Shown piece after piece: positions 1-62,500 of a stretch of DNA of 62,500 bases. The notes under the pieces were generated by a model that worked only from the letters and a program-made list of their open reading frames with translations, did not search any database and had not been told where the DNA came from. The stretch comes from Cryomorphaceae bacterium (lineage in GTDB: Bacteria; Bacteroidota; Bacteroidia; Flavobacteriales; Flavobacteriaceae): positions 1 through 62,500 of the forward strand of contig QOPV01000009.1 in the NCBI GenBank assembly GCA_003331265.1, given 5' to 3'. A program made the position numbers and the translations under genes. The number at the start of each line of letters is the position of its first letter. The stretch's first letter is position 1.

Positions 1-99
1 AATGGAAAACCAATGCCAGCAAGTGATTACTGGTTCAGAGTAAACCTAGAAGATGGAAGAGAATTTAAATCACACTTCAGCCTAGTAAGAGCATGGTAA
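1..99 (+). CDS. 3' end of a secreted protein with a T9SS type B (gliding-associated) C-terminal domain
   Basis: Frame 1 is open from the window edge to the TAA at 97-99. It encodes the last 32 residues of a protein: a YWF motif, an acidic turn (LEDGREF) and a terminal FSLVR. This is the pattern of the gliding motility-associated C-terminal domain, the type B sorting signal recognised by the type IX secretion system of Bacteroidota. The cargo lies outside the window; in this family it is often a large adhesin or a multi-domain surface protein. It ends 2 bases before the convergent DUF885 gene. No complete exported protein in the window shows a similar tail. The domain call is fairly secure from the motif alone; the cargo is unknown. 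Confidence 0.72.
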   Translation, partial: NGKPMPASDYWFRVNLEDGREFKSHFSLVRAW

Positions 100-101
100 A
101 A

Positions 102-1865
102 TTAATTGATACTATTAATCCATGTGTCAATTTTCTGCTCAAGTAACTGCAAAGGAATACAACCTGACTCTAATATTTTTTCGTGGAATATTTTAATATC
201 AAATTTATCACCCAGTTTATTTTCAGATCTGGACCGTAATTCTCTAATTTTTAATTGACCTATTTTATAAGATAATGCTTGACCTGGATTAGCCATATAA
301 CGTTCAATTTCAGAAATAATTCCTGCTTCAGATTCTGCCTCATTATCTAATGAATATTGGATAGCTTTTTCTCTTGACCATCCTTTAGTGTGAATACCTG
401 TATCTACAACTAACCTAATAGCTCTATGCATTTCAGCACTAAGCATTCCAAAGTATTGATATGGATCATCATACAAACCAAGTTCTTTTCCTAATGATTC
501 TGAATACAATGCCCAACCTTCACCATAAGCACTATACCAAAGACTTTTTCTAAAAGAAGGTAAAGACAAATTTTCTTGCTGAAGTGATATTTGAAAATGG
601 TGACCAGGAATAGCTTCATGTAAAAAAAGGTCTTCATCAGAGAAATAGTTGTATTTGCTAACATCAGGAATTGGAACATAAAAAATACCAGGTCTAGTTC
701 CATCAAGTGAACCAGGATTATACTCTGCACTTGCTGAATTCTCTCTAAAAGATTCTGTTCTTCTAACCTCAAATGGTGTTTTTGGCTGTAAACCAAACAA
801 AGAGTTTACTTTAGGCGTCATCTTAACATGAATTTTATTAAAGTTATCTATCACCTCTTGTGGGTCGCTAAAAGGAATTAGCTGGTCTAATTCTCTGACG
901 TGGTTAAAAAAAGATTTTAGATCTCCTTTAAAATTTACTTTATTTTTAATTAATTCCATTTCGGAGGAAATTCTAGCCACTTCATTTAATCCAAGATTAT
1001 GAATTTCATCAGCAGACATCTCTGTTGTGGTATACAATCTAATAGAATAATCATAATAATTTAGTCCATCTTTATAAACATCTATTCCACTTGAATCTCT
1101 ACCTTCTTGCAAATACTCATCTTTCATAAAGTCATATAATTTTTGATAAGCAGGAATGATTTTGTTTAAAACCATTGTTTTATATTTTTCCTTAAATTCT
1201 AATCTTTGAGTATCATTAAAATTTTGAGGAAATTGTCTAGCAGGACTATAAAAAAGGTTTTGATCTAAGTTAGAATTTAATATAGTTCTCAGTTGGGGAA
1301 TGACTTTTTTAATTAATGATTTAGGAAGAACATAACCTTTATTAACGCCCTCTCTCATTTTATTTTCAGCGGAACTTAGCCAAATTAGATAATCATCAAT
1401 TCTTGATAACCAATCATTATAATCTTTTATAGTTTTAAAAGGTTGAGCGCTCATACCGGCAGCATTTTGACCTATATCTAATTGTAAGGTCCACATCTGA
1501 TTTATAGGCGTGTAATGCTCATTAAAGGTTAATCTTTCTATATTTCTTTTACATTCCCATAACAAGATTTTCTTACTTAATAAGTCCTCTTCATCTAATT
1601 TAATATCATCAAATTCATTTAATTTATTAATATAATTTAAATAAAAAAGCCTTTCATTATTTCTAAATTCATCTGTTAAATTGTTGGGAAGAAAATCATT
1701 ATACCTCACATCACCTTGGCTAGTAGCTTTTAATGGGTATAACTTCAAACTTTCTTGATAATAATTTTCAAAAATCTCATTTATTTCAATACTTATATTT
1801 CTATTTAATTCACAAGCCGATGAAATAAATAAAAAAAATATTAGAAAACTTAGTGATTTGTTCAT
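102..1865 (-). CDS. DUF885 family lipoprotein (putative metallopeptidase-like)
   Basis: This encodes 587 residues from the ATG at 1865. A longer reading that starts at 1928 would run into the upstream gene and place the signal peptide internally. The N-terminus is a lipoprotein signal with a lipobox ending ISSAC (Cys18). The DUF885 hallmark HEAIPGHH is at about 416-423, a zinc-metallopeptidase-like signature, and a second conserved acidic patch (EAESEAG) lies near the C-terminus. The family is common in Bacteroidota and is believed to hydrolyse peptides or similar bonds in the periplasm or at the surface; the substrate is not established. It is the last gene of an operon behind the ADP-ribosylglycohydrolase-like gene (10-base gap) and a prolyl oligopeptidase. 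Confidence 0.85.
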   Translation of the reverse strand: MNKSLSFLIFFLFISSACELNRNISIEINEIFENYYQESLKLYPLKATSQGDVRYNDFLPNNLTDEFRNNERLFYLNYINKLNEFDDIKLDEEDLLSKKILLWECKRNIERLTFNEHYTPINQMWTLQLDIGQNAAGMSAQPFKTIKDYNDWLSRIDDYLIWLSSAENKMREGVNKGYVLPKSLIKKVIPQLRTILNSNLDQNLFYSPARQFPQNFNDTQRLEFKEKYKTMVLNKIIPAYQKLYDFMKDEYLQEGRDSSGIDVYKDGLNYYDYSIRLYTTTEMSADEIHNLGLNEVARISSEMELIKNKVNFKGDLKSFFNHVRELDQLIPFSDPQEVIDNFNKIHVKMTPKVNSLFGLQPKTPFEVRRTESFRENSASAEYNPGSLDGTRPGIFYVPIPDVSKYNYFSDEDLFLHEAIPGHHFQISLQQENLSLPSFRKSLWYSAYGEGWALYSESLGKELGLYDDPYQYFGMLSAEMHRAIRLVVDTGIHTKGWSREKAIQYSLDNEAESEAGIISEIERYMANPGQALSYKIGQLKIRELRSRSENKLGDKFDIKIFHEKILESGCIPLQLLEQKIDTWINSIN

Positions 1866-1875
1866 GATTTTAATT

Positions 1876-3234
1876 TTAATTATCCTGAGGAATATACCAT
1901 ATATTTTTTGATTTATTAATTCCTCCATTTAATTCTGACTGAACTATTTTATCAATTATATAAAGACCTTGAAGAGCCATATTATCAAAAGTATCAATAC
2001 CATTATTAGGAAAATTACGTCTTGTTCGATGAATATTATATTTATTTGAAAAATTTCTGTTAAATGTTTTTTCTATATTTTTTTTACCTATCATAAATCC
2101 AATTAATCCTCCCCAGGTAGATGTAGGGTTATCAGAATCCCATCCACAAAGAGTACCAATCTTAATAGTTTCTTTAAAATCTCCTTCTCCATAAAATAAG
2201 CTTACCAAACTAGAGGCGAAATTAATTCCTGCAGCAAAACATCCATTGCAATTCAATTCTTTTGAAGTTATATTATACCCATCTTTTTGATTAACCTGAT
2301 AGCGATAATAAATAGAATCTCTAGTTTGTTCCCACGGTATTTTTGATTCATATTTATTTTTAACAAAATCATACATTTTGGATGAATAGGAACCATTAGG
2401 TAATATTTTACTTGATTCTTCAGCAAGCCATAAGATTTGATTTTTTAAACTTAGATTTTGATCAACTTTTGAAGCTAATGAATGCATTATTACATAAAAT
2501 TCCGAAATCCACGCTGCATTTTCTCTTGCCGTAGTTCTTATTGGCAAATAAGACATTTTTAATGCAAAATCTTCTCTGGTAGGAGAGTATAAGCCAAAAA
2601 TTTCCGTAGTTAACTGCGCGTCTATCATTTCATAATGCTCATTCAAAGACGGATCACTTGTTTTAGGTGGGAGTATTGCTTCATTCATCAAGTCAAAAGC
2701 TTTTTGATTAGAAACCCATAAATAATTTTCTTCTTCAGGTTTAATATGATTTAGCCAACCCTCTCTTATTTCTTTTCCAGTTAATATGTTTGAATTATTT
2801 AAAGTGAGATACTGGTACATGTATTCAATATCAGTGTCGTCATCAGAACCCCAAATTTCATTTTTATTTTTAAAAACAAAATCTATTATTTTGGTTGTAT
2901 CTATTACAAATGATTCTTTTGTCCAAATATTTGGTTGATCAAAACCACCCCAATTTTCTCTTGTATAAAAATTACCTGTTTTAATATTACCAATATTTCC
3001 AATTTTATCCATTTCTGTAATCAAACCAGTCCAATTGGCGATACATTGACCAAGCCAAAACCCATACAACTTATCATAATAGTTAGATCTTGAAATTGAT
3101 AAATCTGTGTTTTTAGGTTGATAGGGTTTATATTGAATATCCTCTGAGAAAACAACTTCTAACTCATTTTGTTTGATTAATTCACATGAAAACAATCCTG
3201 TAAAAAATAAAAAGCAGATTAATTTTTTAGACAT
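1876..3234 (-). CDS. exported ADP-ribosylglycohydrolase-family lipoprotein
   Basis: This encodes 452 residues. The lipoprotein signal peptide ends at Cys17 (GLFSC). The DraG/ARH fold is recognised from the binuclear metal motifs: an aspartate cluster DDDTD at about 131-135 preceded by GS, and GWDSDNPTST near 364-374 followed by WGGLIG. Classical family members remove ADP-ribose from proteins in the cytoplasm. A lipid-anchored, exported version must act on something in the periplasm or outside, for example an N-glycosidic bond in a nucleoside or sugar derivative; that is inference. It lies 12 bases after the S9A peptidase gene and 10 bases before the DUF885 gene, so the three are probably co-transcribed and scavenging-related. 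Confidence 0.85.
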   Translation of the reverse strand: MSKKLICFLFFTGLFSCELIKQNELEVVFSEDIQYKPYQPKNTDLSISRSNYYDKLYGFWLGQCIANWTGLITEMDKIGNIGNIKTGNFYTRENWGGFDQPNIWTKESFVIDTTKIIDFVFKNKNEIWGSDDDTDIEYMYQYLTLNNSNILTGKEIREGWLNHIKPEEENYLWVSNQKAFDLMNEAILPPKTSDPSLNEHYEMIDAQLTTEIFGLYSPTREDFALKMSYLPIRTTARENAAWISEFYVIMHSLASKVDQNLSLKNQILWLAEESSKILPNGSYSSKMYDFVKNKYESKIPWEQTRDSIYYRYQVNQKDGYNITSKELNCNGCFAAGINFASSLVSLFYGEGDFKETIKIGTLCGWDSDNPTSTWGGLIGFMIGKKNIEKTFNRNFSNKYNIHRTRRNFPNNGIDTFDNMALQGLYIIDKIVQSELNGGINKSKNIWYIPQDN

Positions 3235-3246
3235 AAATACTATATA

Positions 3247-5391
3247 CTAACCTTTTATCTTATCAACTGTTTTCTCTGGTAAAACCCGATAACCCATATT
3301 ATATAAAGTAAAACCAAATATGTCTGCATATTGATTTATTGTTTTAGCTACTGGCGTTCCCGAACCATGACCAGCATTTGTCTCAACTCTAATCAGTATT
3401 GGATTAATTCCTGAGTCTTTTTCTTGTAACTCAGCTGCAAACTTAAAAGAATGAGCTGGAACAACTCTATCGTCATGATCTCCAGTTGTAATTAATGTAG
3501 CTGGATAGGATACATTGTTTTTAACATTATGAACTGGAGAATAAGCTTTTAAATAATTAAACATTTCTTCTGAATCTTCTGAGGTTCCATAATCATAAGC
3601 CCAACCAGCACCAGCAGTAAATTTATGGTAACGTAACATGTCTAAAACTCCAACAGCCGGCAATGCTACTTTCATTAAATCTGGTCTTTGAGTCATAGTA
3701 GCTCCGACCAAAAGTCCTCCATTAGAACCTCCTCTTATTGCTAAATATTCTGAAGATGTATAATTATTGTCTATTAAGTATTCTGCTGCTGCAATAAAAT
3801 CATCAAAAACATTTTGTTTTTTTAATTGTACCCCCGCGTTATGCCACTTTCTTCCATATTCACCTCCTCCTCTTATATTTGGAACAGCATAGACCCCGCC
3901 TTGTTCCATCCATACTGCATTGGCAACACTAAACCCAGGAGTCCTACTTATATTAAAACCACCATATCCGTATAAAATTGTTGGATTTTTACCGTTTAGA
4001 TTAGTTCCTTTTTTATAGGTAATAATCATTGGAACTTTTGTTCCATCTTTGGAACTATAGAAAATTTGTTTAGATTCATAATTTGTAGAATCAAAGTCAA
4101 TGGAGGGTTTCCAATACTCTTCATAAATCCCTGACTTTACATTATACTTATATGACGTTCTTGGTGTGTAATAATTTGAAAAACCAAAGTATAATTCGTT
4201 CTGATTATTTTTACCATTAAAACCGGATGCCCGTCCAATTCCCGGAAGGGTAATTTCTCTTATTAGCTTTCCAGAATAATCGTACTGAAAAACTTTTGAT
4301 ATTGCATCAACCATATAATGAGTAAAAAGGTAGCCTCCACATTTAGATGGACTTAATACAAATTTATTTTCTGGTATAAAATCTATCCAATTTTTTTGTA
4401 ATGGGTCTGAAACATCTACTGTCACAATTTTTTTATTTGGAGCTTTGTAATCTGTGACTAAAAATAATTTTGTCCCTTTATTATCTAATAATGAGGTGTT
4501 GGAAGCGTAATCACCTACAATTGTTTTAAACCCTGAATTGGTTTTTAAATCTTTTATTAACAGTTTATTTCCTGTTGTTTTTTTTGCAGCATCAATCACT
4601 AGAAACCTATTATCGTTTGTAACAAATCCTCTTATATATCTATTCTTTTCACTTTCATCGCCCCCATATATTAATTCATCTTGTGATTGTGGAGTTCCCA
4701 ATTTATGATAATATAATTTATGTTGGTCTGTTTTTTGAGAAAGTTCACTTCCTTTTGGTTTATCATAGGAAGAATAATAAAAACCTTCATTAGCTAACCA
4801 ACTAACCCCTGAAAACTTTACATCAACTATAGTGTCACCTATAATTTTATTACTTTCTATATCTTTTATAATAATTTTTCTCCAATCACTTCCTCCTTCA
4901 GAGATACTATAAGCAAAAAGACTACCATCATTAGAGAAAGAGGTGCCTGCTAAAGAGGTGGTTCCATCAATAGAAAAAAGATTTGGATCTAAAAAAATTT
5001 CGGGTTCTTCATCATCTTTTACCCTGTACAATGTGGATTGATTTTGCAAACCCGTGTTTTTATAAAAATATGTATATTTCCCTTCTTTGAAGGGTGATGA
5101 TATTTTTTCATAGTCCCACAAATTTGTAAGTCTATTTTTTAGTTGTTCTCTTAAACTAATTTGACTTAAATATTCATAAGTTTTTTCATTTTGACTACTT
5201 ACCCAACTTTCAGTTTCTGCAGACATATCATCCTCAAGCCAACGATAATTATCCGTCACTTCAGAATTAAAATAAGAATCAATTACAGGTATTTTCTTTG
5301 TTTCGTGGTAGTCAATAGGATTTTTTGTTTCACAAGAAAACAATAGTAAGGTTAAAAAGATTAGTGAATTTTTATATAAAATCTTATACAT
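3247..5391 (-). CDS. prolyl oligopeptidase family serine peptidase (S9A), lipoprotein
   Basis: This encodes 714 residues with a lipoprotein signal (lipobox LLFSC near residue 20). The N-terminal half is the seven-bladed propeller that gates substrate entry. The C-terminal alpha/beta hydrolase domain carries the nucleophile Ser556 in GGSNGG, an aspartate in the DHDDRV segment and a histidine in NAGHGSGT. The length matches the family (about 680-720). The family cleaves short peptides after proline. As a lipid-anchored protein it would trim peptides in the periplasm or at the outer membrane. It is the first gene of a three-gene minus-strand operon. The 159-base divergent region upstream holds its promoter and that of the plus-strand gene at 5551. 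Confidence 0.93.
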   Translation of the reverse strand: MYKILYKNSLIFLTLLLFSCETKNPIDYHETKKIPVIDSYFNSEVTDNYRWLEDDMSAETESWVSSQNEKTYEYLSQISLREQLKNRLTNLWDYEKISSPFKEGKYTYFYKNTGLQNQSTLYRVKDDEEPEIFLDPNLFSIDGTTSLAGTSFSNDGSLFAYSISEGGSDWRKIIIKDIESNKIIGDTIVDVKFSGVSWLANEGFYYSSYDKPKGSELSQKTDQHKLYYHKLGTPQSQDELIYGGDESEKNRYIRGFVTNDNRFLVIDAAKKTTGNKLLIKDLKTNSGFKTIVGDYASNTSLLDNKGTKLFLVTDYKAPNKKIVTVDVSDPLQKNWIDFIPENKFVLSPSKCGGYLFTHYMVDAISKVFQYDYSGKLIREITLPGIGRASGFNGKNNQNELYFGFSNYYTPRTSYKYNVKSGIYEEYWKPSIDFDSTNYESKQIFYSSKDGTKVPMIITYKKGTNLNGKNPTILYGYGGFNISRTPGFSVANAVWMEQGGVYAVPNIRGGGEYGRKWHNAGVQLKKQNVFDDFIAAAEYLIDNNYTSSEYLAIRGGSNGGLLVGATMTQRPDLMKVALPAVGVLDMLRYHKFTAGAGWAYDYGTSEDSEEMFNYLKAYSPVHNVKNNVSYPATLITTGDHDDRVVPAHSFKFAAELQEKDSGINPILIRVETNAGHGSGTPVAKTINQYADIFGFTLYNMGYRVLPEKTVDKIKG

Positions 5392-5420
5392 AATAAAAGT
5401 TTAATGAGTTGAAAATTAAA

Positions 5421-5430
5421 AACTTAAGTT
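5421..5430. other. 10-bp palindrome in the divergent intergenic region
   Basis: AACTTAAGTT is a perfect 10-bp palindrome in the 159-base region between the divergent genes starting at 5391 and 5551. It lies about 30 bases upstream of the S9A gene. In DNA this AT-rich a chance palindrome is not unlikely, so an operator role is only a possibility. Confidence 0.2.
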
Positions 5431-5526
5431 AATGATAATTTATTTATAATAATATTTTTTTATGATTTCAAAATAGCTCTATATTTATTATTAAGAAGGT
5501 TTTATAAATAATTTTCATAGACTTCC

Positions 5527-5534
5527 TATATTTG
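5527..5534 (+). promoter_or_regulatory. Bacteroidota-type promoter -7 box
   Basis: TATATTTG matches the TAnnTTTG consensus exactly. It ends 16 bases before the ATG at 5551, giving a leader of roughly ten bases. No clear TTG -33 element is seen at the expected distance. Confidence 0.5.
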
Positions 5535-5550
5535 ATCTATTAATATTACA

Positions 5551-6393
5551 ATGATAAAAAAAACTGAATTTACTCTTTCTATATCCTTGTTTTTACTTTT
5601 TTTTGTAAACCAAGTTTATTCACAAAAAATTACAAAAGATTTACCCTTATCAAAAATAATTGATGAAACATCAGGACTAGAAATAGTTGATGATTTGTTT
5701 ATTACACACAACGATTCTGGAGGCGAAGCAAGCGTATATTATTTATCAAAAAAAGGACAAATAGTTGAAAAAAGAAAACTAAAATCTACATCAAATAATG
5801 ATTGGGAAGACATAACAAAAGATGATGAATACTTATATGTTTCTGACTCTGGAAATAACTATAATAATAGAAAAGATTTAAAAATATATAAAGTGCCAAT
5901 CGATAAAAATAGTAATGAAAAAAATCAGACTATTTATTTCAAATATCCTGAACAAGATTCTTTTAAAATCAACAGAAATACTATTTACGATGCTGAAGGA
6001 CTTATTTCTGTAGGAACCAATCTAATTATATTTACAAAAAATAGAGCAAATAAAATAACTGAGCTTTATTCAGTTCCTAAAAAACCCGGAAAATATGATG
6101 CAAAAAAGATTGGCTCTATTAATGTTCAATCTATTGTAACTGGTGCTGATTACAGTGAGAAACATAAAATACTAGCCTTAACTTCAACAAAAAAATTTAA
6201 TAATTATTATTTAATTATAATAAATGATTTTAGTTTAAAAAATCTGAACGATTTAAAAATAGAAACCTACGAAATCCCCATTGGCAAAACTCAAGTAGAA
6301 GCAATTAAAATAATAGATAATAATAACTTTTGGATCACTTCTGAAGACGAAAAAAACTCAAAATCTGCTCGACTAATGAAAATAAAATTATAA
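5551..6393 (+). CDS. exported propeller-like protein of unknown function
   Basis: This encodes 280 residues with a classical signal peptide (hydrophobic stretch to about residue 24, ending VYSQ). The mature part starts with an ETSGL motif, then THNDSGG, NDWEDI and SDSGNN, and continues as repeated beta-strand segments. This order is typical of a widespread Bacteroidota family of exported proteins resembling the SdiA-regulated or esterase-like propeller folds. No catalytic residues can be assigned. It stands alone with its own promoter, and its 3' end overlaps the convergent KDPG aldolase gene by 6 bases. The function is unknown; the extracytoplasmic location is well supported. Confidence 0.75.
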   Translation: MIKKTEFTLSISLFLLFFVNQVYSQKITKDLPLSKIIDETSGLEIVDDLFITHNDSGGEASVYYLSKKGQIVEKRKLKSTSNNDWEDITKDDEYLYVSDSGNNYNNRKDLKIYKVPIDKNSNEKNQTIYFKYPEQDSFKINRNTIYDAEGLISVGTNLIIFTKNRANKITELYSVPKKPGKYDAKKIGSINVQSIVTGADYSEKHKILALTSTKKFNNYYLIIINDFSLKNLNDLKIETYEIPIGKTQVEAIKIIDNNNFWITSEDEKNSKSARLMKIKL

Positions 6394-7020
6394 AATAAGA
6401 TTATTAATTTCTTCACAATTTGAAGAAATTAATTTCCATTTTTTTGAATTAATTAGATGTTTGGGAGCTAACCAGCTTCCGCCAACAGCTAATATTAAAT
6501 TAGAGTCTAAATATTTTTTTACATTAGAAATATTTATTCCACCTAAAGGAATATAATTTAAATTTAAATGTTTATAGGGATTGTTAATCGAGTTTAAATA
6601 TTTAATACCTCCACTATTCTCTGCGGGAAAAAACTTCAAAACATTACATCCGTAATCTAACGAAATTTCAATATCTGTAGGACTACAAATTCCAGGTGAA
6701 AACAATAAATTATTTTTTTTTGCAAGATCAATAATTTTTGGATTACATCCAGGTGCAACTGCAAAACTAACACCTGAATCTATAGCAAATTTAACTTGAT
6801 CTTCATTCAAAACAGTACCTAGACCCACAATGATTTGAGGAAAATTCTTGATTATTTGTTCAGTGGCTTTTTGAGCAACTTCTGTTCTTAAAGCAAGCTC
6901 AATAACGCTAATACCAGAACTTAATAAAGTTTCACATACAGGAGTAACATTCTCCAAAGAATCAATTTCTAAAACTGCAATAACCCTATGTTTTTTTATT
7001 TTTTTAAAAACCTCATGCAT
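6388..7020 (-). CDS. eda: 2-keto-3-deoxy-6-phosphogluconate/galactonate aldolase (KDPG aldolase)
   Basis: This encodes 210 residues, the usual length. The class I aldolase signatures are present: Glu41 in IELALRT, and the Schiff-base Lys129 in VLKFFPAE, followed by a phosphate-binding PLGGI segment near the C-terminus. The reaction splits 2-keto-3-deoxy-6-phosphogluconate, or the galacto epimer, into pyruvate and glyceraldehyde-3-phosphate in the cytoplasm. It is the last gene of the seven-gene minus-strand operon that starts at 15077, 4 bases after the KDG kinase gene, so the two form a kinase-aldolase pair. Preference for gluco or galacto substrate cannot be read from sequence. The galacto form would fit the anhydrogalactose reading of the operon. 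Confidence 0.93.
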   Translation of the reverse strand: MHEVFKKIKKHRVIAVLEIDSLENVTPVCETLLSSGISVIELALRTEVAQKATEQIIKNFPQIIVGLGTVLNEDQVKFAIDSGVSFAVAPGCNPKIIDLAKKNNLLFSPGICSPTDIEISLDYGCNVLKFFPAENSGGIKYLNSINNPYKHLNLNYIPLGGINISNVKKYLDSNLILAVGGSWLAPKHLINSKKWKLISSNCEEINNLIL

Positions 7021-7024
7021 TCAA

Positions 7025-8050
7025 CTATCTTTTAATATGTCCCGAATAATTTTTAGATGAAAAATCTGTAATATCATCTTCATCAAAATAATTTACATCT
7101 CCTTTAATGGTTTGTGTCAATGCGAAACAAGCATTTGCAAAGCTTATTATTTCATCATTTTTAAAATTATTAATTAGGCCATGTAAAAGTCCTGAAACAA
7201 ACGCGTCTCCACCACCAAGTCTATCTATAATTTCTAAATTATAAGATCTTCCAAAGTAATATTTATCATTAACTTTAATAATTCCTCCTAATTGATTATG
7301 TGTTGCATGTATTTGATTTCTAATAGTCATTCCTATCATATCAAAAGAATATTTATTTGAGATAAATTCACAAGCACTCTTGGTAATTGATTCTAGTTCT
7401 GAAAAATCATTAGAATTCTTGTGCTCAAAACCAAAAATATCAGAGACAGAACCGACGTTTCCAATCAAAATATCAACATCATTGATAATTTTAGAAATAA
7501 ACTTTAAAGCTTCAGTTCCTGACCATAGGTTGCGTCTGAAGTTTAAATCAAAAACAATTTTTACTTTGTTTGATTTGGCAATCTTAATGGAGTTAAGAAT
7601 ATTTTTTTGACATTCATTTGAAAGTGCCGGAGTTATTCCAGTTATAACATAAAAGTCGGAATCTTTAAAAGCTTTTGACCAAATTGTTTCTTTTATAATT
7701 TCAAAACAAAAACAACTATCTAATCTGTCGTAAATAACTTTTCCTCCTCTTATTGAAGTACCATGCTCGATGTAATAAGAACCTATTCTGCCATCTTTAA
7801 ATTTAATGTAATCAGTATTTACACCAAAACTATTCAAAAAACGACAGGCTGATTTTCCTAAAGAATTCTTTGGAAGTGAAGTAATCATGGTAGTGTTATG
7901 ACCTAAATTAGAAAGGCCAGAAATTATATTACTTTCTGCTCCTGCAAATGACATATTCAAAGCTGAAGATTGATCAATCAAATCCCCATGAACAAGCGGA
8001 GTTAATCTTAAAAGTACTTCACCATATGCAATTATATTATTTTTAATCAA
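7025..8050 (-). CDS. kdgK: 2-keto-3-deoxygluconate/galactonate kinase (PfkB family)
   Basis: This encodes 341 residues of the ribokinase/PfkB family. It has an N-terminal GEVLLRL substrate-binding segment, and the C-terminal signature DRLGGGDAF with catalytic Asp282. It phosphorylates 2-keto-3-deoxy sugar acids at C6 using ATP to feed the adjacent aldolase. The match to KDG kinases rather than fructokinases rests on the N-terminal segment and on the context: the aldolase gene follows 4 bases downstream. It lies 10 bases after the RhaT-like permease gene. The epimer preference is unknown. Confidence 0.88.
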   Translation of the reverse strand: MIKNNIIAYGEVLLRLTPLVHGDLIDQSSALNMSFAGAESNIISGLSNLGHNTTMITSLPKNSLGKSACRFLNSFGVNTDYIKFKDGRIGSYYIEHGTSIRGGKVIYDRLDSCFCFEIIKETIWSKAFKDSDFYVITGITPALSNECQKNILNSIKIAKSNKVKIVFDLNFRRNLWSGTEALKFISKIINDVDILIGNVGSVSDIFGFEHKNSNDFSELESITKSACEFISNKYSFDMIGMTIRNQIHATHNQLGGIIKVNDKYYFGRSYNLEIIDRLGGGDAFVSGLLHGLINNFKNDEIISFANACFALTQTIKGDVNYFDEDDITDFSSKNYSGHIKR

Positions 8051-8060
8051 AATTATATTT

Positions 8061-9068
8061 TTAAACTGTACTTCCTAATCCTAAAACTATAGCAGAAAAT
8101 ATAAGTACTATTAATCCTATCAATAGTAAATTAAAAGGTTTTTTTGCGTTTTTCCATTCACCAGCTCTGTAAGCCCAAAAATTGCTAATTATTAAAGATA
8201 AACCCAGTAAAATGGGCCAACCTATAACAGGCCCTATATCACCTAACAAAGCAGCTCCTTGACCATAAACACCTAAGGCAGCAAACCAACACAAACCAGC
8301 AATTACAGACCATCTGTATGCTTTAAATGAATTTATCGGATTAAAACTGTTCCATGAATTATTTTTAAATAATAAATAAACACAATACAATGCATTCATT
8401 AAAAAAGCCCCCCACAGAACAACAACCCAAGCAACCAAGCTAGAATTTCTAGTTATAACTCCAAAGTCTTCTGCAGTTTTTGCAATAGGAGCAGCATTAG
8501 AAAACCCTACATTTAAAAGAGCCGATAGAACGCCACAAACTACAGCAATTAAAATCCCTTTGATAATATTTGATTTATTATTAGAATCATTCGAATTTTG
8601 TAATTTGTCTCTATCTATTCCTGCTTTTGCAGTGAGGGCAACACCAACTAAAGAAATTAAAAGACCACCCAGAACATAAGAAAAAACAGGATCACTTGTT
8701 GAGTTAGAGCCTTGAAAAAATGGAATTAAGCTTCCAACAGAACCGGCTAAACCCATAACTATACCCATTGTAAGTGACAATCCAATGTAAGGAACACTAA
8801 CTCCAAACATAATACCACCTATTCCCCATAAAAACCCATAAAGCATTGCCATCTGAATAGATTCAACTGGAGATGATGAAATTATATCAAATAAATTAGG
8901 AACAACAATAATTGCCCATAAAAAAGGAAATATTATCATGGCAATAGTAACATGAATAAGCCACCATGCTTCCCATGATAGAGGAGACATATATTTCATT
9001 CCTAGACCAAAAGATCCCTGAAAAAAACTTGCAAAAATCAGTAAAACAAAAGGTAAAAGTAATTCCAT
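8061..9068 (-). CDS. RhaT-like sugar:proton symporter
   Basis: This encodes 335 residues with about ten hydrophobic membrane spans and no signal peptide. Glycine-rich helices (GFLWGIGGIMFG, MGLAGSVGSLIPF) and the overall spacing match the L-rhamnose/proton symporter family, part of the drug/metabolite transporter superfamily. It should import a monosaccharide across the inner membrane. The operon has no rhamnose isomerase, rhamnulokinase or rhamnulose-1-phosphate aldolase, so rhamnose may not be the cargo. A 6-deoxy or anhydro sugar related to the other enzymes is an alternative. The gene sits between the aldehyde dehydrogenase (22-base gap) and the KDG kinase (10-base gap). Confidence 0.85.
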   Translation of the reverse strand: MELLLPFVLLIFASFFQGSFGLGMKYMSPLSWEAWWLIHVTIAMIIFPFLWAIIVVPNLFDIISSSPVESIQMAMLYGFLWGIGGIMFGVSVPYIGLSLTMGIVMGLAGSVGSLIPFFQGSNSTSDPVFSYVLGGLLISLVGVALTAKAGIDRDKLQNSNDSNNKSNIIKGILIAVVCGVLSALLNVGFSNAAPIAKTAEDFGVITRNSSLVAWVVVLWGAFLMNALYCVYLLFKNNSWNSFNPINSFKAYRWSVIAGLCWFAALGVYGQGAALLGDIGPVIGWPILLGLSLIISNFWAYRAGEWKNAKKPFNLLLIGLIVLIFSAIVLGLGSTV

Positions 9069-9090
9069 AATTATTTTATTTAATTTAATA

Positions 9091-10530
9091 TTATATAGCT
9101 ATACTTACTCTTTTTTTTGATAAATAATCTTCAAGAGCATAATGTGAACAATCGTGTCCTAATCCACTATCTTTTACCCCGCCATGTGGCAAATAAATAG
9201 CATATTTAATTCCATTGACTTGAACCTCACCAAAATCTAAATTTTTAGAAAAATATTCAATTCTGTCCTTGTCCTTAGTAAACAAATAGGAAGCGAGCCC
9301 ATATTTAGTGTCATTAGCTAAAGTTAAAACTTCATTTTCATGATCAAATGACATAATACATGCTACTGGTCCAAAAATTTCTTCCTTGTAAATTTTCATT
9401 TTACTATTAACATTACTCAGTACAGTAGGTTCTAGCCAATAACCTTTTTTAAATTTTTCAGGGATATTTCCTCCAGTCTCTACATGTGCTCCGTTATTAA
9501 CGGCATCTTTAACTAAATTCATAATTCGTTTTCTTGCTTGAAAATTAATTAGTGGACCCATATCAACTTTTTCATTTTTACCAAAACCTAATTTTATTTT
9601 ATTTACCCTCTCTACATATGCCTTTAAGAATGAGTCAAAAATATTTTTATGTATAAAAAAACGATTAGCCGCCACACATATTTGCCCTGAATTTCCAAAC
9701 TTTATTCCAATTGCTAAATCTAATGCGGCTTCAAAATCTGCATCATCAAAAACTATAAAAGGGGCGTTTCCGCCAAGTTCCATACTTAATTTTTTAATTG
9801 ACGTGGTACTATCAGCAATTACTCTTTTACCTGTGTTGGTGGAGCCTATCATAGTAACTAATCTAGGAATGGTACTTTTTGATAATGTTGTAGCAACTTG
9901 CTCAGGGTCCCCACATAAAATATTGACAACACCTGCTGGAAAATTAATATCGTGAAGAATTTTTCCTAATATGTAGGCAGAAACTGGGGAAGATTCAGAT
10001 GGTTTTATAATTATACTACATCCAGAAGCCAAAGCAGGACCAATTTTAAAAGCTACATTTAATAATGGAAAGTTCCAAGCTAAATAAGCAACCGCTACTC
10101 CTACTGGTGAATAAACCATTGAATGAGTATGTGTGTTTTCTTCATCATCAATATTTATATTTTGAAAATGAGTCTTCATTGCTTTTGGATAAAAATTTAA
10201 GCTATTGATCAAAGCTTCTATATCCTCATGTGATGCTTCATAAGTCTTTCCCATTTCAAACATTATGGCTGTTCTTAAAATTTCTTCATTTTTCAAAACA
10301 GCATCCCTTAATTTACTAATCCAATCAGTCCTTTTCTCTAATGTAAAAGAAGACCAGTTTTTAAAACCCACTTGAGCAGCATCTAAAGCCAATTCAGAAT
10401 CTACAGAACTAGCCCAAGCTATATTTGCAATTACTGATTCATTCGCAGGACATATAATTTTTTTTGTGGACTTGTCTTGTGAATCCAAAAGCTTTCCTCC
10501 AATGTACATTTTCAAGTTTCCAAAGTCCAT
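9091..10530 (-). CDS. NAD(P)-dependent aldehyde dehydrogenase; candidate 3,6-anhydrogalactose dehydrogenase
   Basis: This encodes 479 residues, the standard ALDH length, with no signal peptide. Active-site residues are Asn153 in AWNFP, Glu251 in MELGG and the nucleophile Cys285 in SGQICVA; the cofactor-binding IKPSESSP is near 175. By family it could be a lactaldehyde, succinate-semialdehyde or sugar aldehyde dehydrogenase. Context favours a sugar aldehyde: it lies 3 bases after an acid-sugar dehydratase/cycloisomerase-type gene and upstream of KDG kinase and aldolase. That is the order of reactions known for 3,6-anhydrogalactose, which is oxidised at C1 by an ALDH-family enzyme. The alternative, lactaldehyde dehydrogenase for a deoxysugar pathway, is not excluded. 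Family certain, substrate inferred. Confidence 0.9.
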   Translation of the reverse strand: MDFGNLKMYIGGKLLDSQDKSTKKIICPANESVIANIAWASSVDSELALDAAQVGFKNWSSFTLEKRTDWISKLRDAVLKNEEILRTAIMFEMGKTYEASHEDIEALINSLNFYPKAMKTHFQNINIDDEENTHTHSMVYSPVGVAVAYLAWNFPLLNVAFKIGPALASGCSIIIKPSESSPVSAYILGKILHDINFPAGVVNILCGDPEQVATTLSKSTIPRLVTMIGSTNTGKRVIADSTTSIKKLSMELGGNAPFIVFDDADFEAALDLAIGIKFGNSGQICVAANRFFIHKNIFDSFLKAYVERVNKIKLGFGKNEKVDMGPLINFQARKRIMNLVKDAVNNGAHVETGGNIPEKFKKGYWLEPTVLSNVNSKMKIYKEEIFGPVACIMSFDHENEVLTLANDTKYGLASYLFTKDKDRIEYFSKNLDFGEVQVNGIKYAIYLPHGGVKDSGLGHDCSHYALEDYLSKKRVSIAI

Positions 10531-10533
10531 AAA

Positions 10534-11661
10534 TTAAATTTTAAAATGATTTAACTTTTCTTCATCTATATCTACACCTATACCTGGACTAGTAGGCACA
10601 TCAATATAACCATCTTTTAAAACAAGTTTTGGAATAATTAATTCTTCTCTTATACTGTTTTCTGTCTGATCATATTCAATATACAAATCCTTTTCAACTA
10701 GCCGTATTGGGTTAGGTTCTATATTGGCAATAAAATTCAGAGCAACATAAATGCCCAGTCCAGATCCCCATGTATGAGGAATTATATCAATTCCGTACAA
10801 AGATGCTAGAGATGAAATCTTTTTTGCTTCACTCAGTCCTCCACATGAACATATATCGGGCTGAATAATATCAACCGATTTATTTTCTAATAATTGATGA
10901 AAACCATATCTTAAATATTCGCACTCACCAGCAGAAACAGGAATCGAAGTTTTTTCTCTCAGTTCTTTATATTGTTTATAATACTCAGGTGACATTGGTT
11001 CTTCAAACCAAGAAATATCATATTTTTCCATTTTTTTTGATAATTCTATTGATTCTATTAGAGAATAAGCATGATTTGCATCTACCATGAGTTTTATATC
11101 ATTTCCAATAACTTTCCTAACATATTTAATATTCTTTAAATCGACTTCAATTCCCAAACCGATTTTCATTTTAATAGCTTTAAATCCCCTATTTAAATAA
11201 TCCATCAGCTCTATTTCAAAGTTTTTTGATGGGTTTTCTATAGAGGAAAAATACAAACCGGTAGCATAAGGCTTAATTTTATTTCTGAAAGCTCCTCCTA
11301 ACAATGTACTAACTGGTAAATTCAGAGATTTACCTTTTAAGTCCCATACTGCTATGTCAATAGCACTTACAGAAGCCATCAGAACTCCTTTTCTAGCATA
11401 ATCTAATGTTCTAGCATACATTTTAGACCATATCACATCATTATCAATTATTTTCATTCCAATTAAAATTGGTTTCAAAAATTCTATTCCTTCTTTGACA
11501 ATATTTGCTGGACCATAACCCTCTCCCCATCCATAATTACCATCATCAGTTGTGATTTTAACCAAACAACATGTCCTTTCATTGTATTGCCACTGTGAAA
11601 AGAAAAAACTTTTAGAAAGCTTGTCTCTAACAATAAAAGTTTCTATTTTTTTTATGTTCAT
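10534..11661 (-). CDS. enolase-superfamily (mandelate racemase type) enzyme; candidate 3,6-anhydrogalactonate cycloisomerase
   Basis: This encodes 375 residues. The capping domain occupies about 1-125 and the barrel 130-375. Barrel residues are visible: KxK at Lys164/Lys166, metal ligands Asp194 (VDANHAY), Glu220 (FEEP) and Glu246 (AGECE), then Asp269 and His296 (PHTWGSG) as the mandelate racemase-type dyad. The set is complete, so the enzyme should be active on a sugar acid, either as a dehydratase or as a cycloisomerase that opens an anhydro ring to a 2-keto-3-deoxy acid. The product would be the KDG kinase substrate. It follows the beta-helix gene by 2 bases. Galactonate, rhamnonate or fuconate dehydratase are the main alternatives. 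Confidence 0.88.
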   Translation of the reverse strand: MNIKKIETFIVRDKLSKSFFFSQWQYNERTCCLVKITTDDGNYGWGEGYGPANIVKEGIEFLKPILIGMKIIDNDVIWSKMYARTLDYARKGVLMASVSAIDIAVWDLKGKSLNLPVSTLLGGAFRNKIKPYATGLYFSSIENPSKNFEIELMDYLNRGFKAIKMKIGLGIEVDLKNIKYVRKVIGNDIKLMVDANHAYSLIESIELSKKMEKYDISWFEEPMSPEYYKQYKELREKTSIPVSAGECEYLRYGFHQLLENKSVDIIQPDICSCGGLSEAKKISSLASLYGIDIIPHTWGSGLGIYVALNFIANIEPNPIRLVEKDLYIEYDQTENSIREELIIPKLVLKDGYIDVPTSPGIGVDIDEEKLNHFKI

Positions 11662-11663
11662 TT

Positions 11664-13307
11664 TTAATTCAACTCAATAGCACCTAAGTCTGGTAGATCT
11701 TTAATTTTATTTCCTAAAATATCAAATTCCACATTTAAACCTCCTTTAAGCCCGATACTGTCATTGTAAATGTTGTTTATAACTACTCCTTTGTCCTTTA
11801 TCAGTTTATTATTTAGAGGAATGTAATTTGAAATTTTTTCTCCACCTCCATTTTTAAAGTTTGCGTTCCCAAATAAGCTATTTAAAGGCTGAATTAAAAC
11901 ATCTTTTGGCCAGTATGAATCCTTTAGAAATAAATTATTCTCAAAAAAAACATTTTTAATTTTATTCCCTCCTCCCTTATCTGGTCTGTACTGATCTCCA
12001 AGAACAAATTCACTATCACCTTCAATATGAAAAATATTATTAGCAACTAAAACACCATTAGAAGCCTTATCAACAGCAATTTTTGAAATAATATCTTCCT
12101 TTACATATATAGTGTTATTGTAAATATAGCTATTAAAAGGTCCATTTCTTTCCCTTCCCCCTCCTATAAAACCACTTAACCAAAAAGTTTTTCCCTCTTG
12201 AAAAGCATTGTTTTGACCTTTAATTCTATGCCCATCATTAACACTAATGTTGTATCTATAAGAACAATTATAATTATTACCTAAAATCTCTATAAATCCA
12301 CCTGCGTTTCCAACACTCAAATTATGTTGAATTATAACATTATCACAATTAAAATCAATATGAACACCGGCAGAATCAGCTGGTCCATTAGCATACATAA
12401 ATGAATTTTTTTCAATTAAAACATTAGAAGACCCCCAAGTCCATAATCCACTCCCTCTTCCCCACTTCCTGGAATCATCGGGACTTCCAGAGAATTTTAC
12501 CTCATTTCCATAAACATGTAAATCTTCAACCCTACTAAACTGAATACTTGGACCCCCAGTTCTTAAAAGCCTATTGTTGGACACCTCAATATTTTTAAAT
12601 CTATTTCCAATTGATGAAGTCATTTTAATTCCTGTATGACCTACATTTTCTATAAAACAATTAGAAACAATTATGTCTTCAATTGAGCCACTTTGACTTG
12701 AATTAAAAAATCTAATACCAAAACCATATGCTTGGGTACCCATAGAAGTTCTCACCTCACTTGGATCTCTTTTAAAACCTAAATCTTCAAAGAAAACATT
12801 AGAAACAATAACATTGTCAATTAAAATATTTTTAAAAATTTTCTTTTTACTGACATTAACTAAAATACCAGCTCTCATTATCGCTTTATCGGTAATCTTA
12901 TTTGTAGATAAATTTTCATATTCCTCAATTACACCTCCTCCATTTGCTGTAACCTGAATATTTGTAACGGAAATATTTGATGAATTTTCAATATAAACCC
13001 CAGCAATATGACCCTTAGAATTTATAATTGGATAAGTTTTTTCTTGATTATTATAATTGGAAATATGAATATCATTTTTATCAATTAATTTTATATTCCC
13101 AGAGAAGTAAGATCCATTAGAAAGCAAAATACTATCTCCTGAATTGAAATCAATTTCATTTATTTTATTCAATGTTCTGAAAGGCTTTTCAGAGGATATT
13201 CCCTGATTCAAATCACTTCCATTAACCGAATCAAAGTAATAAGTAGCTGAGATTGCACTATTTTGGGATGAAATAAAAAAAAGTAATAATGAGAAAATTT
13301 TAAACAT
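11664..13307 (-). CDS. exported right-handed parallel beta-helix protein (putative polysaccharide-active enzyme), soluble paralog
   Basis: This encodes 547 residues. The signal peptide is about residues 1-20 (cleavage near AISA), giving a soluble periplasmic or secreted protein. It starts with the segment TYYFDSVNGSD then GDSILLSNGSYF, typical of pectate-lyase-like beta-helices, followed by many short strands with stacked Asn/Ile/Val pairs. The core has a highly conserved block shared with the next gene: RGSGLW, HIDF, then GGFIEILG and YRYNIS. The ends differ from the paralog. Such folds include polysaccharide lyases and glycosidases (iota-carrageenases of GH82 are one example), but the motif does not identify a family. 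The protein lacks a type IX tail. Operon position suggests it releases the sugar that the downstream enzymes degrade. Confidence 0.85.
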   Translation of the reverse strand: MFKIFSLLLFFISSQNSAISATYYFDSVNGSDLNQGISSEKPFRTLNKINEIDFNSGDSILLSNGSYFSGNIKLIDKNDIHISNYNNQEKTYPIINSKGHIAGVYIENSSNISVTNIQVTANGGGVIEEYENLSTNKITDKAIMRAGILVNVSKKKIFKNILIDNVIVSNVFFEDLGFKRDPSEVRTSMGTQAYGFGIRFFNSSQSGSIEDIIVSNCFIENVGHTGIKMTSSIGNRFKNIEVSNNRLLRTGGPSIQFSRVEDLHVYGNEVKFSGSPDDSRKWGRGSGLWTWGSSNVLIEKNSFMYANGPADSAGVHIDFNCDNVIIQHNLSVGNAGGFIEILGNNYNCSYRYNISVNDGHRIKGQNNAFQEGKTFWLSGFIGGGRERNGPFNSYIYNNTIYVKEDIISKIAVDKASNGVLVANNIFHIEGDSEFVLGDQYRPDKGGGNKIKNVFFENNLFLKDSYWPKDVLIQPLNSLFGNANFKNGGGEKISNYIPLNNKLIKDKGVVINNIYNDSIGLKGGLNVEFDILGNKIKDLPDLGAIELN

Positions 13308-13319
13308 AATTTTTTTAAA

Positions 13320-15077
13320 TTAAGAGCCGTTATAAGCCCCAATATTTGGTTTTTCAGAGTTTGAGACTGAATTACCAAAATAATCTTTTCCTCCGTTATT
13401 TTGAATGAAATTACTAGTATTTGTACTTCCGTTAATTAAAATACCTTTGCCAATTGCTGGACTATCTGCTTGCAATTTGTAATCATTTGGATCGGAGGAA
13501 CCGGGGTTTATAAGTTTTGGATCAACAAAAATTTCACTTGAGTGATGTTGAAAAGCAGTATTAGGGTCAATATTAACAGAACCAAAATATAAATTATTTC
13601 TGAAAAAATTTAAATCCGAATCATTATTAGTTAATATGCTAAGGGACGCACCACTATCAATATATATTAAATTATTGTAGACAAAAGTATCTTCAGTATT
13701 TTCTCTTATTAGTACATCAGGTGTCATTGGACTATTTGTAACAGGATTTGTACTTGGAACAAACACCGTGTTATTGTATATGAAATTATTTTTAGAGCCT
13801 ATCTTCCTACTATTTGATCCAGCAAAATCTGAAACCCAAAAAATCTTTCCATTATGGGCACCTGTTCTAGTCCCATCTCCAATACTTATATTATACCTGT
13901 AACCACAATCTAAATTCTCTCCTAAAATTTCAACAAAACCACCAAAATTATTTTTGCTCAAACAATATTGAATAACAACTCTTTCATTTCCCCAATCAAT
14001 ATGGGCACCAAAAGAATCTTGAACTCCATAAGCGTCTTCAAAAGTACTATTCTGGACAATTGCATCATTACAGGTATAGAACCATAACCCACTTCCTCTC
14101 TCCCACATTCTACTATCTTTAGTAGAACCTGTTCCTTTAAAAGTTGAATTTTCCACTAAAATATTTTTTGATCTTGCGAATACAATTCCTGAACCGCCAG
14201 TATCATAAAAACTAGAATTTGTTATAGAAATATTTCTATGATAAAAATCTGCCTGTGCGCCAGACATTCTGTTAACAATGTGGATTCCATAATGACCTGT
14301 TAAACTTATATCAACATTATCAATTGTGATTCCATCGAAATAATTTAATTCTCCATCGTTGTAAGATTCAAATCGCATCCCATAACCTTGATGATTATAT
14401 GATTGTTCACTAGGTGTAGGGTATATGTTTGAAATTTTTACATTAGAAACTTTTAAATGATTAATGTTTTTTCCTGCACCAAATCTCAATGCTAGAATGC
14501 CATACCTTTCATCTTGACCAGTTCTACTTGAACCGCTCATAAGCTTTACAGAATTATCAGATTTTTTATGAGAAGCCTCGTTTTTAAATTCCAGATTATT
14601 TACCTCAATATATTCTACATTTTCTAAAAATAAAGATGCCTGATAACCATTTCCATCAATTATTGGTTTACTAGAACTCCCATAACTTTCAATAGTTATT
14701 GGACTAGAAGAACTCCCAGACCCTCTAACTTTAAAATATCCCTTCCACGTATCACCAGTTTTAAATTTAATTTTGTCACCAGGAGCAAAAGTTATACTAT
14801 TTATTTTACCTAAATTTTTAAACGCATTAGATTCAGACTTTCCATCTTTTGAGTCATCACCATCAGAAAAACTAATATAGTACGTTGTGTCACCACTTGA
14901 TGAAGAGTCGGTATATTTATCTGGATCTGTTTCACCATCCGTGTTTCCCCCAGTATTTCCACCATTATTCCCTCCTCCGTTGTTCCCTCCTCCTCCAACA
15001 ACATCACCTCCGTCACTAGCACCTGATGAACAGCCAATTATAAATAATATCGATATTAAAAGAAGTTTATATTTCAT
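13320..15077 (-). CDS. surface-type lipoprotein with right-handed parallel beta-helix (paralog of the next gene)
   Basis: This encodes 585 residues. The lipobox FIIGC places the lipidated Cys at 16. A low-complexity Gly/Asn/Asp/Thr tether of about 40 residues follows, then the beta-helix from about 65 to the end (TYYISFSDGDD, GDKIKFKTGDTW, then stacked strands). The conserved block RGSGLW, AHIDW, GGFVEILG, CGYRYNIS matches the gene at 11664, so the two arose by duplication. The tether would hold the catalytic body away from the membrane, which suggests action on polymer at the cell surface; orientation is inferred. It is the first gene of the seven-gene minus-strand operon. No known lyase or GH family could be assigned by eye. 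Confidence 0.85.
   Translation of the reverse strand: MKYKLLLISILFIIGCSSGASDGGDVVGGGGNNGGGNNGGNTGGNTDGETDPDKYTDSSSSGDTTYYISFSDGDDSKDGKSESNAFKNLGKINSITFAPGDKIKFKTGDTWKGYFKVRGSGSSSSPITIESYGSSSKPIIDGNGYQASLFLENVEYIEVNNLEFKNEASHKKSDNSVKLMSGSSRTGQDERYGILALRFGAGKNINHLKVSNVKISNIYPTPSEQSYNHQGYGMRFESYNDGELNYFDGITIDNVDISLTGHYGIHIVNRMSGAQADFYHRNISITNSSFYDTGGSGIVFARSKNILVENSTFKGTGSTKDSRMWERGSGLWFYTCNDAIVQNSTFEDAYGVQDSFGAHIDWGNERVVIQYCLSKNNFGGFVEILGENLDCGYRYNISIGDGTRTGAHNGKIFWVSDFAGSNSRKIGSKNNFIYNNTVFVPSTNPVTNSPMTPDVLIRENTEDTFVYNNLIYIDSGASLSILTNNDSDLNFFRNNLYFGSVNIDPNTAFQHHSSEIFVDPKLINPGSSDPNDYKLQADSPAIGKGILINGSTNTSNFIQNNGGKDYFGNSVSNSEKPNIGAYNGS
14934..14996 (-). repeat. low-complexity Gly/Asn linker-coding repeat
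   Basis: Twenty-one codons for Gly, Asn, Thr and Asp (residues 28-48 of the lipoprotein) form imperfect repeats of GG-NN and GG-NT units. The strand opposite reads as a proline-rich ORF, which is a shadow. Such tracts are prone to slippage, so linker length may vary between strains. Confidence 0.6.
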
Positions 15078-15122
15078 AAATAATTATTAAAATATAAATT
15101 TAAAAAATAATAGTTTATTAAA

Positions 15123-15161
15123 TGAGGTTATATAAATCATCTTTTGAATAATTTAACCTCA
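15123..15161. promoter_or_regulatory. 8-bp inverted repeat in the divergent promoter region (candidate operator)
   Basis: TGAGGTTA at 15123-15130 and its exact reverse complement TAACCTCA at 15154-15161 are separated by 23 bases, with arm centres 31 bases apart, near three DNA turns. The repeat lies between the beta-helix operon (start 15077) and the sulfatase-GH2 operon (start 15204). Poor -7 boxes flank it: TAAATTTA at 15095-15102 for the minus strand and TACTTTTA at 15182-15189 for the plus strand, each one mismatch from TAnnTTTG. It could be a binding site for a dimeric regulator controlling both operons. No regulator gene is nearby. The arms stand out for being GC-richer than the surrounding AT-rich DNA. 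Confidence 0.4.
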
Positions 15162-15203
15162 GAAAAAATAGTTAAATACTATACTTTTATAAAAAATATT
15201 AAA

Positions 15204-16874
15204 ATGATAAATAAAAATAAAATTGTTTTCCTTATTTCAATTTGTCTTTCATTTTTTGTTATTTCTTGTAATACTATTAAAAGTCCTCCAAATGTTGTGC
15301 TAATTATGGTTGATGATTTAAATGATTATCCTGAAATTTTCAATGGTCATCCACAAGCCAAAACTCCTAATATCAAAAAATTAGCGTCCTCTGGTGTTTC
15401 ATTCCTTAAAGCCTACTCAAATGATCCGATGTGTGGACCCTCAAGAGCCAGTATGATAACTGGCGTTTATCCTCATAACTCCGCTAACTTTTGGCAAGAA
15501 TCATGGCTCAAAAACGAAGTGCTTTCAAACACTAAAACAATCATGGAGAAATTCAAAGAGAATGGATACGACGTGATAGGGAGTGGAAAAATTTTACATC
15601 ACAATAAAAAAGAGATATGGTCTGAATTTAAACACAATGCTGATTATGGACCAGTTGCATATAAGGGAAAACATGAAAAAGGAAAAAAAGGGGTTGCACA
15701 TCCTGATGTACCTAAACCTTTTAGGGAAATAGGTCAAATAGATGGGTCTTTTGGTCCCTTTAAAAATTTAAAGAATATAAAAATAGATGGAGAGCAGCTT
15801 TCTTGGGCTTACGGTGGGTCAAGAGGATATAAAAAATTCAAATATAACAGTGAAGAAGATAGAGATTTAACCCCAGATGAAATCAATGCTCAATGGGCTG
15901 AGGATAGACTAAATAAGCTTGCTAAATCCAATATTGACAAACCTTTTTTCTTAGCAGTTGGATTTCTTAGACCGCATACACCTCTTGTAGCTCCACAAAA
16001 ATATTTTGATATGTATCCCTTGGAAGATATTCAACTAGCCAATATACTAGAAAATGATAAAGACGATACTTTTAGAAACTATGATAGCTTAATTGAAAAA
16101 GACAGTGAATATTCTAGCTCAAACACACTTACTCATAAAAATTTAAAAAAACGGTGGATTAGAATGTTTTACGATCTTGAAGAATCCTATAAAGATCCCG
16201 AAGAGGGACTTCGAAGGTTTACTCAGGCTTACCTTGCCTGTGTTTCCGCGGTTGATGATAATATAGGGCAAGTAATGAACGCAATAGACAACTCAAAATT
16301 AAAAGATAATACAATAGTTATTCTTGTGAGTGATCACGGATGGACAATGGGCGAAAAGGATCATGTATACAAAAACTCTCTTTGGGAAGAAAGTACCAGA
16401 GTGCCAATGAGTATAAGGGCCCCTGGAATCTCTAAACCAAATTCAAAAGTAGAACACCCTGTTTCGTTAATTGACATTTACCCCACACTTCTTGATTTAG
16501 CTGATCTTGATAATAAAACTGCAAAAAATCAAAAAGGAAAATCCCTAGATGGACATAGCTTAAGACCATTTTTAGAAGACCCCGACACTAAAGATTGGAA
16601 TGGTCCTAAAGGTGCACTATCAGTGGTCTACTCATCTGATAAAAATAAAAACAATACTGCAAATCACCATTATTCACTTAGAACAAAGGATTGGAGGTAT
16701 ATAATTTACGATTCTGGAAACGAGGAACTCTATAACAACAATTCAGACCCCAAAGAATGGAATAACTTATTATACAATAAAACACATCCTAAAAGAAATG
16801 AAATGGTCGAAATTTTAAAAGAAATGACTTATCCAATGGTTCCTAATGGTCTTAAAGTTTTAAATAAAAATTAA
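15204..16874 (+). CDS. exported sulfatase (family S1, iduronate-2-sulfatase-like), lipoprotein
   Basis: This encodes 556 residues from the ATG at 15204. The longer reading from 15144 adds 20 residues ahead of a proper signal peptide and would cross the inverted repeat, so it was rejected. The lipobox VISC puts the lipidated Cys at 22. Metal ligands Asp37-Asp38 lie in VDDLND. The formylglycine signature CGPSR puts the modified cysteine at 77, and the C-terminal half has DHGW and a KDHVYK-type substrate segment. The VDDLND...GHPQAKTPN pattern resembles the S1_7 / iduronate-2-sulfatase group, which removes sulfate esters from algal and animal glycans. Subfamily assignment by eye is tentative. 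It lies 2 bases ahead of the GH2 gene. No maturase (FGE or anSME) is in the window. Confidence 0.92.
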   Translation: MINKNKIVFLISICLSFFVISCNTIKSPPNVVLIMVDDLNDYPEIFNGHPQAKTPNIKKLASSGVSFLKAYSNDPMCGPSRASMITGVYPHNSANFWQESWLKNEVLSNTKTIMEKFKENGYDVIGSGKILHHNKKEIWSEFKHNADYGPVAYKGKHEKGKKGVAHPDVPKPFREIGQIDGSFGPFKNLKNIKIDGEQLSWAYGGSRGYKKFKYNSEEDRDLTPDEINAQWAEDRLNKLAKSNIDKPFFLAVGFLRPHTPLVAPQKYFDMYPLEDIQLANILENDKDDTFRNYDSLIEKDSEYSSSNTLTHKNLKKRWIRMFYDLEESYKDPEEGLRRFTQAYLACVSAVDDNIGQVMNAIDNSKLKDNTIVILVSDHGWTMGEKDHVYKNSLWEESTRVPMSIRAPGISKPNSKVEHPVSLIDIYPTLLDLADLDNKTAKNQKGKSLDGHSLRPFLEDPDTKDWNGPKGALSVVYSSDKNKNNTANHHYSLRTKDWRYIIYDSGNEELYNNNSDPKEWNNLLYNKTHPKRNEMVEILKEMTYPMVPNGLKVLNKN

Positions 16875-16876
16875 TT

Positions 16877-19813
16877 ATGAAAAAATTAAATTTGATAGTA
16901 ATTCTTATCACCATGATTTCTTTTTCTCAAGAAAGAGATAATCATATTTCATTAAATGGAGAATGGGAAATTATATATGATTTAGAAAATGAGGGTCGTG
17001 AAAATCAAATCCATACAATAAAAGGATTTGATAAATTTAATTCTGAGAAAATTCAAGTTCCTAGTGGCTGGGAGGAATATAAGAAAGATTATGAGGGAGT
17101 TGTTTATTATAAAAAAACTTTCAGCATTTCAGAAGAGTTAAGAGACAAAGTAGTTCACCTAAATTTTGATGCAGTAAATTATTTATCTGAAGTATACTTG
17201 AATGACAATGCTCTTGGATATCATGAAGGTGGTTTTTCACCTTTTAAATTTAATATAGAACACGTCTTGAATTTTAAGAAAATCAACACTCTTATATTAA
17301 GAGTTGTAGGTCCTATAACAATACAAAATAAGTCAATTGATGGAATGGGTCAGATGGAAACCCCTCAGTGGCGAGGGTCTTATACCGGAGGAATTTGGCA
17401 AAATGTTTATTTAGAATCGACAGGAAAAATAATGATTGATGATTTATTTATTAAATCTGATATATATAATAATACATCAAATGTAGATTTTAAAATTATT
17501 AATAAAAATAATGATCATAAAAAAGCTACTTTAATTAATAAGATCTATAACAGCCAAGGAATTGAATTAGTATCCAAAAAAACTAATCTATTATTATCTC
17601 CTGGAATAAATAATGTTTTCGATGAAATAAAATTAGATTCAATTAAGTTATGGTCTCCTAACAACCCAAATTTATATAAGCTTAAATCACATTTAAAAAT
17701 AAAAGATAAAATTGAAGATAAAGTTTCTGAAATTTTTGGATTTAGGGAGTTTACAATTAAAAATGAAAAATTTTATTTAAATAACAAACCAATTTATTTA
17801 AAAGCAGCTTTTTTTGAGGGATTATATCCAATAAGGTTGGCATATCCGGACTCTAAGGAAATGGTAATAAAGGAAATTATGATGGCAAAAAAAGCTGGAT
17901 TTAATATGATTAGGCCATGGAGAAAACCACCGCCTCCAATGTGGTTAAAAATAGCTGACTCACTTGGAATTTTAACTGTTGGAAGTATGGCCATAGAGTG
18001 TATGGATATGCCAATAGAAACAGCATATTTACCAAGACGTGTTGAAAATGAAATAACTGAAAGTATTTTGAGAGATAGAAATCATGTTTCAATTGTTCAA
18101 TGGGAATTATTTAATGAAATTAGAAGGCCTGTATTAGCCAACATGCTTAAACCTATGGCGTTAAAAGCTAGGGAATTAGATCCAACTAGAATGATACTGG
18201 ACGAATCTGGGGGTTGGGCTGAAGGTGCAAACCTATTTCTTCCCTATGAAAAAGTCCCAACTAAATTTAATGATATTCACAACTATCCAGGGCCAAATAT
18301 TAATAAAAATAAATTTGATGGCTTTTTAACTATTGGAAATACAAAAGAAGAAAATATTCAACAACAACTTTTTGCAAGAACTCCAGGAAGAAATGTTATG
18401 CCAAACCTCCCCTCATATGTCTCAGAAATTGGATATGGAAGTTTACCGAACCTTGAAGATAACGAACAAAAATTTAAAGAAAAAGGAAATCCTATAACCT
18501 ACCCCTACTTATACCACATTAAATATAATAAAGAAATTAAAAAAGCATTAATTAAAACAGGACTTAATAAAATATTTAAAAAGACAGAGGATTTTTATAA
18601 ACTTCAACAAAAAGTTCACGGAATAGCTAATAAAAGAATGATAGAAGCTATAAGATCTAATCCAAGTATAATTGGTTATTGTGTACACGCATTAACAGCT
18701 GGAGATTGGGTAATTGGAGCAGGATTATTAGACTTGTGGAGAAACCCCAAAGGAGAGGCATATTATAAAACAAAAGAAGCCAATCAAGAAAAATTAATAG
18801 TTATTAGAACTGATAAAAGAAACTATTATAAAAATGAAAATATAACTTTAAATTTTATTGGAATAAACGAAAACAACAGCGAAAATATCAATTTAGATAT
18901 CAAAATTTACAAAGGAAAAAGAATAGTTTATAAAAAAAATCAAACTAAAATTCTGAAAAAAGGAGTTATCAATTTATTTGAAATTTCATTTGACAACTTT
19001 GGTTCTGGTGATTATAGAATTGTTGCTGATATATTAGATAATAAAAAAAACATTATGAATTCTTCAAGAACATTCAGTGTATTTAATGAACTGAAAAGTA
19101 AAAAAGAGTTGAAGGTGGCTGTTCTCAAAGAAGACAAAAAAATTATTAATTTTTTGAATCGAAATAAAATAAGTTATGTAAAATTTGACAAAGAAATTTC
19201 AAAAAATATTCCAGTTCTAATTTTTGATAATAAACTTATTGATAAATCTTCAAAAGATGGAAATATAATAGCTGAGTCCTCAAGTAACAATAGCATTTTT
19301 AATAGAACTGTAAAGGAAATAAACGAGTTTGTTTCTATTGGTGGAAATGCAATATATATAAATACACCTGCCAGAATAATTAGAAGAACAGGTGAAAATT
19401 TAACATTTCAAATTGAGGGAGAAAAAGTATTACCAATGGATCCTGTAAAAAACATCTCTCAAGGACTTTGGGATGGGATACTTCATATTAATAAAAAACA
19501 CCCTATTTTTAAAGGTCTCCCTGTAAATATTCCTCTTACTGATTTATATGAAAATATTGGACCAACTGTTAGTTTTAGAGATTTAAAAGGTGAAAATATA
19601 GTTCAAACAATAGCATTTGATAGGATTCCAAATGGTAACATCATGAAAAGAAATTATATTGGTTCAGGAGATGTGTGGTCAGGTTCTGACCTTTCTATTG
19701 TAGACTACAATAATGGAAAAATGCTATTATCAACTTTGAAACTATATGAAAATATTGGATTAGACCCCGTAGCTGACAAAATTCTTTTTAATATTATAAA
19801 TTACTTTAATTAA
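16877..19813 (+). CDS. exported glycoside hydrolase family 2 enzyme (beta-galactosidase/glucuronidase type)
   Basis: This encodes 978 residues with a signal peptide ending near SFS-Q (about residue 17). Domain order: jelly-roll sugar-binding domain (about 20-185, with the GH2-like LNGEWE start and PSGWEEY), Ig-like domain (190-290), then a TIM barrel from about 295. The acid/base is Glu414 in LFNE. A likely nucleophile is Glu517 in SEIGYG, about 100 residues later. A C-terminal extension of about 350 residues contains an Ig-like stretch and a Rossmann-like glutamine-amidotransferase-type domain (about 745-900). GH2 enzymes remove terminal galactose, glucuronate or mannose; the sugar cannot be read here. 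Co-transcription with a sulfatase suggests exo-trimming of sulfated oligosaccharides. Confidence 0.9.
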   Translation: MKKLNLIVILITMISFSQERDNHISLNGEWEIIYDLENEGRENQIHTIKGFDKFNSEKIQVPSGWEEYKKDYEGVVYYKKTFSISEELRDKVVHLNFDAVNYLSEVYLNDNALGYHEGGFSPFKFNIEHVLNFKKINTLILRVVGPITIQNKSIDGMGQMETPQWRGSYTGGIWQNVYLESTGKIMIDDLFIKSDIYNNTSNVDFKIINKNNDHKKATLINKIYNSQGIELVSKKTNLLLSPGINNVFDEIKLDSIKLWSPNNPNLYKLKSHLKIKDKIEDKVSEIFGFREFTIKNEKFYLNNKPIYLKAAFFEGLYPIRLAYPDSKEMVIKEIMMAKKAGFNMIRPWRKPPPPMWLKIADSLGILTVGSMAIECMDMPIETAYLPRRVENEITESILRDRNHVSIVQWELFNEIRRPVLANMLKPMALKARELDPTRMILDESGGWAEGANLFLPYEKVPTKFNDIHNYPGPNINKNKFDGFLTIGNTKEENIQQQLFARTPGRNVMPNLPSYVSEIGYGSLPNLEDNEQKFKEKGNPITYPYLYHIKYNKEIKKALIKTGLNKIFKKTEDFYKLQQKVHGIANKRMIEAIRSNPSIIGYCVHALTAGDWVIGAGLLDLWRNPKGEAYYKTKEANQEKLIVIRTDKRNYYKNENITLNFIGINENNSENINLDIKIYKGKRIVYKKNQTKILKKGVINLFEISFDNFGSGDYRIVADILDNKKNIMNSSRTFSVFNELKSKKELKVAVLKEDKKIINFLNRNKISYVKFDKEISKNIPVLIFDNKLIDKSSKDGNIIAESSSNNSIFNRTVKEINEFVSIGGNAIYINTPARIIRRTGENLTFQIEGEKVLPMDPVKNISQGLWDGILHINKKHPIFKGLPVNIPLTDLYENIGPTVSFRDLKGENIVQTIAFDRIPNGNIMKRNYIGSGDVWSGSDLSIVDYNNGKMLLSTLKLYENIGLDPVADKILFNIINYFN

Positions 19814-19838
19814 TAATTAATTTAAGTATTTTAGGTTA

Positions 19839-20561
19839 ATGAATAGTTCATTATTGGTATTTTTTCAACAAAGATATCCTCCCTATGTTATAGACTTGAT
19901 CTCAATTGAAGGTATAAGGAACTTTTCAATTACATTCTTTTTAATTTTATTTTTTTTATGGTCTGCAAGGTTTATTGAACTAAAAAATAAAATTATTTTT
20001 GCTAAGACTATCTCAATTATAACATTAATAATTACTGTATCTAATCACATAATTGATATAAATAACGGTAATTGGGATATTTATGAAAATTTACCTCTAC
20101 ACTTATGTTCAATTTCCAATTTAATAGCTTGCTTTATTCTTTTTATTCCTAAAAATCAAAAATTATTTGAATTTCTTTTTTATTGTGGCTTTTGGGGAGG
20201 ATTAATGGCGATTTTAACCGCTCAAATAAACGATTATGATGGGAGTTTGTTTAAGTATATACAATACTACACAAGCCACGGAACAATAATCTTCATGCCT
20301 TTATACATGTTCTATCACCTTAATTATAAATTATCAAAATTATCCTGGTTAAAACTTTTACTAATATTAAACATTTGTATGGCCATAATAATTCCTATAA
20401 ATTTTAAAATTGGGTCAAATTATATGTATTTAGCAGAAGCTCCAAATATTAAAAATCCACTTGTGTATGGAGATTGGCCATTTTATATTATTAATTGGGA
20501 GTTTATAATACTTATATTGTTTTACATAACCTATGTGATTTTTTCAAAACAAAAAACCTGA
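19839..20561 (+). CDS. TIGR02206/YwaF-like integral membrane protein
   Basis: This encodes 240 residues with about seven hydrophobic helices and no cleavable signal. The LPLHLCS motif near 87-93 and a conserved NYMYL followed by a proline in the C-terminal half fit the TIGR02206 (YwaF) membrane family. Biochemical function is unknown for the family. It starts 25 bases after the GH2 gene and ends 5 bases before the methyltransferase gene, so it may be transcribed with both. A link with sulfated sugar use is not supported by anything except position. Confidence 0.75.
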   Translation: MNSSLLVFFQQRYPPYVIDLISIEGIRNFSITFFLILFFLWSARFIELKNKIIFAKTISIITLIITVSNHIIDINNGNWDIYENLPLHLCSISNLIACFILFIPKNQKLFEFLFYCGFWGGLMAILTAQINDYDGSLFKYIQYYTSHGTIIFMPLYMFYHLNYKLSKLSWLKLLLILNICMAIIIPINFKIGSNYMYLAEAPNIKNPLVYGDWPFYIINWEFIILILFYITYVIFSKQKT

Positions 20562-20566
20562 TACAT

Positions 20567-21181
20567 ATGAAGAAACATCCTATAGAAATATTTAGTGATT
20601 GGGTTACTAGTGGAAAAGACGATGGAATGGAAATAAATCATTTAGAATCTGTCACAAATATGTTAGATTATTCTTTAAAAGATTTAGAAAATTTCAATTT
20701 TATTGATGCCGGATGTGGAACTGGATGGGTAGTTCGTATGGTATCTAAGATGAATTTATGCAATAGTGCATGCGGAGTAGATGGTTCAAAAAAAATGATT
20801 GAAAAAGCTAAAAGTTTAGATATTAATAATCAATATTTTTGTTCTGATTTGTTAACTTGGAAACCTAAACTTAAAAAAGACCTGGTTCATTCTATGGAAG
20901 TTTTGTATTATTTTAAAAACCCATCAATAGTTTTAAAAAATTTCTATAATAATTGGTTAAATGATAATGGACGTTTAATAATAGGAATTGACTTTTATAA
21001 AGAAAATCTCTCATGTCATGATTGGCCTGATAAAACAAATGTAAGTATAATGAATATGATGTCTATTTCAGAATGGATAAAAATGTTTGAAAACTGTGGA
21101 TTTAAAAACGTTAAAAGCTGGAGAACTGGACAAAAAAAAGACTGGGGAGGAACTTTAGTTGTTTATGGAACTAAAACTTAA
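20567..21181 (+). CDS. class I SAM-dependent methyltransferase
   Basis: This encodes 204 residues from the ATG at 20567. The reading that starts at 20495 overlaps the membrane protein gene and adds 24 residues without similarity, so it was rejected. Motif I is FIDAGCGTGW at about 46-55, followed by a GVDGSKKM motif and a SMEVLYYF motif, all typical of the Rossmann-like fold. The substrate is unknown; the protein resembles small-molecule methyltransferases of the UbiE/Methyltransf_11 type. It overlaps the convergent rhodanese gene by 4 bases. Confidence 0.85.
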   Translation: MKKHPIEIFSDWVTSGKDDGMEINHLESVTNMLDYSLKDLENFNFIDAGCGTGWVVRMVSKMNLCNSACGVDGSKKMIEKAKSLDINNQYFCSDLLTWKPKLKKDLVHSMEVLYYFKNPSIVLKNFYNNWLNDNGRLIIGIDFYKENLSCHDWPDKTNVSIMNMMSISEWIKMFENCGFKNVKSWRTGQKKDWGGTLVVYGTKT

Positions 21182-21561
21182 TTATCCTTCAACTCATTTA
21201 GATTCCATTCAATATAGCCTCCTTTTAAATCGTATACCTTAGAAAAACCCAGCTCAATAAGTTTATCAGCTGATTTTTTACTTCTATTTCCAGATCTGCA
21301 ATAAAGATAAACTGGTTTTGATTTATTAATATTATTAAAATATTTATAAAAAACCTCCTCATTCTTAAAGTCAATATTAACTGCCCCTTTAATATGCCCC
21401 AAGTTATATTCCTCAGGTGTTCTAACATCGAAAAATCGAATATTATTATCGTTTACTCTAGTTTTAAAATCTTTGTAATCAAGTAAAACAAACTTTTCTT
21501 CCTGTAACACACAGGAATTTAAAGTTAAAAAAAGTGATAATATTATAAATAAATTTTTCAT
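21178..21561 (-). CDS. rhodanese-domain lipoprotein
   Basis: This encodes 127 residues. The lipobox LTLNSC gives lipidated Cys17, followed by a single rhodanese domain with a FDVRTPEEY start and an active-site loop YCRSGNRS containing the catalytic cysteine. A sulfurtransferase of this kind accepts or passes sulfane sulfur; here it would work in the periplasm or at the outer membrane. The gene begins 2 bases after the persulfide dioxygenase-like gene, so the two form an operon handling sulfane sulfur on both sides of the membrane. The overlap with the convergent methyltransferase gene is 4 bases. Confidence 0.88.
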   Translation of the reverse strand: MKNLFIILSLFLTLNSCVLQEEKFVLLDYKDFKTRVNDNNIRFFDVRTPEEYNLGHIKGAVNIDFKNEEVFYKYFNNINKSKPVYLYCRSGNRSKKSADKLIELGFSKVYDLKGGYIEWNLNELKDN

Positions 21562-21563
21562 GT

Positions 21564-22940
21564 TCAGTTGATTTTTAAATTTACTTTTCTTATATCTGCA
21601 AATCCTCCACTTATATCAAAAAGTGAACTAAACCCTAATCTTTTAAGTAAAGAACAAGCAATCATACTTCTATATCCGCCAGCACAATGAATATAATAAG
21701 TATCTGACTTAATTAAAGTATTTGTATCAAAATCGTTTAGAGGAATGTTTATCGAATTTTTTAAAAGCCCTTTTTCTCTTTCCAATTTACTTCTCACATC
21801 AATCAAACTAATATCTGAATCAATTATTTCTTTTAAATTCAAGGGTAAAATGGATTTAACAGAATCTATCTTTTCGTTTGATTTTTTCCAAACATCAAAT
21901 CCATCTTTCAAATATCCTAATACATTATCAAAACCTACTCTTGATAATCTAGTTATAGTTTCTACCTCAAAATCCTTTTCACAAACTACTAATATTTTAG
22001 TGTTAATATCTTTAACAACTGAACCAACCCAGGGTGCAAAACCACCTTTTAATCCAATAAAAATAGAACCTGGAATAAATCCTTGTTTAAAAACATCTTG
22101 ATCCCTGACATCTAAAATTACTGTATCATCATTTTTAGATAAAGATTTAAAATCATTCAAGCTTAAAGGATTTAAGCTCTTTTTTAAAACAATGTCAAAA
22201 TCTTTATATCCTTCTTGATTTAATTTAACATTTGAGGGGAAATAAGTTGGAGGTACTGGTAAATCATCTGTTAATTCCTTAATAAAATCATCTTTTGAAA
22301 AAGAACCATTTAAAGAATAATTAATTTTTTTTTGATTTTTGAGTGTATCGACCGTTTCCTTCATCATATTTTTTCCACAAGCTGAACCTGCTCCATGACC
22401 TGGATAAACTAAAATATCCCCAGAAAGGGGTTTAATTTTATTGTTTATAGAATCATAAAGAATTCCTGCTAATTCCTCCTTAGAAACTCCCATATATCTC
22501 TGAGCTACATCTGGTATACCAACATCACCTAAAAAAAGAGTGTCTCCAGTGAAAATACAATTATCTTTTCCTTGTTCATCTTTTAACAAATATGAGGAGC
22601 TTTCTAAGGTATGGCCTGGAGTATGAATTAAGGTTAAAGTAATATTACCAATTTCAAACACTTCATTATCTTTTGCTATGATTGCTTTAAATTCAGGGTC
22701 AGCATTAGGGCCATAAACAATTGAAGCCCCTGTTTTATTTGCTAATGTTAAATGGCCACTCACAAAATCTGCATGAAAATGAGTTTCGAAAATATATTTG
22801 ATTTTAGCATTATATTTTTTTGATAATTTTAAGTAACTAGAAATCTCTCTTAATGGATCTATAACAGCTGCTTCACCGTTACTTTCTATAAAGTAAGCCC
22901 CCTGGGATAAACACCCTGTGTATATTTGTTTAATTGTCAT
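21564..22940 (-). CDS. persulfide dioxygenase-rhodanese fusion (CstB/ETHE1-like)
   Basis: This encodes 458 residues. Residues 1-240 are a metallo-beta-lactamase fold with ETHE1-type ligands: His54, His56, Asp58 (THFHADF), His110, Asp133 (TGDTLF), His182. Two rhodanese domains follow: about 255-345, with the loop CEKDFEVE, which looks atypical, and about 360-455 with an active-site loop HCAGGYRS. The layout matches CstB-type enzymes that oxidise persulfide to sulfite and transfer sulfane sulfur to it. It has no signal peptide, so it is cytoplasmic, unlike the lipoprotein downstream. The likely role is sulfide detoxification or thiosulfate formation. The promoter box lies just upstream. Confidence in domain layout is high, in exact substrate moderate. 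Confidence 0.88.
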   Translation of the reverse strand: MTIKQIYTGCLSQGAYFIESNGEAAVIDPLREISSYLKLSKKYNAKIKYIFETHFHADFVSGHLTLANKTGASIVYGPNADPEFKAIIAKDNEVFEIGNITLTLIHTPGHTLESSSYLLKDEQGKDNCIFTGDTLFLGDVGIPDVAQRYMGVSKEELAGILYDSINNKIKPLSGDILVYPGHGAGSACGKNMMKETVDTLKNQKKINYSLNGSFSKDDFIKELTDDLPVPPTYFPSNVKLNQEGYKDFDIVLKKSLNPLSLNDFKSLSKNDDTVILDVRDQDVFKQGFIPGSIFIGLKGGFAPWVGSVVKDINTKILVVCEKDFEVETITRLSRVGFDNVLGYLKDGFDVWKKSNEKIDSVKSILPLNLKEIIDSDISLIDVRSKLEREKGLLKNSINIPLNDFDTNTLIKSDTYYIHCAGGYRSMIACSLLKRLGFSSLFDISGGFADIRKVNLKIN

Positions 22941-22951
22941 TTATTTTAAGT

Positions 22952-22959
22952 CAAATTTA
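22952..22959 (-). promoter_or_regulatory. Bacteroidota-type promoter -7 box
   Basis: On the minus strand this reads TAAATTTG, an exact match to TAnnTTTG. It ends 11 bases before the start codon at 22940, implying a very short leader of about five bases. Confidence 0.5.
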
Positions 22960-22977
22960 TAAGGTAAAATTAAAAAA

Positions 22978-24938
22978 CTAATCAGGATACTCAACCCTCA
23001 GATGATATATATTATTTAATTTTTCTTTTAATATTTTTTTAGCTGTTTGAATTTCTTTTAAAGTAATATCCGAATTTATAAATTGGTTGTCTTCAATTTG
23101 ACTATCGATTATTTTATCAACAAAGTTTTCTATTAGTTTAACACTAGGATCCTTTAAACTCTTAGATGCAGCCTCAACACTATCGGCCATCATGACTATT
23201 GCCGTTTCTTTAGAAAATGGTTTTGGACCAGAATAACGAAAATCAAGTTCATTAGCATTTGAGTTTGATTTAATTGCTTTTTCATAAAAAAATCTAATCA
23301 TAGATGTTCCATGGTGAGTTCTTATAAAATCTATAACTCTATCAGGAAGTCTATTGGCTTTTGCCGTTTCAACACCATTTAAAATATGATTTTTTATAAT
23401 TGTTGAACTTTCTAAAGCATCTAAATCATCATGAGGATTAAAAGAACTACTTTGATTTTCAATAAAATAATTTGGGTTGCTCATTTTTCCAATATCATGA
23501 TACAGTGCTCCTACTCTTACCAACATTACATTAGCCGAAATTTGAATTGCAACTGATTCTGCAAGGTTAGAAACAGCTAAAGAATGATAAAATGTTCCAG
23601 GGGCTTTTTCTGAAAGTTCTTTTAAAAGAAAGGAATTTGTATTTGTAAGCTCTAAAAGAGAAACATCGGATACTAAACCAAATATCTTTTCAAAAATATA
23701 AATTAATGGGTGGACAAAAAGAGTAGCCAATCCATTAAAAATAAAAAGTAATGGAATGTTTAAATTAACGTCATTAATATCTCCATTAGCAATTATTGAA
23801 ATAGAAAAATATGATATAATATATATGCTGGTAATTATGAAAACTGATAGGAACAAATTAGCTCTTTGATAAAGATCAGATGGTGTTAAGATTGTAATGA
23901 TTCCTGCTATTGTATGTAAAAATAAAAATTGAAAACTATTTGGAACAACAAAACCCAAAATAAGTAAAGTCAGTACATGCACAAACAACCCTAACCTTGA
24001 ATCAAAAAAAGCTCTTATGAGTAATGGAATAGAACACAAAGGAACTACATATATGTAATTGGGTTGAAATTTGTAAACAGAAATAGTAATTAAAATAAAA
24101 AGTAAAATTATCAAGAAGACAAAAGTAATTTTTGTGTTATCTAAATATATATTTAATCTGTTTTTTCTAAGAAATAATAACAAGAAAAACAAAGTCCCAC
24201 CTACAATTACAGCATAACCAATCGTCATTAAATTAAAATTTGATTTAGACCAAATTTGAGATTCAAATTTAAATTTTAATGATTCTAAAATTGATAATTT
24301 ATCTAAGTCAATTATTTCTCCTCTTGAAATTATTCTAACGCCTCTGTTTATAGATCCTTTAAAATTAGAAATTTGATTTAAAAAATTATTTATGTTACGA
24401 TCTGTTGATATTTGATCATATACTAAATCTGGCTTTATATTACTTTTTATAATTGAATTAAAAGTAATTGAATCTTGAGGGGAATTATATGAGATTGAAT
24501 CAAAATCAAAATTATTTATTTGATTTAAATCATAATAATTCAATTTCTTTACTTCATTTCCATGAATTAATAAAATAGAATCATTAACTAAGTTAATTAC
24601 ATCACCTATTAGACCAGGACGATATATATCTTTTAGTTTTACTAATGCTTTTTCTTTTAGATTGAATCTGAAATAGTATTTGATTTGAAAAAATATTTTT
24701 TTGAATTTTTTATAATTTCTGATTTTTCAGCCTCAAGTTCTGATTTTGTCTTTAAAATTGAAAAATCAAAAGGAGCAATCAAAGTTTCATACTTCCAAGG
24801 CTTTCCTTCATCAAATTCATATTGAAATTTTCCCTTTTTTGGAATTATATAAACTATTAATGTAACAGAAAGAAAAAAAAGAATAAATCTATAAATCTGA
24901 GACTGAAGTTTAAAAAAAATATTTAACTTATCTTTCAT
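22978..24938 (-). pseudogene. 7TM-HD (PgpH-type) c-di-AMP phosphodiesterase, frameshifted
   Basis: Two reading frames together form one gene. The 5' part (24938 to a TAA at 24657-24659) encodes the start, an N-terminal membrane helix and a conserved FDEGKPWKYE...APFDF segment. The 3' part, open on the minus strand from well above 24720 down to 22978, encodes the rest of the extracellular domain, seven membrane helices and an HD domain (YHDIGK, THHGTS). Adding one base near 24661 joins the parts to about 653 residues, slightly short for the family (roughly 680-700 from memory). The start is ATG 24938; a TTG at 24956 lies inside the promoter box. Sequencing error, inactivation and programmed slippage (T-TTT-TTC run nearby) remain possible. 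An A of AT-rich homopolymers is the likely site. Confidence 0.75.
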
Positions 24939-24953
24939 TTTAAAGAGTAGTTT

Positions 24954-24961
24954 CAAAAGTA
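24954..24961 (-). promoter_or_regulatory. Bacteroidota-type promoter -7 box
   Basis: On the minus strand this reads TACTTTTG, an exact match to TAnnTTTG. It sits 15 bases before the ATG at 24938 and therefore decides the start of the 7TM-HD gene against the upstream TTG. Confidence 0.5.
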
Positions 24962-25019
24962 TAAAAAATATTTAGTAAAATTTAAGAAAAGCCTTCGATA
25001 GATAAAAACACATTAAATT

Positions 25020-25760
25020 ATGAAAAATTATGGTATTTGTGAATTATCTGTAGTTCCCGTGAGAAAAAATCAGGGAAGTAAAAATGAAATGGTTACTCAA
25101 TTGTTATTTGGAGAGATATTTACCATCATTAAATTAGACAAAAAGTGGTCAAAAATTTCAAATGAATATGATAATTATATAGGATGGGTAAATAACATAC
25201 AAATAAAATTTATAGATAAAATAAGTTACGAATCAATAAAAAAAAACAAACCATTCTACTCAACTAATAATAAAGGGTATTTAATTAATAAATATAAAAA
25301 TAAGATATCTGCTCCCTTGGGAAGTTTAATTAGTTCGTCTAAATTTTTAGAAACTACCTTTCAAGGTGAATTATCAAATTTAAATAGAGATAATATTTCT
25401 AAAGTAAGCATGTTGTTTTTAGATTCTCCTTATTTATGGGGAGGAAGAACTACACATGGAATTGACTGTTCAGGGTTTTCACAAATAATTTATAAAGTCT
25501 GTGGAATTAAAATTAGTAGAGATGCAAGACAACAAGCTGTTGAGGGAAAATTAATTGATAAAAGAAATGTTAATTGTGGTGATCTAGCTTTTTTTGGAGA
25601 ATCTAAAAAGAAAATCACACATGTAGGTATAATGATTAGTAAAAGTGAAATTATTCATGCTTTTGGAAAAATCAGGATTGACAAAGTTAATATGGAAGGT
25701 ATTATTAATTCAAAAACAGGAAAAAATACACATAAATTAATTGAATTTAGAAATTATTGA
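25020..25760 (+). CDS. NlpC/P60 (C40) peptidase with SH3-like domain
   Basis: This encodes 246 residues with no signal peptide by eye. Residues 1-120 look like bacterial SH3-like segments (GEIFTIIK, WSKIS, YIGWV). The NlpC/P60 domain spans about 125-245, with Cys150 in GIDCSGF, His201 in THVGIM and His213 as the likely third residue. The family cuts peptide cross-links or stems of cell-wall fragments (gamma-D-Glu-diamino acid bonds), so a role in peptidoglycan recycling is plausible. The 3' end overlaps the convergent TPR gene by 7 bases. Confidence 0.88.
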   Translation: MKNYGICELSVVPVRKNQGSKNEMVTQLLFGEIFTIIKLDKKWSKISNEYDNYIGWVNNIQIKFIDKISYESIKKNKPFYSTNNKGYLINKYKNKISAPLGSLISSSKFLETTFQGELSNLNRDNISKVSMLFLDSPYLWGGRTTHGIDCSGFSQIIYKVCGIKISRDARQQAVEGKLIDKRNVNCGDLAFFGESKKKITHVGIMISKSEIIHAFGKIRIDKVNMEGIINSKTGKNTHKLIEFRNY

Positions 25761-27013
25761 TTTTCTAATTCATCTATCTTAGCGCTCATTAGTTTATAAT
25801 TTTCATTATCTCCAACAGTGTAGTAAATATTCTTTGCTGTTTTTAAAGCTTCGATGTTTGTTGGATCAATTTCAATGAGTTTTTCTAGATAAGGTAAACA
25901 TGAAGCGTACAAGTCTTCTCTGTCTTGTTTTAGCTTGTCATATTTCTCAAAATCACTTCTTTTATTTGAAGTAGCTAATTCATTCATTTGTTCTACAAGA
26001 GCTTCCTCACCTTCTAAAATCAAACCAACCAAATTTAAATATGTTGACGCATAATTAGGGTCTAATTCTAATGATTTTTTATAGTAATTCATAGCATCTT
26101 CAAATTCACCTTGCTCAACGTTAATAACACCTAAATTATAATATAAAATAGCGTTATCCGGATCTTTTGTTATAGCTTCCTGCATTAGAGTTTTAAACTT
26201 TTCTTTATTTCCAAGCTTCATATATAAATCCGCCTCTGAAAGTAAAAGATTTAAGTCATCAGGTCTAATTTTTCTAGCATCTTCAATTGCTGTTACTGCC
26301 ATATCTGTTTCGCCTAACTGAACGTATATAAGTGCAATATTTTTAACAATTTCAGGTAACCTTGATTCTGTTTTACCAACCCTTGGGTTTGTATAATCCT
26401 TAGAGGATTTAAAAAGATTATATTCGGTTTCACTTACCTTCTCTTCAATTTGAGTTTCTACAGGCGTAATAAAATATTCCGAGACAATTCCTGTATAATT
26501 CATTTTTTTTAGCTTATTGTAATATTCTAAAGCAACTTGATAATCATTACCATTTACCGAGCTTGAAGCAGCAAAATATAGATAGTTGACATTCTCATCT
26601 TTATCTGGATTAATTAAATAAGCGTCATATAATCTTTTTGAGGCACTGATGAAATCTTCGTTCTTGTTGTCTTGTACTGCTAAATTTACCAACTCAATTT
26701 CAATTTGATCTATTAGAATGCCAGCGTCCTCTGTATATTTATCAAAATTATCTAAATCAATAGCTTTTCTAAGTAATGGGACAGCATCATCATAATTCGT
26801 ATCGCCTTTGCTAGCCCAACCTAGTAAATAATAGTAGTGAGCCTGATACTTTTGTTCAGAAGATATTATTACGCCCTCTATTTGAGAAAGAATATCTAAA
26901 GCCTCATTATAAAAACCTTCATTTAAACGTTTTTCAGCATTTCTTAATTCTTTCTTTTGAGAAAAACCAAAAACTGTTGTGAACATTATAATTATAACTA
27001 TAATTTTTTTCAT
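25754..27013 (-). CDS. exported tetratricopeptide-repeat protein
   Basis: This encodes 419 residues with a signal peptide (hydrophobic stretch to about residue 17, FGFSQ). At least six TPR-like helix pairs are visible, including NPDDLNLLLSEADLYMKLG-type and YYNLGVINVEQGEFEDAMNY-type units. It is likely periplasmic and used for protein-protein contacts. It follows gyrA by 8 bases on the same strand, an arrangement that recurs in flavobacterial genomes by my recollection. No enzymatic motif was found. Confidence 0.85.
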   Translation of the reverse strand: MKKIIVIIIMFTTVFGFSQKKELRNAEKRLNEGFYNEALDILSQIEGVIISSEQKYQAHYYYLLGWASKGDTNYDDAVPLLRKAIDLDNFDKYTEDAGILIDQIEIELVNLAVQDNKNEDFISASKRLYDAYLINPDKDENVNYLYFAASSSVNGNDYQVALEYYNKLKKMNYTGIVSEYFITPVETQIEEKVSETEYNLFKSSKDYTNPRVGKTESRLPEIVKNIALIYVQLGETDMAVTAIEDARKIRPDDLNLLLSEADLYMKLGNKEKFKTLMQEAITKDPDNAILYYNLGVINVEQGEFEDAMNYYKKSLELDPNYASTYLNLVGLILEGEEALVEQMNELATSNKRSDFEKYDKLKQDREDLYASCLPYLEKLIEIDPTNIEALKTAKNIYYTVGDNENYKLMSAKIDELENQ

Positions 27014-27021
27014 CGGTTAAA

Positions 27022-29538
27022 TTATTTTAAATCGTTATTATTTTCTGTAGATTCATCTGTAATATCAACTTCAATATCTTCCAAATCTTGTACATCGTCA
27101 TCATCATGGACAACTTTAGCAACAGCGGCTATTGAATCATTTTCTTTTAAATTTATTAATTTCACACCCTGTGTTGCCCTTCCCATGACTCTTAGTGAGG
27201 ACACCTCCATTCTAATCGCAATTCCAGACTTATTTATGATCATCAAATCATCATTATCTGTGACATTTTTTAGAGAAACAAGTTTGCCAGTTTTTTCAGT
27301 AACTGAAATGGTTTTAACTCCTTTACCACCTCTATTGGTCATTCGGTATGCATCTAAACTAGATCTTTTACCATAACCATTTTCAGAAACAACTAAAATA
27401 TCACTGTCCATATCATTAACTGAAATCATACCAACTACCTCGTCGTTATCATCTTTAAGTCTTATTCCTCTGACACCAGAGGCATTTCTACCCATAGGAC
27501 GAGTTTTACTTTCCTCAAACCTAATACATTTTCCTGATTGAACTGCTATAAGAACTTGTGAGTTTCCAGTTGTTAATTTAGCCTCTAATAATTCATCATC
27601 ATCCTTAATAGTAATTGCATTAATACCATTTGATCTTGGTCTTGAATATTGCTCTAAAGAAGTTTTCTTGACCTGGCCTTTTTTTGTAGCCATGATAACA
27701 TAATGAGTATTGATATATTCTTCATCTTTTAAATCTTGAGTGCAAATAAAAGCTTTTACATCATCATCTTGTTCTATATTGATCAAGTTTTGAATTGCTC
27801 TACCTTTAGATGTTTTACTTCCCTCAGGAATTTCATAAACTCTCATCCAGAAACATTTGCCTTTTTGTGTAAAAAATAGCATGTATTGGTGATTTGTTCC
27901 TATAAATAAATGTTCTAAAAAGTCTTCATTCCTAGTTGTTGATGCTTTTTGGCCTACACCCCCTCTGTGTTGTGTTTTATATTCAACTAACGGAGTTCTT
28001 TTAATGTAACCAGCATTAGAGATAGTTAAAACAACTTTTTCGTCTGGAATCATATCCTCAATACTGAGATCTCCCCCTGCATATTCAATTGTTGATCTTC
28101 TCTCATCTCCGTATTTTTCTAATATTTCAGAAAGTTCAGATTTAATAATATCCATTCTTCTATCCTTACTATCTAATATTCCTTTAAGATCTTTAATAGT
28201 CATCATTAACTCATCAAATTCAGATCTAAGTTTATCTTGCTCTAAACCAGTTAATTGTCTTAATCTCATTTCAACAATTGCCTTAGATTGAATTTCACTT
28301 AATTTAAATTCAGCTATTAACTTTTCTTTTGCTTGATCAGCGTTTGATGAGGATCGAATTAGAGAAATAACCTTATCAATATTATCAGACGCAATAATCA
28401 AACCTTCTAAAATATGTGCTCTTTCTTCTGCTTTTTTTAGCTCATATTTAGTTCTTCTGACTACCACTTCATGTCTATGATCTACAAAATGACTAATCAT
28501 TTCTTTTAAGTTTAACATCTGAGGCCTACCTTTAACTAATGCTATGTTATTAACACTAAAAGACGATTGGAGTGGAGTATACTTATAAAGTGTATTTAAA
28601 ACTATATTCGGAATAGCGTCTCTTTTTAAAACGTATACAATTCTCATTCCTTTTCTATCAGATTCATCTCGAATCGTGGAAATACCATCAATTTTTTTAT
28701 CATTAACCATCTCAGCAGTTTTCCTAATCATTTCTGCTTTATTAACCTGGTAAGGAATTTCTGTAACAATGATGCATTCTCTTCCAGAAACTTCTTCAAT
28801 TTCAGCTTTTGCTCTCATCACAATTCTTCCTCTACCAGTATGAAATGCTTCTTTTACACCATCATAACCATAAATAGTTCCCCCAGTAGGAAAGTCAGGA
28901 GCTTTAACAAATTCAATTAATTGATCGATAGTTATATCATTGTTTTCAATAAAAGCAATTGTACCATTAATAACTTCGGATAAATTGTGGGGAGGCATAT
29001 TAGTAGCCATACCAACAGCAATCCCTGAAGCTCCATTTACTAATAAATTTGGAATTTTTGTTGGTAAAACAGTTGGTTCCATAATTGAATCATCATAATT
29101 CAACTGATGATCTACTGTTTCTTTGTCTAGGTCAGCTACCATTTCTTCTGAAATTTTTTGCATTCTTGCTTCAGTGTAACGCATCGCTGCAGGGCTATCT
29201 CCATCAACTGAACCATAGTTACCCTGACCATCTACCATCAAATATCTTAAACTCCAATCTTGAGCCATTCTAACCATGGTATCATAGACTGAAGAATCAC
29301 CGTGAGGATGGTACTTACCTAATACTTCTCCAACAATGAAAGCTGATTTTTTAAACTTACTTGACGATCTCAATCCAAGTTGATGCATTCCATACAAAAC
29401 CCTGCGATGTACAGGTTTTAAACCATCTCTAACATCGGGAAGAGCCCTGGAAACGATAACAGACATTGAATAATCAATATATGCTGACTTCATTGCATCT
29501 TCAATATTAACAGGGATAAGTTTTTCTCCTTCGCTCAT
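27022..29538 (-). CDS. gyrA: DNA gyrase subunit A
   Basis: This encodes 838 residues. The catalytic Tyr121 is in [10 protein letters not shown], and the breakage-reunion domain is about 30-500, with a pinwheel C-terminal domain after that. The quinolone region has Ser82 and Asp86 ([10 protein letters not shown]), the residues usual in drug-sensitive enzymes. The position of the GyrA box reads QHRGGVG, with both basic positions altered against the E. coli QRRGGKG. The related form is, as far as I recall, usual in this phylum. It introduces negative supercoils together with GyrB. The gene is divergent from clpC across a 208-base region and is followed by a TPR protein gene. Confidence 0.97.
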
Positions 29539-29746
29539 AATTATTTATAATTAATCTATTAATAAAAAAACATCTAATCAAAGATAACAATTGCCTCAGT
29601 TATAAACATATTTAAGTTCCACAATTTTAAATAATTTTATTAACATATTTTATTTAATATTATTGTTTAATTACAGATAAAAAAACTTGGAATTAATTTA
29701 TTTTTTTTGTCTATTTACTTTGTAATTAATAATAAAGTTATTTAGA
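29539..29746. other. 208-base divergent intergenic region (gyrA/clpC)
   Basis: This is the longest gene-free stretch in the window. It contains the gyrA -7 box on the minus strand (29579-29586) and an imperfect plus-strand box TTACTTTG at 29715-29722 in front of clpC. No CtsR-like heptads, CIRCE element or structured RNA was seen. Confidence 0.5.
29579..29586 (-). promoter_or_regulatory. promoter -7 box for gyrA
   Basis: On the minus strand this reads TATCTTTG, an exact match to TAnnTTTG. It lies 40 bases before the gyrA start, giving a leader of about 35 bases. Confidence 0.5.
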
Positions 29747-32281
29747 ATGGATGATAATTTCTCTTCAAGGGTTAAGGATGTGATTACCTACAGCAAGGAA
29801 GAAGCGTTGAGACTTGGACACGATTTTATAGGAACAGAGCACCTTTTACTCGGAATGTTAAGAGATGGAGGAGGAAAAGCTATTTCAATCTTAAATTCAT
29901 TAGAAGTGGATTTAGACTATTTAAGAAAAAAAGTGGAAATATTAAGTCCTCCTAACCCCATTAATGATTTTGATCAAAATCATAAAAAAAACTTACACCT
30001 TACTAGACAAGCAGAAAGAGCATTAAAAACCACTTTTTTAGAAGCAAAACTTTTTCAAGGAAAATCAATTAACACGGCTCATCTTCTGCTATGTATTCTA
30101 AGAAATGAGAATGACCCAACAACTAAACTTTTAATAAAGCTTCAACTTGATTATGAAACTGTAAAAGAGCAGTTTAAATACATGTTGACAGAATCTGACG
30201 ATAACTATTCTAACCTACCATCCTCAGAAACTTTTCCTGATGACTCAAAAGATGAAGAAAGTCCTATTGAAGAAAATCCATTTACAATTAAAACGGATAG
30301 TAAATCTAAAATAAAATCAAAAACACCAGTATTAGATAATTTTGGAAGAGACTTAACCGCATTTGCTACACAAGGAAAACTAGACCCAGTTATAGGTAGA
30401 GAAAAAGAAATAGAAAGAGTGTCTCAAATTTTAAGTAGAAGAAAGAAAAATAATCCATTACTTATTGGTGAACCTGGAGTTGGTAAGTCTGCCATCGCTG
30501 AGGGATTAGCATTAAGGATTATTGAAAAAAAAGTATCAAGAATATTATACAATAAAAGGGTAGTAACGCTTGATTTAGCTAGTATAGTTGCTGGAACAAA
30601 ATACAGAGGACAGTTTGAAGAAAGAATGAAAGCAGTTATGAACGAAATTGAAAAGAATGAAGATATAATATTATTTATTGACGAAATTCATACAATTGTT
30701 GGAGCTGGCGGGGCAACAGGTAGTCTTGATGCATCAAATATGTTTAAACCTGCACTTGCAAGAGGAGAAATTCAATGTATAGGGGCTACCACTTTAGATG
30801 AATACAGACAGTACATAGAAAAGGATGGTGCTTTAGAAAGAAGGTTTCAAAAGATAATTGTTCAACCCACCGACATTGATGAAACGATTGAAATTCTAAA
30901 AAACATTAAAGATAAATACGAATCTCATCATAATGTAAATTTTACAGATAAAGCTATTATTGCTTGTGTAAAATTAACTGACAGATATATATCTGATCGT
31001 TTTCTCCCAGATAAGGCAATCGATGCAATGGATGAAGCTGGTTCTAGAGTACATATAACAAATATGGATGTTCCAAAAAATATTGTTGAATTAGAAAATA
31101 ACCTTGAAAAAGTTAGAGAAAATAAAAACACTGTAGTTAAAAAACAAAAATATGAAGAGGCTGCGAAACTTAGAGATGATGAAAAAAGAATTGAAAAAGA
31201 ACTTTTGTTGGCTCAGGAAAAATGGCAAGAAGACATAAAACAACATAGAGAAACTGTAACAGAAGATGATATTTCTCAAGTAGTTTCAATGATAACTGGA
31301 ATTCCAATAAATAAAATTGCCAAAGCTGAGCTTAATCAATTATCTAATCTTGACAAAAAAATATCTGGAAAGGTTATTGGACAACAAGATGCTGTTCTCA
31401 AGGTGGTTAAAGCAATTCAAAGAAATAGAGCTGGAATAAAAGACCCTAACAAACCGATCGGATCATTTATCTTTTTGGGACAAACTGGAGTTGGAAAAAC
31501 ACAGCTTGCTAAAATATTATCATCCGAATTATTTAATGGAAGCGATTCGCTAATCAGAATCGACATGAGTGAATATATGGAGAAATTTGCTGTTTCTAGA
31601 CTAATTGGAGCACCTCCTGGTTATGTTGGATATGAGGAGGGTGGACAATTAACTGAAAAAGTCAGAAGAAAACCATATAGTGTTATTTTATTGGATGAAG
31701 TTGAGAAAGCCCATCCAGATATTTTTAACATGCTTTTACAGGTTTTAGATGAAGGAACTTTAACTGATAGCTTAGGTAGAAAAATTGATTTTAAAAACAC
31801 AGTAATAATCATGACTTCAAATCTTGGAGCCAGAGAAGTTAAAGATTTTGGAAATGGAGTTGGATTCGGAACTGAAGCTTTAAAAGCCCAAGAGTCAAAA
31901 AATATTAGAAATACTATTGAAAAATCTTTGAAAAAAGCGTTTTCACCCGAATTTTTAAACAGAGTTGATGAAATAGTTATTTTTAATAGTTTAGAAAAAG
32001 ATGATTTAAAGAAAATAATAGATATCGAACTCCAAACTCTATTGAAAAGAACAAAAGATCTTGGTTATAATGTCAAAATATCATCAAAAGCATTAAACTT
32101 TCTATGCAATAAAGGTTTCGATAAAAAATATGGTGCTAGACCATTAAAAAGAGCTATTCAGAAATATATTGAGGACTTGCTAGCTGAAGAGATTGTAAAA
32201 GCAAAGTTAAATATTGGCGATTCAATTAAAATAGATTGGGATGGTAAGTCTGATAATCTATCCACAGATAATAGTAAATAA
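29747..32281 (+). CDS. clpC: ATP-dependent Clp protease ATP-binding subunit ClpC
   Basis: This encodes 844 residues. Domain order: two N-terminal Clp repeats (about 1-150), first AAA+ module (Walker A GEPGVGKS at about 241-248), a UVR-type segment (KYEEAAKLRDDE at about 465) and second AAA+ module (GQTGVGKT at about 578-585) with a C-terminal D2-small domain. The middle UVR motif separates ClpC from ClpB and ClpA. It unfolds proteins for ClpP. It stands alone with its own promoter region. The thr operon starts 44 bases downstream on the same strand, and no terminator hairpin was recognised between them. Confidence 0.96.
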   Translation: MDDNFSSRVKDVITYSKEEALRLGHDFIGTEHLLLGMLRDGGGKAISILNSLEVDLDYLRKKVEILSPPNPINDFDQNHKKNLHLTRQAERALKTTFLEAKLFQGKSINTAHLLLCILRNENDPTTKLLIKLQLDYETVKEQFKYMLTESDDNYSNLPSSETFPDDSKDEESPIEENPFTIKTDSKSKIKSKTPVLDNFGRDLTAFATQGKLDPVIGREKEIERVSQILSRRKKNNPLLIGEPGVGKSAIAEGLALRIIEKKVSRILYNKRVVTLDLASIVAGTKYRGQFEERMKAVMNEIEKNEDIILFIDEIHTIVGAGGATGSLDASNMFKPALARGEIQCIGATTLDEYRQYIEKDGALERRFQKIIVQPTDIDETIEILKNIKDKYESHHNVNFTDKAIIACVKLTDRYISDRFLPDKAIDAMDEAGSRVHITNMDVPKNIVELENNLEKVRENKNTVVKKQKYEEAAKLRDDEKRIEKELLLAQEKWQEDIKQHRETVTEDDISQVVSMITGIPINKIAKAELNQLSNLDKKISGKVIGQQDAVLKVVKAIQRNRAGIKDPNKPIGSFIFLGQTGVGKTQLAKILSSELFNGSDSLIRIDMSEYMEKFAVSRLIGAPPGYVGYEEGGQLTEKVRRKPYSVILLDEVEKAHPDIFNMLLQVLDEGTLTDSLGRKIDFKNTVIIMTSNLGAREVKDFGNGVGFGTEALKAQESKNIRNTIEKSLKKAFSPEFLNRVDEIVIFNSLEKDDLKKIIDIELQTLLKRTKDLGYNVKISSKALNFLCNKGFDKKYGARPLKRAIQKYIEDLLAEEIVKAKLNIGDSIKIDWDGKSDNLSTDNSK

Positions 32282-32325
32282 TATTTCTTTTTTTCCTAAC
32301 TCAAACAATATTTTTACAAAAATAA

Positions 32326-34770
32326 ATGATAGTTATAAAATTTGGTGGGTCATCAATTTCAAATTCTAAAAATATTGAGAAATCAATCAAAATAATTAAT
32401 AACTATAAGGGAAACATAATTGTTATTTTTTCTGCGTTTGGAGGTGTAACAGATCTTTTAATGGAATCTGGAAAATTAGCAAGCAATCAAGATAAAAATT
32501 ATGTCAAAAAATTTAACTTAATTAAAAAAATACATTTTGATATATGTACTTCTCTATTTGATATAAATAATCAAAGTCAAATATTAAGTTATGTTCAACA
32601 AAATCTAAATATTCTAGAAAGTATTTTAGAAGGTATATATAATTTAAAAGAGTTTAGTAATAAATCTTCTGCTACTATTTCAGGTTTTGGAGAGTTAATG
32701 TCATATTATATTATAGGAAAATTAGGTGAAGTTAGGAATTTAGAATTTCAGATTAAAGATTCAAGAGAAATCATAACAACTAAGCTTATTAAAATTAATA
32801 ACTCTCAAGTTGACTTCAAATTAACTAAAAAAAAATGGGATAGTTTTTTTAAAGAAAAAAATAAGCGAATAATCATAATGCCAGGATTTATTGCTAGGGA
32901 TAACTTTGGAAATGATGTAACTCTTGGCAGAGGCGGATCAGACTATACCGCGTCAATAATAGCATCAGTTAGTGGAGCAAATAAATTAGATATTTGGACT
33001 GATGTTAGTGGAATGTTTACTGCTAATCCAACTATTGTTAAGCAAGCTATATCTATTGATTCACTTTCTTATCAGGAAGCTATGGAATTATCACATTTCG
33101 GAGCAAAAGTTATTTTTCCACCAACCATTCAGCCTGTAATGAACAAAAATATTCCTGTATCTATAAAAAATACTTTTAAACCAGATGATAGTGGAACTGA
33201 AATATCTAATAAAAATAATTCGCGTTTCAATATAGTAAAAGGAATTAGCCATATCCAAGGAATTTCACTGTTAACATTAGAGGGAAGCGGTATGATTGGC
33301 AGCCCTGGATACTCAAAAAAATTGTTTGAAATATTGTCAGTTAGTAATATTAATATAATAATGATTACTCAAGCTTCTTCAGAACACTCTATTTGTATTG
33401 GTGTTAAAGGTGAAGAGCGTGAGAAAGCAAAAAAAATAATTGATGAAGAGTTTTATAATGAAATAACTAACAATATTATAAAACCATTAAAAGTAGAAAG
33501 AGATCTTGCGATAATTGCCTTAGTTGGAGATAAAATGAAGAATCATCAAGGTATTAGTGGGAAAATGTTTAGTGTTTTGGGCTACAATAACATTAATGTT
33601 AAAGCTATATCTCAAGGCGCCTCAGAAAGAAATATCACAGCGGTAATTAAAAAAAAAGATGTTAAAAAAGCTCTTAACACTTTACATGAAAAGTTTTTTG
33701 AAAAGAACATAAAACAATTAAACTTATTTATTACCGGAGTTGGAAATGTTGGAAAAAAATTATTAGAACAAATTTTTAATCAAACTAAATATTTAGAAGA
33801 AAATTTGCATATCCAAATTAAAATAGTTGGAATATCTAATTCAAAAAAAATGCTATTCAATAATAATGGAATAGTAATTAATAATTGGCAGAATGAACTA
33901 AAAAAGGGAGAAAAATCGAGCGAGGAAAAGTTTTTTAAAAGAACTAAAACATTAAATCTTAGAAATAGCATTTTTATAGATAATACTGCTAGTGAAATAA
34001 TTGCAAATACTTATAAAGATTATTTGAGAAATAGCATAAGTGTTGTCACATGTAATAAAATTGCTTGTTCAGATAATTATTTAAATTACAAAAATTTAAA
34101 TGATCTTTCTAAACAATATGGCTCATCGTTTTTGTTTGAAACAAATGTTGGGGCTGGCTTACCAATAATTGATACCTTAAATAACCTAATTGCCTCAGGA
34201 GACAGAATAAAATCAATTCAAGCTGTTCTCTCAGGAAGTTTAAACTACATCTTTAATAATTTTAACAAAAAAAATTCTTTCGAAAATACAGTTAAAAGCG
34301 CTATGAGTGAGGGTTATACAGAGCCTGATCCTAAAATTGATTTAAGCGGAATAGATGTTGCTAGAAAAATTCTAATTCTAGCTAGAGTGAGTGGTATTAA
34401 ATTAGAACTAAATGATATAAAAAATAATTCTTTTCTTCCAAAAGATTGTTTAAATACTAAAAATAATGATGAACTTTTAAAATGTCTCTCATCAAATGCA
34501 AATCATTTTAATGAAATTTTAAAAGATGCTAACAACAAAAAATGTAAAATTAAATATGTTGCTGAATTAAATAATGGGAAAGCTAGCGTTGGACTTAAAT
34601 TAATTCCAAAGGGACATGATTTTTATAATCTAGAGGGAAGTGACAACATTGTATTATTTTATACCGATAGATATCATACACAACCTTTAATTGTAAAAGG
34701 AGCTGGAGCGGGAGCAGAGGTGACTGCAGCTGGTATTTTTGGAGATATAATTAAAATTGGTAAAAGGTAA
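32326..34770 (+). CDS. thrA: bifunctional aspartate kinase / homoserine dehydrogenase I
   Basis: This encodes 814 residues, the usual size of the fusion. The aspartokinase domain (about 1-285) has VIKFGGSS at the N-terminus and a GRGGSDYTA motif near 205. Two ACT domains (about 310-460) bind threonine for feedback control. The homoserine dehydrogenase domain (465-814) has the dinucleotide-binding GVGNVG motif near 471. It catalyses the first and third steps from aspartate to homoserine. The order thrA-thrB-thrC is the same as in E. coli, with a gap of 1 base to thrB. The 44-base leader has no visible attenuator peptide rich in Thr or Ile codons. Confidence 0.96.
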   Translation: MIVIKFGGSSISNSKNIEKSIKIINNYKGNIIVIFSAFGGVTDLLMESGKLASNQDKNYVKKFNLIKKIHFDICTSLFDINNQSQILSYVQQNLNILESILEGIYNLKEFSNKSSATISGFGELMSYYIIGKLGEVRNLEFQIKDSREIITTKLIKINNSQVDFKLTKKKWDSFFKEKNKRIIIMPGFIARDNFGNDVTLGRGGSDYTASIIASVSGANKLDIWTDVSGMFTANPTIVKQAISIDSLSYQEAMELSHFGAKVIFPPTIQPVMNKNIPVSIKNTFKPDDSGTEISNKNNSRFNIVKGISHIQGISLLTLEGSGMIGSPGYSKKLFEILSVSNINIIMITQASSEHSICIGVKGEEREKAKKIIDEEFYNEITNNIIKPLKVERDLAIIALVGDKMKNHQGISGKMFSVLGYNNINVKAISQGASERNITAVIKKKDVKKALNTLHEKFFEKNIKQLNLFITGVGNVGKKLLEQIFNQTKYLEENLHIQIKIVGISNSKKMLFNNNGIVINNWQNELKKGEKSSEEKFFKRTKTLNLRNSIFIDNTASEIIANTYKDYLRNSISVVTCNKIACSDNYLNYKNLNDLSKQYGSSFLFETNVGAGLPIIDTLNNLIASGDRIKSIQAVLSGSLNYIFNNFNKKNSFENTVKSAMSEGYTEPDPKIDLSGIDVARKILILARVSGIKLELNDIKNNSFLPKDCLNTKNNDELLKCLSSNANHFNEILKDANNKKCKIKYVAELNNGKASVGLKLIPKGHDFYNLEGSDNIVLFYTDRYHTQPLIVKGAGAGAEVTAAGIFGDIIKIGKR

Positions 34771-34771
34771 A

Positions 34772-35695
34772 ATGAACGAAATAAAAGTATTTTCGCCTGC
34801 AAGTGTAGCAAACCTTTCATGTGGATATGATATTTTAGGTGCATGTTTAGATGGAATAGGTGATGAAATAACAGTTCGTAAAACAAAAAATAAAGAAATA
34901 AAAATAAATAAAGTTTCGGGCCAAAAATTAAGTAAAAATGTAAGAAAAAATGTAGCTGGTGTTTCTGCTGTTGCATTTTTAAATGATATTAAAGTTGATT
35001 GTGGTTTTGAGATTGAAATAAAAAAAGGAATAAAACCAGGAAGCGGAATTGGAAGCAGTGCCGCTAGTGCTGCTGGAAGTGTTTTTGCTATTAATGAATT
35101 ATTAGGAAAGCCATTATCGAATAAAGACTTAATTAAATATGCTGCTGAAGGAGAAAAAGCTGCATGCGGAAGTGCAATCTATGATAATGTGGCAGCAGTT
35201 TTATTAGGCGGTTTTACTCTTGTAAGAGAAAAAAATGATATTATTAAGCTAAACTCACCCATTGGATTAGCCTTTACAATACTTCATCCGCAAATTGAAG
35301 TGAAAACTTCTGATTCTAGAGCTTTAATTAAAAAAGTTGTTTCTTTAGAAACTATGGTAAAACAATCAGCTAATTTAGGTGCATTTGTTAGTGGATTATA
35401 CACAGAAGATTATGAATTAATAGGTAGATCAATGAAAGATATAGTTATTGAGCCTCTCAGATCTATTCTAATACCTGATTTTGAAAAACTTAAAAAAATT
35501 TGTTACTCAAATGGAGCACTAGGATTTGGTATTTCTGGATCTGGACCATCTGTATTTGCTCTTTCTAATGGAATTATTCAGGCTAAAAAAATAAGCCAAT
35601 CCCTTGAAAAAAAATATAAAAAATTAAACATACCATTTGATATTCATTGTTCATATGTCAATAATCTTGGGGTTAGAATTATTGATTTAAAATAA
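34772..35695 (+). CDS. thrB: homoserine kinase
   Basis: This encodes 307 residues from the ATG at 34772, 1 base after the thrA stop. An upstream GTG-type reading at 34757 overlaps thrA and was rejected. The GHMP kinase ATP-binding motif PGSGIGSSAASA lies at 89-100; the N-terminal segment FSPASVANLSCGYD is typical for the family. The enzyme phosphorylates homoserine. It sits 3 bases before thrC in the operon. Confidence 0.95.
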   Translation: MNEIKVFSPASVANLSCGYDILGACLDGIGDEITVRKTKNKEIKINKVSGQKLSKNVRKNVAGVSAVAFLNDIKVDCGFEIEIKKGIKPGSGIGSSAASAAGSVFAINELLGKPLSNKDLIKYAAEGEKAACGSAIYDNVAAVLLGGFTLVREKNDIIKLNSPIGLAFTILHPQIEVKTSDSRALIKKVVSLETMVKQSANLGAFVSGLYTEDYELIGRSMKDIVIEPLRSILIPDFEKLKKICYSNGALGFGISGSGPSVFALSNGIIQAKKISQSLEKKYKKLNIPFDIHCSYVNNLGVRIIDLK

Positions 35696-35698
35696 ATC

Positions 35699-36997
35699 AT
35701 GTTATTTAAAAGTTTAAACGGAATTTCTAAAAAAGTAAACTTTGAAACTGCTGTTAAAAAAGGTCTAGCAGATGATGGTGGTTTATATTTCCCAGAACAC
35801 ATAAGACCTTTAAAAAAAGATTTTATAGAAAATTTAGAAAATTATTCTAATATTGACATCGCCCTAACAGTGCTCGAACAATTTATTGGGGACTCAATAA
35901 ATAAAATAGATTTAAGAAAAATATTATCCAATACAATTGATTTCGATTTTCCTTTGGTTGATCTAGGAAAAAATATTTATTCATTAGAATTGTTTCACGG
36001 TCCTACCCTAGCATTTAAAGATGTTGGGGCTAGGTTCATGGCTAATTGTTTAGCTTATTTTAATAAAAACAGTTCTAAATTAAATACAGTTTTGGTAGCA
36101 ACTTCAGGGGATACTGGAGCGGCAGTTGCTAACGGTTTTTATAAAGTCAAAGGAACAAACGTTATAATTTTATATCCCAAAAACAAAGTTAGTGAAATAC
36201 AAGAAAGACAATTAACTACGAACGGAAATAACATTACCGCGTTGAGAGTTAAAGGCAGTTTTGATGATTGTCAAAAAATAGTTAAAAATGCTTTTCTGGA
36301 TAAAGAATTAAATGAAAAATTTAATTTAACATCGGCAAATTCAATAAATATTGCTAGATGGCTTCCTCAATCACTATATTATTTTTATGCTGTTAAAAAT
36401 CTAAAAAAAGATAATTTAGTGTTTAGTATTCCAAGTGGAAATTTTGGAAATATTTGTGCAGGATTAATTGCAATGAAATTAGGCCTTCCGATTAAACATT
36501 TTATTGCTAGTACAAACTTAAACGATACAATTCCAAGATATTTTGAATCTCAAGTTTTATCACCAAAACCAACAATACAAACAATATCAAACGCAATGGA
36601 TGTCTCCATCCCTAGTAATTTTATAAGAATACAAGAAATGTTTGAAAATTTTCAAGATTTATCATCTGTAATGTCATCTTATTCTTTCAATGACAAACAA
36701 ACATTAGAAGCTGTTAAAAAAATCTACAATAACAACAATTATATTTTAGATCCTCATGGTGCTGTAGGTTATTTGGGTTTAAAAAAACACTTAGAAAGTT
36801 GTTCAGCTCAAAAAACTGGAGTTTTTTTAGAAACAGCCCACCCTATAAAATTTGCAAATGATATAGAAAAATCAATAAAAGTCAAAATCAAATTTCCTGA
36901 GAGAATTAATGGTATTTTATCAAAAAAGAAAAAATATTATAATATAGTTAGTTATAATAATTTTAAAACTAAAATTATGTCTATGGATTTTTATTGA
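35699..36997 (+). CDS. thrC: threonine synthase
   Basis: This encodes 432 residues. The PLP-binding lysine is Lys107 in LAFKDVG, and the N-terminal segment (ADDGGLYFPE) matches the longer threonine synthase class. It converts O-phosphohomoserine to threonine. It is the last gene of the operon; its last 17 bases overlap the 3' end of the convergent S9B peptidase gene, so no terminator fits between them. Confidence 0.95.
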   Translation: MLFKSLNGISKKVNFETAVKKGLADDGGLYFPEHIRPLKKDFIENLENYSNIDIALTVLEQFIGDSINKIDLRKILSNTIDFDFPLVDLGKNIYSLELFHGPTLAFKDVGARFMANCLAYFNKNSSKLNTVLVATSGDTGAAVANGFYKVKGTNVIILYPKNKVSEIQERQLTTNGNNITALRVKGSFDDCQKIVKNAFLDKELNEKFNLTSANSINIARWLPQSLYYFYAVKNLKKDNLVFSIPSGNFGNICAGLIAMKLGLPIKHFIASTNLNDTIPRYFESQVLSPKPTIQTISNAMDVSIPSNFIRIQEMFENFQDLSSVMSSYSFNDKQTLEAVKKIYNNNNYILDPHGAVGYLGLKKHLESCSAQKTGVFLETAHPIKFANDIEKSIKVKIKFPERINGILSKKKKYYNIVSYNNFKTKIMSMDFY

Positions 36998-39167
36998 ATG
37001 AAAAATTTTTGGGAGGTTCTATACCTTTTAAATGTTTTACAAAAAAATCCCATTTTCTTCTCATCATATAGTTGCTCATATCTCCATAACCATGTCTTTT
37101 ATTTGGAAATAAAATTAAATCAAAATCTTTATTAGCCTTAATTAACTCTTCGACTACAAGCATTGTATTTGAAGGAGGAACATTATCATCTAACATACCA
37201 TGCGCTATTAATAATTTTCCTTTCAAATTTTCAACTAATAATTGATTCGCTTGACTATCATAATTTGTTTTTTTAAAATCATATTCAGAATCATTGTCAT
37301 TAGAATTCAAATCAATATGATTCATAAGACCATGCCATTTTTCCCCCCAGTCAGCTTCATAATTTCTATTATCATGATTTCCAGAACTTGAAACTGCTAC
37401 ATCGTAAAATTCAGGGTATCTTAATAAAGCACCTGTAGAGGCGAATCCACCTCCAGAATGTCCCCAAATACCTACTTTAGATAAATCCATCGCTGTATAT
37501 TTTTTTGATAACTGTTGGATTGTCTTAATATTATCTGGGAGTCCATTGTCTCCCATATTTCCATAATATGCATCATGGAAAGATTTGGATCTTCCCGGAG
37601 TTCCCATGGCATCAACTGCAACGACAACAAAACCCAGTTCAGCAAGAGCTTGAAAATCCCTTCTAGCAACCATAAATGAATAATTACCAACACTTCCAGA
37701 TTGTGGTCCAGGATAAATGTAGTTTAAAACAGGATATTTTTTGTCGGTTTTATAATAGCTAGGCAAGTACAAAAGACCATAAAGATCGGTTTTATCATCT
37801 CTTGCCTTTACGTTAAACTCTATTGGTTCTTGCCAGCCGTTACTTTGAAGCTTATCAACATTAGATATCGATAATTGTAATAAGGTTTTTCCGTTTTTAT
37901 CTTTTAAAATTGAAGTCGGTGGATTTTTAGTTGTTGAGTATGTTGTTACAAAATAATTCCAATTAGGTGAGGGATTGATAATATGAGTACCTTTTTCAGG
38001 AGTTAAACATTTCAGTCCAGATCCATCAAAATTAATTTTATACAAATAAACATGGTATGGGTTTCCTTTTTCTCTACCTCCCGCTGTAAAAAATAATTCT
38101 CTTTTATTTTCGTCAATATGAAGCAATTTTCTTACCAACCAATTTCCCTTGGTAATCCTATTTTTTAATTGTTTGGTTTTTAAATCATATAAATAAAGGT
38201 GTCCCCAATTATCTTTCTCTGAATACCAAATAAATTCATCCGAATCAAATAACACCTTCCAATTTTCGCTTCCTAAACCAGATTCATAGTAAGTATCTAC
38301 AGTTTCCTTAAAAACAGATGATACTTGACCGGTTTTTGTATTAGCAATTTTCAAATTTGCCATTTTATGATCTCTTGATGAAGAAATGAAGGCTAGCTTA
38401 GATCCATCTTCATTCCATTGAGTGTCTAATAATTCGCCGTCTCTTCCAGCAATATGATCTGTTGTTGTAGACCTTTGAAAATCATTTTCCATATTAAGCC
38501 TTACAATATTATTGTTTTTCAGATCAATAATCAGCCTTTCAATTTCAAAAATTTTTTCATCACCAGGTAATGCATACTTCCAAGATTGAAGTTTTGGGTG
38601 ACCTACATTAGTAGTAGTTAAATACATTTCACCGACTCCTCTTGCATCTTGTCTGAAAGTTGCTATTTTGTCAGATTTAGGACTCCATTTTAGTACTGGG
38701 CCTTCACTTTTAATCCAACCAGCGTTGTTAGTAGCGTATCCATAATCTTCTTTACCATCAAATGTAAGTTGTGTTTTTTTGTTTGTCTTTAGATCTCTAA
38801 TCCAAAGATTATAATTATCAATAAATGCAGCTAAATTTCCATTTGGAGATAGAAATTCATCCCTATTAGTTTTGGGTTCAAAATTATTAAAATATTCTTG
38901 TTTATTTAACGAAATTTTTTTGTAAGATTTTAAGTCTATTTTAAAGCTTTCCATTTTACTCTCTTTCTTAACCTTATAAAAAAGAAAATCTTCTTTATCC
39001 CATTTTTGAGAATTTATGGTATTTAAAAGATATTTATTTAAATTTTTGGAAAGGTGTTTAGAAGCATTTTCATAATCATTGATTGAATAAGATTTCTTGT
39101 TTATTTGATTACAAGAAAAAAAACTCGACAGGATAATTAATAAAAAAAAAGAAAATACTTTTTTCAT
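36981..39167 (-). CDS. dipeptidyl peptidase IV-like serine peptidase (S9B), lipoprotein
   Basis: This encodes 728 residues. The lipobox SSFFSC is at about residue 19. The DPP IV-type propeller domain takes the N-terminal 430 residues and the alpha/beta hydrolase follows, with nucleophile Ser571 in GHSGGG, an aspartate in GMLDDNVPP and a histidine in NKRHGYG. A GxxNHDNRNYEADWGEKW stretch is typical of Bacteroidota members. It removes N-terminal dipeptides, often with proline at the second position. It follows the M1 peptidase gene by 12 bases, giving a two-gene peptide-degrading operon. The convergent overlap with thrC is 17 bases. Confidence 0.93.
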   Translation of the reverse strand: MKKVFSFFLLIILSSFFSCNQINKKSYSINDYENASKHLSKNLNKYLLNTINSQKWDKEDFLFYKVKKESKMESFKIDLKSYKKISLNKQEYFNNFEPKTNRDEFLSPNGNLAAFIDNYNLWIRDLKTNKKTQLTFDGKEDYGYATNNAGWIKSEGPVLKWSPKSDKIATFRQDARGVGEMYLTTTNVGHPKLQSWKYALPGDEKIFEIERLIIDLKNNNIVRLNMENDFQRSTTTDHIAGRDGELLDTQWNEDGSKLAFISSSRDHKMANLKIANTKTGQVSSVFKETVDTYYESGLGSENWKVLFDSDEFIWYSEKDNWGHLYLYDLKTKQLKNRITKGNWLVRKLLHIDENKRELFFTAGGREKGNPYHVYLYKINFDGSGLKCLTPEKGTHIINPSPNWNYFVTTYSTTKNPPTSILKDKNGKTLLQLSISNVDKLQSNGWQEPIEFNVKARDDKTDLYGLLYLPSYYKTDKKYPVLNYIYPGPQSGSVGNYSFMVARRDFQALAELGFVVVAVDAMGTPGRSKSFHDAYYGNMGDNGLPDNIKTIQQLSKKYTAMDLSKVGIWGHSGGGFASTGALLRYPEFYDVAVSSSGNHDNRNYEADWGEKWHGLMNHIDLNSNDNDSEYDFKKTNYDSQANQLLVENLKGKLLIAHGMLDDNVPPSNTMLVVEELIKANKDFDLILFPNKRHGYGDMSNYMMRRKWDFFVKHLKGIEPPKNFSFNKNP

Positions 39168-39179
39168 GTTACTAAAGAA

Positions 39180-40823
39180 TTAATTAGTTACAAACTTTTT
39201 GTTAACGTAGTAATTATCATCAAAAATAAAATTGTCTGATTTTAATTTTAATTCTTTCCATTCTTTTGTTGGAAATATTCGTATATTTTTTTCGTTAACT
39301 ATTAATTCCATAGGCATTTCAAAATTATCTATAACATCAGTCCATCTAAATTTAAGGACATTGTTTTTAATACTATATTGTAATGTTGGGATTCTATTAT
39401 CTCTTAAATATTGATTAAAAAATGGATTTAAATTCATTTTCATTTTTTTAGAAATATAATTCTCAATTTGAGAAGTTGTAACAGTTTGATGATAAAACTC
39501 ACTATTTAAACCTCTTAATATTTTTCTCCATCTTACATCATTACCTGTTATTTGTCTCAATGTATGCAATAAATTGGCTCCCTTCGCGTACATATCACTT
39601 GAACCACCTTTATTAACATTATATGGACCAATAATTGGTTTTAAATTACGAATATTTCTTCTAGTCCCAATAACATATTCAGAGGCAGCTTTCTTACCAT
39701 AATGATAATCTACAAAGAGATTTTCAGAGTACGTAGTAAAACCCTCATGAACCCACATATCAGCAATATCTTTATATGTAATATTATTAGCAAACCACTC
39801 ATGACCTGTCTCATGAATTATTATATAGTCAAATTTCAATCCCCAACCTGTTCCAGACAAGTCTCTACCTAAATAACCTTTTTTATATTTATTTCCATAT
39901 GTAACTGAACTTTGATGTTCCATACCTAAATAAGGCGTCTCAACTAATTTAAAACTATCCTCATAGAATGGATATGGACCAAACCAATATTCAAAAGCTT
40001 GCATAGTTTTAACAGCATCCTCAAAATGAATTTTAGCTTTTTCTAAATTGTAACTTAAAATATAATAATCCATATCTAAATCACCGTTTTCCCCCTGATA
40101 TATCTCAGAAAAATTTACATAATCGCCTATATTAATATTTACTCCATAATTATTTATTGGATTAACAACCTGCCAATGAAATGTTGTTGATTCAGACATT
40201 TCATCAACTTTTACAAGTCTTCCATTAGAAATATTGGTAAGTCCTTTTGGAACATTTACACTCATGAGCATGCCTTCAACTTCATCATACATATGATCCT
40301 TATTTGGCCACCATACACTTGCTCCTAAACCTTGACATGAAGATGCTATGAAATGATTTCCATTTTTATCTCTTTCCCATGATATTCCTCCATCCCATGG
40401 AGCTCTGACTGCAACTCTTGGCTTACCTTCGTAAAAAACTTTTATTTTATTATTTTCTCCTTTAATTTGAGTGTCCTTCAACTTAATAAAATGAGCATTG
40501 CCGTCGTGCCTTATTTCTAAATCTTTTCCATTTTGTTCTGCTCTTGTGAGAATTAATGGTTGCTGAAGATCAATTTGCATTTCATGATAAGATTCGATTA
40601 CATGATAACTTATTTCGTTTGAACCATAAATTGTTCTCTTTTCAGGATCTACAGAAATGTCTAAATGATAATAAGTTAAATCCCACCAAATTCGTTCTTT
40701 CGTTATAGAACCTCTTAAAGTATCTTGACGATTAAAATCATTTTTATCACTCAAAATTCCTTGAGCATTGACTGACAAAGTAAAACTCAGAATGATAATA
40801 ATTATAAAAAATTTATAGTTCAT
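39180..40823 (-). CDS. exported M1-family metallopeptidase
   Basis: This encodes 547 residues with a signal peptide (cleavage near VNA-Q, residue 20). Zinc ligands are His337, His341 and Glu360 in HETGHEW...HEGF, with catalytic Glu338. The substrate N-terminus motif reads GMEHQ (300-304) instead of the classical GAMEN. At this length it lacks the long C-terminal helical domain of aminopeptidase N, as usual for the short Bacteroidota group. The expected role is periplasmic aminopeptidase. The gene precedes the S9B peptidase by 12 bases. A one-mismatch -7 box (TACATTTA, 40830-40837) lies just upstream. Confidence 0.92.
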   Translation of the reverse strand: MNYKFFIIIIILSFTLSVNAQGILSDKNDFNRQDTLRGSITKERIWWDLTYYHLDISVDPEKRTIYGSNEISYHVIESYHEMQIDLQQPLILTRAEQNGKDLEIRHDGNAHFIKLKDTQIKGENNKIKVFYEGKPRVAVRAPWDGGISWERDKNGNHFIASSCQGLGASVWWPNKDHMYDEVEGMLMSVNVPKGLTNISNGRLVKVDEMSESTTFHWQVVNPINNYGVNINIGDYVNFSEIYQGENGDLDMDYYILSYNLEKAKIHFEDAVKTMQAFEYWFGPYPFYEDSFKLVETPYLGMEHQSSVTYGNKYKKGYLGRDLSGTGWGLKFDYIIIHETGHEWFANNITYKDIADMWVHEGFTTYSENLFVDYHYGKKAASEYVIGTRRNIRNLKPIIGPYNVNKGGSSDMYAKGANLLHTLRQITGNDVRWRKILRGLNSEFYHQTVTTSQIENYISKKMKMNLNPFFNQYLRDNRIPTLQYSIKNNVLKFRWTDVIDNFEMPMELIVNEKNIRIFPTKEWKELKLKSDNFIFDDNYYVNKKFVTN

Positions 40824-40873
40824 AATATTTAAATGTAAAGTATATAATTAAATTTACACATATTTTAAATAAC

Positions 40874-41959
40874 ATGAAAAAAACAACTCTTTACAATAAA
40901 CACTTACAGCTTAATGCCAAAATAATTCCATTTTCTGGATATTTAATGCCTGTTCAGTATGAAGGAGTAAATACTGAACACTTACATGTCAGAAATTCTG
41001 TTGGTCTTTTTGATGTTTCTCATATGGGAGAATTCTTTTTAGAAGGAGAAAAATCAACTGATTTACTACAATTAATATGTACAAATGATATTTCTAAAAT
41101 TGGAAATGAAAAAGCTCAATACAGTTGTTTGACGAATGAAAAAGGTGGTATTATTGATGATTTAATAATATACAAGTTTAACGATAATAAATTCATGTTG
41201 GTTGTTAATGCAGATAATATTAAAAAAGACTGGGATTGGATCAAAAATAAAAATGAAAAATTTGGAAATAAATTGGATAACAGATCTGACCAAATGTCTT
41301 TACTTGCCTTACAAGGTCCAAAAGCATATGATTTATTACAAAAAATAGTAGAATTTGATGTTAAAAGTTTAGAAAATTATTGTTTCCTAGAAACTGATTT
41401 AAATAAATTTAAAAACATAATTATATCTACAACTGGATATACTGGTTCTGGCGGGTTTGAAATTTACTGTGAAAATAAAGATGTTATTGGTATTTGGGAA
41501 ATTCTGTTTGAATATGGAAAAGAATTTAATGTAAAACCTATTGGGTTGGCTGCGAGAGACACTTTAAGATTAGAAATGGGATATTGTTTATATGGAAACG
41601 ATATAAATGAAAAAACTACACCTATAGAGGCTGGTTTGAAATGGATTACTAAAACAGATAAAAATTTTATTGGAAAAAATAATATCTTATTTCAAATCAA
41701 AAATAGTCCTAATAAAAAACTTGTTGGTTTTAAATTAGAAGAAAGAGGAATTCCAAGACATGATTATGAGATTTTTGATAATGATGATAAAAAAATTGGA
41801 GTTGTAACATCTGGAACCATGTCACCAGTTCTTAAACAAGGTATAGGGCTTGGTTATGTTGATATTAAAAACTCCAAGATTGAATCAGTAATCTATATAA
41901 AAATTAGAAGTAAAAAAATAAAAGCCTCTCTTGTAAAACTTCCATTTGTAAAAATATAG
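40874..41959 (+). CDS. gcvT: aminomethyltransferase, glycine cleavage T-protein
   Basis: This encodes 361 residues. The N-terminal FDVSHMGEF motif and the folate-binding YTGSGGFEIY segment are those of GcvT rather than YgfZ or sarcosine oxidase. The C-terminal part has the GxVTSGTMSP motif. It transfers the methylene group from the aminomethyl-lipoyl H-protein to tetrahydrofolate. GcvH and GcvP are not in the window. The 50-base upstream region is too short for a glycine riboswitch. Confidence 0.95.
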   Translation: MKKTTLYNKHLQLNAKIIPFSGYLMPVQYEGVNTEHLHVRNSVGLFDVSHMGEFFLEGEKSTDLLQLICTNDISKIGNEKAQYSCLTNEKGGIIDDLIIYKFNDNKFMLVVNADNIKKDWDWIKNKNEKFGNKLDNRSDQMSLLALQGPKAYDLLQKIVEFDVKSLENYCFLETDLNKFKNIIISTTGYTGSGGFEIYCENKDVIGIWEILFEYGKEFNVKPIGLAARDTLRLEMGYCLYGNDINEKTTPIEAGLKWITKTDKNFIGKNNILFQIKNSPNKKLVGFKLEERGIPRHDYEIFDNDDKKIGVVTSGTMSPVLKQGIGLGYVDIKNSKIESVIYIKIRSKKIKASLVKLPFVKI

Positions 41960-41963
41960 TTAG

Positions 41964-42770
41964 GTGATAAAGATATTAATTTTTGGAGGTAGTGGATATT
42001 TAGGAAATACTATTTTCAAGGAATTAAATCCCTTTTATGATGTTTACTGTACATATTTTCAAAATATCCATTTTAAGAAAAATAAAAGATTTTTTTGTTT
42101 TGATTTAAACGATGACTTTACCAGGATTGTAAAAAAAGTTAATCCAAATCACATAATTTCTAGTTTAAAAGGGGATTTTAATAAACAAATGTTTTTTCAT
42201 AAAAAACTTATAAATTACTGTGATGATAAAAACATTAAACTACTTTTTGTTTCCTCGTCTAACGTTTTTGATACGTTCACCAATTATCCTAGTTATGAAA
42301 ATGATAAAACATTTTCCGAGAGTATATTTGGAAGGTTTAAAATAAATATTGAAAATAAAATATTAAGAATGAAATCAAAAAAATGGGTTATTTTAAGGTC
42401 ACCTATGATATTTGATAAAAACTCCCCAAGAATAAAGGATATACTTATTAAATCGAAAAGATCTATTGCAATTGAAATATTTCCAAATTTGATAGTTAAT
42501 ATAAATTCTGCAAAAAAATTTGCCAAACAGATTCATTACTTAATAAGTAGAGATATAAATGGAATTATACACCACGGGAGTAATGATTTGGTTAATCATG
42601 ATGAATATATATTCTCAGTTGTAAAAAAACTAAATATTAAAAAAATTAATTATAAATATATTTATACAACTAATGATAATAGATATTTAGCATTATTTTC
42701 TAATCAAACTATCTTTCCAAATCATCTACAGTTTAGTTTTGAAGAAGTTTTAAGAGAAATTATTAAATAA
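41964..42770 (+). CDS. RmlD-like / NAD(P)-dependent sugar-nucleotide-type reductase
   Basis: This encodes 268 residues, starting at a GTG at 41964, 4 bases after gcvT. The N-terminal GGSGYLGNTI is a Rossmann dinucleotide-binding motif, followed by a short SSSNVFD segment. The classical tyrosine-lysine pair of SDR enzymes (YxxxK) is not evident at the expected place; a less clear FGRFKINIENK stretch is present instead. It belongs to the dTDP-4-dehydrorhamnose reductase-like family, but it lacks neighbouring rml genes. Gene order gcvT - this - yebC seems conserved in flavobacteria, by my recollection. The substrate is unknown. Confidence 0.75.
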   Translation: MIKILIFGGSGYLGNTIFKELNPFYDVYCTYFQNIHFKKNKRFFCFDLNDDFTRIVKKVNPNHIISSLKGDFNKQMFFHKKLINYCDDKNIKLLFVSSSNVFDTFTNYPSYENDKTFSESIFGRFKINIENKILRMKSKKWVILRSPMIFDKNSPRIKDILIKSKRSIAIEIFPNLIVNINSAKKFAKQIHYLISRDINGIIHHGSNDLVNHDEYIFSVVKKLNIKKINYKYIYTTNDNRYLALFSNQTIFPNHLQFSFEEVLREIIK

Positions 42771-42798
42771 TGAATTTTATAAAGGTTTAATTTTAATC

Positions 42799-42806
42799 TA
42801 TCTTTG
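42799..42806 (+). promoter_or_regulatory. promoter -7 box for yebC
   Basis: TATCTTTG is an exact match to TAnnTTTG and ends 5 bases before the ATG at 42812. The transcript would start at or next to the start codon, so it would be essentially leaderless. Confidence 0.55.
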
Positions 42807-42811
42807 AAACT

Positions 42812-43516
42812 ATGGGAAGGGCATTTGAGTTTAGAAAGGCTAGAAAAATGAAACGTTGGTCAGCAATGGCTAAAACATTTACTAGAATTGGCAAGGACAT
42901 AGTAATGGCTGTAAAAGATGGTGGCCCGGCACCTGAATCAAATTCTAAGCTAAGAGCAGTAATTCAAAACGCTAAGTCTGCTAATATGCCCAAAGAAAAC
43001 ATTGAAAGAGCAATAAAGAAAGCTTCTGATAAAACATCAGAAAATTATAAAGAAATTTTATTTGAAGGATATGGTCCTTTTGGAATAGCTATAATAGTTG
43101 AAACTGCAACTGATAATAACAATCGAACAGTTGCTAATGTTAGAAGCTACTTTAATAAATATGAGGGAAGCCTGGGTACTGCTGGATCAGTAGAGTTTAT
43201 GTTTGATCGCTTGTGTCACTTTAAAATTAGGACTGATTTGGATGTCGAAGAGTTAGAATTAGACCTAATTGATTTTGGGATTGATGAAGTTATTATTGAT
43301 GAAAATGAAATTTTAATATACTCTTCTTTTGAAAATTATGGAATAATTCAAAAAGAATTAGAATTTAGAAAGATTAATATTATATCTTCTGAATTTGAAA
43401 GAATTCCAAAACAGTTCAAAACATTAAGTGAAGAAAAAAAAGATAAAGTAAATGTCTTAATTGAAAAAATTGAGGAAGATGATGATGTTCAAAATGTATT
43501 CCATAATATGAATTAA
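42812..43516 (+). CDS. yebC: YebC/PmpR-family regulator or translation factor
   Basis: This encodes 234 residues. The N-terminal segment MGRAFEFRKARKMKRWSAM and the NMPKENIERAI block are the family signatures, with the TACO1-like fold through the protein. The family binds DNA in some bacteria and has been linked to translation of proline-rich stretches in others. It ends 2 bases before the convergent acyltransferase gene. It has its own promoter. Confidence 0.95.
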   Translation: MGRAFEFRKARKMKRWSAMAKTFTRIGKDIVMAVKDGGPAPESNSKLRAVIQNAKSANMPKENIERAIKKASDKTSENYKEILFEGYGPFGIAIIVETATDNNNRTVANVRSYFNKYEGSLGTAGSVEFMFDRLCHFKIRTDLDVEELELDLIDFGIDEVIIDENEILIYSSFENYGIIQKELEFRKINIISSEFERIPKQFKTLSEEKKDKVNVLIEKIEEDDDVQNVFHNMN

Positions 43517-43518
43517 AT

Positions 43519-44055
43519 TTAAGAATACTCTTCCACTTTTCCTTTTACTCCTTTAAAAAAACCTCTTAATTTTTTAATATCATCCTCCATATTATCTGTG
43601 GTAAAAAACGGATCAGAAAATTTGATGTTTTTATCTTTAAAATTTAATGTTGCGCTAATAATTGGTACAGAAGCTTTTTTAGCAATATAATAAAAACCTG
43701 TCTTCCATTTTAAGACTTTTTTTCTTGTACCTTCTGGTGAGATTCCTAATCTAAATTCTGATTTATTATTGAATATATCAGCAATTAAATCAACTGATTT
43801 TGTTTTGCTTCCTCTATCTACAGGCGTACCTCCCACCCATTTAAAGAAAAATCCAAATGGAAATTTAAATAATTCTTTTTTTCCAATAAAATTAATTTGT
43901 TGTTTAATTACTTTTCTAATCACAATTGCAATAAAGAAGTCAAACCAATGTGTATGAGGAGCAACAATAATAACACATTTTTTAGGCAAATTTGTATTGC
44001 CTAATATTTCCCATCCAAATAATTTAAATAAGATGAAATCAGCTAGTTTTTTCAT
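43519..44055 (-). CDS. 1-acyl-sn-glycerol-3-phosphate acyltransferase-like protein
   Basis: This encodes 178 residues from the ATG at 44055, which overlaps kdsB by 17 bases. Another in-frame ATG at 44073 adds 6 residues. The PlsC-type motifs are HTHWFD (HX4D) and PEGTRKK. The protein is a short cytoplasmic or membrane-associated acyltransferase; the acyl acceptor is unproven. The overlap with kdsB, plus kdsB being for lipopolysaccharide, hints at an outer-membrane lipid role. Length is short for a PlsC (usually about 240). Confidence 0.85.
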   Translation of the reverse strand: MKKLADFILFKLFGWEILGNTNLPKKCVIIVAPHTHWFDFFIAIVIRKVIKQQINFIGKKELFKFPFGFFFKWVGGTPVDRGSKTKSVDLIADIFNNKSEFRLGISPEGTRKKVLKWKTGFYYIAKKASVPIISATLNFKDKNIKFSDPFFTTDNMEDDIKKLRGFFKGVKGKVEEYS

Positions 44056-44779
44056 CCAATATTTTTCTAGCATTAATTAAATCTTCCATAACATCAATAC
44101 CATATCCCTCATAATCAGTTAGAACCATTTTTATTTTCTTGGCATTTTCTAAAAACCTTAATTGTTCCAGCTTTTCTAATTTCTCTAATTTGGTTGATTT
44201 TGATTTATAATAATATAATAAACTTTCTTTTCTAAAAGCATAAACTCCGATATGCTTAAAGTATTTTATATTCTTGTCTTTGGATCTATTAAAAGGTATT
44301 ATAGATCTGGAAAAATACATAGCGAAGTTGTTCTTATCGACTACTACTTTTACATTATTTGGGCTAAGTATTTCTCTCTCATTTGTAATTAGCTGCATAA
44401 TAGAGGCTAAATCAATATTTTTTTTGTCATCATCAATAAAAACTGAAATTAATTTTTCAAGACTTGATTTGTCAATAAAAGGTTCATCACCTTGAACATT
44501 TAAAATCAAATCTGAATTAATCTTTGAAGCAAATTCAGCAATTCTGTCCGAACCATTATCATGTTTTACAGAACTCATAAAAACGTTTCCTCCATTCTTT
44601 TTTATTAACGTAAATATCATTTCTGAATCTGTAACAACAAAAACATCATCAAATAATCCTGAACGGATTACACTTTGATACGTTCTTAAAATAATTGGAA
44701 TTCCTCCTAAATCCATCATTAATTTTCCTGGGAGTCTCTCAGAGTCGTATCTAGCCGGAATCATTGCTACAATCTTCAT
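44039..44779 (-). CDS. kdsB: 3-deoxy-manno-octulosonate cytidylyltransferase
   Basis: This encodes 246 residues. The nucleotidyltransferase start ARYDSERLPGKLM is complete, and NVQGDEP (about 93-99) binds the metal and nucleotide. It activates Kdo with CTP for lipid A core assembly, so the organism has an LPS-type outer membrane. The gene lies 35 bases downstream of the RecD-like helicase gene and overlaps the acyltransferase. Confidence 0.95.
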   Translation of the reverse strand: MKIVAMIPARYDSERLPGKLMMDLGGIPIILRTYQSVIRSGLFDDVFVVTDSEMIFTLIKKNGGNVFMSSVKHDNGSDRIAEFASKINSDLILNVQGDEPFIDKSSLEKLISVFIDDDKKNIDLASIMQLITNEREILSPNNVKVVVDKNNFAMYFSRSIIPFNRSKDKNIKYFKHIGVYAFRKESLLYYYKSKSTKLEKLEKLEQLRFLENAKKIKMVLTDYEGYGIDVMEDLINARKILDEKTS

Positions 44780-44814
44780 TTTTATTTTTTGTAAAAATAC
44801 AGTTATATTTTTAT

Positions 44815-46209
44815 TTAAAAACCTATTAAAAAAAGTTTACTTTCTGCTCTTGTTACAGCAGTATACAACCAGCGCATATAATCAATATCAGGGCCATCTT
44901 TTAAGAAAGGTTTTTCAATGAACACCACAGGCCACTGTCCTCCTTGCGCCTTATGACAAGTGATAGCATAGGAAAACTTCACATGAAGAGCATTAAAAAA
45001 TGGATTTTCTTTGGTCTTCAAAAATCTTTTATATTTTGACTTAATATTCAAATAATCTTTTTGTATTTCATGATACAACAGATTAGACTGTTCGAAAGAA
45101 AGAGATGGTAAATCTGAGTCTAGTGTGTTTAGAATAATAATTGTATCAAATGGAGGTTGATTGTTATAATCAACCATTTTTATTTTAACCTCTGCAAATT
45201 CAAATCCATATAATTCTCTTATTCGTTGAATTTCTAAAATTTCTATTATATCTCCATTTGCAAGAAAAGGTATTTCTGAATCTGAAGAAGTCCAAAAATA
45301 ATTATTCTTCGTAATCATTAAAAGGTCACCAGAACACACTTTGTGGTCATGTGATAAAATGGTTTTTCTTATCTGTTGGTTATATTGATTTGCGCGTTTA
45401 TTAGAACGTACAATTATTATAGAATTCTCTCTTCCAATATCATTAAAGCTATTTTCTATTGACTCTTGAATTTCAAATCCATCACTAAGACTTATAATAT
45501 CATTAAATTTTTTGAATTTAAATTCTAAATCGCTATTAATTATACTATTTCTAATTAAAGTGGCATTAAATAGAATTCCTGATTCTTCCGTTTGTCTAAC
45601 TACATCACTAATTTCATATTCATTAATTTTTAAATTATATGTTTTTTGTAAAAACTGAGAATCAAGAGCTGGACTAATGGTTTGATTAACAGGGGGAAGC
45701 TGAGCAGTGTCACCAATAAAAATTAATTTTGAATTAGTTTTAAAATCTGCAAAATCAATTATATCATTTAATATAGATTTTTTTTTAAACAGATCATTAG
45801 AATTTGAGAAATCTGAAATCATTGAAGCTTCATCAATAATAAAAACAGTATTTTTTATTTTATTTGTTTTTAAAGTAGATTTAAAATTTCCAGATTTATC
45901 AACTTTTGAATAATAAATTTTTTTATGGATAGTTGATGCTTTTCTCTTAGTATACTTTGACAAAACTTTTGCAGCTCTGCCTGTTGGAGCCAGTAAACAA
46001 AAATTCATTTTATTAAAATGTAAATTATCTACTAAAGTTTTCATTAGTGTAGTTTTTCCTGTACCTGCATACCCCTTTAATAAAAAAACACTAACCTTAG
46101 TTTTATTAAATAAAAAATCACTCAAACTTTCGATAGCCAAAGATTGATCGTTAGTTGGTTCTAACTTAAAATTTCTCAAAAGTATTTTATTAAATTCTAT
46201 CGAATTCAT
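44815..46209 (-). CDS. RecD-like ATP-dependent DNA helicase (AAA_30/UvrD_C_2 type)
   Basis: This encodes 464 residues. Walker A is GYAGTGKTT at 46-54, Walker B is FIIDEAS near 133, and the C-terminal UvrD_C_2 segment ends with TCHKAQGGQW and YTAVTRAES. This is a stand-alone helicase of the RecD2-like group, about two-thirds the length of full RecD2 because it lacks the long N-terminal domain. It is a widespread Bacteroidota protein next to DUF3822-rsmD. No RecBC genes are in the window. Confidence 0.9.
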   Translation of the reverse strand: MNSIEFNKILLRNFKLEPTNDQSLAIESLSDFLFNKTKVSVFLLKGYAGTGKTTLMKTLVDNLHFNKMNFCLLAPTGRAAKVLSKYTKRKASTIHKKIYYSKVDKSGNFKSTLKTNKIKNTVFIIDEASMISDFSNSNDLFKKKSILNDIIDFADFKTNSKLIFIGDTAQLPPVNQTISPALDSQFLQKTYNLKINEYEISDVVRQTEESGILFNATLIRNSIINSDLEFKFKKFNDIISLSDGFEIQESIENSFNDIGRENSIIIVRSNKRANQYNQQIRKTILSHDHKVCSGDLLMITKNNYFWTSSDSEIPFLANGDIIEILEIQRIRELYGFEFAEVKIKMVDYNNQPPFDTIIILNTLDSDLPSLSFEQSNLLYHEIQKDYLNIKSKYKRFLKTKENPFFNALHVKFSYAITCHKAQGGQWPVVFIEKPFLKDGPDIDYMRWLYTAVTRAESKLFLIGF

Positions 46210-46300
46210 GACTTTTTTTAATTTAAATTAACTAATATTAAAACTAACTTTAGAGAATAAAAAAAAATTGTAGTTTTGTCTAAATATAATTAATAATATA

Positions 46301-46969
46301 ATGGAATTAATATCTAAATACATGAGATTTATTAAGGTAATTCTTTGGTTGCTTATTATCTTTTTCGCTTGGAAAGTTTACGGATCAATTAATGGACCTA
46401 TTGAGTTTAATAAAGTTAAAAATGAGAGATATTTAAAAGTCATTGATAAGCTAAAAGATATTCGTAACGCTCAAATAGCTTATAAAAGTGTAAACGGTAT
46501 TTATTCAGATAATTTTGAAGGTTTAATAAAATTTATTGACACTGCTCAATACACATTAATTCAAAAAAGAGATTCGAGTTTTTTAGAATATGACCGTACT
46601 TTTAGAATTGATATGTTAAGAGAAGTTGTAGTTATTGATACACTTGGTTTTGCCTCTGTTAAAGATTCTTTATTTGGAAATTCAGATAGATATAAAAATA
46701 TGTCTAAAGTTCCTATTGAAGGGGTTGATGAAATTTTTAAAATAAAATCTGATGTTATTGATAAAAATGGATATAATGTTCCAGTATTTGAAGTTAGAGT
46801 TTCAAAAGATGTCGTTTTGTTTGATCAAAATAAAGATCTTTTAAAGCAAGAAAAAGGATTAATGTCTGTTGATGGTGTTAATGGCCCAGATATCGTGTTA
46901 GGGTCGCTTACAGAAGTTAGTACCAATGGAAATTGGCCAACAACCTATGACGCAATCGCAAGAAACTAA
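46301..46969 (+). CDS. conserved hypothetical membrane-anchored protein
   Basis: This encodes 222 residues with one N-terminal membrane helix (about 11-27) and a mostly hydrophilic rest. The stretch after it (KLKDIRNAQIAYKSVNG) resembles the start of pseudopilin-like proteins, with a helical N-terminal spine and a region rich in beta strands after it; that similarity is only impressionistic. It precedes DUF3822 and rsmD and is likely part of the same transcript. I do not recognise a function. Confidence 0.65.
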   Translation: MELISKYMRFIKVILWLLIIFFAWKVYGSINGPIEFNKVKNERYLKVIDKLKDIRNAQIAYKSVNGIYSDNFEGLIKFIDTAQYTLIQKRDSSFLEYDRTFRIDMLREVVVIDTLGFASVKDSLFGNSDRYKNMSKVPIEGVDEIFKIKSDVIDKNGYNVPVFEVRVSKDVVLFDQNKDLLKQEKGLMSVDGVNGPDIVLGSLTEVSTNGNWPTTYDAIARN

Positions 46970-47756
46970 AATATCTGCAAGTACTAAACTTATAATAAAA
47001 CTCAGCTCTAGTGCTGTTTCTGTTATTTTATCTGATCAGATTGGAAATATTATTAAATATATTCACAATGATTTCGTAGAAAAAATTGAACCTAAAAATC
47101 TTCCAGAAAAATTAGATTTAATTTTTAATAAATTTAAAATAGATAATTCAGAAATAATAAATATTAAACTTATTGTTTGTAATAAACTTTCCTCATTAGT
47201 TCCTAAAAATCTTTTTGACGAAAAATTGAGCTTAGAATATTTAAAATTCAATTCTAAATTATTAGAAAATGATTTTGCTGCCAATGATTCCATAGACGAA
47301 ATAGAAGCGGTAAATGTATTTCTTCCTTATGTTAATGTAAACAATTATCTAATTGATAGGTTTGGGTCATTTAACTACTATCATTATTCCACTGTTTTAA
47401 TAAAAAAAATAATTAAATACAACTCTGTAAAGGAAATATCTGTTTATGCTAATATTCAATCTGATTACTTTCAGATTTTAATTTTAAAAAACAAAAACCT
47501 CATTTACTTTAATAGTTTTGATGTAAATAATAAAGAAGATATCTTGTATTTTTTACTTTTTTGCTTCGAACAAAATAAAATTGACAATATCAAGACTAAA
47601 CTTTCATTGATTGGAAATATTGAATTTGAAAATAATACTTACAGATTAATAGAGAAATTTATAAATAATATAGAAATAATTGATTTTTTTCAAAAAGAAA
47701 AAACTAAAGTTCAAAATATAAAAAACTATTCCGAAATTGATTATTTAATTTTATGA
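46947..47756 (+). CDS. DUF3822 family protein
   Basis: This encodes 269 residues from the ATG at 46947. An earlier ATG at 46926 would overlap the previous gene by 44 bases, and the N-terminus reads better from 46947. The sequence and the position directly before rsmD fit DUF3822, a Bacteroidota family with an actin/hexokinase-like fold of unknown role. Translation is coupled to rsmD through an ATGA overlap at 47753-47756. Confidence 0.82.
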   Translation: MTQSQETKISASTKLIIKLSSSAVSVILSDQIGNIIKYIHNDFVEKIEPKNLPEKLDLIFNKFKIDNSEIINIKLIVCNKLSSLVPKNLFDEKLSLEYLKFNSKLLENDFAANDSIDEIEAVNVFLPYVNVNNYLIDRFGSFNYYHYSTVLIKKIIKYNSVKEISVYANIQSDYFQILILKNKNLIYFNSFDVNNKEDILYFLLFCFEQNKIDNIKTKLSLIGNIEFENNTYRLIEKFINNIEIIDFFQKEKTKVQNIKNYSEIDYLIL

Positions 47757-48289
47757 GAATTATATCGGGGATAAATAAAGGAAGAAAAATTCAAGCCCCC
47801 AAAAACTTACCTGTTAGGCCGACAACTGATCAATCTAAAGAGGCTTTATTCAATATTATTTCTAATGATTATGATCTTTCAAAAATTTCAATACTTGATT
47901 TATTTTCAGGGACAGGAAACATAAGCTATGAATTTTTCTCAAGAGGAACAAAAAATATAACTTGTGTAGATTTAAATGGAAGGTGTATAAATTTTATAAA
48001 AAGTATTTCAAATAATTTGTCATTTAATTTGAAAATTATTAAATCAGATGTTTATAAATTTTTAAAAAGAAATACTACAAACTATGATATAATATTTGCT
48101 GACCCACCATACAGTTTTGAAGACGTTAGTTATGAAAAAATAATTGAATTAATAATTGAAAAAGAAATATTGAATCAAGGGGGCTTGATAATTATTGAAC
48201 ATTCCAAAAAAACTAATTTAAAAAATATTCAAAACCACATAGAAACTAGAGAATACGGCGGATGTTGTTTTAGTTTTTTTAAAATATAA
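47753..48289 (+). CDS. rsmD: 16S rRNA (guanine(966)-N2)-methyltransferase
   Basis: This encodes 178 residues. It has the SAM-binding LDLFSGTGN motif, the catalytic DPPY motif (FADPPYSF), and an N-terminal RIISG start with RPTTDQSKEALFN. This identifies RsmD. It overlaps DUF3822 by 4 bases and is the last gene of the small operon. Confidence 0.95.
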   Translation: MRIISGINKGRKIQAPKNLPVRPTTDQSKEALFNIISNDYDLSKISILDLFSGTGNISYEFFSRGTKNITCVDLNGRCINFIKSISNNLSFNLKIIKSDVYKFLKRNTTNYDIIFADPPYSFEDVSYEKIIELIIEKEILNQGGLIIIEHSKKTNLKNIQNHIETREYGGCCFSFFKI

Positions 48290-48335
48290 AATACTCTATT
48301 CCAGTAATTTATGTATATTTATATTAACCTTTAGA

Positions 48336-49370
48336 TTAGATATCTAAAAATGCACTAATAGGTTTATGATCAGACAAATTTTCATCAAAAATATAAAAAC
48401 TTTTAGCATAAATGGATGGTGAAATAAAAACATAATCTATTCTAATTGGCAAAAATTTAAACTCATATGTAGAGCCAAAACCATTTCCTTTTAATTTAAA
48501 TACATCATCAAATTTTTCTATTATTTTTTTATAAATATAAGAATGCTCTGTATTATTTAAATCAACTGTCAATATCGATTTATAAGGAGATCTTGAAACA
48601 TGATTTAGCAAGCTGTCTAATTGTTTTTTTTGAGCTATGTAAGAGTATTTGATTTTATCTATAACATTTTTAATTGTTGTCAAATCTGTATTTAAACTAT
48701 TAACATCTACCTTAAAAGACTCAAAATGGGCATTATACACCCTAATTGTATCCTTTTTCTCAATTATGTCTATAAAAATTGCATTATTAATTGCATTATT
48801 AATTCCACCATCAAACTCTACCACCCCCCTATTAACAATATAATTATTGGTATAAATAGATAAACCTACATTGTCACCAGAGAAATAAATATGTTTATTC
48901 CTGTAACTACTAAGCAATTGCTCATAATCCCCGTGGTATTCTTGGATGGACAAAACTTCAGGCATTTCACTAATGAAAAATTTCTTTATTTGATAAGGCA
49001 CGCTGTCCCTATCAATCCAGTTGTAATGATTAAATAACCTTGAATTAAAACTCATTACCTCAAATCCTTCTTTCTTTATTTCTGCCTCAGCCCCTATTTT
49101 ATATAAAGAAACTGAATTATAAAATAAAAATAACATAGTTAAAACAGGCAATAAAACCCTCAAATCAATTTTTAAAGCCCAATAGAAAAAAAAACATAGG
49201 TTTATAAAAAATAATACAGGAAATAAAAAAGTGAGAAATGAAATTATCGAGAAAATTGAATGATGGTAGTTACTTAAAATAAAACAAACTAATATCAACA
49301 CAGAGTTTAATATGTTGATCAAAAACAACATTCTGTAAAAAAAACTAATGCTGTATTTAAGAAAACTCAA
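48336..49370 (-). CDS. membrane-anchored endonuclease/exonuclease/phosphatase (EEP) family protein
   Basis: This encodes 344 residues. Three or four N-terminal membrane helices (about 8-95) are followed by an EEP-fold domain: SFNSR start, IQEYHGD, TVDLNNT and a C-terminal LSDHKPI. The catalytic Asp-His pairs are present. Substrate is unknown; members act on phosphodiesters or nucleic acids. It is the last gene of the mutL operon and overlaps rhomboid 2 by 4 bases. Confidence 0.87.
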   Translation of the reverse strand: MSFLKYSISFFYRMLFLINILNSVLILVCFILSNYHHSIFSIISFLTFLFPVLFFINLCFFFYWALKIDLRVLLPVLTMLFLFYNSVSLYKIGAEAEIKKEGFEVMSFNSRLFNHYNWIDRDSVPYQIKKFFISEMPEVLSIQEYHGDYEQLLSSYRNKHIYFSGDNVGLSIYTNNYIVNRGVVEFDGGINNAINNAIFIDIIEKKDTIRVYNAHFESFKVDVNSLNTDLTTIKNVIDKIKYSYIAQKKQLDSLLNHVSRSPYKSILTVDLNNTEHSYIYKKIIEKFDDVFKLKGNGFGSTYEFKFLPIRIDYVFISPSIYAKSFYIFDENLSDHKPISAFLDI

Positions 49371-50227
49371 TTTTCTCCAGCTTTAAAAAGAGTTTCTTTT
49401 TCACTTTTAGTTAAACTATCATAGCCGGACTTACTTATTTTATCTAATATTAAGTCTATTTTTTTTTGATCTATTGATTGATTAGAATTTTTTTTATAAT
49501 TTTTCTTTTTGTAAACTTTTCTAACTTTAGTTTTTTTATTGAAAAAATATTTTAAATAGTTTATAAAATTGATTAACCAATCTCCACTGTCTTTTCCTTT
49601 AGATAATTGTGAATTATAAAAATATCCCCATGCAGCTCCCCCTAAATGAGCTAAATGACCGCCTGAGTTTCCAAATGGAATTTGAATTACATCTACTATT
49701 ATAAAAAATATCGCGATATATAGAATCTTAACATCAAAAAGCACTAATCTAAAACTATAATGGGGCATGTAGGCTGCTAAAAAAACAAAAACAGCCATCG
49801 CTCCTGCAGAAGCACCAATCATAGGTGGTTTTAGACCCTTAAAGACAGGAAATAGATTATAACTAATTAAGTAAGTTAAAGATCCAAACAATAATCCAAT
49901 TAAAAATATTTTAAGAAATTTTTCTTTTCCAAATAGATCCAAAACAACTCTTCCACTGAAGTAAAGAATTATCATATTACCCAATAGGTGCCATAAATCA
50001 GCATGAAAAAAGCCATATGTTATCAATGACCATGGCTTAAAAAATAATTCCGAAATTGACGGAGATACTTGAAATAAATCAATTATAGAATAAGGGCTTA
50101 TATTAAATAAAAACAAAAATGTATTTAAAATGAAAGGAACTATAAAACAGATAATCATCCAAACTATAATTTGACTTAAAATATTTAAATTATCATATTT
50201 ATATTTTAAACTATTTATTAATTCCAT
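49367..50227 (-). CDS. rhomboid-family intramembrane serine protease (second of a tandem pair)
   Basis: This encodes 286 residues with about six membrane helices. The nucleophile serine is in GASAGAMA, with a histidine in HLAHLGGAAWGY in a later helix. A charged C-terminal tail of about 80 residues (rich in Lys, then KIDLILDKIS) extends into the cytoplasm. It overlaps the first rhomboid by 10 bases and the EEP gene by 4 bases. The substrate is unknown. Confidence 0.92.
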   Translation of the reverse strand: MELINSLKYKYDNLNILSQIIVWMIICFIVPFILNTFLFLFNISPYSIIDLFQVSPSISELFFKPWSLITYGFFHADLWHLLGNMIILYFSGRVVLDLFGKEKFLKIFLIGLLFGSLTYLISYNLFPVFKGLKPPMIGASAGAMAVFVFLAAYMPHYSFRLVLFDVKILYIAIFFIIVDVIQIPFGNSGGHLAHLGGAAWGYFYNSQLSKGKDSGDWLINFINYLKYFFNKKTKVRKVYKKKNYKKNSNQSIDQKKIDLILDKISKSGYDSLTKSEKETLFKAGEN

Positions 50228-50955
50228 CTGTTGTTATTAAATTGATTTCTTTTCCAATACCACACCATTATGAACCCAGTCAATGCTCCGCCCACATGTG
50301 CAAAATGAGCAATTGGACCAAGTGAAAATGATGAAAAACCGAAAAACAGATCCATTAGGATTAAACCTGGAACTAAAAATTTTGCTTTAATAGGAATCGG
50401 TGGGAATAGAAGCATCAGTTCTGAATTAGGAAATGAAAAAGCAAAAGCCACTAAAACTCCATATATAGCACCAGAAGCACCAACTAAAGAGGAATTATAA
50501 GCGGAATATGCCGAGTTAATACTTTCCTCGTCAACAAATTGCAAAATAGAAGTATTGTATGATCCCTCTATCAATATTTGCTTAAAAGAGTTAAAAGTAA
50601 AATTATTTACCTCTAGGGCGTAGTATACGGATTGAATTTCTAAATGATAAACTAATAATTGTAATGCAGCAGCTCCAAAACCTGCGGAAAAATAAAAAAA
50701 TAAAAACTTTTTTGAGCCCCACATTTGAACTAAAGGAGAGCCAAACATCCAAAGAGCGAACATATTAAAAAGAATATGATAAAAATTCCCATGCATAAAC
50801 ATGTGAGTAAGGAATTGAGTAAAAATGAACCTATCATTTTTAAAATAATGGAGAGCCAATAGATCGTTAGCTATATCTCCCAAAAAACCAGAACCAATAA
50901 AAAACAAAATATTGACGATCAGTAATTGCTTGATGGTTTCAGGGATAGTTCTCAT
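50218..50955 (-). CDS. rhomboid-family intramembrane serine protease (first of a tandem pair)
   Basis: This encodes 245 residues. It has the membrane layout of a rhomboid with serine in GASGAIYG and histidine in HFAHVGGALTGF, plus the HMFMHGNFYHILFNM signature of helix 2. The gene overlaps mutL by 4 bases (ATGA) and the second rhomboid by 10. Unlike the second copy it has no long cytoplasmic tail. Tandem pairs next to mutL are a typical arrangement in this group. Confidence 0.93.
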   Translation of the reverse strand: MRTIPETIKQLLIVNILFFIGSGFLGDIANDLLALHYFKNDRFIFTQFLTHMFMHGNFYHILFNMFALWMFGSPLVQMWGSKKFLFFYFSAGFGAAALQLLVYHLEIQSVYYALEVNNFTFNSFKQILIEGSYNTSILQFVDEESINSAYSAYNSSLVGASGAIYGVLVAFAFSFPNSELMLLFPPIPIKAKFLVPGLILMDLFFGFSSFSLGPIAHFAHVGGALTGFIMVWYWKRNQFNNNRWN

Positions 50956-52727
50956 TTAAAAAACATCTTTTTAATCGATTCCAAAGAAATTACTTTAAAA
51001 ATCAATTTATTAAAAGGAGAAATATTCGCTTCTTTACACGCAAACAAATCATTAACCAAAGATTCTTGTTGAGCAATACCTAGATTATCTCCGTTTTTAA
51101 TAGCAGAACATTTAGCTAATACTTTTGAAATGTAATCGTTCAAACTATCACTATTATTTTTATAATCTGACATTTGATTATTAATAAGGGTCTGAAAAAT
51201 ATCATGTATTTGATTCTCTGAAAAAACAGGGTGAATTGAAGAAACCTCTACTTGATTTTTTGTAAACTTACTAAAGTTAAAACCCAAATGAATTAATGAA
51301 GTTTTAGCTTCCATAAGAAATCTAATTTCTGTAGTATTTAAATCTAATTTTACAGGAAATATTAATGCTTGAGAAACATTATTATCAAAAGACAGCTCAG
51401 ATAAAAATTTTTCATAAAGAATTCTTTGATGTGCTCTTTTTTGATCTATTATTACCATGCCTGAACTAATCTTTGTAATTATATATGAATTATCAAACTG
51501 AAAAGCAGAAAAAGAAGTTTGACTAACGTTTTCAGCAAAAATATTTTGAAATAAAGATTCTTTTTCAATTGAAGTCTCAGGATTTAAATCAATATTCTGA
51601 GTTGAATCTATACTAATATCAAAGGGGTTATATGATTTATTAAAGTCAATATTGGGAATAGTTGCTTTTTTATTCTTGTAATTATAAGGGGTATTTAAAT
51701 TAACACTGTTATCAAAATCTATTGATGGACAAATATTAAATTGACCTAAACTATGCTTAATTGCAGACTTGAGTATCGCATATATGGACTGATCATTATC
51801 AAACTTTATTTCTGTTTTATTTGGATGAATATTTACATCTATTGAATCTTTTGGAACACTAAATTGTAAATAATAAGATGGTTGATGATTTTCAACTATC
51901 ATACCCTCGTAGGCTGACCTAACAGCGTGGTGCAAATGGCTATTTCTTACAAATCTATTGTTTACAAAAAAGAATTGAGAGGTCTTTGTTTTCCTAGAAT
52001 ATTCAGGTTTAATGATAAACCCTTCAATATTAGCAATTTGAGTTAATTCATTGATAGGAACAAGTTTTTCCTTAGTTGATTTTCCGAAAATTCTAACAAT
52101 TCTTTCTTTAAAAATAGATTTTTTTAAGTTGAAAATTTCATTTTCATTGTTGATAAATATAAAATTAGTATTGTGATTTATTAAAGCAACCCTATGAAAT
52201 TCATCAATAATATGTCTTAATTCAACATTATCTGATTTTAAAAAATTTCTTCTAGCAGGAATATTAAAAAACAAATTTTTAACAGAAATTGAAGTTCCTT
52301 TTTTGCATAAAACCTCGTCTTTCGAAATTATTTTTCCTCCCTCTAATTTAATCTCATTGCCTAAATTCTTATCTGAAATTTGATTTGAGGTAATTGATAA
52401 ATGAGAAACAGAAGCTATACTAGATAAAGCCTCGCCTCTAAAACCCATTGTTTTTAAATCAAATAAATCTTTTGGTTTTCTAATTTTTGAGGTTGCATGT
52501 CTTACATAACACAGACTCAAATCGTCACTATTCATACCCAATCCATCATCAATAACTTGAATAAGTGTTTTACCTGCATGTTTTATTATTAATTTGATGT
52601 TTTTAGATCCGCAATCAACTGAGTTCTCTAAAAGTTCTTTTACCACGGAAGAAGGTCTTTGAACTACCTCACCTGCAGCAATTTGATTAGCAACATTTTC
52701 AGGAAGTAATTTAATTAAACTGCTCAT
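50952..52727 (-). CDS. mutL: DNA mismatch repair protein MutL
   Basis: This encodes 591 residues. The GHKL ATPase domain is clear (KELLENSVDCGS, DDGLGM, TMGFRGEALSS), followed by a transducer domain to about 330 and the C-terminal dimerisation domain. The place of the endonuclease motif DQHAxxERxxYE reads DQKRAHQRILYE (starting at 428): the histidine is Lys and the first metal-binding Glu is Gln. A CPHGRP-like motif is also missing near the C-terminus (reads ISPFNKLIF). Nicking activity is therefore doubtful. It shares one base with the upstream small gene (TAATG) and overlaps the rhomboid by four. Confidence 0.94.
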   Translation of the reverse strand: MSSLIKLLPENVANQIAAGEVVQRPSSVVKELLENSVDCGSKNIKLIIKHAGKTLIQVIDDGLGMNSDDLSLCYVRHATSKIRKPKDLFDLKTMGFRGEALSSIASVSHLSITSNQISDKNLGNEIKLEGGKIISKDEVLCKKGTSISVKNLFFNIPARRNFLKSDNVELRHIIDEFHRVALINHNTNFIFINNENEIFNLKKSIFKERIVRIFGKSTKEKLVPINELTQIANIEGFIIKPEYSRKTKTSQFFFVNNRFVRNSHLHHAVRSAYEGMIVENHQPSYYLQFSVPKDSIDVNIHPNKTEIKFDNDQSIYAILKSAIKHSLGQFNICPSIDFDNSVNLNTPYNYKNKKATIPNIDFNKSYNPFDISIDSTQNIDLNPETSIEKESLFQNIFAENVSQTSFSAFQFDNSYIITKISSGMVIIDQKRAHQRILYEKFLSELSFDNNVSQALIFPVKLDLNTTEIRFLMEAKTSLIHLGFNFSKFTKNQVEVSSIHPVFSENQIHDIFQTLINNQMSDYKNNSDSLNDYISKVLAKCSAIKNGDNLGIAQQESLVNDLFACKEANISPFNKLIFKVISLESIKKMFFK

Positions 52728-53011
52728 TAAAGAAATATTGAAAGATCAAAATCTATAATAAATAAAAAAACCAAAACCAATAATAAAACAATAACAATAA
52801 TTACTTTAGAAAAACTACTATTAGATCTATTTCTGTGCATAATCCTAGCTTCTTTCCATCGAGAGGATATATCGGCTGAACTAGTTGAAGTTCTATTCTT
52901 TGAATAAACTGATTCAAAATCGTATATATTATCTACAGATTTGTCTTTATAATATCTTGGATTATAAGTAAAACGTTTATTTTTTTCTAATTTAAATAAA
53001 TTAACTTTCAA
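52727..53011 (-). CDS. small conserved membrane protein upstream of mutL
   Basis: This encodes 94 residues with one C-terminal membrane helix (about 69-90) and a hydrophilic, serine/arginine-rich N-terminal two thirds. The start has a KFTYNPRYY-like stretch. Equivalent small genes in flavobacteria are, as I recall, labelled riboflavin synthase subunit beta in some databases, which the sequence does not support. It overlaps mutL by one base. The function is unknown. Confidence 0.75.
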   Translation of the reverse strand: MKVNLFKLEKNKRFTYNPRYYKDKSVDNIYDFESVYSKNRTSTSSADISSRWKEARIMHRNRSNSSFSKVIIVIVLLLVLVFLFIIDFDLSIFL

Positions 53012-53030
53012 TAGATTGGATATTTAATGT

Positions 53031-53038
53031 CAAATGTA
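53031..53038 (-). promoter_or_regulatory. promoter -7 box for the mutL operon
   Basis: On the minus strand this reads TACATTTG, an exact match to TAnnTTTG, 19 bases before the start at 53011. A possible TTTG -33 element (53063-53066, minus strand) lies 24 bases further upstream. Confidence 0.5.
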
Positions 53039-53084
53039 CAAAAATGAGCATATAAATTAAGTCAAAACATCAAACAGGAATGAT

Positions 53085-53092
53085 TATCTTAG
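53085..53092 (+). promoter_or_regulatory. promoter -7 box (one mismatch) for the DHH gene
   Basis: TATCTTAG differs from TAnnTTTG in one position and ends 6 bases before the ATG at 53099, pointing to a leaderless or nearly leaderless transcript. Confidence 0.35.
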
Positions 53093-53098
53093 CAAATT

Positions 53099-54121
53099 AT
53101 GAAAAATAAAAATACTTCCATTTTAAAAGGCTTAATTTCCGATAAAAAAAAAGTAGTAATTGTTCCACATACTAGCCCAGATGGAGACGCCATTGGGAGT
53201 AGCCTGGCTTTAATGCATCTTTTAAAAAACATGGGGCATACAGTCAATGTATTAAGTCCAAATCAACCTCCTTATTTTTTAAAATGGAGTCCAGGTTTTG
53301 AAGAAATAATATACTATGAATTTGATGAAGAAAAATGCTCTAAAATAATCAATAATTCAGATTTAATCTTCACTTTAGACTTTAATGATTTAAATCGAAT
53401 TGGAGAATTAGGAAATCTAGTTAAATCATCCTCTTCAAAAATTATTATGATTGATCATCATCAAAATCCAAATGATTATGCAGATTTAATTTTCTCCAAA
53501 CCAGACATAGGTTCCACTTGTGAGTTACTATATGAAATAATTACACAATTGGGCTACAAAGAATTGATAAATTCTAAAATTGCTTCGTGTTTATATCTGG
53601 GTATAATGACAGACACTGGCTCATTTCAATATTCTAATGTCACATCACGCACTCATGAAATTGTAGCCGATCTAATTAAAAATGGAGTTGATCAAAGTGA
53701 AATTTACAATAAAGTTTATAACGATGCCTCAAAAAGCAAATTAAAAGTATTGGGTTGTGCTCTCAGCAATTTAAAACAAATAAAAGAATTAAATACAGCT
53801 TACATGTATTTAAAGAGAAAAGATTTAAAGGAATTTGATTTTAAAAAAGGAGATTCTGAAGGTATAGTAAATTACGGTCTTTCTCTTAAAAATATAAAAT
53901 TTAGTGTTATTTTCATTGAAGATTTCGAAGTGGAAAACAAAATAAAAATTTCTTTTAGATCTCAAGGAGATTTCTCCTGTAACAAATTTGCTAATAATCA
54001 TTTCAACGGAGGAGGGCATACTAATGCAGCAGGGGGAATTGATAAAGGACCAATTGAAGAAATAATAAATAAATTTAAAGAAGTAATCAATCAATATAAA
54101 GAAGAATTAACAAATAACTAA
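53099..54121 (+). CDS. DHH/DHHA1 phosphoesterase (NrnA-type oligoribonuclease / pAp phosphatase)
   Basis: This encodes 340 residues. The DHH family motifs are His24, Asp28, Asp30 (HTSPDGDA), the DHH itself at 119-121 and a C-terminal GGGH (HFNGGGHTNAAGG) in the DHHA1 domain. NrnA-type enzymes degrade short oligonucleotides and dephosphorylate 3'-phosphoadenosine 5'-phosphate. It starts a three-gene plus-strand run with the peptidyl-prolyl isomerase (no gap) and DUF3810. Confidence 0.92.
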   Translation: MKNKNTSILKGLISDKKKVVIVPHTSPDGDAIGSSLALMHLLKNMGHTVNVLSPNQPPYFLKWSPGFEEIIYYEFDEEKCSKIINNSDLIFTLDFNDLNRIGELGNLVKSSSSKIIMIDHHQNPNDYADLIFSKPDIGSTCELLYEIITQLGYKELINSKIASCLYLGIMTDTGSFQYSNVTSRTHEIVADLIKNGVDQSEIYNKVYNDASKSKLKVLGCALSNLKQIKELNTAYMYLKRKDLKEFDFKKGDSEGIVNYGLSLKNIKFSVIFIEDFEVENKIKISFRSQGDFSCNKFANNHFNGGGHTNAAGGIDKGPIEEIINKFKEVINQYKEELTNN

Positions 54122-55201
54122 ATGAAAAATATAATATACTTACTAATAACAACCCTATCGATATCCTCTTGTGTAAGCTCTCATCCAGATTTAAATGAAG
54201 GCTTATATGCTGAAATAAAAACAAATAAAGGGGATATGATAATAAATCTTAATTACAAAGAAACTCCAGTCACGGTTGCAAATTTTATCTCACTAAGTGA
54301 AGGAAAAAACAAAGAGGTCAGTCCAGAATTTGATAAAAAAAAATATTATGACGGATTAGTATTTCATAGAGTAATAGATAATTTTATGATTCAAGGAGGA
54401 TGCCCTTTAGGAACGGGAACAGGAGATCCAGGGTATAAATTCAAAGATGAATTTAATGAAAATTTAATTCATGATGGACCTGGGATTTTATCAATGGCTA
54501 ATTCTGGCCCAAATACAAATGGAAGTCAATTTTTTATAACTCACAAAGAAACACCATGGTTAAATGGTGTTCATTCTGTTTTTGGAAAAGTTATTAATGG
54601 TATTGAAGTGATTGATTCTATTGAACAGAATGATACTATTAAAAATGTCTCAATTATCAGAATAGGAAAAGAGGCGAAAAAATTTAAAGCATCAAAAATA
54701 TTTTCAAATCATTTTGAAGAAGACAGAATTAATAAAGAAGAAAAATTAGCATTATTAGAAAACACTAAACTTGGAAAGAAAACAGAACATGAACAGAAAA
54801 AATCAGTATCTATTTCTACAAATTCTGGATTACAATACATTAAAACATTTGAAAGTAATGGTTCAAAAGTAGATCCCAGTAAAGCTATAATGACACATTA
54901 CGCAGTATATTTTGAAGATGGTTCTTTATTAGACACAAGTATGTTAGAAATTGCTGAACTATATGATACAGTAAATATTAACAAAAAAAATGCTAACGGA
55001 TATACTCCACTTGAGTGTAGAGTTGGCCCTGACGACGCTCTTATTGCGGGTTTTAAGGAAGGTTTAAAGTTATTAGACGTTGGTGATAAGGCAATTATAT
55101 ATCTTCCATATTATTTGGCATATGGAGAGGTTGGTAGAGGATCAATGATTCCTCCAAAATCAAATCTAATTTTTGAAGTAGAAATTGTTGAATTAAAATA
55201 A
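54122..55201 (+). CDS. peptidyl-prolyl isomerase, cyclophilin-FKBP fusion lipoprotein
   Basis: This encodes 359 residues. The lipobox SISSC gives Cys17. The cyclophilin domain (about 30-185) has IQGGCPLGTGTGDPG and NGSQFFITHKE; the FKBP domain (about 235-359) has DGSLLDTS, GFKEGLKLL and GRGSMIPPKS. Two catalytic folds in one protein suggest a general folding helper for periplasmic or outer-membrane proteins. It begins immediately after the DHH gene (no gap). Confidence 0.92.
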   Translation: MKNIIYLLITTLSISSCVSSHPDLNEGLYAEIKTNKGDMIINLNYKETPVTVANFISLSEGKNKEVSPEFDKKKYYDGLVFHRVIDNFMIQGGCPLGTGTGDPGYKFKDEFNENLIHDGPGILSMANSGPNTNGSQFFITHKETPWLNGVHSVFGKVINGIEVIDSIEQNDTIKNVSIIRIGKEAKKFKASKIFSNHFEEDRINKEEKLALLENTKLGKKTEHEQKKSVSISTNSGLQYIKTFESNGSKVDPSKAIMTHYAVYFEDGSLLDTSMLEIAELYDTVNINKKNANGYTPLECRVGPDDALIAGFKEGLKLLDVGDKAIIYLPYYLAYGEVGRGSMIPPKSNLIFEVEIVELK

Positions 55202-55213
55202 TATATAAAAGGA

Positions 55214-56281
55214 ATGTTAAAATTTAATACTATTCCTTTTTTGAAATTAGATAAAATCTCTATTCTTTATTTGTTTATTATTATTTTTATTCAAATAATC
55301 AAACAAGATTCTATTTTAATAGAAAATTATTACAGTACACTATTTTACAGTTTTTCTTCAAACATTTCTCTTTTTATTTTTGGTTGGCTTCCTTTCTCGT
55401 TTGGAGAAATATTAATTCTAACTCTACCAATAATTTTGTGGCGTTTTTTAAAAAAAGATAACACAAGAAAAAAAAATTTAAAAATCGTTTTTCAATCTGT
55501 AGCATTGCTATATATACTCTTTCAATTTCAATGGGGTTTAAATTATCACAGAACTCCTCTTGATGAAAAACTGTCGATTAAAAATAAGTTTGAACTCAGC
55601 TCATTAATTAAAACAGCTAAGCTATTTGTTGAAAAAACAAATAATGTTCATAAAAAAATATCTAAAAGCGATACTTTACCAGTAGAATTAGAATATAAAA
55701 TCAATAAAAAGCTCTTTTTAGAATCTTTAGAGTCTGTTAAAAGGTTAAAAGAAAATACAAATAATAATAATCGACCTACAATTAGTGTAAAAAAATCATT
55801 TTTCAGTACTCCCCTTTCCTATATGGGTTTTAGCGGATACATAAACCCTTTGACATTAGAAGCACAAATAAACACAAATACACCAAAATTATATCTTCCA
55901 ACCACTATATGTCATGAAATTGCACATCAAATTGGTTATTCAGCTGAGGACGAAGCTAACTTTATTGGAATAATGGCAGCTATTTCATCCCAAAATAAAT
56001 TTATTTCATACAGCGGAAATATTCAAGCTTTAAGATATTTATTAAATGAAATATATGTGATAGATAAATTAAAGTTTGACGCATTAATTATTGAAATTAA
56101 TGATGGGGTAATTAAGGATATGGAAATAGCTGATAATCAATTAAAAAAATTTAAAAACCCCTTTGAACCTTATTTTAAGGGTTTTTATGATATGTTTTTA
56201 AAAGCTAATAACCAAAAACAAGGAATCAGATCATATAATATGGTAGTAAAACTTTTAGTCAATTATTACTCTAATCAATAA
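55214..56281 (+). CDS. DUF3810 family membrane protein with HExxH motif
   Basis: This encodes 355 residues. Three membrane helices lie within the N-terminal 110 residues. A zinc-peptidase-like HEIAH motif (His234, Glu235, His238) is followed by EDEANFIG, the DUF3810 pattern. The likely role is a membrane-bound metallopeptidase, but no substrate is known. It overlaps the convergent VPS10-like gene by 11 bases. Confidence 0.85.
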   Translation: MLKFNTIPFLKLDKISILYLFIIIFIQIIKQDSILIENYYSTLFYSFSSNISLFIFGWLPFSFGEILILTLPIILWRFLKKDNTRKKNLKIVFQSVALLYILFQFQWGLNYHRTPLDEKLSIKNKFELSSLIKTAKLFVEKTNNVHKKISKSDTLPVELEYKINKKLFLESLESVKRLKENTNNNNRPTISVKKSFFSTPLSYMGFSGYINPLTLEAQINTNTPKLYLPTTICHEIAHQIGYSAEDEANFIGIMAAISSQNKFISYSGNIQALRYLLNEIYVIDKLKFDALIIEINDGVIKDMEIADNQLKKFKNPFEPYFKGFYDMFLKANNQKQGIRSYNMVVKLLVNYYSNQ

Positions 56282-59200
56282 TTATAGGAGACCCATTACT
56301 TTCCAAGACTTTAATACTAGCATCTACCTTATTATTAAATTCAACGATTAAAGGTTTTATTTCATTCCACTGTTTCTTCGCAATTTCAAAACTAGCTAAA
56401 TGATGTTTTGTTGGACCATATGAATTTCCAGAAAATCCTCTTAATGCAATTGATATTCTATCCGAAATTGTAGGGTTATCCTTTTCCATTATCTCTCTTT
56501 TTGACTTATTACCATAAATTAAAGTATCTAAAATATTTTTCTTATCATCCAAGTCTTTTATTTCGGATGATAAATTTGAATTTATATTATCAACGAACCT
56601 TATTGCTTGTTCAAATTTTGACATTTTTTTCTTTGCTTTAATATAATTATCTAAAACCAATGTATATTCTTTATCAAAATCTATAAAATCTAAAACTAAT
56701 TTGTCTATTTGATTAGACATTGGATTTTTTAAAATATTTTCTCTAATTCTCTTTACTTGGAATTTTTTTTCAGAAGCTACTAAATCATACTTACCATCTT
56801 TCAACTCCATTAATCTTACTCCGTAGGTTCCAGGATTAACAGGTATTGAACGAGGATAACTAAATCTCGAATCTGATTTAATTACAGAAAGTATAGGTTT
56901 AGTCAAAGACCAAGACACTCTATTAATTCCTTTTTTTGAGCTACCATTTATTCTATCTATAATTAGTCCATTTTTGTCTACTATTTCTAATATAATACTA
57001 GGAAGATTTTCATTATTTTCTTTGTCAAGATTATTCCAGCCAGGAAAAGGTATATCCTTATTTTCTTTATTTAATTTATTTTCTATTTTTTGTCTTTTTG
57101 ATTTTAATGTTTCATAAGATTTGGGTAGATTATATGTAAAAATAGCACCATATGGTGGGTTTTTTGATTTAAAATATGATGTGCCTTGACTTGAGGACCC
57201 TGATCTAACAGGATTATATTGTAACGCTTCTTTAGTTTCAAATAATATATAATCTTTACTTGTTTCAGAATTTATATTTCTGAGCGGAGAATAGTCATCA
57301 AGAACATAGAAACTTCTACCAAAAGTTGCTAAAACTAAATCATTTTCTCTTTTTTGAATAGCTAAATCTCTTATTGAGATCGTTGGTAGGCCGTTAGAAA
57401 ATTTAATCCATTTTTCTCCTTGATTATTTGAAAAATATAGTCCATATTCTGTAGCTAAGAATAGTAAGTTAGGATCAATATGGTCTTGAACAATTCTCCA
57501 TATTAAGGTTTCTTTGGGTAATCCTTCAACTATAGACTTCCAAGACTTACCACCATCTTTGCTTTTAAATAAATAAGGGCTGTAATCTCCAAACTTATGA
57601 TTATCTAAGGCAACGTAAACAGTGTTTACATCGTGTAAGTCAGCTTTTATGTCATTAACAAATGAAGATTTAGGAAGATTTGGTAGTTTATCTACAGACA
57701 TAGTTACCCACTCGCTACCGTTATTTTTAGTATAATGAATTAAACCATCATCTGTACCAGCATAAATATGATTTTCATTCAATGGTGATTCTGAAAGTGA
57801 TGTAATTGTATTATATGTTGACATTGCATAAACATCCCAAGGTGAATCCCAACTCTGAACTCTTCCCATTATTGGTAAGGATAGTCTTTCTTGATTTAGA
57901 GACAAATCGTTAGAAATAGCAGTCCAGCTATCGCCTCTATCATCAGATCTCCACACTCTTTGCGAAGCAAAGTATAAACGTTTTGGATCGTGTGAACTAA
58001 CCAGTATAGGGGAATCCCAATTAAACCTTTCATATTGTTCGTTAAGTCCTGAATAAGGTTTTATAAATACTGCTTCGCCAGTTGTCCTATCTACTCTATG
58101 AAGATTACCTTGCTGTGATTGTGCATAAACAATATTAGGATTTCCAGGTTCAGTTGCAGGTTGATGTCCATCCCCCCCTAACAAAACGAACCAGTCACTA
58201 TTTGTAATTCCTTGTGATTTAAATGTTCTACTTGGACCACCTTGTGTGTTATTGTCTTGTGTTCCTCCATAAATATTATAAAAAGGGTATGAATCATCAA
58301 CAGCAAGCTTATAAAATTGAGTTAGTGGAAGATTATTTATAAACTTCCATGTTTTAGTATCATCAAAAGATTCGTAAATACCTCCGTCTGTTCCTACAAG
58401 TAAATAATTTGGATCATTCTTTTTAAAAGTCATAGAGTGATTATCAGAGTGCTTACCGTTTTCACTCATTCTATAAAATGTTTTCCCACCATCATCTGAA
58501 ACCTGAACTCTAACATCCATTAAATAAATTTTATCTAATACATGAGGAGATGCGACTAATTCTTGATAATAATGAGGTCCTGTTGCTCCAGAAACTGTAT
58601 CTGACATCTTTTTCCAACTTTCCCCACCATTACTAGATCTATAAACAGCACCTTTTCTTCTATCTAACTCAATTGCGGCATATAAAATATCTGGATTAAT
58701 TTCAGAAATAGCCAAACCTATTTTTCCTAAATTTCCACTGGGCAATCCTACCTTTAATTGTTTCCATGTATCCCCACCATCATTACTTTTATAAATCTTA
58801 GTTCCAGGTCCACCTCCCATGTAAGCTGCTACATTTCTATGCCTTTGCCAAGTAGCTGCATAAATAACATTGTTATCTCTGTTATCAACAATGATATCGG
58901 TAACACCTGTCCATTTATCAACTTTTAAAACTGATCTCCAATTATTTCCTCCATCAGTTGATTTATAAAGACCTCTTTCACCTCCTGATGACCATAATGG
59001 ACCTTGAGAGGCAACTAAAATAGTGTTTGAGTCATCTTTGTTGACTATAATTTTAGAAATATGTTCTGATTTTTTAAGACCTTTATTTTTCCAGGTTTCA
59101 CCTCCATTATAAGAAACAAAAAGTCCTTTACCAATACCAACATGCCTCCCTCCTACATTTTCTCCAGTTCCAAGCCAAATAGTACTGTTATTACTTGGGT

Positions 59201-59507
59201 CAATAGTAATAGATCCTGTAGAATAAAAGGATTGATCGTCAGTTAATGGTGTCCATGTGGTACCTGAATTAGAAGTTTTCCATACACCACCTGAACCAAC
59301 TGCGACATACCATTCATTTTCATTTGATGGATTGATTGCAATATCAGCAATTCTACCAGACATAAATGCAGGACCTACACTTCTAAATTTAAGTCCAGAG
59401 AATATTGAACTATCATCAGTATTATCTGTTTTATTTTTTTGAGAATAAGAAAAAGTAAAGAATACTATAAGAACAAAGGATAAATAGTGTTTTAAATAAA
59501 GTTTCAT
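56271..59507 (-). CDS. exported sortilin/BNR-repeat (VPS10-like) protein
   Basis: This encodes 1078 residues from the ATG at 59507. A longer reading from 59561 places a second hydrophobic segment ahead of the real signal peptide (ends FTFSYSQ) and was rejected. The body has repeated BNR/Asp-box motifs (NGGETWKN, DGGNNWRS, DGGDTWKQ, DDGGKTF and others) forming a ten-bladed propeller like sortilin, to about residue 730, and a C-terminal domain with no clear motif. Homologs are often annotated glycosyl hydrolase, a label with little direct support. No type IX tail was seen. Confidence 0.87.
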   Translation of the reverse strand: MKLYLKHYLSFVLIVFFTFSYSQKNKTDNTDDSSIFSGLKFRSVGPAFMSGRIADIAINPSNENEWYVAVGSGGVWKTSNSGTTWTPLTDDQSFYSTGSITIDPSNNSTIWLGTGENVGGRHVGIGKGLFVSYNGGETWKNKGLKKSEHISKIIVNKDDSNTILVASQGPLWSSGGERGLYKSTDGGNNWRSVLKVDKWTGVTDIIVDNRDNNVIYAATWQRHRNVAAYMGGGPGTKIYKSNDGGDTWKQLKVGLPSGNLGKIGLAISEINPDILYAAIELDRRKGAVYRSSNGGESWKKMSDTVSGATGPHYYQELVASPHVLDKIYLMDVRVQVSDDGGKTFYRMSENGKHSDNHSMTFKKNDPNYLLVGTDGGIYESFDDTKTWKFINNLPLTQFYKLAVDDSYPFYNIYGGTQDNNTQGGPSRTFKSQGITNSDWFVLLGGDGHQPATEPGNPNIVYAQSQQGNLHRVDRTTGEAVFIKPYSGLNEQYERFNWDSPILVSSHDPKRLYFASQRVWRSDDRGDSWTAISNDLSLNQERLSLPIMGRVQSWDSPWDVYAMSTYNTITSLSESPLNENHIYAGTDDGLIHYTKNNGSEWVTMSVDKLPNLPKSSFVNDIKADLHDVNTVYVALDNHKFGDYSPYLFKSKDGGKSWKSIVEGLPKETLIWRIVQDHIDPNLLFLATEYGLYFSNNQGEKWIKFSNGLPTISIRDLAIQKRENDLVLATFGRSFYVLDDYSPLRNINSETSKDYILFETKEALQYNPVRSGSSSQGTSYFKSKNPPYGAIFTYNLPKSYETLKSKRQKIENKLNKENKDIPFPGWNNLDKENNENLPSIILEIVDKNGLIIDRINGSSKKGINRVSWSLTKPILSVIKSDSRFSYPRSIPVNPGTYGVRLMELKDGKYDLVASEKKFQVKRIRENILKNPMSNQIDKLVLDFIDFDKEYTLVLDNYIKAKKKMSKFEQAIRFVDNINSNLSSEIKDLDDKKNILDTLIYGNKSKREIMEKDNPTISDRISIALRGFSGNSYGPTKHHLASFEIAKKQWNEIKPLIVEFNNKVDASIKVLESNGSPIIID

Positions 59508-59563
59508 AATAGTAAATATTTGGAATATTATAAATATAATTAATAATATCGATTTTTTCATTT

Positions 59564-59571
59564 TAACTTAG
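59564..59571 (+). promoter_or_regulatory. promoter -7 box (one mismatch) for rlmD
   Basis: TAACTTAG is one base from TAnnTTTG and ends 4 bases before the GTG at 59576. The sequence TTAGCAAA after it resembles the one in front of the DHH gene at 53099. Confidence 0.35.
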
Positions 59572-59575
59572 CAAA

Positions 59576-60976
59576 GTGTCTAAAAAAACAAAAACCTTTC
59601 GTTCTGTTGAAATAATAGATATTGCCAACAAAGGTCAATCTGTTGGTAAAAGTGAAAATGGAATTGTATTGATGGTTAAAAATGGTATACCTGGTGATAT
59701 AGTTGACATTGAAACATTTAGAAGAAAGAAAAATTACTACTTAGGGAATATTATAAAATACCACTCCTTCTCTTCTTTAAGAACCGATCCTAAGTGTGAA
59801 CATTTTGGGATTTGTGGAGGATGCAAATGGCAAAATATGATTTACAACTCACAGGTTCATTTAAAGGAAAAAAAAATTAAACACGCTATTCAAAACATTT
59901 CTCAAGAAATAGAAGTTCAACCAATAATAAAATGTGAGGAACAATACTATTACAGAAATAAATTAGAATTTTCATTTACAGAAAATCGTTGGTTAACAAA
60001 TATTGAAATTAGCAGTGTTGAGAAAAAAATTGAAAAAAGAGGAGTTGGATTTCATATATCTGGAATGTGGGATAAAGTAATTGATATCAACAAATGTCAT
60101 CTTCAATCGGAACCCTCTAACAAAATAAGATTAGCTGTAAAAAATTTTGCTATTGATAATAACATATCTTTTTATAATTCAAGATCAAGAAAAGGATTAT
60201 TAAGAAATCTGATGATTAGAAACTCTAGTTTAAATGAGTTTATGATTGTAATTCAATTTTATGAAAATGATTCAGAAAAAATAAATATGCTTTTAGGTCA
60301 TTTAAAGATTTTATTTACTGAAATAAAATCTCTTCAATATGTGATTAATGATAAACAAAACGATTCACTCTATGACAGAAAACTAATATTGTTTGACGGT
60401 AATAAATACATAAATGAAAAAATAGGTAAATTAAATTTTAAAATTTACCCTAAATCATTCTTTCAAACAAATATTAACCAAACAATTGTACTTTATGAAA
60501 TTGTAAAAAAATATGCTAATTTAAAGGGTGATGAAATTGTTTATGATCTGTACTCAGGTTTGGGAACTATTTCTCAATTTATAGCAAAAAAAGCAAAAAA
60601 GGTTATCGGAATAGAAAGTATATGGGATGCTGTAAGTTCTGCAGAAGAGAGTGCCCTCTTAAATAACATTAATAATGTTGAATTTGAGACTGGGGATATG
60701 AAAAATATTTTTACTTCAGACTTCATTTCAAGACATGGAAATCCTGATTTGATAATTACTGATCCTCCAAGAGATGGAATGCATAAGAAAGTTTTAAATG
60801 AAATTTTGAAATTAGAAACTAAAACAATTGTTTATGTAAGCTGTAATCCATCTACTCAATGTAGAGATTTAGAATTATTAAAAGAAAAATATGATATTGT
60901 TAAAGTCCAACCTGTTGATATGTTTCCTCATACAGATCATGTTGAAAATGTTGTACTTTTAAAGTTTAGAAATTAA
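59576..60976 (+). CDS. rlmD: 23S rRNA (uracil-C5)-methyltransferase, RlmD/RumA type
   Basis: This encodes 466 residues with a GTG start. The TRAM-like domain covers about 1-60. The iron-sulfur site has Cys74, Cys80 and Cys83 (CEHFGICGGC), with a further cysteine near 178. The methyltransferase part contains DLYSGLGT and the catalytic cysteine in SCNPSTQ. It is annotated as RlmD-type by family; the exact target uracil cannot be fixed from sequence. Position next to DUF6452 and DUF6048 is usual in flavobacteria. Confidence 0.92.
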   Translation: MSKKTKTFRSVEIIDIANKGQSVGKSENGIVLMVKNGIPGDIVDIETFRRKKNYYLGNIIKYHSFSSLRTDPKCEHFGICGGCKWQNMIYNSQVHLKEKKIKHAIQNISQEIEVQPIIKCEEQYYYRNKLEFSFTENRWLTNIEISSVEKKIEKRGVGFHISGMWDKVIDINKCHLQSEPSNKIRLAVKNFAIDNNISFYNSRSRKGLLRNLMIRNSSLNEFMIVIQFYENDSEKINMLLGHLKILFTEIKSLQYVINDKQNDSLYDRKLILFDGNKYINEKIGKLNFKIYPKSFFQTNINQTIVLYEIVKKYANLKGDEIVYDLYSGLGTISQFIAKKAKKVIGIESIWDAVSSAEESALLNNINNVEFETGDMKNIFTSDFISRHGNPDLIITDPPRDGMHKKVLNEILKLETKTIVYVSCNPSTQCRDLELLKEKYDIVKVQPVDMFPHTDHVENVVLLKFRN

Positions 60977-60980
60977 TTAA

Positions 60981-61463
60981 GTGAAAAAATATATATTAAT
61001 ATTTATAATTGGTTTTTTTATTAGTTCATGTGAACCTGATGATATTTGTTTAACATCCATTCCTGACACACCAAAACTCATTATAGGATTCTATGACATG
61101 TCAAGTGGACTAAAAAAAGAAGTTGAAAATCTAAAAATTCAAGGTTTTGATAATGAAGAACCTTATCAATTTAGCACCACTGATTCTATTTCTATTCCAC
61201 TTAAAAATTTAGAAAAAACAACCAGTTATTCTTTTACAAAAAATTTTAATGAAAATATAGCAAGTTCAGGAAATGATGATCATATTTTGATTAATTATCA
61301 ATATAATCATATTTATATTAGTAGAGCTTGTGGATATATTTCTAATTATGACGTAAATCAAATAGTAGTTGAAAACGATAACATTAACTGGATAATCAGT
61401 TCAGAAATAATTAATCCAGGAGTTAAAGATGAAAAAGCTATACATGTTAAAATATTTCATTAG
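60981..61463 (+). CDS. DUF6452-like lipoprotein
   Basis: This encodes 160 residues, GTG start at 60981, 4 bases after rlmD. The lipobox GFFISSC gives Cys17, followed by a short EPDDICLTS segment with a second cysteine, then a mostly beta-strand domain. Size, cysteines and neighbours fit DUF6452. The function is unknown, but presence with DUF6048 suggests a linked pair at the outer membrane. Confidence 0.75.
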   Translation: MKKYILIFIIGFFISSCEPDDICLTSIPDTPKLIIGFYDMSSGLKKEVENLKIQGFDNEEPYQFSTTDSISIPLKNLEKTTSYSFTKNFNENIASSGNDDHILINYQYNHIYISRACGYISNYDVNQIVVENDNINWIISSEIINPGVKDEKAIHVKIFH

Positions 61464-62142
61464 CATAATATTAATCATAAACAGTTTAAATTTTTATTCT
61501 CAAGAAGAATATAATGTTTTAGACAGTGTCCCTCTCAAAACAACATTCGGAATGAAAATTGGCGTGGATATAAGTAAACAAATAAGAATGTTAACAGAAC
61601 CAAATTATAAAGGGCTTGTAATTACAGGTGATTACAGAATTAGCAACAGATTATTTATAGCTGGTGAATTTGGGAATGAAGAAAAAAAAGTAACAAATGA
61701 AGTTTTAGATTTTGACACTGATGGATCATTTTTAAAGTTAGGGGTTAATTATAACGTATATAATAATAGAGAGGGTTTAGAAAACGAAATATATGTTGGA
61801 TTTAGATATGGTCATTCTAAGTTCAATCATAAGTTAAATTCTTACACAATCTACAATACAGATAATTATTGGGATCAAAACTTGGTAAATACAAATAATG
61901 ATTTTAATAATTTAACAGCAAGCTGGTTTGAATTAGTTTTAGGTTTTAATGCAGAAGTTTTAAATAATATTTATATGGGAATAAACTTAAGACTTAACAG
62001 ATTATTAAATCAAGAAAGTCCAGAAAATTTTAGTAATCTTTATATACCTGGATACTATAAGGTTTTTGAGGGAAATAACTTTGGAGTAGGTATTTCGTAT
62101 TCAATTTTTTATCAAATTCCAATATTCAAAAAAAATAATTAA
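61429..62142 (+). CDS. DUF6048-like outer-membrane beta-barrel-type protein
   Basis: This encodes 237 residues. The signal peptide ends near NFYSQ. The rest is built of alternating strands ending in aromatic residues, which suggests a small beta barrel (GMKIGVDISKQI, LFIAGEFGNE, IYVGFRYGHS). It matches DUF6048 in position and shape. Starts at 61429 or 61444 are both possible; each overlaps the previous gene. It ends 9 bases before the convergent methyltransferase gene. Confidence 0.72.
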   Translation: MKKLYMLKYFISIILIINSLNFYSQEEYNVLDSVPLKTTFGMKIGVDISKQIRMLTEPNYKGLVITGDYRISNRLFIAGEFGNEEKKVTNEVLDFDTDGSFLKLGVNYNVYNNREGLENEIYVGFRYGHSKFNHKLNSYTIYNTDNYWDQNLVNTNNDFNNLTASWFELVLGFNAEVLNNIYMGINLRLNRLLNQESPENFSNLYIPGYYKVFEGNNFGVGISYSIFYQIPIFKKNN

Positions 62143-62151
62143 ATATTTGAA

Positions 62152-62500
62152 TTATTTATTTAAAATTTTATGTGTTTTTTTTGTACCTCTATAAATTTCA
62201 TATTTAGCCAATCTGCTTTCTAATTTTCCATTAAACAGTTTAATCTTCCTTGAAGGTCTTAGGCCAACATATTTTAAAGCTTCAATACTTGATGTTATAA
62301 ACCATGCATTTGAATTGGAATAATTAGTTTTTAAAGTATCTCCTATTTGTTTATAAAATGATTGGATATCTATTTTAAGTCTTTCTCCATAAGGTGGATT
62401 AAACAGTATATGTAAGTACTTATCATTATTCTTTTTAGTCATAAAAAAATCATCTTCAGAAACCTCAATAATTTTACCAAAACCAGAGTTAAGGACATTC
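62152..62500 (-). CDS. 3' part of a THUMP-domain class I RNA methyltransferase (RlmL-like)
   Basis: The reading frame is open to the right edge, so this is the C-terminal 115 residues. It holds the catalytic NPPYGERL motif of N2-guanine methyltransferases of the RlmL/YpsC group and a C-terminal segment FNGKLESRLAKYE. The upstream DDFF, just before NPPY, fits the same family. The gene continues beyond the window. It ends in a short basic tail. Confidence 0.82.
   Translation of the reverse strand, partial: NVLNSGFGKIIEVSEDDFFMTKKNNDKYLHILFNPPYGERLKIDIQSFYKQIGDTLKTNYSNSNAWFITSSIEALKYVGLRPSRKIKLFNGKLESRLAKYEIYRGTKKTHKILNK

Follow-up and report, generated by a model that had tools for sequence, protein, structure and literature searches.

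The carrageenan PUL of Zobellia galactanivorans (ZGAL_3145-3159) encodes sulfatases together with a set made up of dauA, dauB, a kinase, an aldolase and a DMT symporter, and depends on GH127 (DagA) and DagB for release of the sugar; SusC and SusD are also encoded at a distance, at ZGAL_3580-3581. Carrageenan clusters of Pseudoalteromonas and Colwellia echini have anhydrogalactose pathway genes without GH127 or GH129. The release candidates named for Pseudoalteromonas PS47 are beta-propeller proteins, and the Colwellia echini cluster includes GH16 and other carrageenases. In the portions of the text available to us, PMC6923384 and PMC6952198 describe several carrageenan degraders that lack both GH127 and GH129 and call the release enzyme unknown, and PMC12549532 refers to "an unknown beta-neocarrabiosidase". 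A further point of comparison is provided by the GH136 lacto-N-biosidases (LnbX, ErLnb136, TnX), beta-helix enzymes of a milk sugar context which, according to the accessible part of PMC7335108, release a disaccharide by cutting a beta link.

We analysed a 62,500-nucleotide stretch of DNA, hereafter the window, from the draft genome of a Cryomorphaceae bacterium. It contains the same gene set as ZGAL_3153-3157 within a compact island of nine genes:

13320..15077, minus strand: bhA (beta-helix A), exported, GH136-related, putative retaining glycosidase with D354/D361 (Pfam Beta_helix; GH136 profile match; AlphaFold2 and Foldseek)
11664..13307, minus strand: bhB (beta-helix B), exported bhA paralog with D311/D318 (identity to bhA; member of profile A2)
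10534..11661, minus strand: DauB, 3,6-anhydro-D-galactonate cycloisomerase of the enolase superfamily (MR/MLE), predicted from PDB 5olc, tree and catalytic residues
9091..10530, minus strand: DauA, 3,6-anhydro-D-galactose dehydrogenase of the ALDH family, predicted from PDB 6pnu/6pop and tree
8061..9068, minus strand: RhaT-type (DMT) sugar/H+ symporter (Pfam RhaT; Zobellia counterpart ZGAL_3157)
7025..8050, minus strand: PfkB-type kinase (Pfam PfkB; NCBIfam KDG/KDGal kinases below cut-off)
6388..7020, minus strand: 2-keto-3-deoxy-6-phosphogalactonate (KDPG-type) aldolase (Pfam Aldolase; NCBIfam TIGR01182 above cut-off)
15144..16874, plus strand: S1 sulfatase, exported, with a CGPSR motif (Pfam Sulfatase; PDB matches; sequence)
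16877..19813, plus strand: GH2 enzyme, exported, Pfam span covering residues 25-450 of 978 (Pfam; PDB matches)

All of these are open reading frames at the coordinates given, and Pfam assigned all nine proteins to families above curated cut-offs. The seven minus-strand genes form a tight operon (6388-15077) with gaps of 2-22 bases between consecutive genes, and the sulfatase and GH2 genes lie opposite on the plus strand, an arrangement already recognised in a preliminary description and confirmed here. By eye, the likelier start of the sulfatase is an ATG 60 bases inside the 15144 frame. Because related genomes keep its gene order, the island is not a chance arrangement. Pfam was run on 49 of the 54 open reading frames listed for the window (the other five are short frames overlapping or lying between them), and among those 49 no SusC, SusD, GH117, GH127 or GH129 was found; carrageenases of GH16 and GH82 were absent both from this set and from the other stretches examined.

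DauA and DauB indicate which sugar is used. The best PDB match of DauB is 5olc, the Zobellia DauB (492 bits), and that of DauA is 6pnu/6pop, a carrageenan-pathway DauA (519 bits, with the next match at 333); the 5olc and 6pnu enzymes are identified in the available parts of PMC5698469 and PMC6923384. In the corresponding trees, the window DauB falls within a clade of 30 of the 46 rows that includes the Zobellia (G022) DauB (support 93/91), apart from E. coli DgoD and RhmD, and the window DauA within a clade of 15 of the 20 rows that includes the Zobellia DauA (support 100/100), apart from AldA and four other aldehyde dehydrogenases. The preliminary description had proposed such trees for both enzymes; with each siding with its Dau counterpart, its reading of 3,6-anhydrogalactose catabolism stands unrefuted and, together with the PDB matches, is narrowed to the D-form of carrageenan type. 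The enolase-superfamily active site that it took to be intact is so: K166, H296, D194, E220, E246, D87 and W298 are all present and are those listed for AtGCI/DauB. Comparison with enzymes characterised in print supports assignment of the Dau steps to the 3,6-anhydro-D-galactose route.

That the cluster serves another acid-sugar route (of galactonate, rhamnonate or fuconate type, or for the L-anhydro sugar of agar), its Dau likeness being superficial, appears very improbable. A kinase and aldolase end is common to several routes, and NCBIfam returned several sugar-acid dehydratases for the enolase-superfamily enzyme, all below cut-off; against this, the two trees rule out the rhamnonate, galactonate and lactaldehyde readings, the L-form cycloisomerase 5xd7 scores 153 bits to the 492 of 5olc (a comparison of scores, 5xd7 standing outside the tree), and carrageenan-type clusters that have GH127 retain the trio of dauA, dauB and symporter. 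The families of a KDGal kinase and a KDPGal aldolase are both encoded in the operon (Pfam, NCBIfam), and the symporter is 60% identical to the Zobellia copy. By contrast, the window kinase comes from another family, with no match in the Zobellia cluster, and the aldolase is 25% identical to its Zobellia counterpart; judged from sequence, the types of these two enzymes differ from those of that cluster, a difference that we count against our best explanation.

The preliminary description also held that the system is without SusC and SusD, which proved incorrect at genome level. Beyond the window, this genome's contig C25 carries SusC, SusD, a hybrid regulator, a LacZ-type GH2 and a sulfatase in one locus. 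Orthologues of these genes adjoin the dau cluster in a sister genome, where the SusD is 76% identical; the arrangement on C25 resembles the distant SusC/SusD of Zobellia. Within the window, the CGPSR of the sulfatase corresponds to the CxPxR motif as given in the part of PMC10958521 available, and in other taxa relatives of the GH2 enzyme at 42-45% identity are encoded next to dau or beta-helix genes. The island probably supplies the catabolic half of a utilisation system of carrageenan type whose genes occupy two or more separate places in the genome.

Where Zobellia has GH127 and DagB, we found no strong GH127, no DagB and two GH136-like proteins instead. At thresholds of E 1e-30 for GH127 and E 1e-10 for DagB (GH129-like), the source draft genome, which is 79.9% complete, gave no strong match to either and a single weak, partial GH127 match on contig C23 (18.7 bits, or 34.4 with neighbours in frame), in line with the absence of GH127 and GH129 noted previously. 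DauB and both beta-helix genes occur in the same 7 of 22 genomes of the genus, adjacent in each, and none of these seven drafts (62-93% complete) has a strong GH127, DagB or the GH78-like gene that is linked to dau elsewhere. This GH78-like gene adjoins dauB in 5 other genomes without strong GH127, where it is a candidate release enzyme; it was rejected as a general one, being strong in 9 of 30 DauB genomes and without a match in 10 of the 15 that lack strong GH127.

The two beta-helix proteins, 29% identical over 565 columns, are full-length relatives of the GH136 lacto-N-biosidases by profile match to GH136 structures. The AlphaFold2 model of bhA (pLDDT 92) has GH136 as its top Foldseek match, with ~20% identity in the structural alignment. 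Their aligned pair of catalytic aspartates, invariant in 49 of 49 rows, coincides with the DxxxxxxD of structures 6kqs and 5gqc, the acid/base and nucleophile lying seven residues apart; the match to D568/D575 of PMC7335108, in the part available, rests on this spacing of seven, the chain count and the paper's numbering differing by two. The NCBIfam LnbX model matched them at the N-terminus only, far below cut-off, no GH136-I partner was seen among the operon genes in a Pfam scan run without a GH136-I model, and the context is sulfated galactan where that of the lacto-N-biosidases is milk sugar. We class bhA and bhB as GH136-related rather than GH136. By eye, bhA has a lipobox-like signal. Given this kinship to GH136 and the catalytic pair, both of which the preliminary description missed, the release step that it called "reduced or different" may be a different one and not a reduced one.

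All 19 named loci with a bhA identity of at least 61% have dauA in the stretch, whereas 57 of 60 more distant named beta-helix loci do not, some of them in genera that are non-marine by name (e.g. Pedobacter); for this reason the family as a whole is not tied to anhydrogalactose, and we rejected it as a specific marker. Neighbours of the distant relatives, by Pfam, comprise GH43, GH2, GH78-like and Glyco_hydro_cc proteins, sulfatases, SusC/SusD, an SSF transporter and an AraC regulator, and indicate no single substrate. Nor do the proteins replace GH127 everywhere, since 6 genomes with DauB combine strong GH127 with beta-helix relatives that are likewise strong.

We propose that the beta-helix pair acts on carrageenan-type oligosaccharides, cleaving them to supply the Dau route. 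Against our explanation stand the distant loci without dauA, the six genomes with strong GH127, the absence of GH16 and GH82 carrageenases from the stretches examined, the incompleteness of the seven drafts, and the fact that GH136 enzymes themselves cut a beta bond to give a disaccharide. The alpha bond of 3,6-anhydro-D-galactose, however, is equatorial because the ring is bridged, and beta-bond machinery could therefore act on it. We suggest tentatively, at clearly less than an even chance, that bhA and/or bhB represent an additional, GH136-related class of exo-alpha-1,3-(3,6-anhydro)-D-galactosidase, the missing neocarrabiosidase, in marine Flavobacteriaceae with small genomes and in certain other Bacteroidota that lack GH127 and DagB. 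Among the literature matches listed, no report joins GH136 to anhydrogalactose release. A serious competitor, only somewhat short of an even chance, is that the pair acts earlier, cutting a beta bond to yield a neocarrabiose-type disaccharide or to shorten the chain, while the window GH2 (a possible release enzyme) or an unlinked protein frees the anhydrogalactose. Such a role would agree with the disaccharide release from a beta link by GH136 enzymes, with the two roles conceivable for two paralogs, with the beta-helix relatives in sulfatase-rich loci without dau and with the six genomes that also have strong GH127; but in ten DauB genomes there is no other candidate release enzyme among the families tested, and the G019 contig carrying that genome's dau and beta-helix genes shows no window-type GH2 over the 58 kb examined of its 62 kb. 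We consider it unlikely that release falls to an unrelated gene elsewhere, whether GH127 or another family that dropped out of the draft, or one outside the search, with the beta-helix proteins only binding or trimming side groups. The incompleteness of the draft and the GH78-like candidate of other genomes would allow for this, but all seven island-bearing genomes are without strong GH127 and DagB, and the aspartate pair and its surroundings are invariant, as for an enzyme.

Under the proposed carrageenan-type scheme, the SusC/SusD of contig C25 would bind and import sulfated galactan oligomers, and outside the cytoplasm S1 sulfatases would strip sulfate and GH2 enzymes would take off beta-galactose, as their families suggest. 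The two GH136-like enzymes, with an Asp/Asp retaining machinery, would cut the remaining glycosidic bonds, and one of them may free 3,6-anhydro-D-galactose for uptake by the RhaT-type symporter. DauA would then oxidise the sugar, DauB would open the ring to give 2-keto-3-deoxy-D-galactonate, and the PfkB kinase would phosphorylate this product before the aldolase splits it.

Joined to a Dau operon in a genus without strong GH127 or DagB, the beta-helix pair is a direct candidate for the release enzyme. If this is true, GH136 relatives in Bacteroidota sulfatase loci would gain a marine substrate. The findings also indicate that anhydrogalactose use is encoded by marine Flavobacteriaceae whose drafts measure 1.2-1.9 Mb.

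The island at 6388-19813 is real, and its nine genes are present as the preliminary description claimed, seven of them in a minus-strand run with intergenic gaps of only 2-22 bases:

13320-15077, minus strand: bhA, exported beta-helix protein related to GH136
11664-13307, minus strand: bhB, second exported beta-helix protein related to GH136
minus strand, next: enolase-superfamily enzyme
minus strand, next: aldehyde dehydrogenase
minus strand, next: RhaT-type symporter
minus strand, next: PfkB-family kinase
minus strand, last: KDPG-type aldolase
opposite strand, starting 66 bases from bhA: S1 sulfatase
16877-19813, opposite strand: GH2 enzyme

The window is contig C43 of a 1.53 Mb draft genome (43 contigs, 79.9% complete) whose close named relatives are marine-type drafts labelled Flavobacteriaceae or 'Cryomorphaceae', e.g. 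BACL29 and MED-G14. Pfam assigns no family to residues 451-978 of the GH2 enzyme, a C-terminal part that makes up over half its length. An exported 280-residue protein (5551-6393), likewise without a Pfam match, overlaps the aldolase gene by 6 bases at its end, on the opposite strand, and is conserved at the same position in the genus genomes G015, G016 and G017; G015 also carries a tandem pair of window-type sulfatase genes (L027:6108-9442), 80% and 86% identical to the window's single one.

The island very probably encodes the Dau route for the D-sugar, 3,6-anhydro-D-galactose. Among PDB entries the enolase-superfamily protein best matches 5olc (492 bits), then 4ggb (298), with the L-form cycloisomerase 5xd7 at 153. 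According to the available text of PMC5698469, 5olc is DauB (ZGAL_3156), and the window protein retains the residues given there as general base, as acid and as metal ligands (K166, H296, D194, E220, E246). The aldehyde dehydrogenase best matches 6pnu (519 bits; next 333), which the accessible part of PMC6923384, reporting the P. fuliginea DauA structure, lists among its entries; judging by its name, aldehyde dehydrogenase, 6PNU is presumably the DauA entry. The trees proposed as a check in the preliminary description, both with output warning of long outgroup branches, agree with its assignments: the aldehyde dehydrogenase groups with DauA of genome G022, taken as Zobellia, in a clade that comprises 15 of the 20 rows (support 100/100), apart from AldA, GabD, PatD, BetB and PuuC, and the enolase-superfamily enzyme groups with the DauB of G022, their clade comprising 30 of the 46 rows (93/91), apart from E. 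coli DgoD and RhmD. We take G022 as Z. galactanivorans or a near twin because its DagB matches PDB 5opq at 1567 bits over 693/693 residues. In Zobellia, dauD, dauC, dauA, dauB and a DMT sugar/H+ symporter gene are adjacent (PMC5698469, available text); in contrast to the G022 cluster, the window kinase gives no match to its G022 counterpart, and the aldolases share only 25% identity.

The beta-helix proteins, paralogs with 29% identity, are predicted, and are probably, retaining glycosidases. A profile of 49 relatives matches GH136 lacto-N-biosidases in PDB; with 5gqc (E 5e-51), 24mr and 7v6i the match spans the entire profile. In ErLnb136 the acid/base is D568 and the nucleophile D575 (PMC7335108, available text); bhA D354/D361 align with the sole Asp pair of that spacing in the aligned 6kqs stretch, a pair equated with D568/D575 by its spacing, as chain count and paper numbering are two apart. 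Asp occupies both positions in 49/49 profile rows, the bhB equivalents being 311 and 318. With the AlphaFold2 model of bhA (pLDDT 92, pTM 0.93) as query, the top six Foldseek matches are six GH136 chains (TM by query 0.54-0.71). The NCBIfam LnbX model matches 47/49 family members, bhA in its N-terminus only and far below cut-off. A third, distant family member (26% to bhA) lies on contig C10 of the same genome (L040:4287-5726) with no dau gene within the surrounding 20 kb stretch, and contig C3 of G015 carries a comparable member.

It is likely that this pair works on the same glycan as the Dau route. DauB at ≥ 54% identity occurs in 7 of 22 genus genomes (G000-G021), and both beta-helix genes occur in the same seven, always adjacent to each other; in six they immediately precede dauB as part of one run of genes, and in G019 they are on the other strand, bhA ~2.4 kb from dauB. 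As the genus island is one inheritance, we count this as linkage and not as seven independent events. In G016 and G018 (stretches L036 and L033), dauB falls on another tree branch (54% identity), dauA is 59-60% identical to the window's and bhA 79-83%; here the catabolic genes were apparently exchanged and the beta-helix genes retained, with the rest of the island matching.

Beyond the genus sample we compared 79 named loci with a bhA relative (best of 187 stretches), each stretch spanning 5.6-21.8 kb, with more distant genes invisible. In the 19 loci with bhA at ≥ 61% identity, which include several of the genus genomes again, dauA lies within the stretch in all and dauB in 17; for L071 and L072 dauB is elsewhere in the genome. 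Among the remaining 60, dauA is within the stretch in three, two on a single contig. As a rough background from samples differing in taxa and habitat, DauB occurs in 6/395 class genomes versus 12/46 beta-helix genomes outside the closest group. Carboxylicivirga sediminis (G099) combines, in a single 20 kb stretch, genes for an AraC-type regulator, DauA, a symporter, DauB, GH2, a GH78-like protein, an aldolase, a kinase, sulfatases and a beta-helix protein. Beta-helix genes also accompany a window-like sulfatase (46-50%) and GH2 (42-44%), with no dau gene in the examined stretch, in Pontiella sulfatireligans (L094), in Draconibacterium aestuarii (L109) and in a draft genome of Prolixibacteraceae (L085); both kappa- and iota-carrageenan support growth of P. 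sulfatireligans (PMC7356697, available text).

That one of bhA and bhB liberates anhydrogalactose we propose only tentatively, as somewhat doubtful. The release enzymes named in the available text of PMC5698469 are GH127 and DagB, and the accessible parts of PMC6923384, PMC6952198 and PMC12549532 describe the enzyme for this step as not known in Pseudoalteromonas and Colwellia echini. None of the literature matches listed, which exclude subscription papers and preprints, links GH136 to this step; GH136 is among the families enriched on a Flammeovirga chromosome with GH82, GH127 and GH167 (PMC8653839, available text). The comparison set was 30 genomes in which the DauB match reaches at least E 1e-110: seven from the genus and three from the family (from 60 relatives), 6/395 of a class sample, and 14/48 reached via a beta-helix locus. 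A strong GH127 match (≥ 281 bits) occurs in 15/30, and DagB in four, each with strong GH127; G019 (173 bits) and G103 (123 bits) have distant GH127 matches, and the window's own genome a weak partial one below the search threshold. The beta-helix profile reaches ≥ 600 bits in 15/15 genomes without strong GH127 (8 sampled via the beta-helix gene) versus 6/15 with it (all 6 so sampled); of the other strong-GH127 genomes, G485 scores 464 (internal stop), G298 154 and G392 127, and six have no match at E 1e-30. In the 16 genomes sampled independently of the beta-helix gene, the profile reaches ≥ 600 bits in 7/7 without strong GH127 and 0/9 with it (one at 464), an inverse occurrence that is only suggestive because the seven are one genus.

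Outside the genus, a GH78-like protein is another candidate for freeing anhydrogalactose. Its gene adjoins dauB and GH2 in several Bacteroidota, with strong matches (> 600 bits) in 9/30 DauB genomes and weak ones in four. In the seven genus genomes, G060, G061 and G092 it has no match at E 1e-10; GH2 apart, this leaves the GH136-like pair as the sole candidate for these ten among the families compared genome-wide. The protein is conserved at ~830-870 residues (L084:6856-9468, L186:9036-11528, L198:3415-6018), its gene adjoining dauB-GH2 in L084 and L186 and GH2 in L198.

The preliminary description had also seen an island without SusCD, which does not hold for the genome. With the SusD beside dau in G019 as query, matches were found in 9/9 genomes searched, in the window's own genome on contig C25, where the locus comprises (identity to the dau-adjacent G019 genes in brackets):

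GH2 (72%; LacZ-type, assigned on the G019 counterpart)
hybrid two-component regulator (59%)
SusC (79%)
10447-12171: SusD (76%)
PhoD-like protein
sulfatase

In L072 the SusD start is ~1.4 kb from the dau operon end. The utilisation system of this bacterium is split, not reduced.
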